Source: Bacteroidales bacterium
Lineage (GTDB): Bacteria > Bacteroidota > Bacteroidia > Bacteroidales > JAQUTK01
Assembly: GCA_028709785.1 (NCBI GenBank)
Contig: JAQUTK010000011.1
Coordinates: forward strand, 1 to 64,000
Length of the DNA stretch: 64,000 nucleotides
Direction of reading: 5' to 3'
The notes beneath the pieces were generated by a model. It ran no database searches and had not been told where the DNA came from. It saw nothing but the letters and a program-made list of their open reading frames with translations. This document shows, piece by piece, positions 1 to 64,000 of this stretch (its first letter is position 1; every line of letters starts with the position of its first letter). The translations under genes and the position numbers were made by a program.

Positions 1-164
1 TTGTGAACTGTATTTCATGTTACGCCTATTTTGACCATAAAGATAACTGTTTCTTGAGATATTTGAAAGAAATAATAGAACTATTTATCTAAATATCAGT
101 TCATTACTCGAATTCAGTGAACCCTAAATATAATTAATTAGCGAAAAATAATTAGTTAAACATG

Positions 165-193
165 TTGTTTGACATAAAAAACAATTACTTTTG
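165..193 (+). promoter_or_regulatory. Bacteroidetes-type promoter of a short transcript
   Basis: TTG at 165-167, 18 bases, then TACTTTTG at 186-193, matching the TTG/TAnnTTTG promoter of this phylum. It would start transcription near 200, about 65 bases before a strong terminator, and no coding sequence follows. Confidence 0.6.
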
Positions 194-199
194 TAGTGT

Positions 200-266
200 G
201 TTTTTCATGGTATTAGATTTAAGGTTAATAAAAGATTGGTTGTCGTGAGACAACCATTTTTTTTTT
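200..266 (+). ncRNA. Candidate small RNA or orphan leader/attenuator
   Basis: The interval runs from the predicted start of the 165-193 promoter to an intrinsic terminator ending at 266, about 67 bases with no open frame. The sequence contains a purine/T-rich stretch (ATTAGATTTAAGGTT) directly before the terminator hairpin. From memory, a similar stretch precedes RNA-binding or cold-shock protein genes in Bacteroidales; I could not check this. Either this is a free small RNA, or it is a 5' leader whose gene is no longer here, since the next gene starts at 844 with its own promoter. Confidence 0.35.
237..266 (+). terminator. Intrinsic terminator of the short transcript
   Basis: Eight-base stem TGGTTGTC / GACAACCA with a GTGA tetraloop, followed by ten T residues. 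This is a textbook rho-independent terminator on the plus strand. Confidence 0.85.
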
Positions 267-388
267 GCTCTACCTTCGATGTGGAAGATGCCTGATCTTC
301 TTAAAAAACCACTTTCCAGAAGAGAAATATGTGACCTTGGTGCACAATCCTGTTTCAACTATCCAAGAATACCCCTTCTTTTCCTGTC

Positions 389-409
389 ATTGCGGGCTTG
401 ACCCGCAAT
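389..409. repeat. Short hairpin repeat (REP-like)
   Basis: ATTGCGGG and CCCGCAAT form a perfect 8-bp stem with a 5-base loop. The surrounding words resemble short intergenic repeats dispersed in many bacterial genomes, but only one copy is in this window, so the repeat status is inferred. Confidence 0.45.
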
Positions 410-510
410 CTGTGAATCAACCTGAAGCAAAAGTTTTTTGATCAGGAGAGATAAATACCCCAAACCAGAAGATAAAAGTCATCCTCAAAGATGTATTTGT
501 TATTCTGAAC

Positions 511-577
511 TTCAGGATGATCATCCTGAAGCACAAAATGATTATCCTGAACCGCAGGATGATCATTTTGTGCTTCA
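511..577. repeat. Compound palindromic repeat
   Basis: A perfect 20-bp palindrome (TTCAGGATGATCATCCTGAA, 511-530) overlaps the left arm of a larger hairpin with 23-base arms at 527-549 and 555-577 (one mismatch, 5-base loop). The word ATCCTGAA and its complement recur in both. This looks like a REP/BIME-type or miniature-element remnant and not a terminator, because no T tract follows on either strand. Confidence 0.6.
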
Positions 578-740
578 ATATGAATAATGAGTCGGGGAGC
601 GATACTCTTTTCAACCTGACAAAGAAAACATTACTTCCCATCAGAGAACAAAAGAGATCAGGCAAGAAATGAGGTGCTTACAGTGACGGCGGATAAATGA
701 AAATGTGTGCTTGTGTTGTCAGATTCTGTCAGCTAACAGG

Positions 741-770
741 TTGCAGGAGGCCAAACTCTTCGTATATTTG
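741..770 (+). promoter_or_regulatory. Promoter of the nucleoside transporter gene
   Basis: TTG at 741-743, 19 bases, then TATATTTG at 763-770, an exact match to the Bacteroidetes consensus. The predicted leader before the ATG at 844 is roughly 65-70 bases. Confidence 0.65.
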
Positions 771-843
771 TGAGTTGAAAATGTGTTATAAACTTTTGAG
801 CAGAGGTGTCACTGTATAATCTAATAAACAGAAAGAACAGACA

Positions 844-2127
844 ATGAGTATTGTAAGAGGTTTGATCGGAATAGTCGTCTTGATTCTTATCGCTTTCCTT
901 TTTAGCAAGAATCGTCGGGCGATTGACTGGAAGCTGGTGGGAGTAGGGTTGGGTATGCAATTCCTATTGGTGCTGGCTATGTTATATTTGCCTGTTTTCC
1001 AGCAAATTATTGGAGTTATCGCACATGTCTTTGTCAAAGTGCTCTCTTTCTCCAAAGAAGGTGCATCTTTCCTTTTCGGCTCGCTGGCCGACGGACAAAC
1101 CTTCGGATATGTATTTGCTTTCCAGATATTTCCGACCATCATCTTTTTTTCAGCACTGACCTCTTTGCTTTATTACCTGAATGTCATTCAGTGGGTCATT
1201 AAAGGGATATCCTGGGTGCTTCGTAAGACGTTAAAGATTTCAGGAGCTGAGGGACTGGTGGCTTCCAGTAATATATTTGTGGGGGTAGCTGAAGCGCCCA
1301 TGCTGATTAAGGGTTTTCTGCCACAGATGAATCCATCCGAACTTTTTCTATTGATGACGGCTGGTATGGCGACTATTGCCGGAGGGGTAATGGCGGCTTA
1401 CGTAGGCATGCTGGGTGGCAATGATCCGGCCTCTCAGATACTGTTTGCCAAACATCTGATAGCGGCGTCAACCATGGCTGCTCCCGGTGCCGTTGTGATG
1501 AGTAAGATACTGATGCCACAGACCGAGAAAGTCAGTGATGTCGCCGTTCTGTCACGATATGACATGGGGAAGAATATGCTCGACGCGTTAGCCAATGGCG
1601 CTACTGATGGACTTCGTCTCTCAGCATCAATTGCGGCGATCATGTTGGTGTTCATCTCTTTTATCGCATTTGCCAATTATCTGCTATCCTTTCTTATAGG
1701 AGATACTTTTGGATTGAATGAAAAGGTTGCTGCCCTGTTTGACGGACGTATTACCGAGTTTAATTTTCAGTTTCTCCTGGGAGTGATATTCTCTCCTATC
1801 GCCTGGTTGATGGGCGTTTGCAAGGAAGATATGTTTCTTGTCGGACAGTTGCTTGGCGAAAAGGTTGTGCTGAACGAGTTTGTGGGCTATCAAACGTTGT
1901 CTGAACTCAAGAGCGTTTCTGCCATTGTGGAGGATAAATCAATCATCATGTCTACCTATATGCTTTGTGGTTTTGCCAACATTGGCACCATTGCGATCAT
2001 GATTGGTGGCATCGGGACGCTGGCACCGATGCACCGTACTTTTCTCACGAGATATGGCTTTCATTCCGTCCTTGCCGGAGCTTTGGTTTCGTGTGTGTCA
2101 GCTACAATGATAGGAATGATAATCTGA
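844..2127 (+). CDS. nupC: NupC-family concentrative nucleoside transporter
   Basis: Inner-membrane symporter importing nucleosides with Na+ or H+, of the concentrative nucleoside transporter (CNT) family. The 427-residue product is almost wholly hydrophobic. It has the family layout: an N-terminal membrane segment (residues 1-20), a Nucleos_tra2 core, a gate region around residues 100-190 containing GVAEAPMLIK and a Gly/Ala-rich stretch (AGGVMAAYVGMLGG), and a C-terminal domain rich in small residues ending in a membrane helix. Length fits the family (about 400-425). It is followed after 8 bases by rsmE, probably on the same transcript. Cation and nucleoside preference cannot be read from the sequence, so the symbol is by family likeness. 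Confidence 0.9.
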   Translation: MSIVRGLIGIVVLILIAFLFSKNRRAIDWKLVGVGLGMQFLLVLAMLYLPVFQQIIGVIAHVFVKVLSFSKEGASFLFGSLADGQTFGYVFAFQIFPTIIFFSALTSLLYYLNVIQWVIKGISWVLRKTLKISGAEGLVASSNIFVGVAEAPMLIKGFLPQMNPSELFLLMTAGMATIAGGVMAAYVGMLGGNDPASQILFAKHLIAASTMAAPGAVVMSKILMPQTEKVSDVAVLSRYDMGKNMLDALANGATDGLRLSASIAAIMLVFISFIAFANYLLSFLIGDTFGLNEKVAALFDGRITEFNFQFLLGVIFSPIAWLMGVCKEDMFLVGQLLGEKVVLNEFVGYQTLSELKSVSAIVEDKSIIMSTYMLCGFANIGTIAIMIGGIGTLAPMHRTFLTRYGFHSVLAGALVSCVSATMIGMII

Positions 2128-2135
2128 AAAATACT

Positions 2136-2834
2136 ATGCATATCTTTTATACACCGGATATTGTCACCGAGATGCAACTTCCTGATGAGGAAGCTCAGCA
2201 TTGCATACGGGTCCTGCGAATGACAGAGGGAGATGAGATCTTGCTTACAGATGGCAAAGGCTCATTTTACAAGGCGCTCATCCGTACGGCTCATCCCAAA
2301 CATTGCAAAATCGAGATCGTTGAAACGATCACTCCGGATCCTCTATGGAATGTGAAGATTGAGGTTGCAGTCGCTCCTACGAAGAATATGGACCGCATGG
2401 AATGGTTTACGGAGAAAGCGACTGAGATTGGTATTGACAAGATTATCCCGATCCTGTGTGATCACTCCGAACGGAAAGCATTGAAGGAAGAGCGTCTGGA
2501 GAAGATTGCGGTGTCTGCCATGAAACAATCCATGAAACCGGTGCTGCCTGAAATTCAACCGCTGACTCCTTTGGATAAGCTTATCAGCACGCCTTTTGAC
2601 GGACAGAAGTTTATCGCGCATTGTTACAAAGAGGATAAGACAGAACTGAAAGATGCCTATCAAAAAGGCAGCAATGCCTTGATCCTGATTGGTCCGGAAG
2701 GAGATTTCAGTGAGAAAGAAGTAGAAAAAGCGATCCAAAACGGCTTTGTCCCTGTATCGTTGGGGCGGAGTCGCCTGCGTACAGAAACGGCTGCATTGGT
2801 CGCTTGTCATACTATTCAACTTTTATCAGAATAA
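2136..2834 (+). CDS. rsmE: 16S rRNA (uracil-1498-N3)-methyltransferase RsmE
   Basis: SPOUT-class methyltransferase that makes m3U1498 in 16S rRNA using S-adenosylmethionine. The 232-residue product has the N-terminal PUA-like part (MHIFYTPDI onward) and the C-terminal trefoil-knot motifs LIGPEGDFS and SLGRSRLRTETAA, which form the cofactor site. The frame is open further upstream, to 1965, but that extension lies inside the transporter gene in another frame and is Trp/His/Cys-rich nonsense. The ATG at 2136, 8 bases after the transporter stop, gives the family's normal N-terminus. It ends against the convergent TCA operon. Confidence 0.93.
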   Translation: MHIFYTPDIVTEMQLPDEEAQHCIRVLRMTEGDEILLTDGKGSFYKALIRTAHPKHCKIEIVETITPDPLWNVKIEVAVAPTKNMDRMEWFTEKATEIGIDKIIPILCDHSERKALKEERLEKIAVSAMKQSMKPVLPEIQPLTPLDKLISTPFDGQKFIAHCYKEDKTELKDAYQKGSNALILIGPEGDFSEKEVEKAIQNGFVPVSLGRSRLRTETAALVACHTIQLLSE

Positions 2835-2862
2835 AAGCAAGGTTGCAGTCATTCTGATAAAA
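2821..2862. terminator. Bidirectional hairpin between rsmE and gltA
   Basis: TTTTATCAGAAT at 2821-2832, which includes part of the rsmE stop codon, is repeated inverted as ATTCTGATAAAA at 2851-2862 (12-bp stem, 18-base loop). It lies between convergent genes, so it probably ends both transcripts. Confidence 0.6.
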
Positions 2863-2898
2863 GAGAGGTTTTTGCCGGTTACAGAGAAGTAAAACGGC

Positions 2899-4245
2899 TT
2901 ATCTGTTGGAGATTGGAACGTATGTCAGGTTCTTCTCAATCACATCTTTATAAGCCGGACGAATGATCCGTTTGCCGGCAAAGTTCATTTCTTCGTTGCG
3001 GTGAGCGGTCCATCCGACAATGCGAGCCATTGCAAAGATAGGAGTGAAGATCTCTTTGGGTAATCCAATCATTTCATACACAAATCCGGAATAGAAGTCA
3101 ACATTACTGGACACTTGTTTGCCATTGTTCTTCACCTTTACAAACATTTCGATACCTCTTTCTTCGAGCAGTTCCAGGAATTCAAATTCCTCTTCGAGCC
3201 CTTTTTCTTTGGCGAGATCACGAGCCATCTCTTTCAGCAATATCGCACGGGGATCGGATATAGTATATACCGCGTGTCCGATACCATAAATCAAGCCGGT
3301 TTTGTTATACGCCTCTTTATTCAGAATGCGTGTCAGATAGGTATCGATCTCATTTACATTCTTCCAGTCATGGATATTCTCCTTCAGATGATGAAACATA
3401 TCCGCTACCTGAATGTTGGCACCTCCATGTAAAGGCCCTTTCAACGAACCGATTCCGGCGGCGATAGAAGAATAGGTGTCTGTTCCGGTGGATGAAGTAA
3501 CCCTGACAGTAAAGGTCGAGTTATTACCACCTCCGTGTTCCGCCTGCAAAATAAGCAAAAGATCCAGGATGCGGGCTTCCAGTTCGGTGTAGTCATGTCG
3601 GAGCATGGAGAGGAAGTTTTCAGCCAGAGAAAGGTTTTCATTCGGGTGACGAATGTGAAGCGAACGCCCTTTGTTGTTATGTCTCAAGACATTATAAGCA
3701 TACGCAATGATGGTGGGAAACTTAGAGATCAGTTCGATAGACTGACGCATCAGATTGTCGCGAGAAGTGTCATCCGGATTTGAATCAAACGTATACATCT
3801 CCAGCACACTTCTGGCAAGAATATTCATGATGTTATTGCCTCTTAGTTCGAGGATATTCATTGTTGTCTCATGGGTCAGAGGCATATTCTCATTCAAGAG
3901 ATCGCGAAAAGCAGCGAGTTCTTCCCTGTCGGGAAGATTGCCTGAGAGCAGGAGGTAAGCAACCTCTTCGAAACCAAAACGCTTTTCCTCTTGCAAGGCA
4001 TGTACCAGATCCTCCACGTCGTAGCCACGATAGAAAAGTTTGCCTGGAATGGGATTCAGTGTCCCGTCTGCTCCCCGTTCGTAGCCGACTACATTACCGA
4101 TCCGTGTCAATCCAACCAGTACGCCCGAGCCATCTTCATTGCGCAAGCCGCGTTTTACCCCATATTTCTGAAACAAACTATTCTCAATCTTTGCTGAATG
4201 CTTCAGTGATTCAGACAGCTTATATATTACATATTCCTTTTTCAT
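2899..4245 (-). CDS. gltA: Citrate synthase
   Basis: Condenses acetyl-CoA and oxaloacetate to citrate. Type II-like citrate synthase with the catalytic histidines in GPLHGGANIQ and YGIGHAVYT and the aspartate in NVDFYSGFVYEM. Residues such as RGYDVEDLVHAL and AEHGGGNNSTF are typical of the Bacteroidetes form. Starting at MKKEYVIYKLSE (4245) gives 448 residues, the usual length. An upstream in-frame ATG at 4287 overlaps the icd stop codon as ATGA and would add 14 residues ([14 protein letters not shown]). That overlap could allow coupled translation, so the start is uncertain. It is the third gene of the acn-icd-gltA operon. Confidence 0.93.
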   Translation of the reverse strand: MKKEYVIYKLSESLKHSAKIENSLFQKYGVKRGLRNEDGSGVLVGLTRIGNVVGYERGADGTLNPIPGKLFYRGYDVEDLVHALQEEKRFGFEEVAYLLLSGNLPDREELAAFRDLLNENMPLTHETTMNILELRGNNIMNILARSVLEMYTFDSNPDDTSRDNLMRQSIELISKFPTIIAYAYNVLRHNNKGRSLHIRHPNENLSLAENFLSMLRHDYTELEARILDLLLILQAEHGGGNNSTFTVRVTSSTGTDTYSSIAAGIGSLKGPLHGGANIQVADMFHHLKENIHDWKNVNEIDTYLTRILNKEAYNKTGLIYGIGHAVYTISDPRAILLKEMARDLAKEKGLEEEFEFLELLEERGIEMFVKVKNNGKQVSSNVDFYSGFVYEMIGLPKEIFTPIFAMARIVGWTAHRNEEMNFAGKRIIRPAYKDVIEKNLTYVPISNR

Positions 4246-4283
4246 ACATTCCTTGTTGTTTTGTTTATAACTCTTATTCGTTT

Positions 4284-5549
4284 TCATAAATTCATGTTGT
4301 TACAGATGTTTTCTCCAAATTGTGAAGTGGAAAGAGACTTTCCACCAGGCATAAAACGAGCGAGATCAGCTGTTGCCTCTCCTTCGCAGAAGCGACCTTC
4401 TATGGTAGAGATGATAAGATCGGCAGCCTCTTTCCATCCCAGATATTCCAGCATCATGACGGCTGAAAGAATCAAAGAGCAAGGATTGACACAATTCTGA
4501 CCCGTGATGTCGGGAGCAGTACCATGAGTTGCCTCAAATATGGCATGACCGGTCATGTAGTTTATATTCGCACCCGGTGCAATTCCGATGCCTCCAACCA
4601 TGGCTGCCAACTGATCAGAGATATAATCCCCGTTCAGGTTTAGCGTTGCCACCACTGAATATTCTTCCGGTTTTAACAATGTGTTTTGCAGGAAAGCATC
4701 CGCAATCACATCCTTAATGATCAGTAGTTTCTGGTCCATAGCTTCTTTCAGAGCTTTTTCAGCCACAATCTTTCCTTCTTCTTTCTTCAGCTTCTCGTAT
4801 TGAAGCATTGTGAATACCTTTCCCTGATATTCGCGTTCAGCCAATTCATACCCCCAGAGTTTGAATCCACCCTCGGTGTACTTCATGATATTACCCTTGT
4901 GCACCAGTGTCACAGAAGGCAGTTTGTGAAGCAATGCATACTCAATCGCTGCTCTGACCAATCGTTCTGTACCCTCAACAGATACCGGTTTGATACCAAA
5001 AGAAGAGGTCTCAGGGAAACGGATTTTTTTGACACCCATCTCTTCACGCAGGAACTTCAGCAGTTTCTTTGCCTCCGGCGTATCATATTTCCATTCGATG
5101 CCGGCATAAATATCTTCCGTATTCTCGCGAAAGATCACCATGTTTACTTTCTGAGGCTCTTTGACCGGAGATATCACACCACGAAACCAGCGCACCGGAC
5201 GTAAACAGACGTAGAGATCAAGTTCCTGTCTCAAAGCGACATTCAACGAACGTATGCCACCACCTACCGGTGTGGTAAGCGGACCTTTGATACCAATCAG
5301 ATATTCCCGAAAGATCTCCATTGTTTCGTCGGGCAACCAGGAGCCTACCTGATTGAATGCTTTTTCTCCTGCCAGCACCTCTTTCCATTCGATGCTTCGC
5401 TTACCTTTATAGGCTGAAGCTACCGCTTGGTTTATAATGTTCTGACTCACAGAGGTTATCTCCTTGCCGACTCCATCCCCTTCTATGAAAGGAATTGTTA
5501 CGTGGTCGGGCACTACTAATTTGCCTTCTTTTAATGTTACTTTTGCCAT
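4284..5549 (-). CDS. icd: Isocitrate dehydrogenase (NADP-dependent type)
   Basis: Oxidatively decarboxylates isocitrate to 2-oxoglutarate. The 421-residue product has the icd signatures: [13 protein letters not shown] near the N-terminus, the substrate-binding Ser/Arg region ([17 protein letters not shown]), [14 protein letters not shown], the metal-binding NLNGDYISD, and the cofactor loop [11 protein letters not shown]. This is the homodimeric bacterial NADP enzyme family; the exact cofactor is inferred from the family. It lies 7 bases downstream of acn, and its stop overlaps a possible gltA start. With acn and gltA it supplies 2-oxoglutarate for glutamate synthesis. Confidence 0.93.
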
Positions 5550-5556
5550 CAGTTCT

Positions 5557-7809
5557 TTATTTACCGGTGTTTATATTGAGTGCTGATCCGGCTTTAAACC
5601 AGTCGATCTGCATTTGGTTATAGGTGTGTGACGCTTCAATTGACTCTTCTGTTCCATCCATGTGATGAATAAGAACCGTTAAGTTGGCACCCGGTTTAAA
5701 ATCACTCATGTGAATGATCGATAGAGTGTCATCTTCACGAATACGCTCATAGTCAGATGGATTTGCAAAAGTAAGCGCCAGCATTCCCTGTTTCTTCAGA
5801 TTGGTTTCGTGAATTCTGGCAAATGATTTGGCCAGAATGACTTTTACATTCAGAAAACGAGGTTCCATAGCAGCATGTTCGCGAGAGGAGCCTTCTCCAT
5901 AGTTCTCTTCTGCTACTACGATCGAAGAGATTCCTTCTTTCTTGTAGTACCTGCCTAAAGAGGAAACCGGAATATACTCTCCGTTCAGAGCATTTAGCAC
6001 CTGATTGGTCTTTCCGTTGAAAGCATTGACAGCACCCATGAGCAGGTTTTCAGAAATGTTTTCCAGATGTCCGCGATATTTAAGCCAGGGTCCGGCCATG
6101 GATATGTGGTCTGTGGTACATTTCCCTGAAGTCTTGATCAAGAGTCTCATCGCAAGCAGATCTTTTCCATCCCAGGGGCGGAATGGTTCCAACAACTGGA
6201 GTCTTGAAGAATCAGCACTGATTGTGATCTCTTCCTTGGTGTTTCCCGGAGCGAGATAACCGCTGTCTCCTTCTGAAAAGCCATTCAAAGGCAACGTGTC
6301 ACCGGTTGGTTCGTCGAGCATGACCCATTCACCACGCTCATTTTGAAGTTTATCTTTCAGCGGATTAAAACTGAGATCACCTGCTATAGTAAGAGCGAGC
6401 GTCAGTTCAGGAGAAGCGACAAAATGGAAAGTATTTGGATAACCGTCCGCCCGTTTGGCAAAATTCCGGTTGAAGGAAGAGACGATGGCGTTTTTGTGCT
6501 CCGAGTCTTTCATCTCCCGTTTCCACTGACCGATACACGGACCACATGCATTGACCATGATGGTGCCTCCGATGCTTCTGAATACTTCAATGATTCCATC
6601 TCTTTCGGCCGTCCGATAGATCATTTCAGAGCCCGGATTAATGAGCAGAGGTGATTTGACTTTCAGCCCTTTCTTCACCGCTTGAGTAGCAAGTGAGGCC
6701 GCGCGGCTCAGATCCTGATAAGAAGAGTTGGTGCATGATCCGATTAGTCCGCATTCCATATTTCTGGGATAATCCTGAATACGCACCTTTTCGGCAAACT
6801 CAGAGATGGTGCTTGCTGCGTCGGGAGTGAATGGTCCGTTGATATGTGGCTCCAAACTGGAAAGGTCGATCTCAATGATACGGTCATAATAGGTGTTGGG
6901 TGACTCAATCACTTCCGGATCAGCTTGCAACATTTGTGCAATACGCAAAGCTCCTTCTGCGACTTCTGCCCGGCTGGTTGCGCGCAAATATCTTTCCATC
7001 TCTTTGTCGTAAGGAAAAACGGATGAAGTAGCTCCAACTTCAGCACCCATATTACAGATGGTTGCTTTACCGGTTGCGGAGAGAGTGGTCGTTCCTTCGC
7101 CAAAATATTCCAGGATCGCATTGGTTCCACCTTTTACTGTCAGGATGCCTGCCAGTTTAAGAATAACATCTTTGGGCGTTGCCCATCCGTTGAGTTTACC
7201 GGTCAGCTTAATGCCGATAATCCGTGGCATTTTGAGTTCCCATTCCATGCCCGTCATGACATCTACCGCATCGGCACCACCCACACCAATAGCCAGCATC
7301 CCTAATCCGCCGGCATTGGGAGTATGAGAATCAGTACCCACCATTATTCCTCCGGGGAAAGCATAGTTTTCCAGTACCACCTGGTGAATAATACCTGCTC
7401 CCGGCTGCCAGAATCCGAGACCATATTTGCCGGATACACTTCTCAGAAAGTCATACACCTCTTTGTTTGTCATCAAGGCAGTGGACAGATCTTCTTCCGA
7501 ACCTCTGTGTGCCTGAATCAGGTGATCACAATGGACGGTTGCCGGAACGGCAGATTCATTGCGTCCGGCATTCATGAACTGGAGCAGTGCCATCTGTGCA
7601 GTCGCATCCTGCATGGCAACCCTGTCAGGGCGGAAATTAGCATATTCTGTACCACGCACATACTCTTTGACATCTTTCTGATCGTACAGATGTGCGTATA
7701 GGATCTTTTCTGCTAAAGTAAGGGGTCTGTTTAAGTGGGCTCTCACGTTTGCTATTCTTTCCGGATAGGAAGAGTAAACATCATTTATCATTCGAATATC
7801 ATGTATCAT
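5557..7809 (-). CDS. acn: Aconitate hydratase
   Basis: Isomerises citrate to isocitrate. The 750-residue product is of the mitochondrial-like aconitase A type found in Bacteroidetes. The three [4Fe-4S] cysteines are visible in [11 protein letters not shown] and [10 protein letters not shown], and active-site stretches include [24 protein letters not shown] and the swivel-domain [14 protein letters not shown]. It is the first gene of the operon, with icd and gltA following at minimal spacing. I could not find a perfect TAnnTTTG box upstream; a near match lies around 7855-7862. Confidence 0.95.
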
Positions 7810-7922
7810 TTTCTGCTAAGTTTTAGTAATTCAAGCTAAATATTCAACTTTTCGCAAAGTAGTAAATTCTTTTCTTATCTCAATTATCTCGCTATGAAAA
7901 TAAATATAACGAGGGTAGAATT

Positions 7923-7963
7923 AAAAAAAAAGAAGGCAAACTCCTTACGGATAAAGCCTTCTT
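7923..7963 (-). terminator. Intrinsic terminator of guaA
   Basis: Read on the minus strand, AAGAAGGC and GCCTTCTT form an 8-bp stem followed by a run of Ts. It begins about 25 bases past the guaA stop codon. Confidence 0.75.
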
Positions 7964-7988
7964 CTCTATGGTTAATTGCCGATCATGT

Positions 7989-9512
7989 TTATTCCCATTC
8001 AATGGTTGCAGGAGGCTTTGATGAAATGTCATAAGTGACACGATTGACACCTTTTACCTTATTGATAATCTCATTGGAGATTTTCCCCAGAAACTCATAA
8101 GGAAGATGTGCCCAATCAGCAGTCATCGCATCTGTAGAGGTTACAGCACGCAGGGCAACCGCACGTTCGTACGTCCGTTCGTCTCCCATCACTCCGACCG
8201 ATTGTACAGGAAGAAGGATAACCCCGGCCTGCCATACTTTGTCGTAAAGTCCCCAATCGCGTAATCCCTGGATAAAGATATCATCTGCTTCCTGAAGGAT
8301 TTGCACTTTCTCAGGGGTGATATCACCGAGGATACGTACGGCAAGTCCAGGTCCGGGGAAAGGATGACGACTTATCAGATGTTCCGGCATTCCCAGTTTG
8401 GTGCCAACACGGCGAACTTCATCTTTAAATAACAGACGAAGAGGTTCGCAAAGACTGAGGTTCATCTTTGCAGGAAGTCCTCCCACATTGTGATGGCTTT
8501 TGATAACGGTGCCGGTAATGGACAGCGATTCAATGCAATCAGGATATATTGTTCCCTGAGCCAGCCATTTTACATCTTTCAGTTTATGAGCTTCCTGATC
8601 GAAGACATCAATAAACCCTTTTCCGATGATTTTACGCTTTTTCTCCGGTTCGGTAACACCTTCGAGTTCGCTGAAGAACTTTTCGCTGGCGTCAACGCCA
8701 ATTACGTTCAGCCCCAGACACTCGTAATCCCTCATCACATTCTTGAACTCGTTCTTGCGGAGTAATCCGTGGTCAACAAATATACAGGTAAGGTTTTTAC
8801 CAATGGCTTTGTTGAGCAAAACTGCTGTTACAGAAGAATCGACACCACCGCTCAGTCCAAGCACTACTTTATCATCGCCCAGTTGCTCTTTCAGTTCGGC
8901 AACCGTGTTTTCAATAAAAGAAGCGGGAGACCAGTCTTGTGTACATCCACAAATGTTTACGACAAAGTTTTTAAGAATCTGTGTTCCGTCTTCGGTATGA
9001 TATACTTCCGGGTGGAATTGAACCCCCCAGATCTTTTCATTTTCTACCTGATAGGCTGCGATAGCAACTTCATCAGTGCTGGCAATTGTCTTGAAATAGG
9101 AGGGAACAGAGGTGATTGTATCTCCGTGAGACATCCAGACCTGTGAGTTCTCTTTCACATTTTGAAGAAGAGGATTATTTTTATCAAACATGCCCAGATG
9201 AGCACGTCCGTATTCACGGCTGCCTGCCGGTTCAACCGTGCCGCCATTGCTGTCTGCTATAAATTGTGCTCCATAACAGATACCAAGTACCGGATACTTT
9301 CCGCGAACCTTGTATAAATCCATCTTGAACGCATTCTGATCATACACAGAGAACGGACTTCCCGACAGAATAACTCCCTTTACAGATTCATCTCCTTCCG
9401 GAAATTTGTTGTAAGGAAGAATCTCGCAGAAGACATCCAGTTCGCGCACTCTGCGGCCGATTAACTGGGTTGTTTGGGAACCAAAGTCAAGAATGATGAT
9501 TTTTTCCTGCAT
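7989..9512 (-). CDS. guaA: GMP synthase (glutamine-hydrolysing)
   Basis: Converts XMP to GMP with ATP and glutamine, the last step of guanine nucleotide synthesis. The 507-residue two-domain protein has an N-terminal class I glutamine amidotransferase domain (nucleophile Cys79 in GICYGAQ, His167 and Glu169 in QFHPEV). It is followed by an ATP-pyrophosphatase domain with the PP-loop SGGVDSS at about 221-227, and a C-terminal dimerisation domain ending in KPPATIEWE. The length is normal. A TAATTTTG box lies just upstream on the minus strand, and the gene is divergent from a GH25 gene. Confidence 0.97.
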
Positions 9513-9542
9513 AGACGAAATGTTGTTTGATTATTGGTGCTG

Positions 9543-9550
9543 CAAAATTA
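9543..9550 (-). promoter_or_regulatory. guaA promoter -7 element
   Basis: CAAAATTA on the plus strand reads TAATTTTG on the minus strand, matching TAnnTTTG. It sits about 30 bases before the guaA start. The upstream TTG element is not clear. Confidence 0.5.
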
Positions 9551-9617
9551 GAGAAAAAAACAGATGAGAGCACTATATTTGGGTTATAAAAATAGTTCAG
9601 AGCACGAAGAAAATAGC

Positions 9618-9625
9618 TACTTTTG
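9618..9625 (+). promoter_or_regulatory. -7 element very close to the GH25 start codon
   Basis: TACTTTTG at 9618-9625 matches TAnnTTTG and ends only 7 bases before the preferred ATG (9633). If it is used, the mRNA would be leaderless or nearly so. No good TTG element lies 19 bases upstream. Confidence 0.4.
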
Positions 9626-9632
9626 CTTCCCG

Positions 9633-10409
9633 ATGAATAAAAAACGGAAAGGCGTTAGCTCTAAGAAAAAGAAAGGATCAAGTTACTCCGCAGTAAAAGG
9701 GTTGCTTGGTATTATACTGGCCATTGTCGTGCTAGCCACCTTTTTGCTGGTTTACAGACAGCGCTTTATGTATCATCCCATTCCTCCGGTGGTGTTGGAA
9801 AAGTTTGAGATTAAGGGTATTGATGTTTCCCGTCACAATGGAAAGATTGATTGGAGTGCCGTCAAAGAAGAGGGTATTACCTTTGCTTACATCAAAGCAA
9901 CCGAAAGTGTCGCATATATCGATACCACTTTTACGACCAACTATGAAAGTGCTTTAAGAGAGGGGTTTATGGTAGGCGCATATCATTTCTTTCGTTTCAA
10001 TGAGAGTGGGGAAGAGCAGGCACGGCACTTTATCAAAAACAGCCAATACAAAAAAGGAGACCTTCCTCCGGTAATTGATGTGGAGCACTCTCCATTTAAC
10101 TTTATTACCCGGCCGAAAGATGTGGCACGAAGACTTCACGATATGGAACATCTACTGCATGCCTATTATGGGGTGCGTCCCATTATTTATACCAATAAAG
10201 ATTGTTTCAAGAAGTATATCCGCGATTACTTTCCGGATGTAAGACTCTGGATTTGTGATCTGAACGGTGAACCGAACGAAAAAGAGTACCCCAACTGGAC
10301 TTTTTGGCAGTATTCGCACAGAGGTGAACTAAAGGGAATTACCGAAAAGGTCGATCTGAATGTTTTTCAGGGGTCACCTGAGGAGCTGAAAAAGTTGTCT
10401 GCCTATTGA
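9633..10409 (+). CDS. Membrane-anchored glycoside hydrolase family 25 lysozyme
   Basis: Predicted N-acetylmuramidase that cuts the peptidoglycan glycan strand. From the ATG at 9633 the product has 258 residues: a basic cytoplasmic tail (about 20 residues, KKR-rich), one membrane segment (VKGLLGIILAIVVLATFLLV), then a GH25 barrel. GH25 marks are GIDVSRHNGKIDW at the start, AYIKATES, the catalytic-acid region PPVIDVEHS, and FWQYSH near the end. The frame stays open to 9564, but the longer start would precede the -7 box. The protein is probably a type II inner-membrane protein with a periplasmic enzyme. It ends 2 bases from a convergent gene. Confidence 0.88.
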   Translation: MNKKRKGVSSKKKKGSSYSAVKGLLGIILAIVVLATFLLVYRQRFMYHPIPPVVLEKFEIKGIDVSRHNGKIDWSAVKEEGITFAYIKATESVAYIDTTFTTNYESALREGFMVGAYHFFRFNESGEEQARHFIKNSQYKKGDLPPVIDVEHSPFNFITRPKDVARRLHDMEHLLHAYYGVRPIIYTNKDCFKKYIRDYFPDVRLWICDLNGEPNEKEYPNWTFWQYSHRGELKGITEKVDLNVFQGSPEELKKLSAY

Positions 10410-10411
10410 AT

Positions 10412-11941
10412 TTAAAGGATGGGACGGATCGAGATCGTTTCGTACAACATATTATTTTCAAAGTTCCATTGGATTCCGGTTTGGCAGTTGGTAAGAGGGA
10501 GAAGTTCTTCAAAGAGTGACTTGATTTTCTCCCGTTCTTTTATCTTCAGTTCGGGAGCATCTTTGAAGTTTGCCCAAAGGATTCCATTACAATCTTCCTT
10601 GAAGTCTTTTACAACAGATGATTTAGCCAGACTCATGGATTGTGAACCCCTTTCCATTTCAGAAAGATAACTTAAAATTGATTCGATTGAATCAGAGACC
10701 ATCATCGTATTTCCCTGAAAGGAGACAAACTCTTTATCTCCTTCGCTCTTGAATTCTTCACCAAGAGCTATAGCCAGTAATCCCTGTTGAGGTAGTTCGA
10801 AGTAGGTGATGGTACTGTTGTTATCCGTTTTGATGCGATGAGTAACAGCATTTTCCATGGGTAGGAGCTCGCTTTGAAACGCATCAAAGGCATTAAGACT
10901 ATCTTTCATTTCAATGCAGTACATGTTGCGACAGATACCGATGCTGTCTCTGAAGTGCAGGGAAAGTAGGCTCTGTTTCATGTTTTTTTCAAAGTAAGAG
11001 ACTGCGTTAATGGAGTCATTTAAAAAGAACCGGGTTGTATCTTGTGGATATAGCCCTTTCTGAAGCATATAAAATGGATAATCAGTAAGAGCTATATAAT
11101 AGTAACAAATAGTATTTTCCGGGAAAAAACCGGAAGCTGGAACAGGAAGTGGTGTTTGGTTGCGAAACCCACTTACCAGATTGTGTTTCGGCATCTTGTA
11201 GAAACCGGAGAAACCAACTTTTTCTTTCTCCAGAAACAGGTCAAAGGTTGTCCAGTAGCGGGATGACGAGTCTTTGGATAAAGAATCGGTCTTTTCGTAA
11301 AAAACGGATCCAATAACGTTATTCCCTCTTGATGCCACGACTTGATTAAACTGACTCTCTTTGATTACGTCAAGATCAATCAGCCTTTCAATCTGTTTCC
11401 GGCTTTTGCTTCCTGCAAATGAACCTCTGAAGAAAGTACAACAAAAGAAATCTCCACCAGCTAAGGGATAGAAATAGAAGGTTGCTTCTTTGTATCTCTC
11501 TTTTATAGGTGTATAGTCCGGAAATATGACTTCATCCATCAGCTTTTTTGTCTTTGACTTTTCGTATTCTTGCATCCGCATCAGAAAAAGAAGTTTGTCC
11601 GGTTCCGACTTGCAGAAAGAGATGATCAACTCTTTTGAAAGCATATCAGAGGGGATTTTACCTTCGTGTAATAACCGGGATACTTTATTCAGAAACGGTC
11701 TTTCTTTGTCAGGCATATTGCTTATCAGATCCTGATAGTATCTGTTATCTGAGAGAGCCTTTTCGTAACGGATAAAGTTATCGGTATAGAATATGACATT
11801 GTTATCGGATGGAATGAGCGAAAACAGATTGACTTGATAGTATTTTTCAGCATTACTCAGTGCAATGAATTTATTCACTCCCCAAGCAACAGCAATGATA
11901 AAGAGAAGTATGCCGCATACGATGTAAATACTGTTTTTCAT
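10412..11941 (-). CDS. Anchored extracytoplasmic protein of unknown function
   Basis: I do not recognise a family with confidence. The 509-residue product has one N-terminal membrane segment (about residues 4-25, IYIVCGILLFIIAVAWGVNK) and no other hydrophobic span, so most of it is probably periplasmic. It is rich in aromatic and charged residues. It has a repeated style of paired beta-type segments (for example TTFDLFLEKEKVGFSGFYK), reminiscent of DUF3352-like proteins, but I cannot confirm that. The gene is single, flanked by a convergent GH25 gene 2 bases away and a divergent GldG-like gene. The spacing gives no clear operon partner. Confidence 0.7.
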   Translation of the reverse strand: MKNSIYIVCGILLFIIAVAWGVNKFIALSNAEKYYQVNLFSLIPSDNNVIFYTDNFIRYEKALSDNRYYQDLISNMPDKERPFLNKVSRLLHEGKIPSDMLSKELIISFCKSEPDKLLFLMRMQEYEKSKTKKLMDEVIFPDYTPIKERYKEATFYFYPLAGGDFFCCTFFRGSFAGSKSRKQIERLIDLDVIKESQFNQVVASRGNNVIGSVFYEKTDSLSKDSSSRYWTTFDLFLEKEKVGFSGFYKMPKHNLVSGFRNQTPLPVPASGFFPENTICYYYIALTDYPFYMLQKGLYPQDTTRFFLNDSINAVSYFEKNMKQSLLSLHFRDSIGICRNMYCIEMKDSLNAFDAFQSELLPMENAVTHRIKTDNNSTITYFELPQQGLLAIALGEEFKSEGDKEFVSFQGNTMMVSDSIESILSYLSEMERGSQSMSLAKSSVVKDFKEDCNGILWANFKDAPELKIKEREKIKSLFEELLPLTNCQTGIQWNFENNMLYETISIRPIL

Positions 11942-11987
11942 ATTGCAGAAATAGGATCCTGATTAGCAGGAGCTACAGTAAAAATTG

Positions 11988-11995
11988 TAATTTTG
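11988..11995 (+). promoter_or_regulatory. -7 element for the GldG-like gene
   Basis: TAATTTTG matches TAnnTTTG and lies about 36 bases before the ATG at 12032. It sits in the 90-base divergent gap shared with the anchored unknown protein gene. Confidence 0.4.
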
Positions 11996-12031
11996 TTTTC
12001 TTGTTCAAATATACAACAAATATAATTCACT

Positions 12032-13135
12032 ATGAAGAATCCTTTTGAGGAAAGTAATATCATCAGTAAAACAATCCTTTTCATATCCCTCTCATTCACC
12101 TTACTACTGAATGTAATACCTTCTTATGCTCAAAAGGATACGATCTCCGTTGCTTTCATTCAAGGTCATCATGAATGGAATGAGGAATCAGTCAGTGAAA
12201 TTCTCGATTCGCTTTCTTTCTATTGTCGGGTGGATATGGGTATGCTCTCGGGTGCAGTCGGCGAATTGGATGGGTACGATGTGATTGTCATTGCGTCTCC
12301 TCAAACATCATTTTCTGAAGCAGAGAAGTATGAACTCGATCAGTATCTGATGCGTGGAGGTAGCATGCTTTGGCTGCTGGATGGTTGCCGCCTCTCACAG
12401 ACGGAGTTGTTTCTCAAAGGAGAGACACCGGTGATCTCTTTGGATCTCAACCTCAATGACCTTTTTTTTACCTATGGATTGCGTATGGCTCCAACGATTG
12501 TCAAAGATAAACAGTGTGATTCTATTCATGTAACCATTGAATCTGGTGATTCAATGGTGCCTTCAACACTTCTTTGCCCCTATTCCATCCACCTTCTTCC
12601 TTCCGCTCACCATTCAATAACCGATGGTGTAGGAGAAGTAAAAGGCGATTATTTATCGCCGATTGAGAGAGTGGAAAAAGCAGAAGATCTCACAATCACT
12701 ACCTTGCTGCATTCATCCGGAAAAGGAGAGGCAGTCTCTTTACCAGGAATGATCGACTTATCAGCCGATAACACGTCGTTTACTCCTGACGGTATCCACT
12801 ATCCTGTTGCGGTGTTGGCTGAAGGGATATTCCCTTCGCTCTTTCGCAACCGAATGGTTCCGGAGGGGGTACAAACCACCACAGGCACATTATTGAAAAG
12901 CACTCCAGCAAAGATCATCCTGATATCTGCCGGTTCAATGATTAAAGATGGAAATCCAGAAGATAATATCCGGTTCTTGCTCCGGTCGATCCGATATCTT
13001 GCCCGAAAAGAGTCAGATACTGTACCCCGCTTGCTCTATCCCTCTCTCATCGCAGGAGTGGTTTTGGTCGGAATGATTGGGATACTTATACGACGCAGAA
13101 AACGTTCAAAACCACTTGCGTCTGGCAAAGAATAG
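12032..13135 (+). CDS. GldG-like ABC-transporter auxiliary domain protein
   Basis: The 367-residue product has an N-terminal signal or membrane segment (about residues 13-34, ending IPSYAQ). A mid domain resembles the GldG/ABC_transp_aux family: VIVIASPQTSFSEAEKYELDQYLMRGG followed by SMLWLLDGC is the characteristic stretch. A second membrane helix lies at about 345-361 (LIAGVVLVGMIGILIRRRK), followed by a basic tail. GldG proteins are usually near 550 residues and encoded beside GldF and an ATPase. This one is shorter and stands alone, so a gliding or ABC-export role is not supported. Its last 30 bases overlap the convergent corA. Confidence 0.6.
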   Translation: MKNPFEESNIISKTILFISLSFTLLLNVIPSYAQKDTISVAFIQGHHEWNEESVSEILDSLSFYCRVDMGMLSGAVGELDGYDVIVIASPQTSFSEAEKYELDQYLMRGGSMLWLLDGCRLSQTELFLKGETPVISLDLNLNDLFFTYGLRMAPTIVKDKQCDSIHVTIESGDSMVPSTLLCPYSIHLLPSAHHSITDGVGEVKGDYLSPIERVEKAEDLTITTLLHSSGKGEAVSLPGMIDLSADNTSFTPDGIHYPVAVLAEGIFPSLFRNRMVPEGVQTTTGTLLKSTPAKIILISAGSMIKDGNPEDNIRFLLRSIRYLARKESDTVPRLLYPSLIAGVVLVGMIGILIRRRKRSKPLASGKE

Positions 13136-14191
13136 CCAAAGGAAGAGTCCGGTGATAATCATGATGCCCCAAGCCAATGGGTAACCATAGCTCCAGCTCA
13201 ACTCAGGCATTACCTTGAAGTTCATCCCCCAGACACCGGCCAGGAAGGTCAGCGGGATAAAAATTGTAGCCACTACAGTCAGGCGTTGCATGATTCTGTT
13301 CATCCTTAGATCATTATTTGAGACATACAGGTCGGATAAAGATGATAATGTTTCCCGACATGATTCGAGGAGTTGTGAGGCATATTTCAAGTGGTCTTTC
13401 ACATCGCTGTATGCACTTTTTGTCTGTGTGCGAATAAGGGTGTTGTCCGGAATAAACAGTTGGTTATACTCTTCGTTGAGGATACCTACCGTCTGTTTGA
13501 TCATTCGATATTCTTTCCTTTTTTTTTGAATCTGCACACGTATATTTTTATCCTCCGTCTGTTCCAGCAATGTGTCTTCGAGTTCGCCAAGCGTGTCTTC
13601 GAGTTGAAGCAGCAGCGTGATATAGTTGCCAATCGTATTATTGAGAAGAACACTGAGGAGATAATCACTATTCTTCTCTCTGATTTGTGCTTTATTCTCA
13701 TTGATCGCCTCTTTTACGTTCTTGAAGAGGTGAAGTTCCGTCTCCTGAAAAGTAATCAGAAGATCTTGTTTCATGAGTAATGTAAAGTGCTCTTGTTTCA
13801 ATACCTCTTCTTCCTGATAACATTCATTGAGTACAATCAAGATGTGATTGGGGGATGACTCAATCTTGGCGGGGTGATTGGGATTAAGAATATCCTGTAT
13901 CTCGAGTCTTCCCAGACCGACGTTTTGACCTATATGAGATATTGCTTCCGCATTGGTCAACCCTTTTACTATAAGCCAGTTTGTTTTTGAAGGCTGCATG
14001 GCAAGAAGAATCTCTTCATAGCTGTCAGATTGTAGTTCATTCATCGACTCCTTGTCATACGAGATCAAAAGGAACTGAGTCGTTACCTCGCTGTGCATGC
14101 CCGAATACAGATACTGTTCGGCAATCTGATTGTTTTCCACTCGTCGCTTCCGGGTGGAAGTATGTTCCTTTTTATGGCGTATCTCCTTCAT
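13106..14191 (-). CDS. corA: CorA-family divalent cation (Mg2+/Co2+) transporter
   Basis: Pentameric inner-membrane channel for Mg2+ uptake. The product has a long cytoplasmic N-terminal domain rich in Glu/Lys helices. It ends with two membrane helices, and the signature GMN motif (WGMNFKVMPEL) lies at the end of the first. The preferred start is the ATG at 14191 (MKEIRHKKEHT), giving 361 residues; an in-frame ATG at 14245 would add 18. It ends inside the convergent GldG-like gene, a 30-base antisense overlap. Confidence 0.92.
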   Translation of the reverse strand: MKEIRHKKEHTSTRKRRVENNQIAEQYLYSGMHSEVTTQFLLISYDKESMNELQSDSYEEILLAMQPSKTNWLIVKGLTNAEAISHIGQNVGLGRLEIQDILNPNHPAKIESSPNHILIVLNECYQEEEVLKQEHFTLLMKQDLLITFQETELHLFKNVKEAINENKAQIREKNSDYLLSVLLNNTIGNYITLLLQLEDTLGELEDTLLEQTEDKNIRVQIQKKRKEYRMIKQTVGILNEEYNQLFIPDNTLIRTQTKSAYSDVKDHLKYASQLLESCRETLSSLSDLYVSNNDLRMNRIMQRLTVVATIFIPLTFLAGVWGMNFKVMPELSWSYGYPLAWGIMIITGLFLWLFFARRKWF

Positions 14192-14317
14192 TGAGCTTAC
14201 TTTATTTGCACGAATGTAAGGATTGTTTGTCGATTTTGCAATCAAAAGGGATCGTTATTTGTGCAAATGCTAAAGATTCAGTTAATTTGCATCCGAATAT
14301 AAATACCAAAGATATCA

Positions 14318-15124
14318 ATGAATAAAACAATTAGAAATGTGACAATGCTTCTGCTGCTTATAACAGTCTCTCTGCAGGGGGTTGCACAAGAAGATTATTC
14401 CATAGCTGAGTTTCTGGCAAGAAGAAAAGCAGAAAAGAAGGTTGCCCAGATTGAAATGAATACCTTCCGTATGGGACTAAAATCGGGATTTAATATGTCA
14501 ACCTATACAAAAGGATTTGATTATCGTCCGAATATTCATACTGGAATGGCCTTTGAGATACCGCTCTCATTAAATTGGTTTTTAATGCCGGAGGTTTACT
14601 ACATCAACAAAGGCGGACGGAAAAGTGCAGATGATGTATTTTATGGTTTGAATGAGTATGGGTACTCGATGTGGGTGACCGGAAAGTTTTATTCTTCTCC
14701 ATCCTATATTGATGTGCCGTTTATGGTTGGCTATAAACATTGGGTTGATGAAGATATGAATCTGTATGCAGCTTTAGGACCCTATGTCTCTTATGGAGTA
14801 GGCGGGAAATTAAAGCTTGAAAGAGCCGGAAAAACGGATAAGTATGATCTTTTTGGTGATTGTGGCTTCAATCGTTGGAATTATGGACTCAATCTGGAGT
14901 TGGGATATAACTATGAGGGGTTAAATCTGGCTTTAGGCTTTGATTACGGGCTCTCGGATATTGTAGGTGTTGTACCTACTACCAATAACAATAACATTGT
15001 GATGTACCCGTCTGATTATAATCCAAATACAAAGAAATACACCTACAATCAGGTTCAGATTGGTTATAAAGAGATGCGCCATGTCGTTTTTAAATTCTCT
15101 TTGGGCTACTTCTTCAAACTCTGA
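14318..15124 (+). CDS. Outer-membrane beta-barrel protein (PorT-like family)
   Basis: The 268-residue product has a clear signal peptide (residues 1-24, ending LQGVAQ). The mature part has alternating aromatic/glycine beta strands typical of small Bacteroidetes barrels (MGLKSGFNMSTY, LSLNWFLMPEVYYINKGG, NYGLNLELGYNYEGLNLALGFDYGLSDI) and ends in a phenylalanine-rich last strand (FKFSLGYFFKL). This matches the outer_membrane_beta-barrel/PorT-like fold family. No specific substrate is apparent. It is single, followed by an unusually long perfect hairpin. Confidence 0.8.
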   Translation: MNKTIRNVTMLLLLITVSLQGVAQEDYSIAEFLARRKAEKKVAQIEMNTFRMGLKSGFNMSTYTKGFDYRPNIHTGMAFEIPLSLNWFLMPEVYYINKGGRKSADDVFYGLNEYGYSMWVTGKFYSSPSYIDVPFMVGYKHWVDEDMNLYAALGPYVSYGVGGKLKLERAGKTDKYDLFGDCGFNRWNYGLNLELGYNYEGLNLALGFDYGLSDIVGVVPTTNNNNIVMYPSDYNPNTKKYTYNQVQIGYKEMRHVVFKFSLGYFFKL

Positions 15125-15160
15125 GAACTCACTCCAAAAACATACAATAGTTTTTACTGA

Positions 15161-15218
15161 ATCATCCGTATCCGTCGATCGTTTCATCTATGTGAAACGA
15201 TCGACGGATACGGATGAT
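15161..15218. repeat. Perfect 26-bp inverted repeat
   Basis: Arms at 15161-15186 and 15193-15218 are perfectly complementary over 26 bases, with a 6-base loop (TCTATG). The core reads CGTTTCA-N6-TGAAACG. It is much longer than a normal terminator stem and lacks a T tract immediately after it, although a TTT follows. It sits 36 bases past the barrel gene, between convergent genes. Confidence 0.85.
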
Positions 15219-15278
15219 TTTCCAGGTAATAGAAGGATTGTCTTCGCTTGTACTGTAATCGAATAAAGAGTATATATA

Positions 15279-15312
15279 AAAGGCGGTAGCTCAGGATTGA
15301 ACTACCGCCTTT
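15279..15312 (-). terminator. Terminator hairpin of the pyruvate oxidoreductase gene
   Basis: AAAGGCGGTAG (15279-15289) pairs with CTACCGCCTTT (15302-15312) across a 12-base loop. It starts 27 bases past the stop codon of the minus-strand gene. Ts follow the stem on the minus strand, and it may act on both strands. Confidence 0.7.
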
Positions 15313-15338
15313 AAATAAATCAGCTTTTCAGAGGATCA

Positions 15339-18881
<3,543 letters not shown>

Positions 18882-19001
18882 AATTCGATAAGTATAAAAG
18901 TAAATATTCTATTTTTTAAAAAGGATTTTGAAAGATGAAGAACAGATCTCTCTTTCCAGCACTTGTTGACTCTCCACTATCTCATTGGCACCATTGTATA
19001 A

Positions 19002-20174
19002 TTAGTACAAAAAACCAAAAAGCCAAATGGGAATAGGCCCTGTTTCTGATGAATCATCAGAGAAATAACAACTTTCCGGGTCTGTATCAGAACCGCTTTT
19101 TCTTCTTTCAATCCTGAAGTTCCATTTCTCATCAATAAGGAATGTGCTGTTCTTTTCTCCCTGATTGATAGTATGTCCCTTATATACAGCATTGATGAAG
19201 AATGTTTCCAGTAAAGCGAGTCTGTCTGATTCACCGGATTTGATGGCATAAATCAGATTTGTATTGTGAAGATATACCTTTGTAGGTTTCTTTGGAAAAT
19301 CTTCTCCCTGTTTGTAAATCAGGTTGATTACCCGGGCATCTTTTAAATATTTGATGTAGTTCATGACTGTTGCCCGTGATGTCATGATATCATTACTTAG
19401 CTGACTGACATTCGGCGAATCGGGAGCATTTTTTGCCAGGAGATTCAGCAATAGCTTTATCTTGTGCAGATACTTAAGCTCTATTTGTTTGATGAACAGA
19501 ATATCAACCTCAATCATCATATTGACAGTCTTAAGCAGGTTTTCTGAATAGTTCCTTTTTTCCAGAAAAAAAGGATAAAAGCCATGATGAAGATAAGACT
19601 GAAAATGGATTTCAGGGTTTACCAATGCCTTAATGGTGTTTGATATTTCCTTGTGATTGGATAATATCTCTTCAAACGTATAGGCCGAAAGGGTGCTGCC
19701 TGTTTTTAGGTTCAGGTACTCCCTGAATGAAAAGCCCCGAAGAAAGTATGAAGCGACAATTCCGGAAAGGTCGGGGTTTTCTTCTTTCAGCCGCATCACG
19801 GATGAACCGGTAAATACCACCTTGAGATCTTTGAAATTATCATAAATATATCGAAGTTCGCGCGACCAATCAGGATGTTTAAAAATCTGATCAATCAATA
19901 AGACCTTTCCTCCTTGCTTGATAAACCTTTCGGCAAACTCTATCAGCGTATGATCCGTAAAATAAAAATTATTCAGGTTGATATAGAGGCACGAACGATC
20001 CTCGCCAAAGAATTCTTTCGCATAGGAGAGAAGAAATGTGGTTTTACCTACACCTCTGGTCCCTTTTATTCCAATCAAACGGTCATTCCAGTCGATCTCA
20101 TCCATGAGACCCCGTCGCACTGGAGAACAAACATGTTTGACTAAATATTGGTGCGTTTTATAGAATGAATCCAT
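19002..20174 (-). CDS. AAA_14/DUF4143 ATPase with altered Walker B
   Basis: The 390-residue product is of the archaeal-type or DUF4143 ATPase family. It has the Walker A motif GTRGVGKTT at about 38-46, an N-terminal ATPase domain, a winged-helix-like middle (DIMTSRATVMNYIKYLKDARVI) and the family ending IPIWLFGFLY. The Walker B reads VLLIDQIFKHPDW; family members usually have Asp-Glu there, so the catalytic Glu (position 96) is replaced by Gln (codon CAG). The acidic DUF4143 nuclease-like segment is also short. It has its own promoter. Function is unknown for most members; many resemble mobile or defence-associated ATPases. The altered residue suggests weak or no ATP hydrolysis. Confidence 0.82.
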   Translation of the reverse strand: MDSFYKTHQYLVKHVCSPVRRGLMDEIDWNDRLIGIKGTRGVGKTTFLLSYAKEFFGEDRSCLYINLNNFYFTDHTLIEFAERFIKQGGKVLLIDQIFKHPDWSRELRYIYDNFKDLKVVFTGSSVMRLKEENPDLSGIVASYFLRGFSFREYLNLKTGSTLSAYTFEEILSNHKEISNTIKALVNPEIHFQSYLHHGFYPFFLEKRNYSENLLKTVNMMIEVDILFIKQIELKYLHKIKLLLNLLAKNAPDSPNVSQLSNDIMTSRATVMNYIKYLKDARVINLIYKQGEDFPKKPTKVYLHNTNLIYAIKSGESDRLALLETFFINAVYKGHTINQGEKNSTFLIDEKWNFRIERRKSGSDTDPESCYFSDDSSETGPIPIWLFGFLY

Positions 20175-20195
20175 ACTTGTTTATCTATTGAGAGG

Positions 20196-20227
20196 CAAAG
20201 ATATATATTAATATTAGAAAATGCAAA
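20196..20227 (-). promoter_or_regulatory. Promoter of the AAA_14/DUF4143 gene
   Basis: On the minus strand: TTTG (20224-20227), 20 bases, then TATCTTTG (20196-20203). It lies about 22 bases before the ATG. Confidence 0.65.
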
Positions 20228-20255
20228 GTCGAGATAGCAAAATAATATTTCCGAG

Positions 20256-21977
20256 TCAGAGCTTGTTCCATACAAAGTTCTTTATTTTACCATCTTCGTG
20301 TATAAGAATAACTTTGTAGGAACCAGAAGGAAGAAATCCCAACTGCAATGAATCTGAATTGCTATGAGAAAACAGAGTCTGATTTAAATTGTTTTTTATG
20401 ACAACGTGAGAATAAATCTCTTTTGTCTCGATCGTGTACTCACCTTTCGGAGAGCTGTGCCGAAAAAAGATCCCCTGATTACTGCATTGTTTTGAAAAGT
20501 AAGGAGACGATGGTTCAGAAGGCGCACTTTCATTGTACGATTCATCACAGGCAGTAACACAGAAATAGTTTATTTCCGGCGAAATCAGCTTTTTCGGAAT
20601 CCGTATTTGGTTCTCCCGAATACCAGTACGTATGATCTGTTTTGCGGGCAACGAACTGGTGTTGGCCTCGGGTAAACCATAGAGCGTATAGGTGGAAAAA
20701 AATGTTTTTCCCTCTTCAGATTCTTGATTCCAGGTGAAGATCCACTCACTTTTATTATCTGTGATCTGCAGGTCTGATGGAGCCAATGGGATGATCGAGT
20801 CATTCCAATTCATCAGAGGAAGCAGAGCGGGAGATGTGTATGCATGGTCAAGAAGATAATCCCATATCCCTTTTTCATTTTGAAGAAGATTTCCTGCGCG
20901 ATAGTATCCTTGTCCACCTGTTGACGTCATACGAGTGAAATCTATCTGATCTGTGATATCACGCAATGGCCAGTCTTTCTCTCTCCTTTCCATTTGATAA
21001 ACAGCAAGTCCCGGTATGATTGGTCGCCCGTTGGATACTGATTGCCAGTTGTATACGTAGGGATAATAATAGTTGTCTTTGGCATACATCATTGGAACAA
21101 TAAAGTCGTGCTTCCCTTGTTTCATCCACTCTTTGGGATCTTGATAGACTGTTTCATACGAAGTCCATCCCGGAGTGGGAGCCTCATTCAGACTGATATA
21201 TCGGCCAAGAGTTGCACTGCTGACTTTCACCCGGGGCTTCGTCTTTTTTACCCAATCGTAAATGCCGTATACAATCCGATTGATATTCTCTCTTCTCCAT
21301 TCTTTCAATGGCAGTCTACTGCCGGATCTTATATAGGTGTTTTTATCCGGAAAGTTGTCTGCTTTGTCAGGGTAACGGATATAGTCTAAGTGAATACCAT
21401 CAATATCATAGTTTAAAACGACCTCCTTTACCAATGAGAGGATATATAGAGCAGTCTCAGGATGCCCCGGATCCAGATAATATTCCCCGAATAACTGTTT
21501 GCACATATCGGGTCTGCTATTGGCTATCGATCGTTTCCCGAGAGCTCTTACATGACTCGTGGTGCCCAGAGGAATGGAAACGATCCAGGCATGGCATTCC
21601 ATGCCACGCTTATGGCATTCCTTTATCATAAAATCTAAGGGATCATATCCGGGAGAGGAGATACTACCTGTCAAAACGCTGCTCCAGGGCTCGATATATG
21701 AAGGATATAATACATCGCCTCTGAGACGGGTCTGAAACAGTACCACATTGAAGTTGGCGGCTGCCAGCTGGTCCAAGATCCGAATCATCTCTCGCTGTTG
21801 CTTCAAACGTCCGGCAGCTGTGTTTGCTTTTGATTTGGGCCAGTCCAAAGCATAATTGGTCGTAAGCCAAACTGCACGCATCTCTCTCTTGGGTATCTCT
21901 GCTGCATTTAGAACTACAGATTCACACAAAGAGATTCCAATCAACAGGACAATAAGTGACCACTTCATTTTGTCCAT
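20256..21977 (-). CDS. GHL10/DUF187 family glycosyl hydrolase-like protein
   Basis: The 573-residue secreted protein has a signal peptide at residues 1-26 (LIVLLIGISLCESVVLNAAE). The GHL10 domain (about 30-350) starts with the family sequence MRAVWLTTNYALDWP. It continues as a TIM-barrel-like sequence (NFNVVLFQTRLRGDVLYPS, YDIDGIHLDYIRYP). A fibronectin type III-like region follows at about 400-500. This family includes YngK-like proteins thought to act on cell-wall or capsule glycans; the substrate is unknown. It is the last gene of the PASTA-rluD-ddl operon and overlaps the upstream NigD-like gene by 13 bases. Confidence 0.85.
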   Translation of the reverse strand: MDKMKWSLIVLLIGISLCESVVLNAAEIPKREMRAVWLTTNYALDWPKSKANTAAGRLKQQREMIRILDQLAAANFNVVLFQTRLRGDVLYPSYIEPWSSVLTGSISSPGYDPLDFMIKECHKRGMECHAWIVSIPLGTTSHVRALGKRSIANSRPDMCKQLFGEYYLDPGHPETALYILSLVKEVVLNYDIDGIHLDYIRYPDKADNFPDKNTYIRSGSRLPLKEWRRENINRIVYGIYDWVKKTKPRVKVSSATLGRYISLNEAPTPGWTSYETVYQDPKEWMKQGKHDFIVPMMYAKDNYYYPYVYNWQSVSNGRPIIPGLAVYQMERREKDWPLRDITDQIDFTRMTSTGGQGYYRAGNLLQNEKGIWDYLLDHAYTSPALLPLMNWNDSIIPLAPSDLQITDNKSEWIFTWNQESEEGKTFFSTYTLYGLPEANTSSLPAKQIIRTGIRENQIRIPKKLISPEINYFCVTACDESYNESAPSEPSSPYFSKQCSNQGIFFRHSSPKGEYTIETKEIYSHVVIKNNLNQTLFSHSNSDSLQLGFLPSGSYKVILIHEDGKIKNFVWNKL

Positions 21978-22657
21978 GTAATTTGCCGTTCATAGCTGGT
22001 CCATACCCCATCATCAGTCAATACGTTCACATGCACAGATAATGGAGCATTGCCTTTCGTGCGGTATCGGTCAAGATCAAACGACAAATAGGTTCTGGTA
22101 AACATACCAGACGTGTCGTATGATTTGCTGTGGAAGAAATCAAAAGTGATAGAATGATTTGCAGAGAGTGTATCGCACGATTTTTCGATTAATAATACGA
22201 CATGAGGAAAAGTGTACGAATCATAGGTAATAGCCATATTCAAAAACCTGTTTCCAGTCCAGATACTTTCAACCTTTACCGGGTCTAATGTAGGGAGTAT
22301 TATCGAATCCAGACTGGAAGAGAGGGTAGGGAAACTGTTGTAAACTCTTTTGTATCCTTTTGGAATAATGTGATAATACCCGTCATTGTCAATCACTTTG
22401 GGAGCCTTGAATGAATAGGTAAGAAGCACGCGACTTCCCCATACAAATACCCATCCGCTATCTAGCGAAGATGCCAAAAACTTTTCTCCGTTATCATGAA
22501 TGAAATAAATTTGCTTTTGCTTATTCATTCCAACGGTGAGCATATCTGTGTAAAACTGATTGGATATATCAATCGGATCCTCCTCTGCTTTTGCACAGGA
22601 AGTGAAGAGCAATGTCATTAGGACCACTCCAGCCGACAGGATACCATTCACTCTCAC
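21965..22657 (-). CDS. NigD-like lipoprotein
   Basis: The 230-residue product has a lipoprotein signal with the lipobox LLFTSC (Cys21), so it is probably anchored in the outer membrane. The mature part resembles NigD-like proteins: an N-terminal OB-like region (residues 40-110, IYFIHDNGEKFLASSLDSGW, RVLLTYSFK) and a C-terminal beta-sandwich with DFFHSKSYDTSG and LSFDLDRYR. Family assignment is by pattern and moderately sure; the role of NigD-like proteins is unknown. It overlaps the GHL10 gene by 13 bases and lies 12 bases after the acyltransferase gene, so it is translated within the same operon. Confidence 0.65.
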   Translation of the reverse strand: MRVNGILSAGVVLMTLLFTSCAKAEEDPIDISNQFYTDMLTVGMNKQKQIYFIHDNGEKFLASSLDSGWVFVWGSRVLLTYSFKAPKVIDNDGYYHIIPKGYKRVYNSFPTLSSSLDSIILPTLDPVKVESIWTGNRFLNMAITYDSYTFPHVVLLIEKSCDTLSANHSITFDFFHSKSYDTSGMFTRTYLSFDLDRYRTKGNAPLSVHVNVLTDDGVWTSYERQITWTK

Positions 22658-22669
22658 ATTACGCTGTTT

Positions 22670-23827
22670 TCAAGGGTTTATATTATCTGCAAGAAGTTTA
22701 TTCTTTAAAGGATTTGAGTACATTTCCAACATCTTCTTCCGAAGGAATACAATATCTTTGTTCTCAATTTCAATTTTGCCAAGCTGTTCGGTAATGTAAT
22801 TCTTGAAGTCGTTTTCTTCTTTCTCAGAGTAAAATGTTTCAAATCGTTTCATGCCATATAGCAAATCATAAGCTATATAGTTGCAAGGATAGATATGATA
22901 ATTGTGATGAATTTGTTTATCAATGTACTCAGCAATGGCTGAAATCTTTTCTGCTTTTGGCATATCTTCCTCCAGAGAGTCCAGAAAACTATTTATACTA
23001 TGTGCAGCCCTGAAATGTACGCGACCTTTAAATCCCATGATTCCTGTTTTCATACTCAGGTAATCTTCTTTTTGAGATTTCTTGAAATCCTCATTATCGC
23101 GTTTCAATTGAAACTCTTTCGCTTTCAGATAATCACAAGGGTCATATTCGTAGGATAATGCGAGTGGTACAATATTCAGCTCCTTTAAGCTCTCAATTAT
23201 AGCACCATTCCCTCCCATGATAAGCATCTTTAGCAAACTTTCCTGGGTATGGTCATCTGAGTCTTTCGATCTTCCTTCACGTTGAGCTATCCAGATTGAC
23301 GTGTTTTTTTGGGTGATTGCATAATGCATATAACTGGATAAGATTGCAGAAGACTCAAGCATTTGTCTTCCTGTCAGTCCTCTTTTAACAATAAAACTTT
23401 TATTGAGGCGAGTGATTTCTCTGATCCAATCTAAAACAAACAAATTGTCACCTATGGCAACTTCCGTTGTCGGAAAGTTATTGGCAAACAGCAATACATT
23501 CAGCCAGGCTGCGTCAAGCACGATATCTCTATGGTTGGAAATGAAAGTATAACTTTTCTCTTTTGAAAGGTGATCCAGCCCGGAGCAATCCAGATTTACG
23601 GTTGTACGCTTGGCGATACCACGAAGAACTACATAGGAAACTTTTGTCTGAAACTCATCTTTTGATTTAATCTCCTGTAAGAGGTTTTCCAATGCCGCAG
23701 CAGGAAGATCTGGAAATACGGAAGAAAGAACACCCCTGAATATAGGCTCATTCAGTAGCTTCTGAATGACTCCGGGAACTTCTTCATCATTGTACGGACG
23801 AATGTCTTCAAACTTATTTAAATCCAT
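22670..23827 (-). CDS. PlsC/PlsB-like glycerolipid acyltransferase
   Basis: Acyltransferase of the 1-acyl-glycerol-3-phosphate/glycerol-3-phosphate superfamily, transferring a fatty acyl chain in membrane lipid synthesis. The 385-residue protein has the catalytic HX4D motif as NHRDIVLD at about residue 115-122 and a substrate-binding EGRSKDSDD at about 200, both typical of Bacteroidetes members. No membrane anchor is obvious. It lies in the operon with ddl and rluD. The exact acceptor (glycerol phosphate, lyso-PA or an ornithine/serine lipid precursor) cannot be told. Confidence 0.85.
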   Translation of the reverse strand: MDLNKFEDIRPYNDEEVPGVIQKLLNEPIFRGVLSSVFPDLPAAALENLLQEIKSKDEFQTKVSYVVLRGIAKRTTVNLDCSGLDHLSKEKSYTFISNHRDIVLDAAWLNVLLFANNFPTTEVAIGDNLFVLDWIREITRLNKSFIVKRGLTGRQMLESSAILSSYMHYAITQKNTSIWIAQREGRSKDSDDHTQESLLKMLIMGGNGAIIESLKELNIVPLALSYEYDPCDYLKAKEFQLKRDNEDFKKSQKEDYLSMKTGIMGFKGRVHFRAAHSINSFLDSLEEDMPKAEKISAIAEYIDKQIHHNYHIYPCNYIAYDLLYGMKRFETFYSEKEENDFKNYITEQLGKIEIENKDIVFLRKKMLEMYSNPLKNKLLADNINP

Positions 23828-23850
23828 AGTTATATCTGTTTTATTGTATC

Positions 23851-24837
23851 TTAAAAATTATCCTGAATAATATCATCCATTACATCGCTGATGTTCAGGT
23901 TTGCGGCACGGATCTGTTGTGGTATAAAACTTGTTTCGGTCATTCCCGGGGTCGTATTTATTTCCAATAAGAAAATGGTTTCCCCTGAAAGAATGTAATC
24001 GATGCGGATGATACCTTTACATCCTAATAAACTATATATGTCGGAGGTCAGTGAGCTAACTCTGTTGGCCATCTCATCAGATATTCTGGCCGGTGTAATT
24101 TCCTGAACCTCTCCATTGTATTTTGCATTATAGTCAAAAAACTCGTTGGAAGTTTCAACTTCTGTAATCGGGAAAGTGACCTGTTTTTCCGCAGTTTTAT
24201 AACAGCCGCAGGTGACTTCTGTTCCTCGTATGTATTCTTCGATAACAACCTCGTCACTCTCGTTGAATGCATTATCGATGGCTTGTTGAAAATTCAGTTC
24301 ATTCTTTACTTTGGAAACTCCAAAACTTGAACCTCCTGCATTGGGCTTGACGAAACAGGGGAGTCCCACTTGTTTGATAATTTCTCCTGCAGATATTATA
24401 TTATTCTTTCTCAGAAGAATAGACCTGGCAATGTTGAGGTCTGGTAGTTGCTCCTTAAATGCGGAAAGATAATGATTGCAAACAAATTTATTGAAAGTAA
24501 GAGCGGAAGTAAGGACATTGCAGGTAGAATATGGGATACCAATCAAATCAAAATATCCTTCAAGCTTTCCGTCTTCACCAGGAGTACCGTGAATTGTGAT
24601 ATAAGCAAAATCAAAGAACGTTTTCTTGCCTCCATACATAAAACTGAAGTCGCTTTTATCAATTTGCACACGAAAACCCGGTACAAGCTCTACCTGCCAT
24701 TGTTTACGCTCGATGGTAACAATGTATTTATTATATTTTTCTCCATCTATAAAGGAATATAAACCTTTTGCACTTTTTAGAGAAACTCCCATTTCTGAAG
24801 AATCTCCACCTGCAACTATTGCTATGTTCTTTTTCAT
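23851..24837 (-). CDS. ddl: D-alanine--D-alanine ligase
   Basis: ATP-grasp ligase joining two D-alanines for the peptidoglycan stem peptide. The 328-residue protein starts KKNIAIVAGGDSSEMGVSLKSAKG (N-terminal nucleotide-fold domain) and has ITIHGTPGEDGKLEGYFDLIGIPY and the ATP-grasp lid PCFVKPNAGGSSFGVSKV. It ends with the Mg-binding ILLEINTTPGMTETSFIPQ. The length is normal. It is 7 bases after rluD and 23 before the acyltransferase, consistent with an envelope-building operon. Confidence 0.94.
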   Translation of the reverse strand: MKKNIAIVAGGDSSEMGVSLKSAKGLYSFIDGEKYNKYIVTIERKQWQVELVPGFRVQIDKSDFSFMYGGKKTFFDFAYITIHGTPGEDGKLEGYFDLIGIPYSTCNVLTSALTFNKFVCNHYLSAFKEQLPDLNIARSILLRKNNIISAGEIIKQVGLPCFVKPNAGGSSFGVSKVKNELNFQQAIDNAFNESDEVVIEEYIRGTEVTCGCYKTAEKQVTFPITEVETSNEFFDYNAKYNGEVQEITPARISDEMANRVSSLTSDIYSLLGCKGIIRIDYILSGETIFLLEINTTPGMTETSFIPQQIRAANLNISDVMDDIIQDNF

Positions 24838-24844
24838 CGTTTTG

Positions 24845-25942
24845 TTATTCTAAATTCCTATTTTGAATATAACTTCTCCATTTTTCAATAAGAAGTGACA
24901 TGTCTTCAGGTAATTCTGTGCTAAAGTACATATCTTTTCCTGTATTTGGATGCACGAACCCTAATGTTTTTGCATGTAATGCTTGTCTTGGACAAAGATC
25001 GAAGCAGTTTGCGATAAACTGTTTGTATTTAGCAAAGGATGTTCCTTTAAGAATTTCATTGCCTCCGTACCGTTCGTCATTAAACAGTGTGTGACCAATA
25101 TACTTCATGTGAGCACGAATCTGGTGTGTTCTTCCCGTTTCCAATCGGCACTCAATAAGAGTAACGTATCCGAATCGTTCCAGTACTTTGTAATGTGTAA
25201 CCGCAGTTTTCCCCTGATCATTGTCGGGAAAAACAGTCATTTGCAATCTGTTTTTGGGATTTCTGCCAATGTTACCATTGATAGTACCTTCGTCTTTCTC
25301 AACATTCCCCCATACTAACGCAACATACAGGCGTTTTGTTGTTTTATTGAAGAATTGTCTTCCCAAATGAGTTTTTGCCTCAGGCCGTTTAGCAATCAGC
25401 AAGAGACCGGAAGTGTCTTTGTCTATCCGATGAACTAAACCGACTCTTGGATCATTGCTGTCAAACTCAGGATCATCTTTTAAGTGAAAAGCCAAAGCAT
25501 TTAAAAGGGTACCGGTAAAGTTTCCGACTCCGGGATGAACAACAAGTCCGGGAGGTTTATTGACGACCAGCAAATCATGATCCTCGTATTCAATAGTAAG
25601 TGGAATGTCCTCTGGAAAGATTTCGGTCTCTCTTCGAGGGTAGGCCATCATGATTGTGATCAAATCTTTTGGCTTAACCTTGTAATTAACCTTAACAGAG
25701 TTTCCATTGACAAAAATATATCCGGCTTCTGCAGCAGATTGTATCCTGCTCCTTGAAGTATGCTCAATCAGATTTGTGAGATATTTGTCGATTCTGAGTA
25801 ACGTCTGACCTTTGTCAACGACAAACCGATAGTGTTCGTATAAACCATTAGAAGTAAGCTCGTCTTGTGGAGTATATTCCACATCATCGTCTTCTTCATC
25901 GATACAGTCTTTCGTGTCCATAGCCTTGTCTGTTAAAACCAT
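24845..25942 (-). CDS. rluD: RluD-family 23S rRNA pseudouridine synthase
   Basis: Makes pseudouridines in 23S rRNA (positions 1911/1915/1917 in the E. coli counterpart). The product (up to 365 residues) has an acidic N-terminal stretch, an S4 RNA-binding domain (RIDKYLTNLIEHTSRSRIQ), and the RluA/RluD catalytic motif VGLVHRIDKDTSGLLLIAK with the essential Asp. It also has the C-terminal GRTHQIRAHM. The ATG at 25942 overlaps the PASTA gene's final codons in another frame; an ATG at 25921, just past that stop, is equally plausible and would remove 7 residues. Confidence 0.93.
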   Translation of the reverse strand: MVLTDKAMDTKDCIDEEDDDVEYTPQDELTSNGLYEHYRFVVDKGQTLLRIDKYLTNLIEHTSRSRIQSAAEAGYIFVNGNSVKVNYKVKPKDLITIMMAYPRRETEIFPEDIPLTIEYEDHDLLVVNKPPGLVVHPGVGNFTGTLLNALAFHLKDDPEFDSNDPRVGLVHRIDKDTSGLLLIAKRPEAKTHLGRQFFNKTTKRLYVALVWGNVEKDEGTINGNIGRNPKNRLQMTVFPDNDQGKTAVTHYKVLERFGYVTLIECRLETGRTHQIRAHMKYIGHTLFNDERYGGNEILKGTSFAKYKQFIANCFDLCPRQALHAKTLGFVHPNTGKDMYFSTELPEDMSLLIEKWRSYIQNRNLE

Positions 25943-26790
25943 GATTCATCATCACTTTCAATCTTGACAGGGGTAGTCCCGTTTTCCCTTTTTTCTTTCT
26001 CTTTTTTGATCAGATTCTTGTCTTTTGTCAGGTAAATATCGATTCCTTTCCCTTTTGGAGCTAATTCTTTTCTTTGAGGTTTTTGTTTATAGACCAGATA
26101 GCTGTTTTTTTCTGTCTCACTTGTAGGCTGTACATCATAGAAAATACCTCCAATAGTGAATGTTTCTTCAAGTGCACGAGTGGTAGCTTCTTCTTGCGAA
26201 AGGCTTGTTAAATCGGGGGTTTCAACCATTTCACCGGAATATCCCTGACCGACAACAAGATCGATTACAGATCCTATCGGTAATTTCTGTCCGGGAAGAA
26301 GATTTCTTCCTGAATAAGTCATTTCAACAATAAGATTGGAAAACTCAGAAGGGACAAACCGGATGTTTCCAATCTTGAATCCGGATCCTTTCAGAATAGC
26401 AATTGCCTGACGTTGTGACATATCCCGTACATCGGGTATGGCTAGTGTCAATGGTGAACTAGCGTTCACAGTGATGAAAACAATTCTATTCCTTTTTACA
26501 CGTGATGCCGGTTTGGGAAGTTGGCCCAATATGACTCCGGGTATCGCATCTTCCTGATAAACAGAGTCAACAATCTCATATCTTAGTCCTTTGTTTTGCA
26601 ATAGTGGGATACCTTCTTCTACTGTTAATCCTTTGATGTCGGGCACAATCTCGGATTCTCCATGATCTGTATAGCTATTTAGAAAGAGTAAAGTACCTAT
26701 TATAATAAGAATACCAGTGGCAAAAATAGCCAGGATATTCCACCAAAACAGTTTGCTTCTTAAAAACAGGAAAAGGTTTTTGACGTTCAT
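25933..26790 (-). CDS. PASTA-domain membrane protein
   Basis: The 285-residue protein has one membrane segment (about residues 12-38, WWNILAIFATGILIIIGTLLF). Three PASTA repeats follow in the periplasm (VPDIKGLTVEEGIPLLQNKG; IPDVRDMSQRQAIAILKGSG; a third from TPDLTSLSQEEATTRALEE), and the tail is Lys/Glu-rich. PASTA domains bind peptidoglycan or beta-lactams in kinases and PBPs; here there is no enzymatic domain. The start at 26790 is preferred over 26808 because the -7 box leaves only about 4 bases before the latter. It is the first gene of a six-gene operon with ddl. Confidence 0.85.
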   Translation of the reverse strand: MNVKNLFLFLRSKLFWWNILAIFATGILIIIGTLLFLNSYTDHGESEIVPDIKGLTVEEGIPLLQNKGLRYEIVDSVYQEDAIPGVILGQLPKPASRVKRNRIVFITVNASSPLTLAIPDVRDMSQRQAIAILKGSGFKIGNIRFVPSEFSNLIVEMTYSGRNLLPGQKLPIGSVIDLVVGQGYSGEMVETPDLTSLSQEEATTRALEETFTIGGIFYDVQPTSETEKNSYLVYKQKPQRKELAPKGKGIDIYLTKDKNLIKKEKEKRENGTTPVKIESDDESWF

Positions 26791-26818
26791 CTTATCCGAG
26801 CATTGCATTATTTAGTTG

Positions 26819-26850
26819 CAAATCTAATTAAAAACAGGGAATGAAGGCAA
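26819..26850 (-). promoter_or_regulatory. Promoter of the PASTA-rluD-ddl operon
   Basis: On the minus strand: TTG (26848-26850), 21 bases, then TAGATTTG (26819-26826). This is compatible with the phylum consensus and places the transcript start just before the PASTA gene. Confidence 0.5.
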
Positions 26851-26857
26851 TAAAAAC

Positions 26858-26897
26858 AAAAAAAGTAAAGGCCTTGTTTTCAACCTTTACTTTTTTT
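26858..26897 (-). terminator. Intrinsic terminator of rpmH
   Basis: AAAAAAAGTAAAGG (26858-26871) pairs perfectly with CCTTTACTTTTTTT (26884-26897) over 14 bases with a 12-base loop. It separates rpmH from the PASTA operon; the stem's own A/T ends serve as the U tract in either direction. Confidence 0.8.
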
Positions 26898-26916
26898 GTG
26901 ATAACACCGGCGATTT

Positions 26917-27075
26917 TTACGCTTTACCCGACATGCTGTCTGATACAGTTAATCTCTTTCTGCCTTTTGCACGGCGTGATGCCAATACTCTGCGTCCATT
27001 AGCACTTTCCATTCTGCTTCTGAAACCATGTTTGTTCACTCTCTTTCTGTTTGAGGGTTGAAATGTTCTTTTCAT
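26917..27075 (-). CDS. rpmH: Ribosomal protein L34 (bL34)
   Basis: Translating this short frame gives 52 residues starting [18 protein letters not shown] and continuing with the L34 pattern ([28 protein letters not shown], split here only for reading). This is the small highly basic protein of the 50S subunit. It has its own promoter (27114-27144) and a terminator. It is not next to rnpA or dnaA as in many other bacteria. Confidence 0.97.
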
Positions 27076-27113
27076 TGCCGATATATCTTTTTTTAGTTAT
27101 TCATTTGAGTCTG

Positions 27114-27144
27114 CAAAAGTAGGTACTTTTTTCGACATACCAAA
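27114..27144 (-). promoter_or_regulatory. rpmH promoter
   Basis: On the minus strand: TTTG (27141-27144), exactly 19 bases, then TACTTTTG (27114-27121). The leader to the rpmH ATG is about 30 bases. Confidence 0.75.
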
Positions 27145-27224
27145 CTTTTACCTCTCTTTTAGATAAAAAGTTTTCTAAGCTTCTGTAAATTTGAGGGATG
27201 GAGGTTTGATTTTGCATCACTTCA

Positions 27225-27256
27225 TTTGGCTGTTAGATCAAATTAGACTAATTTTG
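27225..27256 (+). promoter_or_regulatory. efp promoter
   Basis: TTTG (27225-27228), 20 bases, then TAATTTTG (27249-27256). A matching ATTTTGCATCA word occurs twice here, once overlapping this -7 box and once 40 bases upstream. Confidence 0.65.
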
Positions 27257-27291
27257 CATCAAATTATCAAATAGTTAATCATATATTTTTT

Positions 27292-27855
27292 ATGGCAACA
27301 ACAGCAGATATTAGAAATGGAATGTGTATTGAGTATAATAACGGATATTACACTGTTGTGGAATTCCTTCATGTTAAACCAGGTAAAGGACCGGCTTTTG
27401 TTCGTACAAAACTGAGGAATGTACAGACCGGACGTGTTCTCGAGAATACATTTAGTGTAGGAGTTAAACTGGATGAGGTTCGTATTGAAAGAAGACCTTA
27501 TCAGTTCCTTTACAAAGACGAGATGGGCTATAACTTCATGCATACTGAAACCTTCGAACAAATTGTTATTCCTGAAACAAGTATTATCGGCGTTCAGTTC
27601 CTTAAAGAAGGAGATATTATAGAAGCGATGGTTCATGCAGAATCTGAAACAGTATTATATGCAGAATTATCAGCGCATGTTATTCTTACAGTTACTTACA
27701 CAGAACCGGGTTTAAAAGGAGACACAGCTACTAATACGTTGAAGCCTGCTACTGTTGAAACAGGCGCTGAAGTTCGTGTTCCTTTATTTATCAATGAAGG
27801 TGAAAAAATTGAGATCGATACACGAGACGGTTCCTATGTTGGACGTGTGAAATAA
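27292..27855 (+). CDS. efp: Translation elongation factor P
   Basis: Relieves ribosome stalling at polyproline stretches. The 187-residue protein has the three beta-barrel layout: an N-terminal KOW-like domain starting [18 protein letters not shown] and containing [17 protein letters not shown], whose loop Lys is the residue modified in many bacteria. The OB domains follow, and the protein ends [13 protein letters not shown]. It is monocistronic and ends in a long hairpin terminator. Confidence 0.96.
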
Positions 27856-27869
27856 AATTGATATTTTAG

Positions 27870-27923
27870 TCAAAAGCAAGAATGCTGCTATCTTCTCAAA
27901 GATAGCAGCATTCTTGCTTTTGA
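27870..27923. terminator. Bidirectional terminator with a 25-bp perfect stem
   Basis: Arms at 27870-27894 and 27899-27923 are perfectly complementary over 25 bases with a CTCA tetraloop. AAAAG/CTTTT at the stem ends supplies U-rich 3' ends in both directions. It fills the convergent gap between efp and the GH2 gene, abutting the latter's stop codon. Confidence 0.85.
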
Positions 27924-27924
27924 A

Positions 27925-30798
27925 TTATCGTGTTGTTTGATGCCTGTGCGCATATTTCTGTAAATCAAACAGCCGTAATAGTTCTTTTCCCGATATATTC
28001 ACAGAAGGTTGAAAATAAGGAGACTCTGCATATTTTATAAGAGAATTATAGAATTGTTTTCCTTCTACTGTTTGCACTATAGCTTCAGGATTAGCCATGC
28101 ATACCAGTAATTTACCCTTGCCAACGGCAAACTCAAAAACAAGTCCTAATCTGTGACACCGGTTGATGTTATCTACTACCTGGACTATCGGTTTATAACT
28201 TCCGGGAATCTCGTCAAGGATGAGTGGAAGCGAGTTACGTACAATGATCCACCATTGCCAGTTGGAGTGACTTTCTGTTGGAAACTCCTTGAATAGTGGG
28301 TGAGAAGGATTTGTAAATAGGGTCAGAGTTCCCGGTGATACTTCGCGATTAAGCCCTTCAGAAATTCTTCTGAACATGCTGAAGTTCCAGTAATCCGGTG
28401 TAAATAATCCATTCAATGCTATTCCCTGAAGCTTTTTTGCATCAGGGAACAGAAGAACTGAGTTCCCTTCATCAAGACTTTTTATCAGAAGTGCGTCAAC
28501 ATCAGTAGCAACCTGAACCTTTTCAGATTTTATGATTGATTTAATCTCCGGGTAAACCCAGAGATCGTATGAATTATGATAATCAGTTCCTTCCAGACTT
28601 AATTGAAGTGTTAATTTTGTCGGGTGACTTATTTTCTGGAGTGAAAAAGAGATTACACCAGCTTTTGTTACTTCTCCTTGAGGGAATCTGGCCATTAGCT
28701 GGTTGACTTCAATAACTTTCCCTTTATCATCTTTTATCTGCCAGTCAACAACCCCTTCTTCAATTTCTTCCTGAGAGTAGTTTGCCAGTTCTACGGTACA
28801 TTCAAATGTTTCATTATTGCTCCAACAATATTTATCAAAAAGCGCCAATGGTACAATTTGGTTGTTGAATTGTGAGAACTCTTTTGGTGTAATACCCCTT
28901 TTAGTTTCCATAAAAGCATCGAGTATGCCGACCAATGCTGTGCCTTGTCCCGGATAATCTTGTAGATCGAGGATCTGGAATCCTCCAAATCCTTTTGTTC
29001 GCAATGCCATTTCTATATCAGCCTTATAGCAGATAATAGAAAATGCCATTGATGCATTATGAAATTCATCGATTTGGTCGTCCAGCTCTCTTCTTTCAAG
29101 TCGTTTCTTGAATGTCATTAAATTGTAGGGCTTCAGAATCCCTTTGTATTTCTCAATTTCCTTGAAATCAGGGAATACCTGAAACTGTCCGTTCTCGTGG
29201 CTAATAACAGGTATCAGGCAGTTGTTAATTCCATTCTCATACGTTTGTCTTGTTGATGGATAAAGAGCGTTCAGATAACCACCTTTATAGGCATCGGCAA
29301 ATGAAAAACTGGATCTGATGTGCGTGGTAAAAGAAGAGTCTGTATCAGCACCAATACGAGAACTTACCAAATAATCTTCTCCGGATCCTTGCCCGTACAT
29401 GCCAAGATAGTTGTTAGATCCAAATGCATATAGATGTCTTGTGTCTTTTGTTTTAAATGATTCAACCATTCCCCGCATGATGTTATCGTCTCCGGTCAGT
29501 TCATTGCCGAGTGCCATCATTACAAAAGAGGCATGATTACCATAATTATCAAGGATCAAATCTCCTTCTGTCTTTAAGAAAGTGTTGAGTTTCTCTTTTC
29601 CTTTATCAAGTATTCCCCAAAATGGGAGCTCTGTTTGAATATATATCCCAACAATGTCAGCAGCCTCAAAAGCTGCTTTTGGAGGGGTCCATGAATGGAA
29701 TCGATAGTGATTAATGCCATAACTTTTTGCAATGTTAAAGACTTTGATCCACTCCTCTTTATTCATTGGAGGATACCCGGTTAAAGGGAAAACGCAGGCA
29801 TCGTGTTTACCCCGAAGAAATATCTTCTTGTTGTTGATTGTAAAGTTTGTGCCTTCTGTAGAAAAATGGCGCATTCCGAAATTTACAGTTTGATAATCGA
29901 CAATATTATCAACTTCCAATGTAATGGAAAGAGCATATAGGGCAGGAGAGATGTCACTCCAAAGCTGTGTTTCTGAGCCCATTGACAACGTAAATTCATA
30001 ATTAGTCTCTCTGGGGCTTACAAGTAAAGGAAAGTGCTGAACTTTTATCTTACTTTTCTTTGGGGTATTAAATGCTTCAGCCGCAAATGATATCTTCCCG
30101 TTTTTTTCAGCGATTTCTTTGTTGCTGATCCGTAAATGAACGATTACAGTGTTATTTTCTAAGTTTGGAAATACTTGAACAGACTGAATTGATATGGATG
30201 GTGCAGCTTCAATATAAAGGTCTCCAATAATGCCATTCCAATTTGTTTGTGTGTTGTCTGTCCAGGCGTGTGAGCCTTTTATTTCATCAGGAACAGATTC
30301 CGGACCGTTATCAACCAAAATTGTCAGTTTGTGTCTTCCGGGAGTAATTGATTTTGAGAGATCATAAAGTTGGGGAGTAAGGATGTTGTTCGCCGAACCA
30401 ATGAAAATACTATCCAACCACACTTTTCCTGCTTTTGTCCGTTCCAGACAGAGTGTCACTTGTTTGCCAATAAAAGAAAGAGGAATGTTGATCTCTTTGC
30501 TATACCATGCTTTCCCTTCATAATAAAAAACTCTGGATAAGCGCGTTGTTTCTTCAGTATTCAGGTTTTTCGTACCCTTCTTGTTCTCGTCGGTAGTGCC
30601 CGGAAGTGAGACGGTCTCGGACAATGTTTTATTATACCATTTTTCTGTCTCTCCTTTGTCTGAAGGATCCAGGTCAAATAGCCATTTCCCTTCTAAAGGT
30701 ATGCGTTCTCTTTCTTCTGTTTTTTTTTCTGTACTATTGCAACTAATACAAAGAATCAAGTGTATGGCAAGAAGTGCAACAAACTGTATCTTTTTCAT
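27925..30798 (-). CDS. Glycoside hydrolase family 2 lipoprotein
   Basis: Predicted exo-acting beta-glycosidase. From the ATG at 30798 it has 957 residues, with a lipoprotein signal MKKIQFVALLAIHLILCISC (Cys20). In order: the GH2 sugar-binding jelly roll (LEGKWLFDLDP, SLPGTTDENKKG, GKAWYSKEINIP), the immunoglobulin-like domain, and the TIM barrel. The barrel has MRHFSTEGTNFTINNKKIFLRG, the acid/base motif ALGNELTGDD (Glu about 433) and the likely nucleophile in PVISHENGQF, followed by C-terminal beta domains. An in-frame ATG at 30873 would place 25 non-signal residues before the lipobox. No PUL partners (SusC/D) are adjacent; the substrate is unknown. Confidence 0.88.
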   Translation of the reverse strand: MKKIQFVALLAIHLILCISCNSTEKKTEERERIPLEGKWLFDLDPSDKGETEKWYNKTLSETVSLPGTTDENKKGTKNLNTEETTRLSRVFYYEGKAWYSKEINIPLSFIGKQVTLCLERTKAGKVWLDSIFIGSANNILTPQLYDLSKSITPGRHKLTILVDNGPESVPDEIKGSHAWTDNTQTNWNGIIGDLYIEAAPSISIQSVQVFPNLENNTVIVHLRISNKEIAEKNGKISFAAEAFNTPKKSKIKVQHFPLLVSPRETNYEFTLSMGSETQLWSDISPALYALSITLEVDNIVDYQTVNFGMRHFSTEGTNFTINNKKIFLRGKHDACVFPLTGYPPMNKEEWIKVFNIAKSYGINHYRFHSWTPPKAAFEAADIVGIYIQTELPFWGILDKGKEKLNTFLKTEGDLILDNYGNHASFVMMALGNELTGDDNIMRGMVESFKTKDTRHLYAFGSNNYLGMYGQGSGEDYLVSSRIGADTDSSFTTHIRSSFSFADAYKGGYLNALYPSTRQTYENGINNCLIPVISHENGQFQVFPDFKEIEKYKGILKPYNLMTFKKRLERRELDDQIDEFHNASMAFSIICYKADIEMALRTKGFGGFQILDLQDYPGQGTALVGILDAFMETKRGITPKEFSQFNNQIVPLALFDKYCWSNNETFECTVELANYSQEEIEEGVVDWQIKDDKGKVIEVNQLMARFPQGEVTKAGVISFSLQKISHPTKLTLQLSLEGTDYHNSYDLWVYPEIKSIIKSEKVQVATDVDALLIKSLDEGNSVLLFPDAKKLQGIALNGLFTPDYWNFSMFRRISEGLNREVSPGTLTLFTNPSHPLFKEFPTESHSNWQWWIIVRNSLPLILDEIPGSYKPIVQVVDNINRCHRLGLVFEFAVGKGKLLVCMANPEAIVQTVEGKQFYNSLIKYAESPYFQPSVNISGKELLRLFDLQKYAHRHQTTR

Positions 30799-30894
30799 TC
30801 TTCTAGCAGATCTATTTGCTGTTATTTTATTGAGAATACAAAGTAAACGGATTAATTCGGAAAGGAGTTTCACAGGCTGTTAAATCATAATAAA

Positions 30895-30926
30895 AAGAGG
30901 GTGGTCATAATAATGATCACCCTCTT
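30895..30926 (-). terminator. Intrinsic terminator of rpsA
   Basis: AAGAGGGTGGTCAT (30895-30908) and ATGATCACCCTCTT (30913-30926) form a 14-bp stem with one G-T pair and an AATA loop. On the minus strand it is followed by Ts. It lies 20 bases after the rpsA stop. Confidence 0.8.
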
Positions 30927-30946
30927 CTCAATATATTTGAAGTTAA

Positions 30947-32746
30947 TTACTTCTTTTCTGCTTCATCCATTTGAGCTTTCAGATTTGCCAGTCCTTCAAT
31001 GTCACCTAAGGTAGTTTTTTCGTTACCGGTAGAAGCTGCTACTTCTTCAGCCTTTGTTTTTTTGATGTTGCTCTTCTTAGCAGCTTTCTTTTCAGCTGAC
31101 TCTACAGATTTTGCTTCATCTTCAAACACTCTGCTGTGAGATAGGATAATGCGTTTAGCATCTTTGTTGAACTCTATGACTTTGAAATCAAGTTTCTCTT
31201 CTATCTGAGCTTGTTTGCCATCTTCTTTCACCAGGTGTTTAGGAGTTGCAAATCCTTCTACACCATAGGGTAATGCGATAACGGCACCTTTGTCAAGGAT
31301 CTCGATGATTGTACCTTCATGGATAGAATCAACCGTAAAGATTGTTTCAAATACGTCCCATGGGTTTTCTTCGAGTTGTTTGTGACCGAGGCTTAAACGA
31401 CGATTGTCTTTGTCTATCTCTAACACAATTACATCGATCTCAGCGCCAATTTCTGTGAATTCAGAAGGATGTTTGATTTTCTTTGTCCATGAAAGATCTG
31501 AAATGTGAATCAATCCATCTACACCTTCTTCAATTTCAACGAATACTCCGAAGTTTGTGAAGTTGCGTACTTTTGCATGATGTTTTGTTCCTACTGCATA
31601 TTTTGTATCAAAGTTTTCCCATGGATCTGGTTTCAGTTGTTTGATACCCAAAGACATTTTGCGTTCTTCACGATCCAAAGTCAGGATAACAGCTTCCACT
31701 TCATCACCAACATTCATGAAATCCTGAGCGCTACGCAAGTGTTGTGACCAAGACATTTCAGAAACGTGGATTAATCCTTCTACACCAGGAGCAATTTCGA
31801 TAAATGCACCATAGTCAGCCATCACAACTACTTTTCCTTTTACTCTGTCACCCACTTTCATGTCAGCACTTAAAGCGTCCCATGGATGTGGAGTCAACTG
31901 TTTCAAACCTAATGCAATACGGTTTTTGTCGTCGTTGAAGTCAAGGATAACAACATTCAACTTCTGATCCAACTGAACAACTTCACCCGGATGAGAAACA
32001 CGACCCCAGGAAAGGTCTGTGATATGGATCAAACCATCCACTCCACCAAGGTCGATAAATACTCCGTATGAAGTGATGTTCTTGACAGTTCCTTCGAGTA
32101 CTTGTCCCTTTTCGAGTTTGGAAATAATATCTTTTTTCTGTTGTTCAAGTTCAGCTTCAATAAGAGCTTTATGAGATACAACAACATTCTTGAATTCCTG
32201 ATTGATTTTAACAACTTTGAATTCCATTGTTTTGTCAACGAATACATCGTAGTCTCTAATGGGTTTCACGTCTATCTGTGAACCTGGTAAGAATGCTTCA
32301 ATACCAAATACGTCAACGATCATACCGCCCTTCGTGCGACATTTAACGTAACCTTTGATGATTTCGTCATTTTCAAGAGCCTGATTAACACGATCCCATG
32401 AACGGGTTGCGCGTGCTTTTTTGTGAGAAAGGATCAATTGTCCTTTTTTGTCTTCCTGGCTTTCGATGTACACCTCTACAGTGTCACCAACCTTTAATTC
32501 CGGATTGTAACGGAATTCATTCATAGATACAATAGCATCCGATTTGTAACCGATGTTAACAACAACCTCGCGCTTGTTCATCGTGATTACAGTTCCTTCA
32601 ACAACTTCTCCTGACTTTACAGCACTGAGAGTTTTGTCGTAAGTTTGTTCAAGTTCTTCTTTACTTTTGTCAGTAAGAACTTCTCCTTTTTCATAAGCTT
32701 CCCAATCAAAAGCTTGATCCGGAGCTACATTTTTAAGATTTTCCAT
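30947..32746 (-). CDS. rpsA: 30S ribosomal protein S1
   Basis: Binds mRNA for translation initiation. The 599-residue protein has tandem S1/OB repeats: VVEGTVITMNKREVVVNIGYKSD, IIKGYVKCRTKGGMIVDVFG, VLEGTVKNITSYGVFIDLGG, VKGKVVVMADYGAFIEIAPG, HAKVRNFTNFGVFVEIEEG and HEGTIIEILDKGAVIALPYG, so six domains. A Lys/Ala-rich C-terminal tail follows. In this phylum the 16S anti-Shine-Dalgarno is little used, so S1 matters for start selection. A TACCTTTG box lies upstream. Confidence 0.96.
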   Translation of the reverse strand: MENLKNVAPDQAFDWEAYEKGEVLTDKSKEELEQTYDKTLSAVKSGEVVEGTVITMNKREVVVNIGYKSDAIVSMNEFRYNPELKVGDTVEVYIESQEDKKGQLILSHKKARATRSWDRVNQALENDEIIKGYVKCRTKGGMIVDVFGIEAFLPGSQIDVKPIRDYDVFVDKTMEFKVVKINQEFKNVVVSHKALIEAELEQQKKDIISKLEKGQVLEGTVKNITSYGVFIDLGGVDGLIHITDLSWGRVSHPGEVVQLDQKLNVVILDFNDDKNRIALGLKQLTPHPWDALSADMKVGDRVKGKVVVMADYGAFIEIAPGVEGLIHVSEMSWSQHLRSAQDFMNVGDEVEAVILTLDREERKMSLGIKQLKPDPWENFDTKYAVGTKHHAKVRNFTNFGVFVEIEEGVDGLIHISDLSWTKKIKHPSEFTEIGAEIDVIVLEIDKDNRRLSLGHKQLEENPWDVFETIFTVDSIHEGTIIEILDKGAVIALPYGVEGFATPKHLVKEDGKQAQIEEKLDFKVIEFNKDAKRIILSHSRVFEDEAKSVESAEKKAAKKSNIKKTKAEEVAASTGNEKTTLGDIEGLANLKAQMDEAEKK

Positions 32747-32804
32747 TAAGTTAATTGTTTTGCAATTAATAAGTTAGACATTATGTTGATTAAAAATACG
32801 GGTG

Positions 32805-32812
32805 CAAAGGTA
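32805..32812 (-). promoter_or_regulatory. rpsA promoter -7 element
   Basis: CAAAGGTA on the plus strand is TACCTTTG on the minus strand, about 60 bases before the rpsA start. The -33 element is not clear. Confidence 0.5.
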
Positions 32813-32968
32813 CGGAATTTTCTAATAGATCATACATACATATGCTCTTTTTTTTATTATCTTTTGTTTACTGTTCGCTTGATATGCTGCGAACTAGTTC
32901 TTGCTTGTAATCAGGATAATTGTCCAGACCTATTTGTCTCTCTTTTCCGTAAATTCAAGATCTTATCA

Positions 32969-32998
32969 TTGTGTTTTAGGGTGAAAGCTTTATATTTG
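32969..32998 (+). promoter_or_regulatory. Promoter of the M64 peptidase gene
   Basis: TTG (32969-32971), 19 bases, TATATTTG (32991-32998). The ATG follows 26 bases later. Confidence 0.65.
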
Positions 32999-33024
32999 TG
33001 GTATAAATGTAATACCCTCATTCA

Positions 33025-34302
33025 ATGATAAGATCTTCTATCCTTTTAATGTTGACTTTGATCACATTAAAAATGACTGCTCAGCAGCAGTATGACTCAT
33101 TTTTTAAGGACTCTACTTTGCGAATGGATCTTGTCTTGGCAGGAAACGATAAGACAATGCAGGTTTATCTTCATGAATATAGCAAATCAGAAGGTTGGGC
33201 AGGTCGCAGAAATAATCTGAATAAACAGCAAAACCTGGGCAATGGTCTTGCAGTCATGAGAGATGCTTCGACCGGAGAAATAATTTATTCTACAGTCTTT
33301 TGTGCTCTGTTTGCTGAATGGCAGGCGACTGACGAAGCGAAAGAAGTGCAAAAAGCATTCCAGCAAGTTCTGCTTTTTCCTTTTCCAAAGAAGAATGCGG
33401 TTATAACAATTGATTTTCGCGGCTATGACGGCATATATCAGACCTACTTGAAGGCGCCGGTAAATCCGAATGATATTTTGATTCGTCCCAAATCCATAAC
33501 ATCCTACAAGAAGGAAGTTATTCAGAAGCATGGTTCGACAGATGAGTGTGTAGATATTGTGTATGTAGCTGAAGGATACACAGAAGCTGAACAGGATAAG
33601 TTCTTTCACGATGCCCGCCGACTGAATTCTGATTTGTTTGCACACGAACCTTTTGATAAACTAAAGAAAAAATTTAATGTTACCGCGGTTGCAGCTGTAT
33701 CATCTGAAAGTGGAACTTCATATCCGGGCAAAGGAGTCTGGAAGAGTACGTTGTTGAACGCTCACTATGATACCTTTTATTCTTCCCGATATCTTATGTC
33801 TAACCAGATGACAGCGATTAATGACGCTGTTGCAGGCATTCCATATGAGCAAATTATTGTTGTTGTAAATACTCCGGTTTATGGAGGTGGGGGGATTTTT
33901 AATTCTCATACGATGATCAGTGCAGACGACAAGCAGAGTAATATCATCGTCGTTCATGAGTTTGCACATGCTTTTGCCGGGCTTGCTGACGAGTATTATT
34001 ATCCAGGAGATGTGATGGAGAACTTTTACAATAAAAAGATTGAACCATGGGAAGAAAACATCACCACTTTAGTGGATTTCGATCGTAAATGGAAAGATAT
34101 GCTTCCGAATGATGCGACAATTCCGACAAAATTCTCTGAAAACAGCAAGTTGGAGTTGGGTGTTTACGAAGGAGGCGGTTATGCAACTTTTGGAATTTAT
34201 CGTTCCATGCAGGACTGCCGGATGAATACCAATAAAGCCAAAACCTTCTGTCCGGTTTGCCAGCGTGCCTTGATACGTGTTGTTGATTATCTTACGAAAT
34301 GA
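33025..34302 (+). CDS. Secreted M64-family metallopeptidase (IgA-peptidase-like)
   Basis: The 425-residue product has a signal peptide (residues 1-19, ending KMTAQ), an N-terminal beta domain (20-150) and the M64 catalytic domain. The latter starts around STDECVDIVYVAEGYTEAE and has the zinc motif HEFAHAFAGLADEYY (HExxH with a following Asp). Members in Bacteroidetes are secreted endopeptidases; an IgA-cleaving role is known only for a few relatives and is not implied. It ends 12 bases from the convergent folE. A cysteine pair near the C-terminus (CRMNTNKAKTFCPVC) may form disulfides. Confidence 0.9.
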   Translation: MIRSSILLMLTLITLKMTAQQQYDSFFKDSTLRMDLVLAGNDKTMQVYLHEYSKSEGWAGRRNNLNKQQNLGNGLAVMRDASTGEIIYSTVFCALFAEWQATDEAKEVQKAFQQVLLFPFPKKNAVITIDFRGYDGIYQTYLKAPVNPNDILIRPKSITSYKKEVIQKHGSTDECVDIVYVAEGYTEAEQDKFFHDARRLNSDLFAHEPFDKLKKKFNVTAVAAVSSESGTSYPGKGVWKSTLLNAHYDTFYSSRYLMSNQMTAINDAVAGIPYEQIIVVVNTPVYGGGGIFNSHTMISADDKQSNIIVVHEFAHAFAGLADEYYYPGDVMENFYNKKIEPWEENITTLVDFDRKWKDMLPNDATIPTKFSENSKLELGVYEGGGYATFGIYRSMQDCRMNTNKAKTFCPVCQRALIRVVDYLTK

Positions 34303-34314
34303 GAGTTCGGCTGT

Positions 34315-34902
34315 TTAGTTCCGAATCAGATTCATAAATTCTTCACGTGTTTCGACCGTTCTGAATACTCCCGTAAAATCGGATGTTGTGGTGATGGAGT
34401 GTTGTTTTTCAACGCCTCTCATCTGCATACACATATGTTGAGCTTCAATGACGACCATGACACCCAATGGATCCAAAGTATCCTGGATACACTGTTTTAT
34501 CTGCATGGTCATGCGTTCCTGTATCTGAAGCCGATGAGCGAATATATCAACAACGCGGGGAATTTTGCTTAGTCCGGTTATGTAATTCTTGGGAATGTAA
34601 GCCACATGAGCTTTTCCAAAAAAAGGTAGCATATGGTGCTCACACATTGAATAGAAGTCAATGTCCTTTACGATAACCATCTGTTTGTAGTCTTCTTTAA
34701 ACATGGCAGATCGAAGCACTTCAGCCGGGTCTTGTGCATATCCTTTTGTCAGAGTCAGCATTGCTTTTGCAATTCGTTCAGGAGTCTTAATTAGTCCTTC
34801 ACGAGCCGTATCCTCTCCCAGGATACGTAGTATCTCAAGGTAATGTTCACTTAGTTCCTGAATCTTCTCCTTCTTCAGTTCTTCCATTATTTTGTTGTTC
34901 AT
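34315..34902 (-). CDS. folE: GTP cyclohydrolase I
   Basis: Converts GTP to 7,8-dihydroneopterin triphosphate, the first step of folate (and pterin) synthesis. The 195-residue enzyme has the Zn-binding and active-site motifs [40 protein letters not shown] and [10 protein letters not shown]. The start at 34902 overlaps the SPOR gene by 56 bases; the ATG at 34887 is an alternative. It is co-transcribed with the SPOR protein gene. Confidence 0.95.
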
Positions 34903-35407
34903 TAGGTTCTACATCCAGTCGGATGTCATCTTTTACAATCATAGCTTCGGCACTTATATCACGATACTTCTTGCGTAACTCTTGCTTTAGCAGATTTGCT
35001 TCTTCCCAGGTTTTAAAGTCTCCGACTCTTACCCGGATTTTGGGACCACTTACAGTTACATATGAACCGATCTCCGGATATGCTTCCAAAAACTTACGTT
35101 CAATATTCTTTGCTTTGTTCATTGATTCTTTTGAGGCAATCTCTGAATAAAGATGTACCCGATAACCTTTTGCACGGAGGTAAGTAGAGGTGCCGTCTTC
35201 ATTTAAATCTTTCCCTTCCCCTTTTTTTCCAACAAGTGCCGCAATTCTGTCATTCTGATAAATCCGGATAGTGCCTTCTCCTTTGTTTTCTTGAGTAAGG
35301 TAATTGATGATTGAGTTTTCTTCTTGAGCGGATACGGGTAATACTGTTATGCATATCAAAAGAACGAAAGACCATCCAAACAGGCTTTTATAAAGTATTT
35401 TCTTCAT
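34847..35407 (-). CDS. SPOR-domain secreted protein
   Basis: The 186-residue product has a signal peptide (residues 1-28, ending LPVSAQ). The SPOR domain (about 75-160) carries [19 protein letters not shown] and [25 protein letters not shown] binds septal peptidoglycan lacking stem peptides. The C-terminal tail is acidic. The ATG at 35407 is chosen over 35467 because it gives a proper signal peptide and lies after the -7 box at 35427-35434. It overlaps folE out of frame. Confidence 0.88.
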
Positions 35408-35426
35408 AGCTTCCAATATTTTACTG

Positions 35427-35434
35427 CAAAAGTA
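35427..35434 (-). promoter_or_regulatory. Promoter -7 element for SPOR-folE
   Basis: CAAAAGTA on the plus strand is TACTTTTG on the minus strand. It lies 20 bases before the SPOR gene ATG and downstream of the tpiA terminator. Confidence 0.55.
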
Positions 35435-35473
35435 CTGTTTTTCATTGATATAATGGAAATCGAGCAATAGAAA

Positions 35474-35509
35474 AAAGAGGAGAACCCTTCGAAAAGCGTC
35501 CTCCTCTTT
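35474..35509 (-). terminator. Terminator after tpiA
   Basis: AAAGAGGAG (35474-35482) pairs with CTCCTCTTT (35501-35509) across an 18-base loop. On the minus strand a T-rich stretch follows. It separates tpiA from SPOR-folE. Confidence 0.7.
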
Positions 35510-35532
35510 GATTTCGTTGATTATATGCTAAA

Positions 35533-36288
35533 TCAGAAAGCGACAATTATACCCATAAAGTCCTCAACACTGAGTGCAGCACCACCAATCAATCCACCAT
35601 CAACGTCAGGTTTTGCAAATAATTCCTGCGCGTTAGAAGCTTTGCAGCTGCCACCATAAAGGATGGATGTGTTTTCTGCCACCTCTTTACCATATTTCTC
35701 AGTAATTGTTTGTCTGATGACAGCGTGAATTTCTTGTGCCTGATCTGATGAAGCTGTCTTGCCTGTACCAATAGCCCATACTGGTTCGTAAGCGATTACG
35801 ATTTTTGAGAAATCTTCAGCTGAAAGACCGAACAAAGCTTCTTTGAGTTGAGTGTTTACTACTTCGAAGTGTTTTCCGGCTTCTCTCTCAGCCAATACTT
35901 CTCCGATACAGAAAATAGGAGTAAGATTGTTTTCAAGGGCAAGAGTTACTTTTTCTTTCAGAATTTCACTTGTCTCACCATAATATTGGCGACGTTCTGA
36001 GTGACCAAGAATTACATATTTGGCTCCGGTAGAAGCGACCATAGCAGCAGATACTTCACCTGTGTAAGCACCTGATTTTTTGTCTGCGCAGTTTTCTGCT
36101 CCCAAACCTAATTTCGTTTGGTCAATTTCAGCAGCAACAGAAGCTAAATGGATAAATGGAGTGCAAATTACTACATCGCAATTTACAGTCTTTTGTTTCA
36201 AAGCTTCATTTAAATCTTTAGCAAGAGCAATTCCTTCTTGAAGTGTCTTGTTCATTTTCCAGTTTCCTGCAACAATGTTCTTTCTCAT
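35533..36288 (-). CDS. tpiA: Triosephosphate isomerase
   Basis: Interconverts dihydroxyacetone phosphate and glyceraldehyde 3-phosphate. The 251-residue TIM barrel has the N-terminal [14 protein letters not shown] (Lys), the catalytic His in [13 protein letters not shown], the catalytic Glu in [17 protein letters not shown], and the phosphate-binding [10 protein letters not shown] and GGLIGGAAL. It is the last gene of the DUF1599-doxX-tpiA operon. Confidence 0.97.
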
Positions 36289-36314
36289 TTTCTAAAATTT
36301 TATGTGATTCTTAA

Positions 36315-37667
36315 TTATATAATTTCTTCTATTTCGGGGTTATCAGGAGATTGTTTCTCTTTTTTATTGTGCCTGTTACGATACATCCGAACGCACCATC
36401 CAATTATTCTCTCAATAATAAACAGCAAGATAAGAGGAACAATAAATGCACCGGCAAATAATGAGACTTTTGTGCCGGACAACATATTATCTTCTTTTCC
36501 CCACTTAGTCTGATCGAGAGGCATATCCGACATTTCTGTTTCAGGAAGCAGGGTATGAGGCCATTTTCTCAATATGGCACCTTTTTTAAGTAAAACAAGT
36601 CCGGGATTGGAACGTATGATCGTTTTAAGAGGTATTTCGTCAGTTATAGCAAACGGATATTCTGCGCCTGTGTCTGCTGACCATTCATCAATTACACTTT
36701 GAGGAGAAGCAGTAAGACAGTAGAAGCGATATCCAAACTTAACGCAATAGTCATATATCTCGTTGATTCGATCGATTTCCTCATCACTGGCATTTTCAAG
36801 TCGGGGTGATATGAGCAGAAAGGTGTAGGAGGAGTCCTGAAGCACTTCTTGCGTGATATCAGATCCATTCAACTCTATTGAAAAGTCATTGATTGGTGGT
36901 ACATACCCCTTGCTGATCAGTTTGTCTTCCCGTCTTACAAATGTCCATGAAGAGTCACCTTCAGGGTAGTTTTCCAACGTGAATTCTTTTTCAACTCCAT
37001 CTTTCGCATAGACGAAAATATTCTCATACTGTTCTGTTTGCGCATCTTCCGGGACAGACATCATTTTAGTGATGTTGTTCCCTATTTTGTAAGGGCGAAA
37101 ATCAACAATGGGCAGGTACTCATGCGAAATCCACGAAACACCTACAATGAATAAAAGCGTATAAAGAGAGACCAATCCTTGCGTATGTTTGCTAAAGAGA
37201 GGGGTGAGTTTGCAACGGTTGATGAAGAGAAATACTGTGAACCCCGACATCACCACATTTTTGTAGAATGTTTGCCAGTTTGTGAGTTTGATGGCATCTC
37301 CAAAACAGCCGCAGTTTGATACAGGATTACTAATTGAGATCCAGAGTGCCAAAGGAGTCATAAACACCATGAACAGGTTGAGCAATATAATGCTCTGCTT
37401 GATCCGATAGCCTGTAATCAAGGAAACTCCCAGCCAGAACTCAAAAGCAGCGAGAACAACAGCTGCAAAAAGAGTTGTTGGAAGCAAAAAATCCAGTCCT
37501 AATACATTCAGATAATCAGCAAATTTGTAGGATGATCCCAATGGATCTACCGCTTTTACAAATCCGGAAAAGACAAATGTCAGTCCCACTAATAACCTAA
37601 CCAGGATCACTGCCCGGTTCAGGTAGTTTGCATGCTTCTTTAGTGGAATTGTTGTCTTATTCTCCAT
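36315..37667 (-). CDS. DoxX/MauE-like membrane protein with thioredoxin-like C-terminus
   Basis: The 450-residue product has an N-terminal set of four to five membrane helices with the DoxX/MauE-type opening (RLLVGLTFVFSGFVKAVDPLGS; AAFEFWLGVSLITGY; NPVSNCGCFGD). A soluble part (about 200-400) follows, containing a thioredoxin-like stretch (YTFLLISPRLENASDEEIDRI, FYCLTASP) without a CXXC pair. A last membrane helix (LFAGAFIVPLILLFIIERIIG) and a basic tail end the protein. This architecture is usual beside tpiA in Bacteroidales and may be redox-related; the role is unknown. It overlaps the DUF1599 gene by 11 bases. Confidence 0.85.
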   Translation of the reverse strand: MENKTTIPLKKHANYLNRAVILVRLLVGLTFVFSGFVKAVDPLGSSYKFADYLNVLGLDFLLPTTLFAAVVLAAFEFWLGVSLITGYRIKQSIILLNLFMVFMTPLALWISISNPVSNCGCFGDAIKLTNWQTFYKNVVMSGFTVFLFINRCKLTPLFSKHTQGLVSLYTLLFIVGVSWISHEYLPIVDFRPYKIGNNITKMMSVPEDAQTEQYENIFVYAKDGVEKEFTLENYPEGDSSWTFVRREDKLISKGYVPPINDFSIELNGSDITQEVLQDSSYTFLLISPRLENASDEEIDRINEIYDYCVKFGYRFYCLTASPQSVIDEWSADTGAEYPFAITDEIPLKTIIRSNPGLVLLKKGAILRKWPHTLLPETEMSDMPLDQTKWGKEDNMLSGTKVSLFAGAFIVPLILLFIIERIIGWCVRMYRNRHNKKEKQSPDNPEIEEII

Positions 37668-38196
37668 AGGTCAATTTGATAAGTGCAAATAACGAATAGT
37701 TGATCATATCCATATAGTTTGCATCCAATCCTTCTGACACGATGGTTTTTCCTTCGTTTTCCTCAATCTGTTTTGTCCGATTGATTTTCATCAGAATCAG
37801 ATCTGTATACGAACTGATCCGCATTCCTCTCCAAGCCTCATTGTAGTCATGATTCTTTGCATACATCAGTTCTTTCGTCTGAGTAATATGCTTATCATAA
37901 AGTTCGAGTGCCTTTTCCTGTGTAATATCCGGCGTTTCGCTGTAGCCTAATTCTAGTTGAATTAAAGCAATTACTCCATAATTTACAATACCGACAAACT
38001 CTGATTGAATGGTATCATCAATCAGAGCTTCTTTTTGAATCTCAAGGCTGCGAATGCGGCAGGCTTTTATAAAAATCTGGTCTGTCAGTGAAACAGGGCG
38101 CATGATACGCCATGCCGGACCATAATCCTGCAATTTTTTTGCAAAAAGGTCACGGCATGAGGCAATCAGATGTTCAAATTGTTCAACGGTATTCAT
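37657..38196 (-). CDS. DUF1599-domain protein with two internal repeats
   Basis: The 179-residue protein is built from two similar halves: KKLQDYGPAWRIMRPVSLTDQ in the first and KNHDYNEAWRGMRISSYTDL in the second. DUF1599 is related to nucleotide-modification-associated domains. The ATG at 38196 is preferred, because the frame's earlier ATG at 38232 overlaps the -7 box. It is the first gene of the operon with doxX and tpiA. The biochemical role is not established. Confidence 0.85.
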   Translation of the reverse strand: MNTVEQFEHLIASCRDLFAKKLQDYGPAWRIMRPVSLTDQIFIKACRIRSLEIQKEALIDDTIQSEFVGIVNYGVIALIQLELGYSETPDITQEKALELYDKHITQTKELMYAKNHDYNEAWRGMRISSYTDLILMKINRTKQIEENEGKTIVSEGLDANYMDMINYSLFALIKLTYGE

Positions 38197-38229
38197 TGTA
38201 GATCTGTTGATAAAGTAACGTTCGGAGCA

Positions 38230-38257
38230 CAAATGTACAGAAATAATCTGTAAACAA
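38230..38257 (-). promoter_or_regulatory. Promoter of DUF1599-doxX-tpiA
   Basis: On the minus strand: TTG (38255-38257), 17 bases, TACATTTG (38230-38237). Confidence 0.5.
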
Positions 38258-38261
38258 TGTG

Positions 38262-40547
38262 TTATTTGCGTTTCTGTTTCTCAACAATAGCGTCAATTAC
38301 CGCCACAGCTGTAATATTAACGATGTCACGAACCGAGCTTTCAAAGTCTGTAAAGTGGATCGGTTTGTTCAATCCCATTTGAATCGGGCCAATCAGTTTG
38401 GCATCACTCATTGACTGAAGAAGTTTGTACGCAGAGTTCGCAGAGCTGAGATTTGGGAATACCAATGTATTAACATCTTTGCCTTTAAGCTGTGTAAACG
38501 GATATTTCTCATCACGCAGTTCTTTATTTAACGCAATGTTTACTTGCATTTCTCCATCAATTGTCAGATCTGGAAAGTTCTTATGAATATATTCTACAGC
38601 GTTGTGTACTTTTGCCGGACTTCCGGATGTATCAGCGCCAAAGTTAGAATATGAAAGCATGGCAATGACCGGTTCGTGGTTAAAGAAACGTACTGTGTTA
38701 GCAGCAAGACGAGCTACATCAATCAGAGCCGCCGCATCAGGGTGGCGATTAATCAGTGTGTCAGCAAGGAATATAGTACCCTGTTTCTTAGAATTGAGAA
38801 TGTGCATTGTACCAAAGTGATTGAAGCCTTCACGAATCCCAATCACTTCTTTTGCAACTTTAATTGTATTTGAATATTTCGTATATACACCAGTAATGAA
38901 AGCATCAGCTTCTCCCGTTTCAACCATCATCATACCGAAGTAGTTGCGCTCAAACATCTTATCATTAGCTTCCTGTAACGTGAATCCTTCACGATAGCGT
39001 TTTTCAGTAAGTAGTTTTGCGTAGCGTTCGCGACGATCCGCTTCATTGTCATGACGTAAATTAATGACTTCTATTCCTTCCATATTTAGCTCGAGCTCTT
39101 TAGCGAGCTTTTCAATGCGTTCGTCATTACCCAGTAATATTGGATGGCAAAGGCCTTCACTCTTTGCTTCAACGGCTGCCTTAAGCATGTTGGGATGGAT
39201 ACCTTCCGCAAAGACTACGCGTTGTGGATTCCTACGAGCTTTGTCATATAGCTGACGAGTCAGCTTAGACTCGTATCCCATTAATTGAAGTAGTTGAATG
39301 CGGTATGCATCCCAATCTGTAATGGGATTTCTAGCAACGCCCGACTCCATAGCGGCTTTTGCGACAGCCATAGATACATCTGTGATCAAACGGGGATCTA
39401 CCGGTTTGGGTATAAAATACAAAGGGCCAAAAGTCAGATTATTCTCCTCATATACAGAAGTCACAACATCAGGAACAGGAGCTTTTGCAAGAGCGGCAAT
39501 CGCCTTAACAGCAGCTAGCTTCATCTCTTCATTGATAGCTCTTGCGTGTGTATCCAAGGCACCACGGAAGATATAAGGGAATCCTATAACGTTATTAATC
39601 TGATTCGGATAATCAGAGCGACCTGTAGCCATCAGTACATCCGGACGGGCAGCCATCGCATCTTCATAGGTAATCTCTGGTGCTGGGTTTGCTAAGGCAA
39701 AGACGATCGGTTTAGCAGCCATGGAGCGCACCATATCTTGTGAAAGAACATTCCCTTTTGAAAGTCCAAGAAAGACATCTGCACCCTTTACAGCTTCAGC
39801 CAGTGTGTGGATGTCTGTGCGGCTTGTAGCAAAATATTTTTTAGATTCTGTCAGATCCGGGCGGTTGATAGAGAGGACGCCTTTGCTGTCAAGCATCACT
39901 ATATTTTCTTTTTTTGCACCGAGAGCGATATATAGTTTTGTGCAGGAATTGGCTGATGCGCCGGCTCCATTCACCACAATCTTGACTTCATCAATCTTCT
40001 TTCCTGCCACTTCCAGAGCATTCAGTAATCCGGCACTTGAGATGATTGCCGTACCGTGTTGGTCATCATGCATCACCGGGATATCCAGTTCTGCTTTCAG
40101 TCTTTCTTCAATTTCAAAGCATTCAGGAGCCTTAATATCTTCCAGATTAATTCCACCGAAAGTCGGAGCAATTGCTTTTACAGCCTGGATAAACTTTTCC
40201 GGATCTTTTTCATCGACTTCAATATCAAAAACGTCAATACCTGCATATATTTTAAAAAGCAATCCCTTGCCTTCCATCACGGGTTTACCGGAAAGAGCTC
40301 CGATATCACCGAGGCCAAGCACAGCTGTACCGTTGGAAATTACAGCCACAAGGTTACCTTTCGCTGTATATTTGTATGCGTCTTCCGGATTTTTTTCAAT
40401 CTCCAGACATGGTTCTGCTACTCCTGGGGAGTAAGCCAGAGACAGATCTCCTGGTGTGCTGTGCGGTTTGGTAGGAACGACTTCAATTTTACCGGGCTTA
40501 CCTTGTGAATGATAAAGTAAAGCCGCTTCTTTTGTTATTTTTGCCAT
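38262..40547 (-). CDS. maeB: NADP-dependent malic enzyme with phosphotransacetylase-like domain
   Basis: Decarboxylates malate to pyruvate with NADP. The 761-residue protein has an N-terminal malic enzyme domain (1-430: SLAYSPGVAEPCLEI, GNLVAVISNGTAVLGLGDIG, the metal-binding VMHDDQHGTAIIS and the nucleotide fold IVVNGAGASANSC). A C-terminal phosphate acetyl/butyryltransferase-like domain follows (430-761, RVVFAEGIHPNMLKAA and MLSYSNFGADTSGSPAKV). In MaeB proteins the second domain is regulatory and binds acetyl-CoA. The length is standard. Monocistronic; a TAACTTTG box lies at 40599-40606. Confidence 0.95.
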   Translation of the reverse strand: MAKITKEAALLYHSQGKPGKIEVVPTKPHSTPGDLSLAYSPGVAEPCLEIEKNPEDAYKYTAKGNLVAVISNGTAVLGLGDIGALSGKPVMEGKGLLFKIYAGIDVFDIEVDEKDPEKFIQAVKAIAPTFGGINLEDIKAPECFEIEERLKAELDIPVMHDDQHGTAIISSAGLLNALEVAGKKIDEVKIVVNGAGASANSCTKLYIALGAKKENIVMLDSKGVLSINRPDLTESKKYFATSRTDIHTLAEAVKGADVFLGLSKGNVLSQDMVRSMAAKPIVFALANPAPEITYEDAMAARPDVLMATGRSDYPNQINNVIGFPYIFRGALDTHARAINEEMKLAAVKAIAALAKAPVPDVVTSVYEENNLTFGPLYFIPKPVDPRLITDVSMAVAKAAMESGVARNPITDWDAYRIQLLQLMGYESKLTRQLYDKARRNPQRVVFAEGIHPNMLKAAVEAKSEGLCHPILLGNDERIEKLAKELELNMEGIEVINLRHDNEADRRERYAKLLTEKRYREGFTLQEANDKMFERNYFGMMMVETGEADAFITGVYTKYSNTIKVAKEVIGIREGFNHFGTMHILNSKKQGTIFLADTLINRHPDAAALIDVARLAANTVRFFNHEPVIAMLSYSNFGADTSGSPAKVHNAVEYIHKNFPDLTIDGEMQVNIALNKELRDEKYPFTQLKGKDVNTLVFPNLSSANSAYKLLQSMSDAKLIGPIQMGLNKPIHFTDFESSVRDIVNITAVAVIDAIVEKQKRK

Positions 40548-40598
40548 AATGTAATTAGAATGTTGCTATTTCTCGTATATTGATACCTAATGAGGGTG

Positions 40599-40606
40599 CA
40601 AAGTTA
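40599..40606 (-). promoter_or_regulatory. maeB promoter -7 element
   Basis: CAAAGTTA on the plus strand is TAACTTTG on the minus strand, about 52 bases before the maeB start. Confidence 0.45.
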
Positions 40607-40743
40607 CATATTATTTATTCATTCAGCGAAGCTGACTTCCCATATTTCACAAATAATGCTTCTTTGCATATGTTTATTTTATGTAATTGTTTATCCGTCT
40701 CAGATACTTGAATAATCTAGAGAACCCATGCTCTGTAGATCAT

Positions 40744-41151
40744 TTATGCCGGCTTTCCATAGAGGAAAAAAAGGACCAACAATAGGAATATAACAGTACT
40801 TGCTATCCAAGAGCTAAGAACGACCCATTTGGGATAAAGTCTATGTTCTTTCTCAAGTAGTCGGCACTTATCCAGTATTTTCGTATTGTCAAACATAATA
40901 CCTATTGAATATGAAAAAACGGCTGAGATCAGAAGTCCTCCATTGTACATGATTTTTTGCGGTATTATTATTGAAATAGCACTAAGAAAAAGCTGGATAA
41001 GCATGCATAACGAAAATATATTAAAACACACCATACCCACGGCGAATACGGTAGCTGACTTTTCTGGATATCCCATACCTCTTCCTTTACGCGTGTGGTG
41101 TGACCAAACATAATAGTACACCTGTTGATACAATGCAACTAAGCTTTTCAT
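40744..41151 (-). CDS. Small membrane protein of unknown function
   Basis: The 135-residue product has three predicted membrane segments (SATVFAVGMVCFNIFSLCML; IMYNGGLLISAVFSYSIGIM; VVLSSWIASTVIFLLLVLFF) and a basic N-terminal region. I recognise no family. It lies 43 bases downstream of lepA on the same strand and could be the last gene of the pyrG-yidC-lepA operon. The wide gap after it (to 40548) has no obvious terminator. Confidence 0.6.
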   Translation of the reverse strand: MKSLVALYQQVYYYVWSHHTRKGRGMGYPEKSATVFAVGMVCFNIFSLCMLIQLFLSAISIIIPQKIMYNGGLLISAVFSYSIGIMFDNTKILDKCRLLEKEHRLYPKWVVLSSWIASTVIFLLLVLFFLYGKPA

Positions 41152-41194
41152 CTCGTTATTCCGATCGTTTCTTTCTGATATTTTGACAAAACTC

Positions 41195-42982
41195 TTAATC
41201 TAATTTCAAGACGGCAAGGAATGCTTTTTGTGGCACTTCCACATTGCCAATCTGCTTCATTCGTTTCTTACCCTTCTTTTGTTTCTCAAGAAGTTTTCTT
41301 TTTCGGGAGATATCACCACCATAACATTTTGCTGTTACATCTTTGCGCACCGCCTTGATTGTTTCGCGGGCAATAATTTTTGCTCCGATCGCAGCCTGTA
41401 CCGCTATGTCAAATTGCTGACGTGGAATCAGTTCCTGAAGCTTTTCACACATCCTGCGTCCAAAGTTATAAGCATTGTCCACATGCGTAAGCGTGGAGAG
41501 AGCATCAACCGGTTCGCCGTTGAGCAGGATATCTAGCTTGACCAGTTTGGATGGGCGATAGCCATTCAGGTGATAATCAAATGATGCGTATCCTTTGGAG
41601 ATACTTTTCAGTCTGTCGTAAAAGTCAATCACAATCTCTCCCAAAGGAATATCATAAAATATCTCCACACGGTTGCCGGAGATATACTCTTGCTTGACCA
41701 GTTCGCCGCGCTTCCCTAAGCAAAGAGTCATGATCGGTCCGATATAATCGGTTGTCGTAATGATTGAGGCACGTATATAGGGTTCTTCAATACGGTCAAT
41801 CATGGCGGGGTCGGGGAGTCCCGACGGATTGTGAACCTCCAGCTTTTCTTCTTTCTTTGTATATACAATGTATGATACGTTTGGCACCGTCGTGATTACG
41901 TTCATGTCAAACTCTCTATCCAGGCGCTCCTGGACGATTTCCATGTGAAGAAGTCCGAGAAATCCGCAGCGAAATCCAAATCCCAAGGCCACAGAAGATT
42001 CGGGTTGAAAAGTCAGAGAAGCATCATTGAGTTGGAGCTTTTCCAGTGACGAACGAAGATTCTCAAACTCTTCTGTTTCTATCGGATAGACACCCGCATA
42101 CACCATCGGTTTTACTTCTTCAAATCCGGCAATCCGTTCTTTGCACGGATTCATCACATGTGTGATGGTATCACCGACTTTTACCTCGCGTGATGTCTTT
42201 ATTCCTGAGATAATATAACCCACATTGCCGGCACTAACTTCGGCGCAAGGAGCCATATCCAGTTTTAAAACGCCGACTTCATCGGCTTCATATTCTTTGT
42301 TTGTCGCAAAAAACTTGACTTCATCTCCTTTTCGGATCGTTCCATTGACAATCTTGAAATACGCAATAATTCCTCTGAAAGGATTGAAAACAGAGTCGAA
42401 GATCAGTGCCTGCAAAGGAGCATTGGGATCACCGACCGGCGCATGAATACGGTGAACAATAGCTTCCAGAATCTCATCGACACCCTGTCCGGTCTTTCCG
42501 CTTGCACGGATAATTTCTTCTCGTTTGCATCCAAGCAGTTCGATGATTTGATCTTCCACTTCATCCGGACGCGCGCTGTCCAGATCCACCTTATTGACAA
42601 TAGGGATGATCTCGAGATCATGCTCAATTGCCATGTATAGGTTCGATATGGTTTGAGCCTGAATGCCCTGCGCTGCGTCAACGATAAGCAGAGCACCTTC
42701 GCAGGAGGCGATGGAACGTGATACTTCATACGAGAAGTCCACATGTCCGGGAGTGTCAATCAGATTTAGTATATAGTTTTCTCCGTTGTAAAAATAGTCC
42801 ATCTGGATGGCGTGACTCTTGATCGTGATACCACGTTCGCGTTCCAGGTCCATGTTGTCGAGCACTTGCTCTTTCATCTCTTTTCCTTGAACGGTGTGTG
42901 TATATTCCAGTAAGCGGTCGGCCAAGGTACTCTTACCATGGTCTATATGAGCGATAATACAAAAGTTGCGGATCTTCTTCAT
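41195..42982 (-). CDS. lepA: Elongation factor 4 (LepA)
   Basis: Ribosomal GTPase related to EF-G. The 595-residue protein has the G motifs AHIDHGKST (11-19), DTPGHVDF and NKVDLD. LepA-specific domains follow ([19 protein letters not shown], the C-terminal Lys-rich [10 protein letters not shown]). The length is normal. It is 34 bases after yidC, third in the pyrG-yidC-lepA operon. Confidence 0.97.
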
Positions 42983-43016
42983 TCAAATAGCTATGTTCTT
43001 AAAAACGTTTCGTTAC

Positions 43017-44954
43017 TTATTTTCTTTTCCCCCGCTGTGTTTGTTGTTTGCGCAAAGCCTCCTGTTGTTGTTTTTGAGCTTCCATCAAACGGTTCATAAA
43101 CCCGTTTGTCTTTCTTGGACGTTTCTTGTTCTCTTCCAGTTTGGCCAGCAGCTTCTCTTCATTAATGAAATAGCGGAAGACTAATGTCTGACCGATAGAG
43201 ATCAACGATGATAACAGGTAGTAATAGCAAAGTCCGGATGAATATTGATTAAAGAACACCAGGAAAGTGACCGGCATCAGGTACATCATCCATTTCATAC
43301 CCGGCATCTGCTGTTGTCCGGTGTTGCTCATATCCATGTTAAACTTCGTATAGATAATATTTACGATAGTCATAAGCAAGCAGAACAGGCTGATATGGTT
43401 TCCGTACAAATAACTGACCAGAGGGATGTTTCCTTTCCACGTTAAAATGGCATCGTACGTCGAAAGATCCTGTGCCCAAAGGAAAGGTTCCTGACGAAGT
43501 TCAATAGCCGAAGGGAAGAACATAAACAAAGCAATGAGAATGGGCATCTGAAGTAGCATCGGCAGACATCCGCTCATCGGACTTGCTCCCGCACGACTAT
43601 ACAGTTCCATCGTTGCTTTTTGTCTCTCCATCGCTTTGTCTTCACCTTTCAATCGTTCGTTGATTTCTTCCACCTGCGGACGAAGCACGCGCATTTTTGC
43701 GCTTGACATATATGATTTATAGGTCAGCGGGAAGAGAATCATTTTGATGATCAATGTCAACAAAAAGATAATGATACCAAAGCTACTGATATATTTGCCC
43801 AGAAAGTCAAACAAAGGAATCACCATGATCTTGTTGAACCAACGGAAGATGATGTTACCCAGCGGAACCAACCGCTGAATCTCCAGTTTGTCTTCGCTGG
43901 CAACTCCCTTGTCGTATCTGCCTAAAGTCGGATAATGATTGGGGCCCAGATAGATGCGGAAGTCATTGGACAGTTTACCTTGCGGATCAAAGGCAGCCGT
44001 CATCTTGGATGAAAAACTGCTCAAGTAAGGTGAAGTTTCATCCGTGATGACTTTAGATGCGATATCAGCGGATAGGAATGGTTCTTCCGCAATCAGGATC
44101 GTAGAGAAAAACTGATCCTTATAGGCAATCCACTTTGTCTTGCTACGCAGCTCTTTTGAATCATCTTTCGATTCACTCAAGTTTTCGACATCATCGGCGG
44201 CATACTTGTAATATAAGCCGACATATCTCTTCTCAAACGTACGCCCTTTTTCCTGTTGACGCAATTTTGAGTTCCACTCAATATCCACAGAGTTCACTCC
44301 CGGTGACAATATGGAGGCCATGTTGTTGGTCTGGATGGAGAAGCGAATCATGTATTCCTTTGGATATATCGTGTACACATGATCAATATAGCTGTCAGTA
44401 CCTGCGATCAGGCGCATTGTAAGCTGTGTAGAATCAGCATTTGAGACAATAGGAAGCGACTCAAAAAAGAAATTGGATGTATTGATTATCCGGTTGTCGG
44501 CAGTCACATAGGTTGCGTTGAATGACGACTCTTCTCCATCAAACAAGATCAATGGCAGAGAATCATGTGTTTGGTAATTCTTTAACTGAGCAGTGCGGAT
44601 GCGTCCACCTTTTGTGCTGACAGAAAGCTTAAGTACTTCGTTTTCCAGATTGGTTATGGTATCGGTGCCAATAGCAGCCTTTCCGAATGCACCAAAAAGT
44701 CTGGTGAGCTCTTTTGCTTTCAATGAGTCTGAAGAAATCGTATCCAGCATTTGCTGGATCGAACTGTTGGTACTTTTATCTATGTTTCGAGCATCAACAG
44801 CATTGTTGATTTGTTCGGTCAGTTCAGTCTGTTTGATCGAATCCTGATAACGTTGTCTTGCAGCTATCTGTTCGGGAGTTGGTTGGTTAATCCATGCCAT
44901 TGCGGCTAGAACAACGGCCAATAATGAAAAACCGATTAGCGTGTTTTTATCCAT
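43017..44954 (-). CDS. yidC: Membrane protein insertase YidC
   Basis: Inserts and folds inner-membrane proteins with or without Sec. The 645-residue Bacteroidetes form starts MDKNTLIGFSLLAVVLAAMA (first membrane helix). It has a large periplasmic beta-sandwich domain (about 60-360) and a C-terminal 60KD_IMP domain with five helices (IISSFG-type start ISSFGIIIFLLTLIIKMILF; CLPMLLQMPILIALFMFFP). It ends in a Gln/Arg/Lys-rich ribosome-binding tail. It is second in the pyrG-yidC-lepA operon. Confidence 0.96.
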   Translation of the reverse strand: MDKNTLIGFSLLAVVLAAMAWINQPTPEQIAARQRYQDSIKQTELTEQINNAVDARNIDKSTNSSIQQMLDTISSDSLKAKELTRLFGAFGKAAIGTDTITNLENEVLKLSVSTKGGRIRTAQLKNYQTHDSLPLILFDGEESSFNATYVTADNRIINTSNFFFESLPIVSNADSTQLTMRLIAGTDSYIDHVYTIYPKEYMIRFSIQTNNMASILSPGVNSVDIEWNSKLRQQEKGRTFEKRYVGLYYKYAADDVENLSESKDDSKELRSKTKWIAYKDQFFSTILIAEEPFLSADIASKVITDETSPYLSSFSSKMTAAFDPQGKLSNDFRIYLGPNHYPTLGRYDKGVASEDKLEIQRLVPLGNIIFRWFNKIMVIPLFDFLGKYISSFGIIIFLLTLIIKMILFPLTYKSYMSSAKMRVLRPQVEEINERLKGEDKAMERQKATMELYSRAGASPMSGCLPMLLQMPILIALFMFFPSAIELRQEPFLWAQDLSTYDAILTWKGNIPLVSYLYGNHISLFCLLMTIVNIIYTKFNMDMSNTGQQQMPGMKWMMYLMPVTFLVFFNQYSSGLCYYYLLSSLISIGQTLVFRYFINEEKLLAKLEENKKRPRKTNGFMNRLMEAQKQQQEALRKQQTQRGKRK

Positions 44955-44981
44955 TAATAGTCAATATTTATTGATGAGAAA

Positions 44982-46616
<1,635 letters not shown>

Positions 46617-46639
46617 TTAAACATCGCTATTTGAAACCG

Positions 46640-46647
46640 CAAAAATA
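46640..46647 (-). promoter_or_regulatory. pyrG operon promoter -7 element
   Basis: CAAAAATA on the plus strand is TATTTTTG on the minus strand, 41 bases before the pyrG start. Confidence 0.45.
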
Positions 46648-46693
46648 CGAATAAAATATGAATGCTTCCCATGATTCCAGATTTAAAAAGCAG

Positions 46694-46729
46694 TTTGTAT
46701 CTCTATTTTATTCAAAAGGATTATCTTTG
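46694..46729 (+). promoter_or_regulatory. Promoter of the DUF3078 gene
   Basis: TTTG (46694-46697), 24 bases (longer than the usual 19-21), then TATCTTTG (46722-46729). The ATG follows at 46747. Confidence 0.5.
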
Positions 46730-46746
46730 CGGAAATATATTTTAGA

Positions 46747-48303
46747 ATGAAACGGATATTACAGACACTCTTTGCTTTGTTTTTAACAGGGGCTATGAGT
46801 ACTTTTGCTCAGGATACGTTGAATTATAAAAATGAATTGCCTCTTTCTTCTCCGGATTCAACGGTAGTTGATTCGATACAGTTATTGCAGAAAGAATATG
46901 AATCTGCGAAAAACTCTAATGCCTTAAAACCGTTGTTGAATATGATGGCCAATGAGGTTCTGAGGGAACTTAAGATAGCCCGGGAAGATTCCATTCGTCT
47001 CTCTGCTCAAAAACGTCACGAAGATTCCATCAATAATCCGAGAATGCCTTATTATATTGCGATGGACAGACGTGCTGACTCTTTGATCTCGATAGCAAGA
47101 CAGATTTTTGAAGTGCCCGCAGACTCTCTTTTGGACGATACATCTTTTAATCCTGACACCATTATTTTCAATGAGCTTTTTTATCCGATCGTTGTCATGA
47201 AAGACTTTGTCTACGACGGAAAGAAGCTGGCTAATTTTCATGATACGTTTAAGGTAAAAGTACCGTCATTCTCTCTCCCGATGCCGCCCAATTCGTTAGC
47301 ATATACCTATAAGGACTCTTTGGCTCAGTCTGCTCTGCGCTATTTGATTTTGAATCATCCGGAACTGATCAGCTACACAGAGGAAATGCTTACAAAAGGG
47401 GCAATCAAGACGGAAGTACTTCCGACAAAGCCTACTTTGGCTGATCTCAGCAATTTACCTCCGGCGGTGGTAACGGCCGACAAAGTGTCTTTAAAGATGA
47501 AAAAGCCAAGTTACTGGAATACCAAGGGAAAACTGAATCTAAACTTTTCACAGGCCTATCTGAGTGATAACTGGGGAGGAGATAATAATGTAGCTCTCTA
47601 CCCTGATTTGAGACTGGATGCAAATTACAATGACTTAAAGAGAATTACCTGGGAAAATTACTTGACATATTATTTGGGATTTACTACTTTACCTGAAAAA
47701 GTCAATGGACGTTCGTATCAGATTGCTCCTGATGAGTTGAGATTAAATTCTCAGTTAGGACTAAAAGCGATCGCCCGATGGAGCTACACCGTTACGGCGA
47801 CTCTGAAGACACAAACCTTTCAACAATATTCAGGGAAAAACGTTGTTAAAGCTTTCCTTTCTCCCGGATACTTTGATTTAAGTGTGGGTATGCGATATCG
47901 TTATCAAAACAAACCCGGCACCTTTACAATTACTTTCAATATAGACCCGTTGGTTTACGCTAATAGGTTTGTTATGGATACGGCAAAAGTTGATCAAAAA
48001 AGATATGGCATCCGGGCTGATCGAAAAAGTAAAGAGACGGTAAATGGATTGAAGATTACATCGGATATAAATTGGCAGATTGTAAAAAATATCTCTTACG
48101 TAGGTCGATTCTTATATAGATCTCCTTATGATGAAACGTATATGGAGTTGTATAATACGTTTACCTTTAGAGTAACAAGTAGCTTTTCGCCTGTGCTCAA
48201 AATTAATCTTATATATAATGATGCTCGCAAAAGACAGCCGGGAGAGAATTCCTATTTGCAATATCAGGAGACACTTGGCTTCGGATTTAATTTCTGGTGG
48301 TAA
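46747..48303 (+). CDS. DUF3078 outer-membrane protein
   Basis: The 518-residue product has a signal peptide (residues 1-21, ending MSTFAQ). A charged helical middle (about 30-240) has many Asp/Glu/Lys residues, and a C-terminal DUF3078 beta-barrel (about 255-518) carries the hallmark LNFSQAYLSDNWGGDNN. It ends in an aromatic residue pair (FNFWW), as usual for barrel insertion. The role is unknown, probably an outer-membrane channel or assembly factor. It is upstream of tRNA-Arg. Confidence 0.85.
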   Translation: MKRILQTLFALFLTGAMSTFAQDTLNYKNELPLSSPDSTVVDSIQLLQKEYESAKNSNALKPLLNMMANEVLRELKIAREDSIRLSAQKRHEDSINNPRMPYYIAMDRRADSLISIARQIFEVPADSLLDDTSFNPDTIIFNELFYPIVVMKDFVYDGKKLANFHDTFKVKVPSFSLPMPPNSLAYTYKDSLAQSALRYLILNHPELISYTEEMLTKGAIKTEVLPTKPTLADLSNLPPAVVTADKVSLKMKKPSYWNTKGKLNLNFSQAYLSDNWGGDNNVALYPDLRLDANYNDLKRITWENYLTYYLGFTTLPEKVNGRSYQIAPDELRLNSQLGLKAIARWSYTVTATLKTQTFQQYSGKNVVKAFLSPGYFDLSVGMRYRYQNKPGTFTITFNIDPLVYANRFVMDTAKVDQKRYGIRADRKSKETVNGLKITSDINWQIVKNISYVGRFLYRSPYDETYMELYNTFTFRVTSSFSPVLKINLIYNDARKRQPGENSYLQYQETLGFGFNFWW

Positions 48304-48367
48304 GGCTGTTGCTCTCTGACTGCTCCTTCACAAAAGCATTCGGGCGTTAAAAAAGTAAGCGCATCGC

Positions 48368-48396
48368 TTGCTTTCATGGAAAAAATGCTACCTTTG
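48368..48396 (+). promoter_or_regulatory. tRNA-Arg promoter
   Basis: TTG (48368-48370), 18 bases, TACCTTTG (48389-48396). The tRNA begins 22 bases after the -7 box. Confidence 0.65.
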
Positions 48397-48418
48397 TGGC
48401 CGTAAAACAGTTTGTAAT

Positions 48419-48490
48419 GCACCTATAGTTCAATGGATAGAATATCGGATTCCGGTTCCGACGATTGGGGTTCGAGTCCCCATAGGTGTA
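48419..48490 (+). tRNA. tRNA-Arg (anticodon CCG)
   Basis: A 72-base cloverleaf: 7-bp acceptor stem GCACCTA/TAGGTGT (first pair G-T), a D arm, anticodon stem TCGGA/TCCGA with loop TTCCGGT (anticodon CCG, reading CGG), and a T arm with GGTTCGAGTCC. The discriminator A is encoded and CCA is not. Confidence 0.9.
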
Positions 48491-48612
48491 CAAAGCTCGG
48501 CGTTTATCTCCCATACACATTGTTCATAAGTTTTCAGAACGGAAGATGACAACCGTCCGGTGTCTCGTCTGTGTTTCGTTGGATAGAAGTAAAATACGAT
48601 AGAACAAGGCAA

Positions 48613-48652
48613 AATAGTCCACAAAATAAAACTTTGTGGACTATTCTTTTTT
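48613..48652 (+). terminator. Intrinsic terminator downstream of tRNA-Arg
   Basis: AATAGTCCACAAA (48613-48625) and TTTGTGGACTATT (48633-48645) form a perfect 13-bp stem with a 7-base loop followed by CTTTTTT. It probably ends the tRNA transcript. Confidence 0.8.
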
Positions 48653-48701
48653 ATCGAATTTCTGCATCTCATCGGCTCATCCAATAAAGAACGGGTGAGT
48701 C

Positions 48702-50072
48702 CTAAAAGGCCCGAACTGCTCTAACATTCCATGAGCTTGTTTTATAGGGACTACCAGAAGCTTGTGAGCCTGAGGAAAATGATTGAGTCCAAGCATCCCT
48801 ATCACTCTTCTCTGAAGAACTCCAATAAATGGGTGCATAGGTCACAAAAGCATGACCTCCGTTCGCAAGCAGTGTGGCTTCAATAATGTTTTTCTGGACA
48901 TACATTTGATTTAATTCATCTTTTGATGGCAAGAACCAATCTGAGTAACCTGAGAAAGAATAATTATCACAAACTTTTGCGGCATATGACCCCTCACCTT
49001 GTACTCTAACAATCGCTGCGGTGTTAGTTTGACCGGTTCCAATTTCTGTTCCTGTGGCTCCGGTAGATATAGAACTGCCATTATTCCACTTTATCCCGTC
49101 TTCTTGGTCTTCTTTTGCACAGACCAAACCGTGTTGTTCACCTTCTACATAGCCCGGATCATTCGGTTGAAAAAGATAAAAAATGACACCGCCAAATGCA
49201 TAATCACCAACAGTATAGATTCTGACTTCTATTTCCTGACTATATGAAATTCCTGCATTATTAACCACATAAGTTTTAATATAATAGGTCTTTCCAGATG
49301 AAATTCCTTTCGTAAGTGTACCTGAAAACGAGCCTGTTCCATCTTTACAAACAAGTGTATAATCAGCAACAGTAGGATTAGGACTTTCAGAATAGCAAAA
49401 CCCTTTTTCTATTATTGTTCCTCCTCCTGATATAACAAGGCTATTGCAGAGAATGCTATTTGAAGAAATAACATCTATTTTTGGCTTAATTACTTCTGCT
49501 GGTTGATTGGTTAAATAATTATCTTTCCATACAGGAACCCCATTTTCCAGCATCAACACTTTCCCGTCTAGTGAAGGCGCGATGGTATTCCATTGAGTCC
49601 CATCCCAGTATTTCATTTCTCCTACCGTTGTACCATCAGGACAAGTACCGGTATTGCCAGAGGCATTACCTGCCGATTTGGCATATAGCGCATATGGAAC
49701 ACTTAACAACTTACTGGAACTAAGAAGAGAATAACTCGTACCCCCGCTCAAGTCGTAACTGGTACTTATATTGACATTACCATTCTCCCATTTGATACCG
49801 GAAAAAGTGCCGGATATTACATTACCTCCACCAATTTCCAAAGTCAGCAGTCCGTTTTCGTTTGTGGTAACATGGTGCGACTCACTGTAGATCACAGTGG
49901 GAAGAAATGACCCCTGTGTAATAGAAACCAATACACCTATTAATTGATTCTTGATTAATTCTCCACTTTCGTCGCGAACCACAGCCTGATAACTCATTTT
50001 CTCGGGCACTTGTGCTAACAGACAAGATACTATTGACAGGAAAAACAACAATAAGATTGATGCTCGTTTCAT
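48702..50072 (-). CDS. Secreted protein with C-terminal DUF1566/Lcl-like domain
   Basis: The 456-residue product has a signal peptide (residues 1-20, ending CLLAQ). An N-terminal part is of a type common in Bacteroidetes surface proteins (VPEKMSYQAVVRDESGELI; SGTFSGIKWENGN), followed by a short linker with GTQWNTIAPSLDGKVLML and a fibronectin-like region (about 195-285). The C-terminal DUF1566/Lcl domain contains GGVIFYLFQPNDPGY, DWFLPSKDELNQMY and YWSSSEKSD. It is probably surface-exposed, but no T9SS sorting domain is visible in this chain. It is downstream in an operon with the T9SS-sorted protein (6-base gap). Confidence 0.82.
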   Translation of the reverse strand: MKRASILLLFFLSIVSCLLAQVPEKMSYQAVVRDESGELIKNQLIGVLVSITQGSFLPTVIYSESHHVTTNENGLLTLEIGGGNVISGTFSGIKWENGNVNISTSYDLSGGTSYSLLSSSKLLSVPYALYAKSAGNASGNTGTCPDGTTVGEMKYWDGTQWNTIAPSLDGKVLMLENGVPVWKDNYLTNQPAEVIKPKIDVISSNSILCNSLVISGGGTIIEKGFCYSESPNPTVADYTLVCKDGTGSFSGTLTKGISSGKTYYIKTYVVNNAGISYSQEIEVRIYTVGDYAFGGVIFYLFQPNDPGYVEGEQHGLVCAKEDQEDGIKWNNGSSISTGATGTEIGTGQTNTAAIVRVQGEGSYAAKVCDNYSFSGYSDWFLPSKDELNQMYVQKNIIEATLLANGGHAFVTYAPIYWSSSEKSDRDAWTQSFSSGSQASGSPYKTSSWNVRAVRAF

Positions 50073-50078
50073 ATTCTT

Positions 50079-50567
50079 TTAGTTTTTGATGATTTTAAAT
50101 GTTTTTACTACCGTATTCTTCTTGAGAATCTTCACAAAGTAAGTTGCAGGGACAAAATTGCTCATATTTATACTTGTCACATTACTTACAAGCACTTTGT
50201 GAAGCAAGAGCTTTCCCTTCGCGTCGAATAATTGAAAGTTTAAGGTTGAAAGTTCCATATTGTCTGAAGAAAGATGTAATATATTTTTAACAGGATTTGG
50301 ATAAGCAGAAATAGTCAGCTTAATACTCTCAGCCTCATCAATCGATGAGATCACCGATATTTCATAAGGCTGTTGTACACCTTCAGATACAGAACCATTC
50401 GTGCCATTTAATTTTTGGGTTCCGATTTGTCCAATGGAATAGCAGACTGAGCCACCACTACCTATAGCTTTACCACCTGATGCTATAATCGTTTTCTGTG
50501 CTTGTAATCCTGTTATCCCAAGCCAGAGTAAAAGAAGCACACTTAATCTCAATTGTTTGTATTGCAT
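50079..50567 (-). CDS. Small protein with type IX secretion sorting domain
   Basis: The 162-residue product has a signal peptide (about 1-24, WLGITGLQAQ). A short mature part of some 50 residues has SGGKAIGSGGSVCYSIGQIG and GSVSEGVQQPYEI. A C-terminal type A sorting domain follows (SAYPNPVKNILHLSS; LFDAKGKLLLHKVL; YFVKILKKNTVVKTFKIIK), the signal for export by T9SS and surface attachment. The start at 50567 is preferred over 50615, since the latter puts 16 polar residues before the signal. It is the first gene of the operon. The CTD implies the genome encodes a T9SS, which is not in this window. Confidence 0.85.
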   Translation of the reverse strand: MQYKQLRLSVLLLLWLGITGLQAQKTIIASGGKAIGSGGSVCYSIGQIGTQKLNGTNGSVSEGVQQPYEISVISSIDEAESIKLTISAYPNPVKNILHLSSDNMELSTLNFQLFDAKGKLLLHKVLVSNVTSINMSNFVPATYFVKILKKNTVVKTFKIIKN

Positions 50568-50704
50568 ATACGACCTATATATATTTCTACTCAAGAAACT
50601 ACAATTCGAACTCAACTACAGAAAACTCATATGTAGCTAAAACACATTGCGAAAGTAATATAAATATTTTAAAATATAAGAAATAAGAGAGATGTTTGCA
50701 GATA

Positions 50705-52489
50705 CTATGAATAAAAAAAGAAATCCATCTTCTTCTTTCTCTCTGTCAGCCAGTTGGAATTATCAAAGAGCGCCGGGGAGAATCCTCTTTTTGAAGATTT
50801 TGACGGCTCGATTGGTACATAGCGGCCATTGGTCAGATTGAAGGCGAAGGTCGCTTCACCACATTTGCCCAGGTTTCTGAACTTTACCTTTTGTACATGA
50901 ATCGTACATTGATTGGTGTCGTTGTCGCGCACCACCGCAAATCCAAAATCTGTTTTGTTGAAGAAGTTCGCCGAACCGTTGATGGTGTATAAGTCCGGCA
51001 CCGCAAACTTCTTGGTCACAGGGTCTTTCTCTATCTTACGGGGATGCGCCACCAGTACGACCAGTGTGTCTGTGCTGATGGCAAAGTTCGTCAGTTTGTC
51101 CAGAAAGCGGCTGATGTATGTTGTCTCCTTTTCTCCGTTCTTAAATTGATGTTCCAATCGGTTGTAAGGGTCAATGACCAACATCTTGATCCCATTTCTG
51201 CGTACCAGTTCGCGTGCTTTGGATATGATGTTATCCACGCGATATCCCTCTTTGGGGCCGATAGAAAATACATTCTCCTTCAAAAAGTCACATACTTCGC
51301 TGTATTCGTCCATCGAGGTGATCCCTTTTTTAAAGATCTTTCCCGTCAGCTTCTCCGCCAGTTTTGCATAGTGGCGTTGCACCGGAAGATTTTCCGGACT
51401 GAAGTAGGCTGTTTTCCATCCATGCTTCAGGATCATGTTGATGACGATCTGATCCATGAACTCCGATTTGCCACTGCCGGGAATACCGGTCACCACACAA
51501 AGTCTTCCGGTTTCCAATGTCAGGTAAGGATCCAGGTTGTCATATCCGATGCTCAGACCCGGCTGTAGTCCGTTTTCAAAAAGCTCGTACAACTCGTCTT
51601 TCACATCCTCCGCAGTTACCACACCCTCCAATGGACACTCCGGTGCCTGTTGCAGACAGACCTGCAAACTTTCCACCCCGTACTTTTGCAGGTGTTCATT
51701 GGCATCCTTGCAATCCTTGCCGTAGGTCACCACCCGGCACCGCTCTTTACCAAAGCGTCGTAGCAATTCCTTGCACAGCATCTTTCCCTTCTCATCTGTA
51801 TCGACGGCGATATAAATGATCTCTTTATTTTCAAAATGCGACTCGACAAAAGGGTTCAGCCATTCCAGATTATCATTCGCCCCATTGGGTACGCTGATCA
51901 CGTCGTAGTGTCCGGCAGCCATAAAACTCATGGCATCCGGTTCCCCCTCGGTGAGGATGCATTCTTTGGTATCCTTGATGCCGTCGATATTCCAGGGAGT
52001 CAGTTTGGCTCCTGCCACCAGAGCAAAATGTTTTTCTGCATCCCGATACTTGGTGTTTACCAGTTCGTCGTCCACAAAATAATTAAATCCCATACACCTG
52101 ACTTGCTTTCCGACAGCCGACATGAAATGCATCTCCTCCGAGATCAACATCTTCTGAAGCACCTCTTGCGGGATGCACCGTTGCTCGACGAAGTAGCGAA
52201 CCAGTTCGTCGCTCAGCATCGTTTTGTTTGAGTCAAACACCGGTCTGCGAAAATGAGCAGGAACCTCCGCGTTGCATCTCTTCTCCCGATCCGGCTTTTG
52301 TTCACCCGGCTTGAGCGCTCTACCCGCCCAGTTGCAATAGAAACAGCGGAAAGCGCCGGTGGTTGTATCAATAAACAGTGACTTGTCTCTCTTGTCTTTG
52401 CGTCTGTCAGCACACACCGGACAGTGCGCTTTTACCTTTTTGCCCTCTTTGGCCGTTACAATCCTGTAACCCTCGTAGTTAAAATCCAT
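50705..52489 (-). CDS. Twinkle/T7 gp4-like primase-helicase
   Basis: The 594-residue product combines, in order, a zinc ribbon (CPVC and CFYC, about residues 21-55), a toprim domain (ILTEGEPDAMSF at about 180; IYIAVDTDEKGK at about 225) and a DnaB/RecA-like helicase core. The core has Walker A VTGIPGSGKSEF (about 335) and Walker B MLVIDPYNRL. This layout matches phage T7 gp4 and mitochondrial Twinkle, which open and/or prime DNA. The base composition by eye is more G+C-rich than in flanking genes. It follows the Lin1244 gene by 16 bases. It is probably from a phage or integrative element, but no integrase, capsid or relaxase is nearby. Confidence 0.85.
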   Translation of the reverse strand: MDFNYEGYRIVTAKEGKKVKAHCPVCADRRKDKRDKSLFIDTTTGAFRCFYCNWAGRALKPGEQKPDREKRCNAEVPAHFRRPVFDSNKTMLSDELVRYFVEQRCIPQEVLQKMLISEEMHFMSAVGKQVRCMGFNYFVDDELVNTKYRDAEKHFALVAGAKLTPWNIDGIKDTKECILTEGEPDAMSFMAAGHYDVISVPNGANDNLEWLNPFVESHFENKEIIYIAVDTDEKGKMLCKELLRRFGKERCRVVTYGKDCKDANEHLQKYGVESLQVCLQQAPECPLEGVVTAEDVKDELYELFENGLQPGLSIGYDNLDPYLTLETGRLCVVTGIPGSGKSEFMDQIVINMILKHGWKTAYFSPENLPVQRHYAKLAEKLTGKIFKKGITSMDEYSEVCDFLKENVFSIGPKEGYRVDNIISKARELVRRNGIKMLVIDPYNRLEHQFKNGEKETTYISRFLDKLTNFAISTDTLVVLVAHPRKIEKDPVTKKFAVPDLYTINGSANFFNKTDFGFAVVRDNDTNQCTIHVQKVKFRNLGKCGEATFAFNLTNGRYVPIEPSKSSKRGFSPALFDNSNWLTERKKKMDFFFYS

Positions 52490-52505
52490 CTTGTTAACGT
52501 TCTGA

Positions 52506-53414
52506 TTAGTTGGTCCACTGATTGCATTCCTGATTCCATCTCACACTACAATCGGGTCGAGGAGGTGCATCGGGAGGAATCACTATGCCAAAACAACTGC
52601 GTATACCGGTCTTCGGATCATAGTCTTCATACGGATAAGGATCCTCACTTCGAAGCTCTTCCCGGAGCCTCTCTTCCAGCCTGAGATGCGTTGTGGTGCC
52701 CGGACGGATATAATTGGAGAAGTAGCTCTTCGCATCCCGAAGCGAATAAATATTCTTTTCAGTGCCCAGCTCCTGGATATGATCTTTAAAACATTGCCCG
52801 ATCAAGAGCCGATTCTCCTCAAAAACCTCCTTAAGAGCTGATTTTCTGCCCATTAAGCCAATCCACCGTTTATCTTCAAAAGCCTGATCAATAAAATACT
52901 CCCATTGCGATACAGGGAGTTGTTCCGTTTTCTCCTGAATCGTATCCTCACAGACTGTTGCTGCTTTTTTACCTTCTGAATAAGAAGTTTTTTTATTCTT
53001 CTCTACTTTACTCTTTTCTACTCTATTTGCTTCTTCTTCTGAAGGATTAGTATCGCTGTTATTCAGAGCTTTAGCAGCTGCACCTTTCTTGCCATTTTCC
53101 GACGATTTGTTTTTCTTAACATCGTATGGTTCCATTCTTTTGATCAATCCGGGTGAATAAAACGAATCTTCCTTCACGATAAACAGATCAAAGTCCGTGA
53201 CCACTTTCATGAGTTTGGTGCATGAGATCTTTACTTTTCGAGCAAGAGACCGGATGGCGCTTACGTTGCTGCAATATCCATCTTGCGCACGCAGATGTTC
53301 GATCAGCACCCAGTAAGCACCATACATTTCGAGACCACCGTTTTCAATCAGATTCATGAGTTTAACATCGCTGAGTGCTAAAAGATCATGCGGAAAGTAG
53401 AGCAATTTTTTCAT
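52506..53414 (-). CDS. Lin1244/DUF4373-type replication-associated protein
   Basis: From the ATG at 53414 the product has 302 residues, starting MKKLLYFPHDLLALSDVKLM. The N-terminal domain (1-95) resembles Lin1244/Lin1753 or DUF4373 domains found in phage and element replication proteins (GLEMYGAYWVLIEHLRAQDGY, then a helix-turn-helix-like NVSAIRSLARKVKIS). A Lys/Glu/Ser-rich linker (about 110-160) and a helical C-terminal part follow (KEVFEENRLLIGQCFKDHI). The open frame extends upstream to 53504 but over the promoter, so the shorter start is used. It is followed by the primase-helicase gene. Confidence 0.75.
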   Translation of the reverse strand: MKKLLYFPHDLLALSDVKLMNLIENGGLEMYGAYWVLIEHLRAQDGYCSNVSAIRSLARKVKISCTKLMKVVTDFDLFIVKEDSFYSPGLIKRMEPYDVKKNKSSENGKKGAAAKALNNSDTNPSEEEANRVEKSKVEKNKKTSYSEGKKAATVCEDTIQEKTEQLPVSQWEYFIDQAFEDKRWIGLMGRKSALKEVFEENRLLIGQCFKDHIQELGTEKNIYSLRDAKSYFSNYIRPGTTTHLRLEERLREELRSEDPYPYEDYDPKTGIRSCFGIVIPPDAPPRPDCSVRWNQECNQWTN

Positions 53415-53461
53415 TTGTGTTGTTTTTAGAAAGAGCACTTCATTGTGCTTTTTTTCAGTTA

Positions 53462-53469
53462 CAAATGTA
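53462..53469 (-). promoter_or_regulatory. -7 element of the primase operon
   Basis: CAAATGTA on the plus strand is TACATTTG on the minus strand, 48 bases before the Lin1244-type gene. No TTG element is clear; the 10-base repeats at 53491-53520 occupy the region upstream. Confidence 0.5.
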
Positions 53470-53490
53470 CAACCCCCGCAAGAGTGAATG

Positions 53491-53520
53491 AGAGTCTTTG
53501 ACACTCTTTGAAACTCTTGT
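53491..53520. repeat. Three 10-base tandem repeats upstream of the primase operon
   Basis: AGAGTCTTTG, ACACTCTTTG and AAACTCTTGT lie head to tail with exact 10-base spacing, about one DNA helical turn. They begin about 22 bases upstream of the -7 element (in the minus direction). They could be a binding site for a regulator or iterons for replication initiation. Confidence 0.5.
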
Positions 53521-53577
53521 GGCAGCTAGTGGATGATAAATAAGATAATAATAGATGTTTTAACAGAAAAGACCGGA

Positions 53578-54174
53578 TTATGTAGCCAGATAAACAACAT
53601 TCGTCCCCTTGCCGAAGCGTTGAATCAATCCTTTTATCATCCAGTTATTCAGGTCGCGTATGGCACGTGTTTTTGCGCAACCCGTGAGCCGTTCATAGTC
53701 TGTCCTTGACATTGCTCTGTTTGTCGACAGAAAGTGCAACGCCATCGCCAGCCTTTCCTCTATGGTTCGTTCCGGAATCACCGCACTCTTCGCTTTCCGC
53801 AGCAATCGCATCCCCGCCATTTTCTCCTTCAACCAGGAACTGGCGCGAAACCTCACATTACCAAACCGCACCGAATCCGCATGGATGGCAGACTCCTCCT
53901 TTGATTCTTTACACTTCAGTGACGGAGAAAAGAAACCGAACCCCTCCAGTTCGACGGAGTTGCCCTCAGCCAATTGTCGCGCCATGGCTTCCGACACAGC
54001 CGAAAGCATGCCCAACAGTTCGCCCCGGTTAAAAGTCGAAGCATCGGCGATCTGATCCACCAATGTGCTGGTTGTCACCGTTTTCCCTTTTACTACCCGG
54101 GCATGCAGCCTGGGAGCCGAACTGCTCTCCGCTTTTCTGACCGGAGTTACAAACAAATCATACAATGCACTCAT
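53578..54174 (-). CDS. HU-family DNA-binding protein with C-terminal winged-helix-like extension
   Basis: The 198-residue product begins with an HU/HIG-type domain (about 1-115: LVDQIADASTFNRGELLGML, EGNSVELEGFGFFSPSLK). A C-terminal extension (about 130-198) has a wHTH pattern (MALHFLSTNRAMSRTDYERLTG; RAIRDLNNWMIKGLIQRFGK). HU proteins bend DNA. The fusion and its place just upstream of the Lin1244-primase pair suggest a role in that module, such as regulation or origin binding, but this is inference. G+C looks higher than in flanking genes. Confidence 0.8.
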   Translation of the reverse strand: MSALYDLFVTPVRKAESSSAPRLHARVVKGKTVTTSTLVDQIADASTFNRGELLGMLSAVSEAMARQLAEGNSVELEGFGFFSPSLKCKESKEESAIHADSVRFGNVRFRASSWLKEKMAGMRLLRKAKSAVIPERTIEERLAMALHFLSTNRAMSRTDYERLTGCAKTRAIRDLNNWMIKGLIQRFGKGTNVVYLAT

Positions 54175-54260
54175 AAATAGATACTACAACGAGGTCCTTT
54201 ACCCCGGATAATTGAACAAATTTCATACTGAAGCGATCCTTTTCGCATGCCTATGCAAGC

Positions 54261-54284
54261 TCCGTTTCACGTTCGTGAAACGGA
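54261..54284. repeat. 11-bp-arm palindrome containing GTTTCACG
   Basis: TCCGTTTCACG and CGTGAAACGGA are perfect inverted repeats separated by TT. The core CGTTTCA-N6-TGAAACG is shared with the 15161-15218 hairpin. It also resembles a parS half-site pair (GTTTCACG/CGTGAAAC) with two extra bases. The rest of the 54175-54495 gap shows no gene. Confidence 0.7.
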
Positions 54285-54452
54285 ACAAACAACCTGATGT
54301 TTGGCGCTGCATATCCTTATAAAGATACAACATTATCAGGCGAAAAGCAAGAATAATCACTTCTTAATTTAAGAAAAAAGGCGATAATAGAAGGAAATAA
54401 TAATAAAGAAGCGAGATATTTGGAATAAAGAACTATTTTCGTCTCGGGAAAG

Positions 54453-54495
54453 AAGATGCCCGGATCCTTATTGCTGCACCTTTAAAGAAATAGAT
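54453..54495 (+). repeat. Leader shared by the tandem propeller genes (copy 1)
   Basis: Forty-three bases before the ATG, very similar to 55776-55818 in front of the second gene, including ACCTTTAAAGAAATAGAT directly before both start codons. It may contain a weak promoter (CACCTTTA / TACCTTTA). Confidence 0.6.
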
Positions 54496-55728
54496 ATGAA
54501 AAACTTAACGTGCTTAATTCCCGTTTTACTGTGTCTCTGTACAGTTTCTTTTTCTTCCTGTGAGAACAAGAAGCAAGTGAACAATGCGATTCAGGACTCT
54601 GCGGAGTCCCGGGAGATTCCTGTCATAAAGATCGAACCTCCTGATGAGAGCGACTTGAAACCGTTGTTGTTATCGGAGTTTGCTGATAGTATCAGTTATG
54701 TAAAGATGGATACTGATCCAAGTTATTTTGTTTCCTCTCCGTTTGCTTCTCAGACATATGAGGGTTGCTTTTTTGGGGTGGATATGCTCCATTTCTCGAA
54801 AGAAGGAAAGTTTATCTGCCGGGTAGGACAAATAGGTAGAGGCCCTGGAGAGTATATCGCTCCTGTTATATGTATGGGAGTTGATCCGAAGAACAAAACA
54901 GTCTATATACAAGGCTATGGTATGAAGGATCATATTTTATTGAAATATTCGTTGACTGATGGGCAATATTTAGGTGTTCTGAGGAAAGAGTTCGCTATTA
55001 GCGATATGAAAATAAAGGGAATGGATGATGTGCTGCTAATGGCTTATAACCCTAGGGTAAAACAACAAACCAAGGTGAAACAGGATCTCATACTCTATAA
55101 CACAGCACTTGATTCTGTGATGGATAGCAGAACGTTCGATCATCACAGTACTGCCACTGTGAATAATGACTTTTCGGATAGAACGATATGGACTTCTTAC
55201 CGTGATAAGATATACTACAGAAATGCTTTTGTGGATACTTTATTCTCCATCACAAAAGAAAAGATAACTCCATGTTTGATTATAGATCTGGGTAAGTATG
55301 CACTTCCTGTGGACTTTATGTACGGCGGTAATGATACTTATGAGAATATAATAATGATAAATAGTATTCTTGTAGCCAGTAATCGTTTATTTATGCGATT
55401 TACATGTTACTCAAGTTTCGGATGTTTTTCTTATGATATAAGAAGCCGTTTTACGTATATCTGTGATTTGAATGGCAAAAACGGTTCCTATTATGAACCG
55501 ATGTTTACTAATGATTTGGACAATGGCCCCAATTATTATATCCCAGTTCGTGGAGATGTGGATGTTATTGCAGTGGGAGATGTGGATGGTAAACGGCAGG
55601 ATTATTACCTTCCAAATAATAAGATGGAGAAAAAGATGAAGGATAAAGATCGGTTCAAGCGACTCTATGAGGCCTCAAACCCGGTCGAAGATAATCCGAT
55701 CATACGTACAATTCACTGGAAAGAATAA
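54496..55728 (+). CDS. 6-bladed beta-propeller lipoprotein, copy 1
   Basis: The 410-residue product has a lipoprotein signal with the lipobox SFSSC (Cys22), so it is probably an outer-membrane lipoprotein. The mature part resembles the BF2992-like 6-bladed beta-propeller family: YVKMDTDPSYF, an FSKEGKFICRVGQIGRGPGEYI blade motif (typical F-D-x-x-G-x-F-xx-IGxxGxGPGEY pattern), and DGKRQDYYLPNN. No enzymatic function is known for the family. It is a tandem paralogue of the next gene: N- and C-termini are nearly identical and the middle is diverged. Confidence 0.85.
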   Translation: MKNLTCLIPVLLCLCTVSFSSCENKKQVNNAIQDSAESREIPVIKIEPPDESDLKPLLLSEFADSISYVKMDTDPSYFVSSPFASQTYEGCFFGVDMLHFSKEGKFICRVGQIGRGPGEYIAPVICMGVDPKNKTVYIQGYGMKDHILLKYSLTDGQYLGVLRKEFAISDMKIKGMDDVLLMAYNPRVKQQTKVKQDLILYNTALDSVMDSRTFDHHSTATVNNDFSDRTIWTSYRDKIYYRNAFVDTLFSITKEKITPCLIIDLGKYALPVDFMYGGNDTYENIIMINSILVASNRLFMRFTCYSSFGCFSYDIRSRFTYICDLNGKNGSYYEPMFTNDLDNGPNYYIPVRGDVDVIAVGDVDGKRQDYYLPNNKMEKKMKDKDRFKRLYEASNPVEDNPIIRTIHWKE

Positions 55729-55775
55729 AACGAACTGATCAGAAACTGTAGCCTTAATGGCGACGATCTGTTCAA

Positions 55776-55818
55776 AAGATGCCAGAATCCTTAGTGTTTT
55801 ACCTTTAAAGAAATAGAT
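55776..55818 (+). repeat. Leader shared by the tandem propeller genes (copy 2)
   Basis: Partner of 54453-54495; both begin AAGATGCC and end directly before the ATG. It is part of the duplicated unit of about 1.3 kb. Confidence 0.6.
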
Positions 55819-57051
55819 ATGAAAAACTTAACGAGCTTAATTCCCGTTTTACTGTGTCTCTGTACAGTTTCTTTTTCTTCCTGTGAGAATAAGAAACAAG
55901 TAAACAATGCGAATCAGGAGGCTGCGGAGTCCCGCGAGATCCCTGTCGTAAAGATTAGACCTCCCGATGAGAGCGACTTGAAACCGTTGCTGTTATCGGA
56001 GTTTGCCGATAGTATCAGTTATGTAAAGATGGATACCGATCCGAGTTATTTTATTTCGACTCGATCGGCTTCTAAGACGGAAGAAGGGTATTTCTTTGGG
56101 CAAGATATGCTCCATTTCTCAAATGAGGGAAAGTTTATCTGCCGGGTAGGCCAAATTGGTAGAGGTCCTGGGGAATATGTCGCCCCTGTTATAAATAGGG
56201 TTGTTGATCGGAAGAACAAAATAGTCTATGTAAAAGGATATGGTACGAAGGATCATATGTTATTGAAATATTCGCTGATCGATGGGAAATATGTAGGAAC
56301 TCTGAATAAAAATTTCTTTGTTGGATGGATGAGTATAGTAGGAATGGACGATGTGTTTCTAATGGTTTATAACCCTAGAGCTAAACAAAATACCGAGGTG
56401 AAACAGGATCTCATACTCTATAACACAACTCTAGATTCAGTGATGGATACCAAAACGTTTGATCGTCACATTACTTCCACTGTGTATGATGACTTTAAAG
56501 GTATTCAGATCGTGACCTCTTACCGTGATAAACTATACTACAAAGATGCTTTTGTGGATACTTTATTCGCCATCACAAAAGAAAAGATAACACCCTGTCT
56601 GGTTGTTGATCTGGGTAAGTATGCATGTCCTGTGGACGTTCTGTATGGTGGTAAAGATACTTATGAGAATGTATTAACGATAAACAATATCCTTATAGCC
56701 GGTGATCGTCTCTTTATGCAATGCAGCTATTATTCAACTTTCGGAATTTTTTCTCAGGAAATGATACGCTATTTTATGTATATCTGTGATTTGAATGGCA
56801 AGAATGGTTCCTATTATGAACCGATATTCACCAATGATCTGGACAATGGTCCCAATTTTAGCATCAATATTTTTAAAGGCGTGGATGTTCTTGAAGTGGG
56901 AGAGGTGGATGGTAAACGGCAGGATTATTACCTTCCAAATAATAAGATGGAGAAGAAGATGAAAGACAAAGATCGCTTCAAGCGACTCTACGAGGCCTCA
57001 AATCCGGTTGAAGATAATCCGATCATACGGACAATTCACTGGAAAGAATGA
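55819..57051 (+). CDS. 6-bladed beta-propeller lipoprotein, copy 2
   Basis: The 410-residue product starts MKNLTSLIPVLLCLC with the lipobox SFSSC (Cys22) and has the same blade motif (FSNEGKFICRVGQIGRGPGEYV). The last 40 residues are almost identical to copy 1 (KDKDRFKRLYEASNPVEDNP). Divergence is concentrated in the middle, for example around 70-100 and 145-175, suggesting altered surface loops. It ends 4 bases before the 37-bp repeat R1. As with copy 1, the function is unknown. Confidence 0.85.
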   Translation: MKNLTSLIPVLLCLCTVSFSSCENKKQVNNANQEAAESREIPVVKIRPPDESDLKPLLLSEFADSISYVKMDTDPSYFISTRSASKTEEGYFFGQDMLHFSNEGKFICRVGQIGRGPGEYVAPVINRVVDRKNKIVYVKGYGTKDHMLLKYSLIDGKYVGTLNKNFFVGWMSIVGMDDVFLMVYNPRAKQNTEVKQDLILYNTTLDSVMDTKTFDRHITSTVYDDFKGIQIVTSYRDKLYYKDAFVDTLFAITKEKITPCLVVDLGKYACPVDVLYGGKDTYENVLTINNILIAGDRLFMQCSYYSTFGIFSQEMIRYFMYICDLNGKNGSYYEPIFTNDLDNGPNFSINIFKGVDVLEVGEVDGKRQDYYLPNNKMEKKMKDKDRFKRLYEASNPVEDNPIIRTIHWKE

Positions 57052-57055
57052 TACA

Positions 57056-57092
57056 AACTGAAAGTTCAGTTTACTGCACCCCGTGATGCAGT
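57056..57092. repeat. 37-bp repeat flanking the AbiE module, copy R1
   Basis: 34 of 37 bases match R2 at 58878-58914, in the same orientation. Within it AACTGAA-AG-TTCAGTT and ACTGCA-N8-TGCAGT are inverted repeats. It lies 4 bases beyond propeller copy 2. Confidence 0.8.
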
Positions 57093-57129
57093 AATATGTT
57101 AGAAGAGAAATCTCCATAAAGAATCTGTT

Positions 57130-57166
57130 ATTATGTCGCAAATAGTTGCTATATTTGCGACATAAT
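57130..57166. promoter_or_regulatory. Operator-promoter palindrome of the AbiE operon
   Basis: Perfect inverted repeat with 15-bp arms (57130-57144 and 57152-57166) and a 7-base spacer. The right arm overlaps a TATATTTG -7 box (57150-57157). The antitoxin AbiEi is known in other systems to repress its own operon by binding inverted repeats, so this is the expected autoregulatory operator. The ATG follows at 57182. Confidence 0.8.
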
Positions 57167-57181
57167 TAATAAATAATTCGG

Positions 57182-57787
57182 ATGCAAAGTCTTGATGATA
57201 AGATAATTCAGAGCATTAAAAAATGCGGACGAGGGAAAATTTATTTTACCTCTGATTTTGTGCGTTATGGTGAGAGCAAATCAGCCAATAAAGCATTAGA
57301 GAGGCTTGTGAAATCTAATGATATAATACGCATTGCAAGAGGCATCTATTATTATCCTAAAATAGACAAAAAGCTGGGATTGGGTGTTCTTTATCCATCG
57401 TTAGAATCAATTGCCGAGGCGATTGCGAAGAGGGATAAAGCCAAGATTATTCCAGCAGGGGCTTACGCGCTCAATCGGATTGGGCTATCGACCCAAGTTC
57501 CGATGAATATTGTTTACCAGACTGACGGATCACCTCGAAAAATTAGAATAGGCAATGGTAAAGGTATTCAATTTATCCGTACAGCACCCAAAAAACTTGC
57601 CTACAAAAATGAGTTGAACCTGTTGATTGTTCTTGCTCTCAAAGAGATTACGGAAGGAAAAGTTACGGATGAACAAATTGCTCATATTAAGAAATTACTA
57701 ACCAACGAACCAAAAGAGAGGATTATGCAGGATTTGCAACTGATGCCCTCATGGATTCGGTCGATAATAATGAAATGTTATGAATAG
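57182..57787 (+). CDS. AbiEi-type antitoxin (DUF6088 family)
   Basis: Antitoxin half of a type IV toxin-antitoxin pair. The 201-residue product has an N-terminal winged-helix domain (KCGRGKIYFTSDFVRYGES, then ALERLVKSNDIIRIARGIYYYP) typical of the AbiEi/DUF6088 antitoxin family. A C-terminal domain (IPAGAYALNRIGLSTQVP onward) antagonises the toxin in the family. The upstream palindrome suggests autorepression. Its last codons overlap the toxin gene by 8 bases, the usual coupling of such pairs. Confidence 0.88.
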   Translation: MQSLDDKIIQSIKKCGRGKIYFTSDFVRYGESKSANKALERLVKSNDIIRIARGIYYYPKIDKKLGLGVLYPSLESIAEAIAKRDKAKIIPAGAYALNRIGLSTQVPMNIVYQTDGSPRKIRIGNGKGIQFIRTAPKKLAYKNELNLLIVLALKEITEGKVTDEQIAHIKKLLTNEPKERIMQDLQLMPSWIRSIIMKCYE

Positions 57788-58784
57788 CAGTTTTTTCTTC
57801 ATCTCCGAAGCACAAAAACGCACGGTTATAGAGCAAGCTGGTCTGAAAATGAATTTGCCGGTACAAGCTATAGAGAAAGATTTGTGGGTAACTGTAATAC
57901 TTCAAATATTATTCACTCTAAAATTTGCAGATAAATTGGTATTCAAAGGTGGAACATCTTTGAGTAAGGTCTGGCGGATAATCAACCGCTTGTCCGAAGA
58001 TATTGACATAGTTATAGACCGGGAAATCTTTGGAATGAGCGGAGATTTGACTATTAAACAGATTAAATTGCTTCGTAAAAGATCATCTCTGTTTGTGAAA
58101 AACGAACTATGCGATGCTATGCAAGCAAAAATTATTGAGTTAGGGCTAAATGCCTATTGTCAAGTAGAGGCTGAACCTGACGGTGATGGCGACAAAACCT
58201 ATCCTGAACCACGTAGGATATTCATTCGATATAACACATTGTTTGATAACATGAACTATCTTCTGCCTGTAGTAGTGCTGGAAGTTGGCTCACGTTCATT
58301 GTTCGAGCCCACGGAAAAACATAAAGTGAGGAGTCTTATTTCCGAGAATTTGCCTGTTAATACAGATATTACTGACATAGAAATTACTACTGCTGTGCCA
58401 GAAAAGACTTTTCTTGAAAAGGCTTTTTTGCTTCACGAGGTATTTACAGCAGGTGGTATAATGGAGGCTAATCGCAAATCGCGTCACCTCTACGATTTGG
58501 AGCGAATGATGGATAGAGATTTTGCATTATCGGCAATTACCAATGATGAGTTGTGGCGAAATATTCATCACCACCGCGAGCTATTTACCCGTGTCAGTGG
58601 GGTTGATTACAGTTCGGATATTCGTCCGAGAATATCTATTATTCCTCCCGAAAGCGTTATTGAAGACTGGGAAATGGATTATGTTGCTATGCAAAGGTCT
58701 ATGATTTATGGTGACTCCTTGCCATTTGAAATGCTTTTAGATCGATTAAGAGAATTGCAAAACAGGTTTCATGAGAAAAAATAA
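57780..58784 (+). CDS. AbiEii/AbiGii-type nucleotidyltransferase toxin
   Basis: Toxin half of the pair, a nucleotidyltransferase that in studied relatives blocks growth upon phage infection, some by modifying tRNA ends. The 334-residue product has the family motifs: GGTSLSKVW (motif I, about 59-67), SEDIDIVID (motif II catalytic Asp pair), KTFLEKAFLLHE (motif III, Lys) and RHLYDLERM (motif IV, Asp). The set looks complete, so the toxin is probably active. It is translated from a start inside the antitoxin's end. Confidence 0.88.
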   Translation: MNSSFFFISEAQKRTVIEQAGLKMNLPVQAIEKDLWVTVILQILFTLKFADKLVFKGGTSLSKVWRIINRLSEDIDIVIDREIFGMSGDLTIKQIKLLRKRSSLFVKNELCDAMQAKIIELGLNAYCQVEAEPDGDGDKTYPEPRRIFIRYNTLFDNMNYLLPVVVLEVGSRSLFEPTEKHKVRSLISENLPVNTDITDIEITTAVPEKTFLEKAFLLHEVFTAGGIMEANRKSRHLYDLERMMDRDFALSAITNDELWRNIHHHRELFTRVSGVDYSSDIRPRISIIPPESVIEDWEMDYVAMQRSMIYGDSLPFEMLLDRLRELQNRFHEKK

Positions 58785-58877
58785 TTGTTGATTCCGCTTC
58801 ATATCTCTTTTTGAGGTTGCAGCGGTCTGAAGGTTATTCACACCTTGAATCCAAATCCACCGATGAATATACGGGAT

Positions 58878-58914
58878 AACTGAAAGATCAGTTTACTGCA
58901 CCCAGTGATACAGT
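58878..58914. repeat. 37-bp repeat flanking the AbiE module, copy R2
   Basis: Second copy of R1 (three mismatches). It lies 93 bases after the toxin stop and 16 bases beyond the acyl-CoA ligase stop on the minus strand. With R1 it brackets the toxin-antitoxin module (about 1.8 kb). Confidence 0.8.
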
Positions 58915-58930
58915 GAGTCTTGTGCGTCTC

Positions 58931-60841
58931 TCACAAAGCATTCTTGTTCGCGTCATTCAGAATGTTCTTCCCTTCGGCCGTGTACATGAAATCAATGCGT
59001 GATTGGTAGGCCTTTTCAATCTTTCCGCGTACCATCTTCATGGTGCTGTTGATCATGAGGTTTTGTTCGGTAAACGGTTCCGATAAGACAGCAAAAGTGG
59101 CAGGAAGCCAACGGTCAGGGAATAAGGCGCTGAGAGCACCGCCTGTTTTATATTTTGCAATTTCTTCCTGTAAAATGCGTAAGGCGGCTTCCTTTCCTTC
59201 TTCACTCTCAGGCTGCAGCTTCAGGTGTTTCAACCTGAGTTTCAATTGCTCTTTGTTGGGAACGATTAACGCGGTGGTATAGGGACTTTGATTGTTGTAC
59301 AACATGATCTGATCAATACATGGGGAGTGACCAACCAATGCTTCCTCAATGCCTTCGGGACTGTATTTCTCTCCGTCGCTTCCGATAAGTAAACTCTTGA
59401 AACGTCCTAACACATAGAGCAATCCGTCTTTACCGAGATAACCCAGGTCGCCCGTGTAAAGCCATCCATTGCGAACGGTCTCAGATGTGGCTTCGGGGTT
59501 TTTCCAATAGCCGGCCATCACATTCTCTCCACGAATCACAATCTCTCCTTTTTCGCCGACAGGGAGTTCTTTTCCTTCGATGTTCAGAATCTTCAGGTCC
59601 ATCGGCTTGACCAATACGCCGCTGGAACCAAACCGATGCTTGTATGGACCGTTGGACGATATGATCGGAGTTGCTTCGCTCAGACCGTACCCCTGATACA
59701 TCGGGATGCCGATGGCGTAAAAGAATTCCTGAAGATCTTTGCCCAATAATGCACCACCACCGACGAAAAACCGGAGCTCGCCTCCAAAGTTCGCCCTGAT
59801 TTTGGAGAAGAGTATCTTGTCAAAAAGAGAAACCAGAGGTGTAAGAACGATTCTCCAGCCGGTACCTTTGTTTAGCCCATCCCCATTGTAGAGATAGGAG
59901 GTGCGGAGCGCAATAGTAAAGATGGAAGAGGTGACCTTGCCTTTTGACCGGATTCCTTGTTCGATGTTTTTACGGAAATTCTTAGCCAGAGCGGGAACGC
60001 TAAGAATCAGATTGGGTTTCACCTCTTTGATATTTAAAGGGATATTCTTCAGCGACTCCATCGAGGTGCGCCCCGTTTGCACGGTTGCCACCGAACCGCC
60101 GACAGCCATAAAGATATAAAAGCCGACTACGTGAGCAAAACAGTGGTCGAGCGGCAGTATGATTAAGGTACGCCAACTCTCATCCAGATCCATCAGGGTC
60201 AGAGCTTGCTCTACATTGGCCGTATAGTTGCGATGCGTAAGGACGACTCCTTTCGGGTCGGCTGTTGTTCCGGAGGTGTACGTAATGGTTGCGTAATCAT
60301 CGTTTCCAAGAGAGTGGGCTACACGAAGAAACTCTTCTTCGGAATGACTTTCCATATATTTTCGGCCTTTATCCCTGATTGTATTGATGCTGATCTCTTT
60401 TTCCTGATAGTCGGGCATCTCGTCAAAAACAATGATTTGTTGGATGGAAGGCAACTGGTCGGCAATGGTTCTGATCTTCTTCAACTGACTTCCCGATACC
60501 AAGATGTATTTTGCTTCGGCATGCGTGAGTCTGAACAGCAGATCGTTGCTCTCTTCCAGTTTGACGGAGAGGGGCACGTTGACGGCGCCGGCATAAAAGA
60601 GAGCCAGTTCGCTCATGATCCACAGATTGCATCCTTCCGAAAGAAGCGCGATCTTATCCCCTTTTTCTACTCCTAATGCCCGAAGTCCCGCGCCCAGAAG
60701 ATACACCTCTTCTTTCACCTCTTTATAAGTTGTCGTCTCAAACTGTTCGGTTTTCTTTTCCAGAAGAAAAATGTTGTTGGAAAATTGACGGACGGATTGT
60801 TCGAACAAATCAATGATTGTTTTTTGCATCTGATTATACAA
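58931..60841 (-). CDS. Long-chain acyl-CoA ligase (AMP-binding family)
   Basis: Activates fatty acids to acyl-CoA through acyl-AMP. The 636-residue protein has the AMP-binding P-loop ITYTSGTTADPKGVVLTH (about residue 190), YQGYGLSEATP, and the C-terminal motif GWLYTGDLGYLGKDGLLYVLGR with KSLLIGSDGEKYSPEGIE. The catalytic Lys region follows toward the end. It is FadD-like, but the chain-length preference is unknown and other AMP-ligase roles are possible. Monocistronic; a TATATCTTTG-like box lies just upstream at about 60855-60865. Confidence 0.9.
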   Translation of the reverse strand: MYNQMQKTIIDLFEQSVRQFSNNIFLLEKKTEQFETTTYKEVKEEVYLLGAGLRALGVEKGDKIALLSEGCNLWIMSELALFYAGAVNVPLSVKLEESNDLLFRLTHAEAKYILVSGSQLKKIRTIADQLPSIQQIIVFDEMPDYQEKEISINTIRDKGRKYMESHSEEEFLRVAHSLGNDDYATITYTSGTTADPKGVVLTHRNYTANVEQALTLMDLDESWRTLIILPLDHCFAHVVGFYIFMAVGGSVATVQTGRTSMESLKNIPLNIKEVKPNLILSVPALAKNFRKNIEQGIRSKGKVTSSIFTIALRTSYLYNGDGLNKGTGWRIVLTPLVSLFDKILFSKIRANFGGELRFFVGGGALLGKDLQEFFYAIGIPMYQGYGLSEATPIISSNGPYKHRFGSSGVLVKPMDLKILNIEGKELPVGEKGEIVIRGENVMAGYWKNPEATSETVRNGWLYTGDLGYLGKDGLLYVLGRFKSLLIGSDGEKYSPEGIEEALVGHSPCIDQIMLYNNQSPYTTALIVPNKEQLKLRLKHLKLQPESEEGKEAALRILQEEIAKYKTGGALSALFPDRWLPATFAVLSEPFTEQNLMINSTMKMVRGKIEKAYQSRIDFMYTAEGKNILNDANKNAL

Positions 60842-60947
60842 TTAGAAAATAGGATGCAAAGATATATATTTTGGCCTTTTCACACGAATATCTTCCGTTT
60901 ATCAGACATTGTGTTTCGCCAACAGGTGAAAAAGAGTGGGAAAGCAC

Positions 60948-60977
60948 TTGATATATAAAAGGAAATGTATACCTTTG
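60948..60977 (+). promoter_or_regulatory. rplY-pth-hslR promoter
   Basis: TTG (60948-60950), exactly 19 bases, TACCTTTG (60970-60977). The leader to the rplY ATG is about 85 bases. Confidence 0.7.
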
Positions 60978-61066
60978 TACCCGCTTTTCGAACTCACTTT
61001 CGTGTGATGGGAAATAAAGGAGAGCAAAATAATCCTGATTTTTGAGTAACACAAACAATTAAACAA

Positions 61067-61639
61067 ATGAAAACAATTGAAATTACTGGTACGCTAAGAG
61101 AAGAGTTTGGAAAAACAACCTCTAAAGCATTGCGTAAAGCAGGCTGCGTGCCATGCGTTATCTATGGTGGTGAAGAAAACATTCACTTTTATGTAACCAA
61201 TGAAGGAGTTCGTAACCTGGTTTATTCTCCTGATATTTACTTGGTAAATCTGACAGTTGGTGCTAAAAAATGCACGGCAATATTGAAGGATCTTCAATTT
61301 CACCCGGTAAGTGATGCACTGTTGCATATCGACTTTATGGAAGTTTTTGCTAACAAACCAATCGTTATGAATGTTCCGGTTGTGTTGGAAGGTCTTGCTA
61401 AAGGTGTTCAGGCCGGTGGTAAATTGACACTGGAGAGAAGAACAATTGCCGTAAAGGGATTGTATAGTGACGTGCCTGAAAAACTGTTTGTGAAGGTAGA
61501 AGACCTCGGTCTTGGTAAGACTATCCAGGTGGCAGAGTTGTCGTTCGACAAACTGGAAATTGTTAGCCCGAAAGAAAATGTTGTATGTTCGGTTAAACTG
61601 ACAAGAGCTGCAAGAGGTGCTGCTTCTGAAGGCAAATAA
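61067..61639 (+). CDS. rplY: 50S ribosomal protein L25/Ctc
   Basis: Binds 5S rRNA in the 50S subunit. The 190-residue product has the L25 N-terminal domain (EITGTLREEFGKTTSKALRKAGCVPCVIYGG) and a Ctc/TL5-type C-terminal beta domain (IVMNVPVVLEGLAKGVQAGGKLT). This is the two-domain form, not the short E. coli one. It is the first gene of a translation-related cluster with pth and hslR. Confidence 0.95.
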   Translation: MKTIEITGTLREEFGKTTSKALRKAGCVPCVIYGGEENIHFYVTNEGVRNLVYSPDIYLVNLTVGAKKCTAILKDLQFHPVSDALLHIDFMEVFANKPIVMNVPVVLEGLAKGVQAGGKLTLERRTIAVKGLYSDVPEKLFVKVEDLGLGKTIQVAELSFDKLEIVSPKENVVCSVKLTRAARGAASEGK

Positions 61640-61655
61640 TACGAAACACTAACGA

Positions 61656-62219
61656 ATGAAGTATCTGATTGTAGGTTTGGGTAACATTGGTGAAGAATAT
61701 CAAAATACCCGACACAACATAGGATTTAGAGTATTGGATGCCTTAGCTAAGGCATCCAATACTGTTTTTATCGACAAGCGTTACGGAGCTGTAGCCGAAT
61801 TGTCCATAAAAGGCCGCACCTTGGTGCTCTTAAAACCGTCAACCTATATGAATTTGAGCGGTAACGCGGTGCGATATTGGTTGCAGCAGGAAAAGATTCC
61901 TGTTGAAAATATGCTGGTGGTTGTGGATGATCTGGCTTTGCAAGTGGGTACCTTGCGCTTGAAGACCAAAGGGAGCGATGCCGGACACAATGGACTCAAG
62001 CACATTGCTCAAATCCTCGGTACGCAAGCATATAATCGATTGCGTTTTGGGATTGGCAATGATTTTCCGAAAGGCGGACAGGTTGATTTTGTGCTCAGCT
62101 CATTTAAAGAGGAAGAAGAGTCTGCTTTGATTCCCCGTTTTGAACTGGCCTGCGATATCATTCGCTCTTTTGCTTTGGCAGGAGTGGAGAACACAATGAA
62201 CCAATACAATAACAAGTAA
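61656..62219 (+). CDS. pth: Peptidyl-tRNA hydrolase
   Basis: Releases peptides from peptidyl-tRNA after abortive translation. The 187-residue enzyme has [19 protein letters not shown] (catalytic His and Asn), [34 protein letters not shown] and AGHNGLKHI. The length is typical. It is 16 bases after rplY. Confidence 0.96.
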
Positions 62220-62232
62220 ACTATCAGACCGG

Positions 62233-62664
62233 ATGGAAAAGGGTGAGGTGCGGATTGATAAGTGGATGTGGGCGACCCGGATCTTTAAGTCGCGCACTAT
62301 TGCTGTTGAAGCGTGCAAAAGAGGACGCGTCATGATTCAAAATATGCCTGTAAAAGCATCAAGAACAGTCAAATTGGGCGATGTGGTGCAAGTGCGCAAG
62401 CCACCCGTGACTTATTCTTTTCAGGTCGTGGGACTGATAGATCGCAGAGTAGGAGCTAAGTTGGTACCGGAGTATTTGAAAGATGTGACTCCGAAGGAAC
62501 AGCTTCAGGTGTTGGAAAATGCCCGATTGACTGGTTTTGTGGATCGTGCCCGTGGCACCGGACGACCAACAAAACGGGACAGGAGGGATCTGGAAAGCTT
62601 TACAGGGGAGGACTCCGATGGAGACTTTGACTTTGATTTTGACTTTGAAGATGCTGAATTGTGA
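62233..62664 (+). CDS. hslR: S4-domain RNA-binding protein, HslR-like (heat shock protein 15)
   Basis: The 143-residue product has an S4 RNA-binding domain (RIDKWMWATRIFKSRTIAVE, CKRGRVMIQNMPVKASRTVKLGD), as in Hsp15/HslR, which binds free 50S subunits carrying nascent chains. The end is a strongly acidic Asp/Glu/Phe tail (DGDFDFDFDFEDAEL), not present in the E. coli protein. It lies 13 bases after pth in the same operon. Confidence 0.88.
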   Translation: MEKGEVRIDKWMWATRIFKSRTIAVEACKRGRVMIQNMPVKASRTVKLGDVVQVRKPPVTYSFQVVGLIDRRVGAKLVPEYLKDVTPKEQLQVLENARLTGFVDRARGTGRPTKRDRRDLESFTGEDSDGDFDFDFDFEDAEL

Positions 62665-62681
62665 AGAAAGTCTTTAAATAA

Positions 62682-62712
62682 TTTGCACAAATAGATTTTA
62701 GTAGTACCTTTG
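62682..62712 (+). promoter_or_regulatory. tRNA-Lys promoter
   Basis: TTTG (62682-62685), exactly 19 bases, TACCTTTG (62705-62712), the best consensus match in the window. The tRNA begins at 62731. Confidence 0.8.
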
Positions 62713-62730
62713 CAACCGCAAAAGCGAAAT

Positions 62731-62803
62731 GACTTCGTAGCTCAGTTGGTAGAGCAAATGACTCTTAATCATTGGGTCGAGGGTTCGAGTCCCTCCGAGG
62801 TCA
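62731..62803 (+). tRNA. tRNA-Lys (anticodon CTT)
   Basis: A 73-base cloverleaf: acceptor stem GACTTCG/CGAGGTC, D arm with GCTCAGTTGGTAGAGC, anticodon stem AATGA/TCATT with loop CTCTTAA (anticodon CTT, reading AAG), T arm GAGGGTTCGAGTCCCTC, discriminator A. CCA is not encoded. Confidence 0.95.
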
Positions 62804-62806
62804 CGG

Positions 62807-62844
62807 AAGAAGACAGTTACATCAAGTGACTGTCTTCTTTTTTT
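62807..62844 (+). terminator. Terminator of tRNA-Lys
   Basis: AAGAAGACAGT (62807-62817) and ACTGTCTTCTT (62829-62839) form an 11-bp stem, followed by Ts to 62844. It starts 4 bases after the tRNA. Confidence 0.8.
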
Positions 62845-62848
62845 GTTT

Positions 62849-64000
62849 TTATGGATAGAGAAGATACTTCTTTCTCATCTCTTTGTATCTGGAGAGAGCA
62901 GGTTGCCAGGAGGCGCGGATCTCTTCTTCACTTTTACCTTCCATGATCTGAGATCTCAAATCCCGTGTCCCGGCCAGCTTGTCAAAGAACTCCGGACTGC
63001 TGAAGAAATCGGCTCCTTTATTTGAAAGTGTATAGAACCGCAGAAAATAACTGAGATCAAGTCCTCCCGCGCTTTTTTCTTCCCGCAGATCAAGCCCATA
63101 ACAGGTTTTCCCTTTTTGAAGCGGATGCATATCTCCTCCTTTTGTTGGCTTGGGCTTAAACTTAAAAGAGCCGTACTGCTTATCGGGAGATCCGATCACT
63201 TGAAAAGGAAAAGGGGTGCCTCTTCCTACGCTGACCTGTGTAGCCTCAAACAAACAGAGGGAAGGGTAGAGGCGGATGGCTGTCTGATTGGGTAGATTGG
63301 GCGATGGCTTGATAGGCAACTGATAAGGATCTCCATGTTTCCAGCCTGATACAGGAATAACAGTGAGCGGACAACGCCGCTTTTGCAGCCATCCTTCTTC
63401 ATTGATCATGCAGGCCAGTTCGCCGACCGTCAGTCCGTACAAGAGTGGAATCTCATGCATCCCGACAAAAGAACGCACGGATTGAACGAGTACAGGTCCG
63501 TCCACAAAGTCATTCGGATTGGGACGATCCAATACAATCAGTGGAACAAGCTGTTCGGCACAAGCCTCCATGACATAGTGCAGGGTGCTGATATAGGTGT
63601 AAAAGCGAGCGCCCACATCCTGAATGTCAAATAAAACTACGTCAACTCCCTTCAGCTGTTCGTACGTCGGCTTTTTGTTTGCTCCGTAGAGGGAGATGAT
63701 AGCTAATCCTGTTTTGGGATCCTTGGAATCGGAAATAAGTTCGCCGGCATCTGCATCACCTCTGAACCCATGTTCCGGGGCAAAGATGACTTTTATAGCG
63801 ATACCAAGCGTTTGGAGTGTATCCACAAGATGCTTTTGTTTGCTGCCGACAACAGAGGTTTGGTTGACAACCAACGCGACCTTTTTCCCCTGTATCATGG
63901 GGAGTAGGATCTCTAACCTTTCAGATCCTGTGCGAAGTTGCTTTTCTTCCTGAGCAAAACTCAAGTGTGAGAAGAGAAGAAGGAGTACAAAACAATAAAA
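62849..64000 (-). CDS. DUF1343/NamZ-family exo-beta-N-acetylmuramidase, 5' end outside the window
   Basis: Predicted secreted peptidoglycan-degrading enzyme of the DUF1343/NamZ family, which releases N-acetylmuramic acid in studied relatives. Visible motifs: GKKVALVVNQTSVVG, VIFAPEHGFRGDADAGE (with the conserved Glu), DIQDVGARFYTYISTLH, VLDRPNPNDFVDGPVL and SVGRGTPFPFQ. The reading frame has no stop up to the window edge. The last codons before the edge read FYCFVLLLLFSHLSFAQ, the hydrophobic part of a signal peptide. So the true start lies beyond 64000 and an internal TTG (63964) is not the start. The C-terminus is complete. Confidence 0.92.
   Translation of the reverse strand, partial: FYCFVLLLLFSHLSFAQEEKQLRTGSERLEILLPMIQGKKVALVVNQTSVVGSKQKHLVDTLQTLGIAIKVIFAPEHGFRGDADAGELISDSKDPKTGLAIISLYGANKKPTYEQLKGVDVVLFDIQDVGARFYTYISTLHYVMEACAEQLVPLIVLDRPNPNDFVDGPVLVQSVRSFVGMHEIPLLYGLTVGELACMINEEGWLQKRRCPLTVIPVSGWKHGDPYQLPIKPSPNLPNQTAIRLYPSLCLFEATQVSVGRGTPFPFQVIGSPDKQYGSFKFKPKPTKGGDMHPLQKGKTCYGLDLREEKSAGGLDLSYFLRFYTLSNKGADFFSSPEFFDKLAGTRDLRSQIMEGKSEEEIRASWQPALSRYKEMRKKYLLYP

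What the first reader, a model, noticed from the sequence alone, without database searches (positions are those of the whole stretch)
50705..54174. Orphan replication module: HU/winged-helix fusion, Lin1244-type protein, Twinkle-like primase-helicase
Three genes with the look of a phage or element replication module stand together with no integrase, relaxase, capsid, terminase or partition gene on either side. Composition looks more G+C-rich than in neighbours. Either it is a decayed element, or it is a retained host cassette, which would be an undescribed use of a primase-helicase in a Bacteroidales chromosome.
Basis: partly seen in the sequence, partly recalled or inferred. Interest (0 to 1): 0.72.

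Follow-up and report, generated by a model that had tools for sequence, protein, structure and literature searches.

The report
Phage-like replication cassette fixed in chromosome
Three phage-type DNA-replication genes sit in this gut-type bacterium's chromosome with no virus or transfer genes around them; they are kept intact by natural selection at the same spot in a sister species, and relatives of the set carry what looks like a built-in replication start site, so this is a retained replication unit rather than junk, although its job is not known.

Summary
The trio is real: HU-HIG/winged-helix protein, Lin1244/DUF7833 initiator-like protein, and T7 gp4-type Toprim-DnaB primase-helicase. 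It is not a dead prophage. A sister species keeps it at the same locus (tRNA-Arg ... acyl-CoA synthetase) with dN/dS 0.10 for the primase, 0.28 and 0.22 for the other two, and dS close to neighbouring genes. The genome has three full initiator-primase copies, a fourth cut by a contig end and a fifth decayed; no integrase lies on those contigs. Related chromosomal cassettes occur in 25 of 399 genomes of another Bacteroidales family (probably Bacteroidaceae), usually with HU, DUF4248 and an amidase, often beside glycosyltransferase loci or toxin/defence genes. There the initiator-primase spacer carries tandem 22-bp iterons in 13 of 15 cases, against 5 such arrays in 204 kb of control DNA, and the unit differs between clades. 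Window-genus paralogs have 22-bp iterons upstream of the initiator; the window copy has only a short 10-bp array, and a 2.1-kb insertion removed the primase C-terminal tail. High G+C is a property of the primase gene everywhere, not of this locus. Best reading: a chromosomally fixed, phage-derived replicon cassette under selection. Origin firing and biological role are inferred.

The parts
53578..54174 (-). HU-HIG DNA-binding protein with C-terminal winged-helix-like part (198 aa), first gene of the cassette
   Evidence: PF18291 E 3e-33; orthologue 83% identical at the same locus in G001, dN/dS 0.22; also first gene in the C15 and C9 copies
52506..53414 (-). Lin1244/DUF7833 replication-initiator / helicase-loader-like protein (302 aa from the conserved start)
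   Evidence: PF14297 E 1e-7 and PF25200 E 5e-12; PHROG 2562 'replication initiation protein'; orthologue 79% identical, dN/dS 0.28; model with a winged-helix N-terminal domain
50705..52489 (-). T7 gp4-type bifunctional primase-helicase (594 aa); last ~24 residues replaced by the edge of an insertion
   Evidence: motif residues E181, D230, D232, K341, D440, H482, R521 identical in four copies; dN/dS 0.10 against G001
53415..53577 (-). HU-Lin1244 spacer with a short array of 10-bp direct repeats (TCTTTGAAAC x2.4 at 53495-53518); candidate initiator-binding site, weak
   Evidence: TRF score 41 in the window, 64 (x3.9) in the same spacer of G001; aligned by eye
54175..54345 (-). Conserved leader: palindrome CCGTTTCACGTTCGTGAAACGG (hairpin) and a TTG-N20-TATCTTTA promoter-like pair
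   Evidence: conserved in G001; RNA fold z -2.45; promoter assignment from the known Bacteroides -33/-7 consensus (own knowledge)
48575..50723 (.). 2.15-kb insertion (Lcl_C-domain and Por-secretion-tail genes) absent from G001, between tRNA-Arg and primase; it removed the primase tail
   Evidence: breakpoints from blastn against G001; gene families
48419..48491 (+). tRNA-Arg(CCG) bordering the cassette in both species
57182..58784 (+). AbiEi/AbiEii defence pair next to the cassette; only a ~110-bp remnant is left in G001
   Evidence: PADLOC E 2e-68 and 1e-91; remnant

Best explanation
The trio is a phage-derived replicon cassette fixed in the chromosome and maintained by selection, one member of a wider Bacteroidales family of integrase-less replication cassettes. 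Proposed working: the HU/winged-helix protein binds and bends the leader and controls the operon. The Lin1244 protein binds a repeat array next to or within its own gene, melts DNA there and loads the primase-helicase, so that replication starts in place on the chromosome, or on invading DNA that carries matching sites. Shown: intact enzymatic motifs, purifying selection, locus stability, multiple copies, absence of recombinases, and iteron arrays in relatives. Inferred: protein-DNA contacts, origin firing, and the benefit to the host, for which conflict with phages or local amplification and spread of neighbouring surface/defence genes are the leading ideas.
For: Same locus in a sister species with only the trio between tRNA-Arg and acyl-CoA synthetase. 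dN/dS 0.10/0.28/0.22 with dS 0.41-0.46, against dS 0.52-0.69 in four flanking genes; primase dN/dS 0.08-0.21 in four pairs from other genomes and 0.05 in a duplicate pair. Three full initiator-primase copies in the own genome, the other two 60 and 52% identical to the window copy. The window-genus copies form one clade (SH-aLRT 99) inside a clade of chromosomal cassettes next to a prophage group; 2 label changes suffice. 22-bp arrays in 13/15 initiator-primase spacers against 5 in 204 kb of control and 6 in 230 kb of the rest of the same loci; mean autocorrelation z 5.8 at 22 and 4.3 at 44, same with dinucleotide shuffles. 22-bp repeats upstream of Lin1244 in the C4 and C49 copies; 21-bp arrays inside the initiator gene in three G012 copies. 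No integrase or resolvase on the contigs of any copy.
Against: The window copy itself has no 22-bp array and has lost the acidic ELPF tail that its paralogs and phage relatives keep, so this copy may be partly impaired. One of five own copies has decayed. Only two species of the genus were available, so selection within the genus rests on one pair. No expression or replication data. Iteron function is inferred from sequence only. The Lin1244 structural matches are weak.
Confidence: 0.62

Rival explanations
1. Decayed prophage or integrative element whose replication genes have not yet been lost.
For: The proteins are phage-type; it lies directly downstream of a tRNA gene, a usual integration place; a truncated copy exists at C49; the window primase has lost its tail.
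Against: dN/dS 0.10 at dS 0.41 between species with all three genes open; no attachment-site repeat; the same gene set is intact in many genomes without other phage genes.
Confidence: 0.12
2. A phage satellite (PICI/PICMI-like): the cassette replicates when a helper phage infects and is packaged, with integration done in trans or lost.
For: Replication genes plus an origin-like array, phage ancestry, an endolysin-like hydrolase in many relatives, defence genes beside it, and two near-identical copies with sharp ends in one genome.
Against: No integrase or att repeats at any own copy; known satellites carry an integrase (PMC10803314); same locus held across species.
Confidence: 0.13
3. Anti-phage function: initiator and primase-helicase act on the DNA of incoming phages with related origins, sequestering or mis-priming their replication.
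For: Beside AbiE, AbiL (RloAB) and a MORC/GajA-like pair in the three own loci and beside TA/RM-type genes in others; 208 PADLOC models matched by 103 neighbours against 25 by 111 controls. From memory, Burroughs et al. 2017 (Cell Cycle) predicted that Bacteroidetes HU expansions deal with invading elements; that paper could not be read here.
Against: The trio itself matches no PADLOC model; co-location alone may mark a variable hot spot.
Confidence: 0.2
4. Host back-up primosome for replication restart.
For: Purifying selection, and an SSB-like acidic tail in several copies.
Against: Patchy distribution: 5 of 393 genomes of the order and 25 of 399 in the richest family; multiple diverged copies and iteron arrays are not expected of a housekeeping factor.
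Confidence: 0.05

Closest known systems
T7 gp4 / Twinkle-type primase-helicases (PHROG 239)
   Same: Zn-ribbon, Toprim and DnaB-like helicase in one chain; best PDB matches are T7 gp4 chains
   Different: Chromosomal, selected, without any other phage genes; window copy lacks the acidic C-terminal tail
Replication modules of Bacteroidota phages (e.g. phage vB_RanS_PJN03)
   Same: Initiator-like gene directly before the primase-helicase; repeats inside the initiator gene
   Different: Phage modules lie among ERF, SSB, nuclease and an integrase; the trio does not
Phage satellites (PICI, P4, PICMI)
   Same: Small replication-capable unit with phage-type primase, often next to defence genes
   Different: Satellites have integrase and att sites (PMC10803314); none here
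Iteron replicons of plasmids and phages
   Same: Initiator gene beside tandem repeats of fixed period that change together with the initiator clade
   Different: Fixed in the chromosome, no partition or transfer genes; window copy has only a weak array
Bacteroidales HU / DUF4248 / amidase cassettes near capsule loci
   Same: HU-HIG gene family, neighbouring replication genes, multiple copies per genome
   Different: Window genus has the order HU-Lin1244-primase, no DUF4248 or amidase, no glycosyltransferases nearby

Membership tests
T7 gp4-type primase-helicase | Toprim active residues (E, DxD) and helicase Walker A/B, H and Arg residues | tested here: met
   E181, D230, D232, K341, D440, H482, R521 identical in all four aligned copies; Pfam and PHROG matches
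T7 gp4-type primase-helicase | N-terminal four-cysteine Zn-ribbon | tested here: met
   CPxC and CxxC pairs present in the three complete aligned copies; weak Pfam match E 0.019
T7 gp4-type primase-helicase | Primase and 5'-3' helicase activity | not testable with these tools
   needs protein
Intact prophage | Integrase and structural genes in the same element | tested here: not met
   no integrase on the contig; ORFs between pyrG and acyl-CoA synthetase hold no phage structural gene
Phage satellite (PICI/PICMI) | Own integrase and flanking att repeats | tested here: not met
   definition from PMC10803314
Phage satellite (PICI/PICMI) | Induction and packaging by a helper phage | not testable with these tools
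   needs infection experiment
Iteron replicon | Tandem repeats of constant period next to the initiator gene | tested here: inconclusive
   met in relatives (13/15 spacers) and in own C4 and C49 copies; window copy has only a 10-bp array of 2.4 units
Iteron replicon | Initiator binds the repeats and origin fires | not testable with these tools
   needs binding and replication assays
Known anti-phage system (PADLOC) | Match of a component to a PADLOC model | tested here: not met
   none of the three proteins matches at 1e-5

The most novel reading that the evidence does not exclude
Integrase-free elements that replicate in place: initiator, iterons and primase-helicase amplify the surrounding chromosome on a cue such as phage infection, and the amplified neighbourhood, with capsule or defence genes, spreads by transduction and homologous recombination. 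That would explain the lack of integrases, the linkage to surface-polysaccharide and defence genes, the multiple copies and the clade-specific iterons.
Probability: 0.15. Interest if true: 0.88.

Novelty: new variant of a known kind. Interest (0 to 1): 0.62.

Why it matters
If right, many Bacteroidales chromosomes hold several small origins with their own initiator and helicase-primase, outside any mobile element and preserved by selection. This would add to the single-origin picture of these chromosomes, offer a route for amplification or transfer of capsule and defence genes in gut bacteria, and give a first testable function to the HU-HIG, Lin1244/DUF7833 and DUF4248 families; the paper library held no description of the first two.

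Tried and rejected
Foreign origin from G+C: rejected, the bias follows the primase gene across genomes. Attachment-site duplication at tRNA-Arg: none. Origin inside the window's Lin1244 linker: no significant DNA repeat there; repeats in other linkers are partly protein-level. Structure of Lin1244: usable model, but only generic winged-helix matches and no decisive relative. Gut 'phage' records MT836259, MT836811 and MT839949 as evidence of phage carriage: rejected, at least the first two look like chromosomal pieces with efflux or glycosyltransferase genes. Standard sigma-70 promoter scan: no more hits than shuffles. Literature: no relevant paper in the library on Lin1244, DUF7833 or the HU-HIG domain; Burroughs 2017 on the HU superfamily not held.

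Full report
What is there. Three minus-strand genes stand in the order HU-HIG (53578-54174), Lin1244/DUF7833 (52506-53414 by the conserved start) and primase-helicase (50705-52489). The last is a T7 gp4-type enzyme: Zn-ribbon cysteines, Toprim residues and helicase motifs are all in place, and the best solved relatives are T7 gp4 chains, with Twinkle further down. The neighbours are pyrG, yidC, tRNA-Arg, two secreted-type proteins, two beta-propeller genes, AbiEi/AbiEii and an acyl-CoA synthetase (pyrG, yidC and the synthetase named by eye).

It is stable and selected. In G001, a second species of the genus, one contig runs yidC-pyrG-tRNA-Arg-primase and another Lin1244-HU-acyl-CoA synthetase. 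This is the same locus without the window's accessory genes. Relative to G001 the window carries a 2.15-kb insertion at 48575-50723, which replaced 32 bp and cut the primase tail, plus the beta-propellers; AbiE is reduced to about 110 bp in G001. dN/dS (Nei-Gojobori) is 0.10 for the primase, 0.28 for Lin1244 and 0.22 for HU, with dS 0.41-0.46; pyrG, yidC, the gene at 46747 and the acyl-CoA synthetase give 0.05-0.22 with dS 0.52-0.69. So the trio was inherited vertically and is under constraint, most strongly the primase. Five primase pairs from other genomes give 0.05-0.21 (the lowest is a duplicate pair inside one genome).

Copies in the own genome. The primase occurs on C55 (window), C4 and C15, the latter two at 60 and 52% identity to the window copy. 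Lin1244 occurs at these three, at C9 (cut by the contig end, preceded by HU) and at C49 (truncated, no primase, followed by an AAA/DUF4143-like gene). HU-HIG has 17 members, some in HU-small ORF-amidase sets. Tyrosine recombinases lie on C54, C57, C60, C65 and C67 and resolvases on C41, never on the contigs of the trio copies.

Distribution. Full-length relatives are rare in the order (5 of 393 genomes) and commoner in one family, f59, probably Bacteroidaceae (names are not given): 25 of 399 genomes, some with 2-3 copies. I read 14 such chromosomal loci. Lin1244 directly precedes the primase in all; HU was recognised in 12 of them, missing in L123 and L126; DUF4248 on the other strand and an amidase are frequent. 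Four further loci look like real prophages by eye (YqaJ-like and DEAD-helicase genes). In the tree the window genus is one clade (SH-aLRT 99) within a 26-row clade of chromosomal copies next to those prophages; two changes of state explain the phage/chromosome labels. In G012 the sets have HU plus glucosaminidase, in G326 an M15 peptidase, a VapE-like primase and Gam. Two G326 units, 97% identical over one stretch and 89% over another, have sharp ends, so such units can still duplicate.

Neighbourhood. Of 103 neighbours of cassettes, 11 match Glycos_transf_2 and 9 Glycos_transf_1; in 111 proteins from arbitrary control stretches of the same genomes neither is among the 25 listed families, the last of which have two members. 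All of this comes from f59; I saw none in the window genus. PADLOC models matched: 208 against 25, a rough measure because models overlap. The three own loci lie beside AbiE, AbiL (RloAB) and a MORC/GajA-like pair.

Candidate origin. Tandem Repeats Finder on the Lin1244-primase spacers of f59 loci and one gut scaffold found arrays of period 21-23 in 13 of 15 (5.4 kb), against 5 in 204 kb of control and 6 in 230 kb of the remaining parts of the same loci. Mean autocorrelation peaks at 22 (z 5.8) and 44 (z 4.3); dinucleotide shuffles give the same. The unit differs between clades and is shared inside them (e.g. L121/L122, L114/L115). In G012, 21-bp arrays lie inside the initiator gene, in frame. 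In the window genus the spacer is only 9-16 bp; C4 and C49 have about four 22-bp units just upstream of Lin1244 and C15 has 2.4-3 upstream of HU. The window and G001 have instead a 10-bp array in the HU-Lin1244 spacer, 2.4 and 3.9 units. This pattern is typical of an initiator and its iterons, but binding and firing are inferred.

Composition. Primase GC3 is higher than Lin1244 GC3 in every locus with both genes, so the G+C excess does not show recent import.

C-terminal tail. Most phage copies and the window-genus paralogs end in acidic ..PF tips like that of SSB; f59 cassettes do not. The window copy lost it through the insertion. Its function is unknown.

Judgement. The new element is the origin-like array in the relatives, which turns an unexplained primase-helicase into a probable chromosomal replicon. 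The main weakness is that the window copy is the least complete example of the set.

Noticed in passing
window 57056-57092 and 58878-58914: 37-nt direct repeats, 92% alike, flank the AbiEi/AbiEii pair and occur nowhere else in the genome; each consists of two small palindromes.
   Followed up: partly
L079 2037-2145: A 110-bp remnant of the AbiEi start in G001: the defence pair was deleted there while the trio was kept.
   Followed up: partly
L154, L155, L158 (own genome C34, C54, C15): HU-HIG + 91-95 aa helical ORF + N-acetylmuramoyl-L-alanine amidase-like sets, some beside BspA-like repeat proteins, without a primase.
   Followed up: no
L033 12895-13161, L032 about 19230-19290, L174 900-1094: Small ORFs before HU or Lin1244 share a motif like ..L.DILQMMFGE.. 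/ ADILRIMFGE / RDILIGMYD; none seen in the window copy.
   Followed up: partly
L174 2401-3745 (own contig C9): A three-Cys-motif partner-like gene and a Gp37/Gp68-like gene next to the cut-off fourth HU-Lin1244 copy, named by eye.
   Followed up: no
L115 spacer 7780-9052: A 159-bp unit repeated 7 times in the initiator-primase spacer, next to the 22-bp array.
   Followed up: no
L137 9809-10461 and L146 140-281: 22-bp tandem arrays also occur in two control regions; they may mark other, unexamined cassettes.
   Followed up: no
L048 5760-13600 and L049 6490-13850: Two closely similar VapE / primase-helicase / Lin1244 / M15 peptidase units in one complete genome (G326) with sharp ends and no integrase recognised by eye.
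   Followed up: partly
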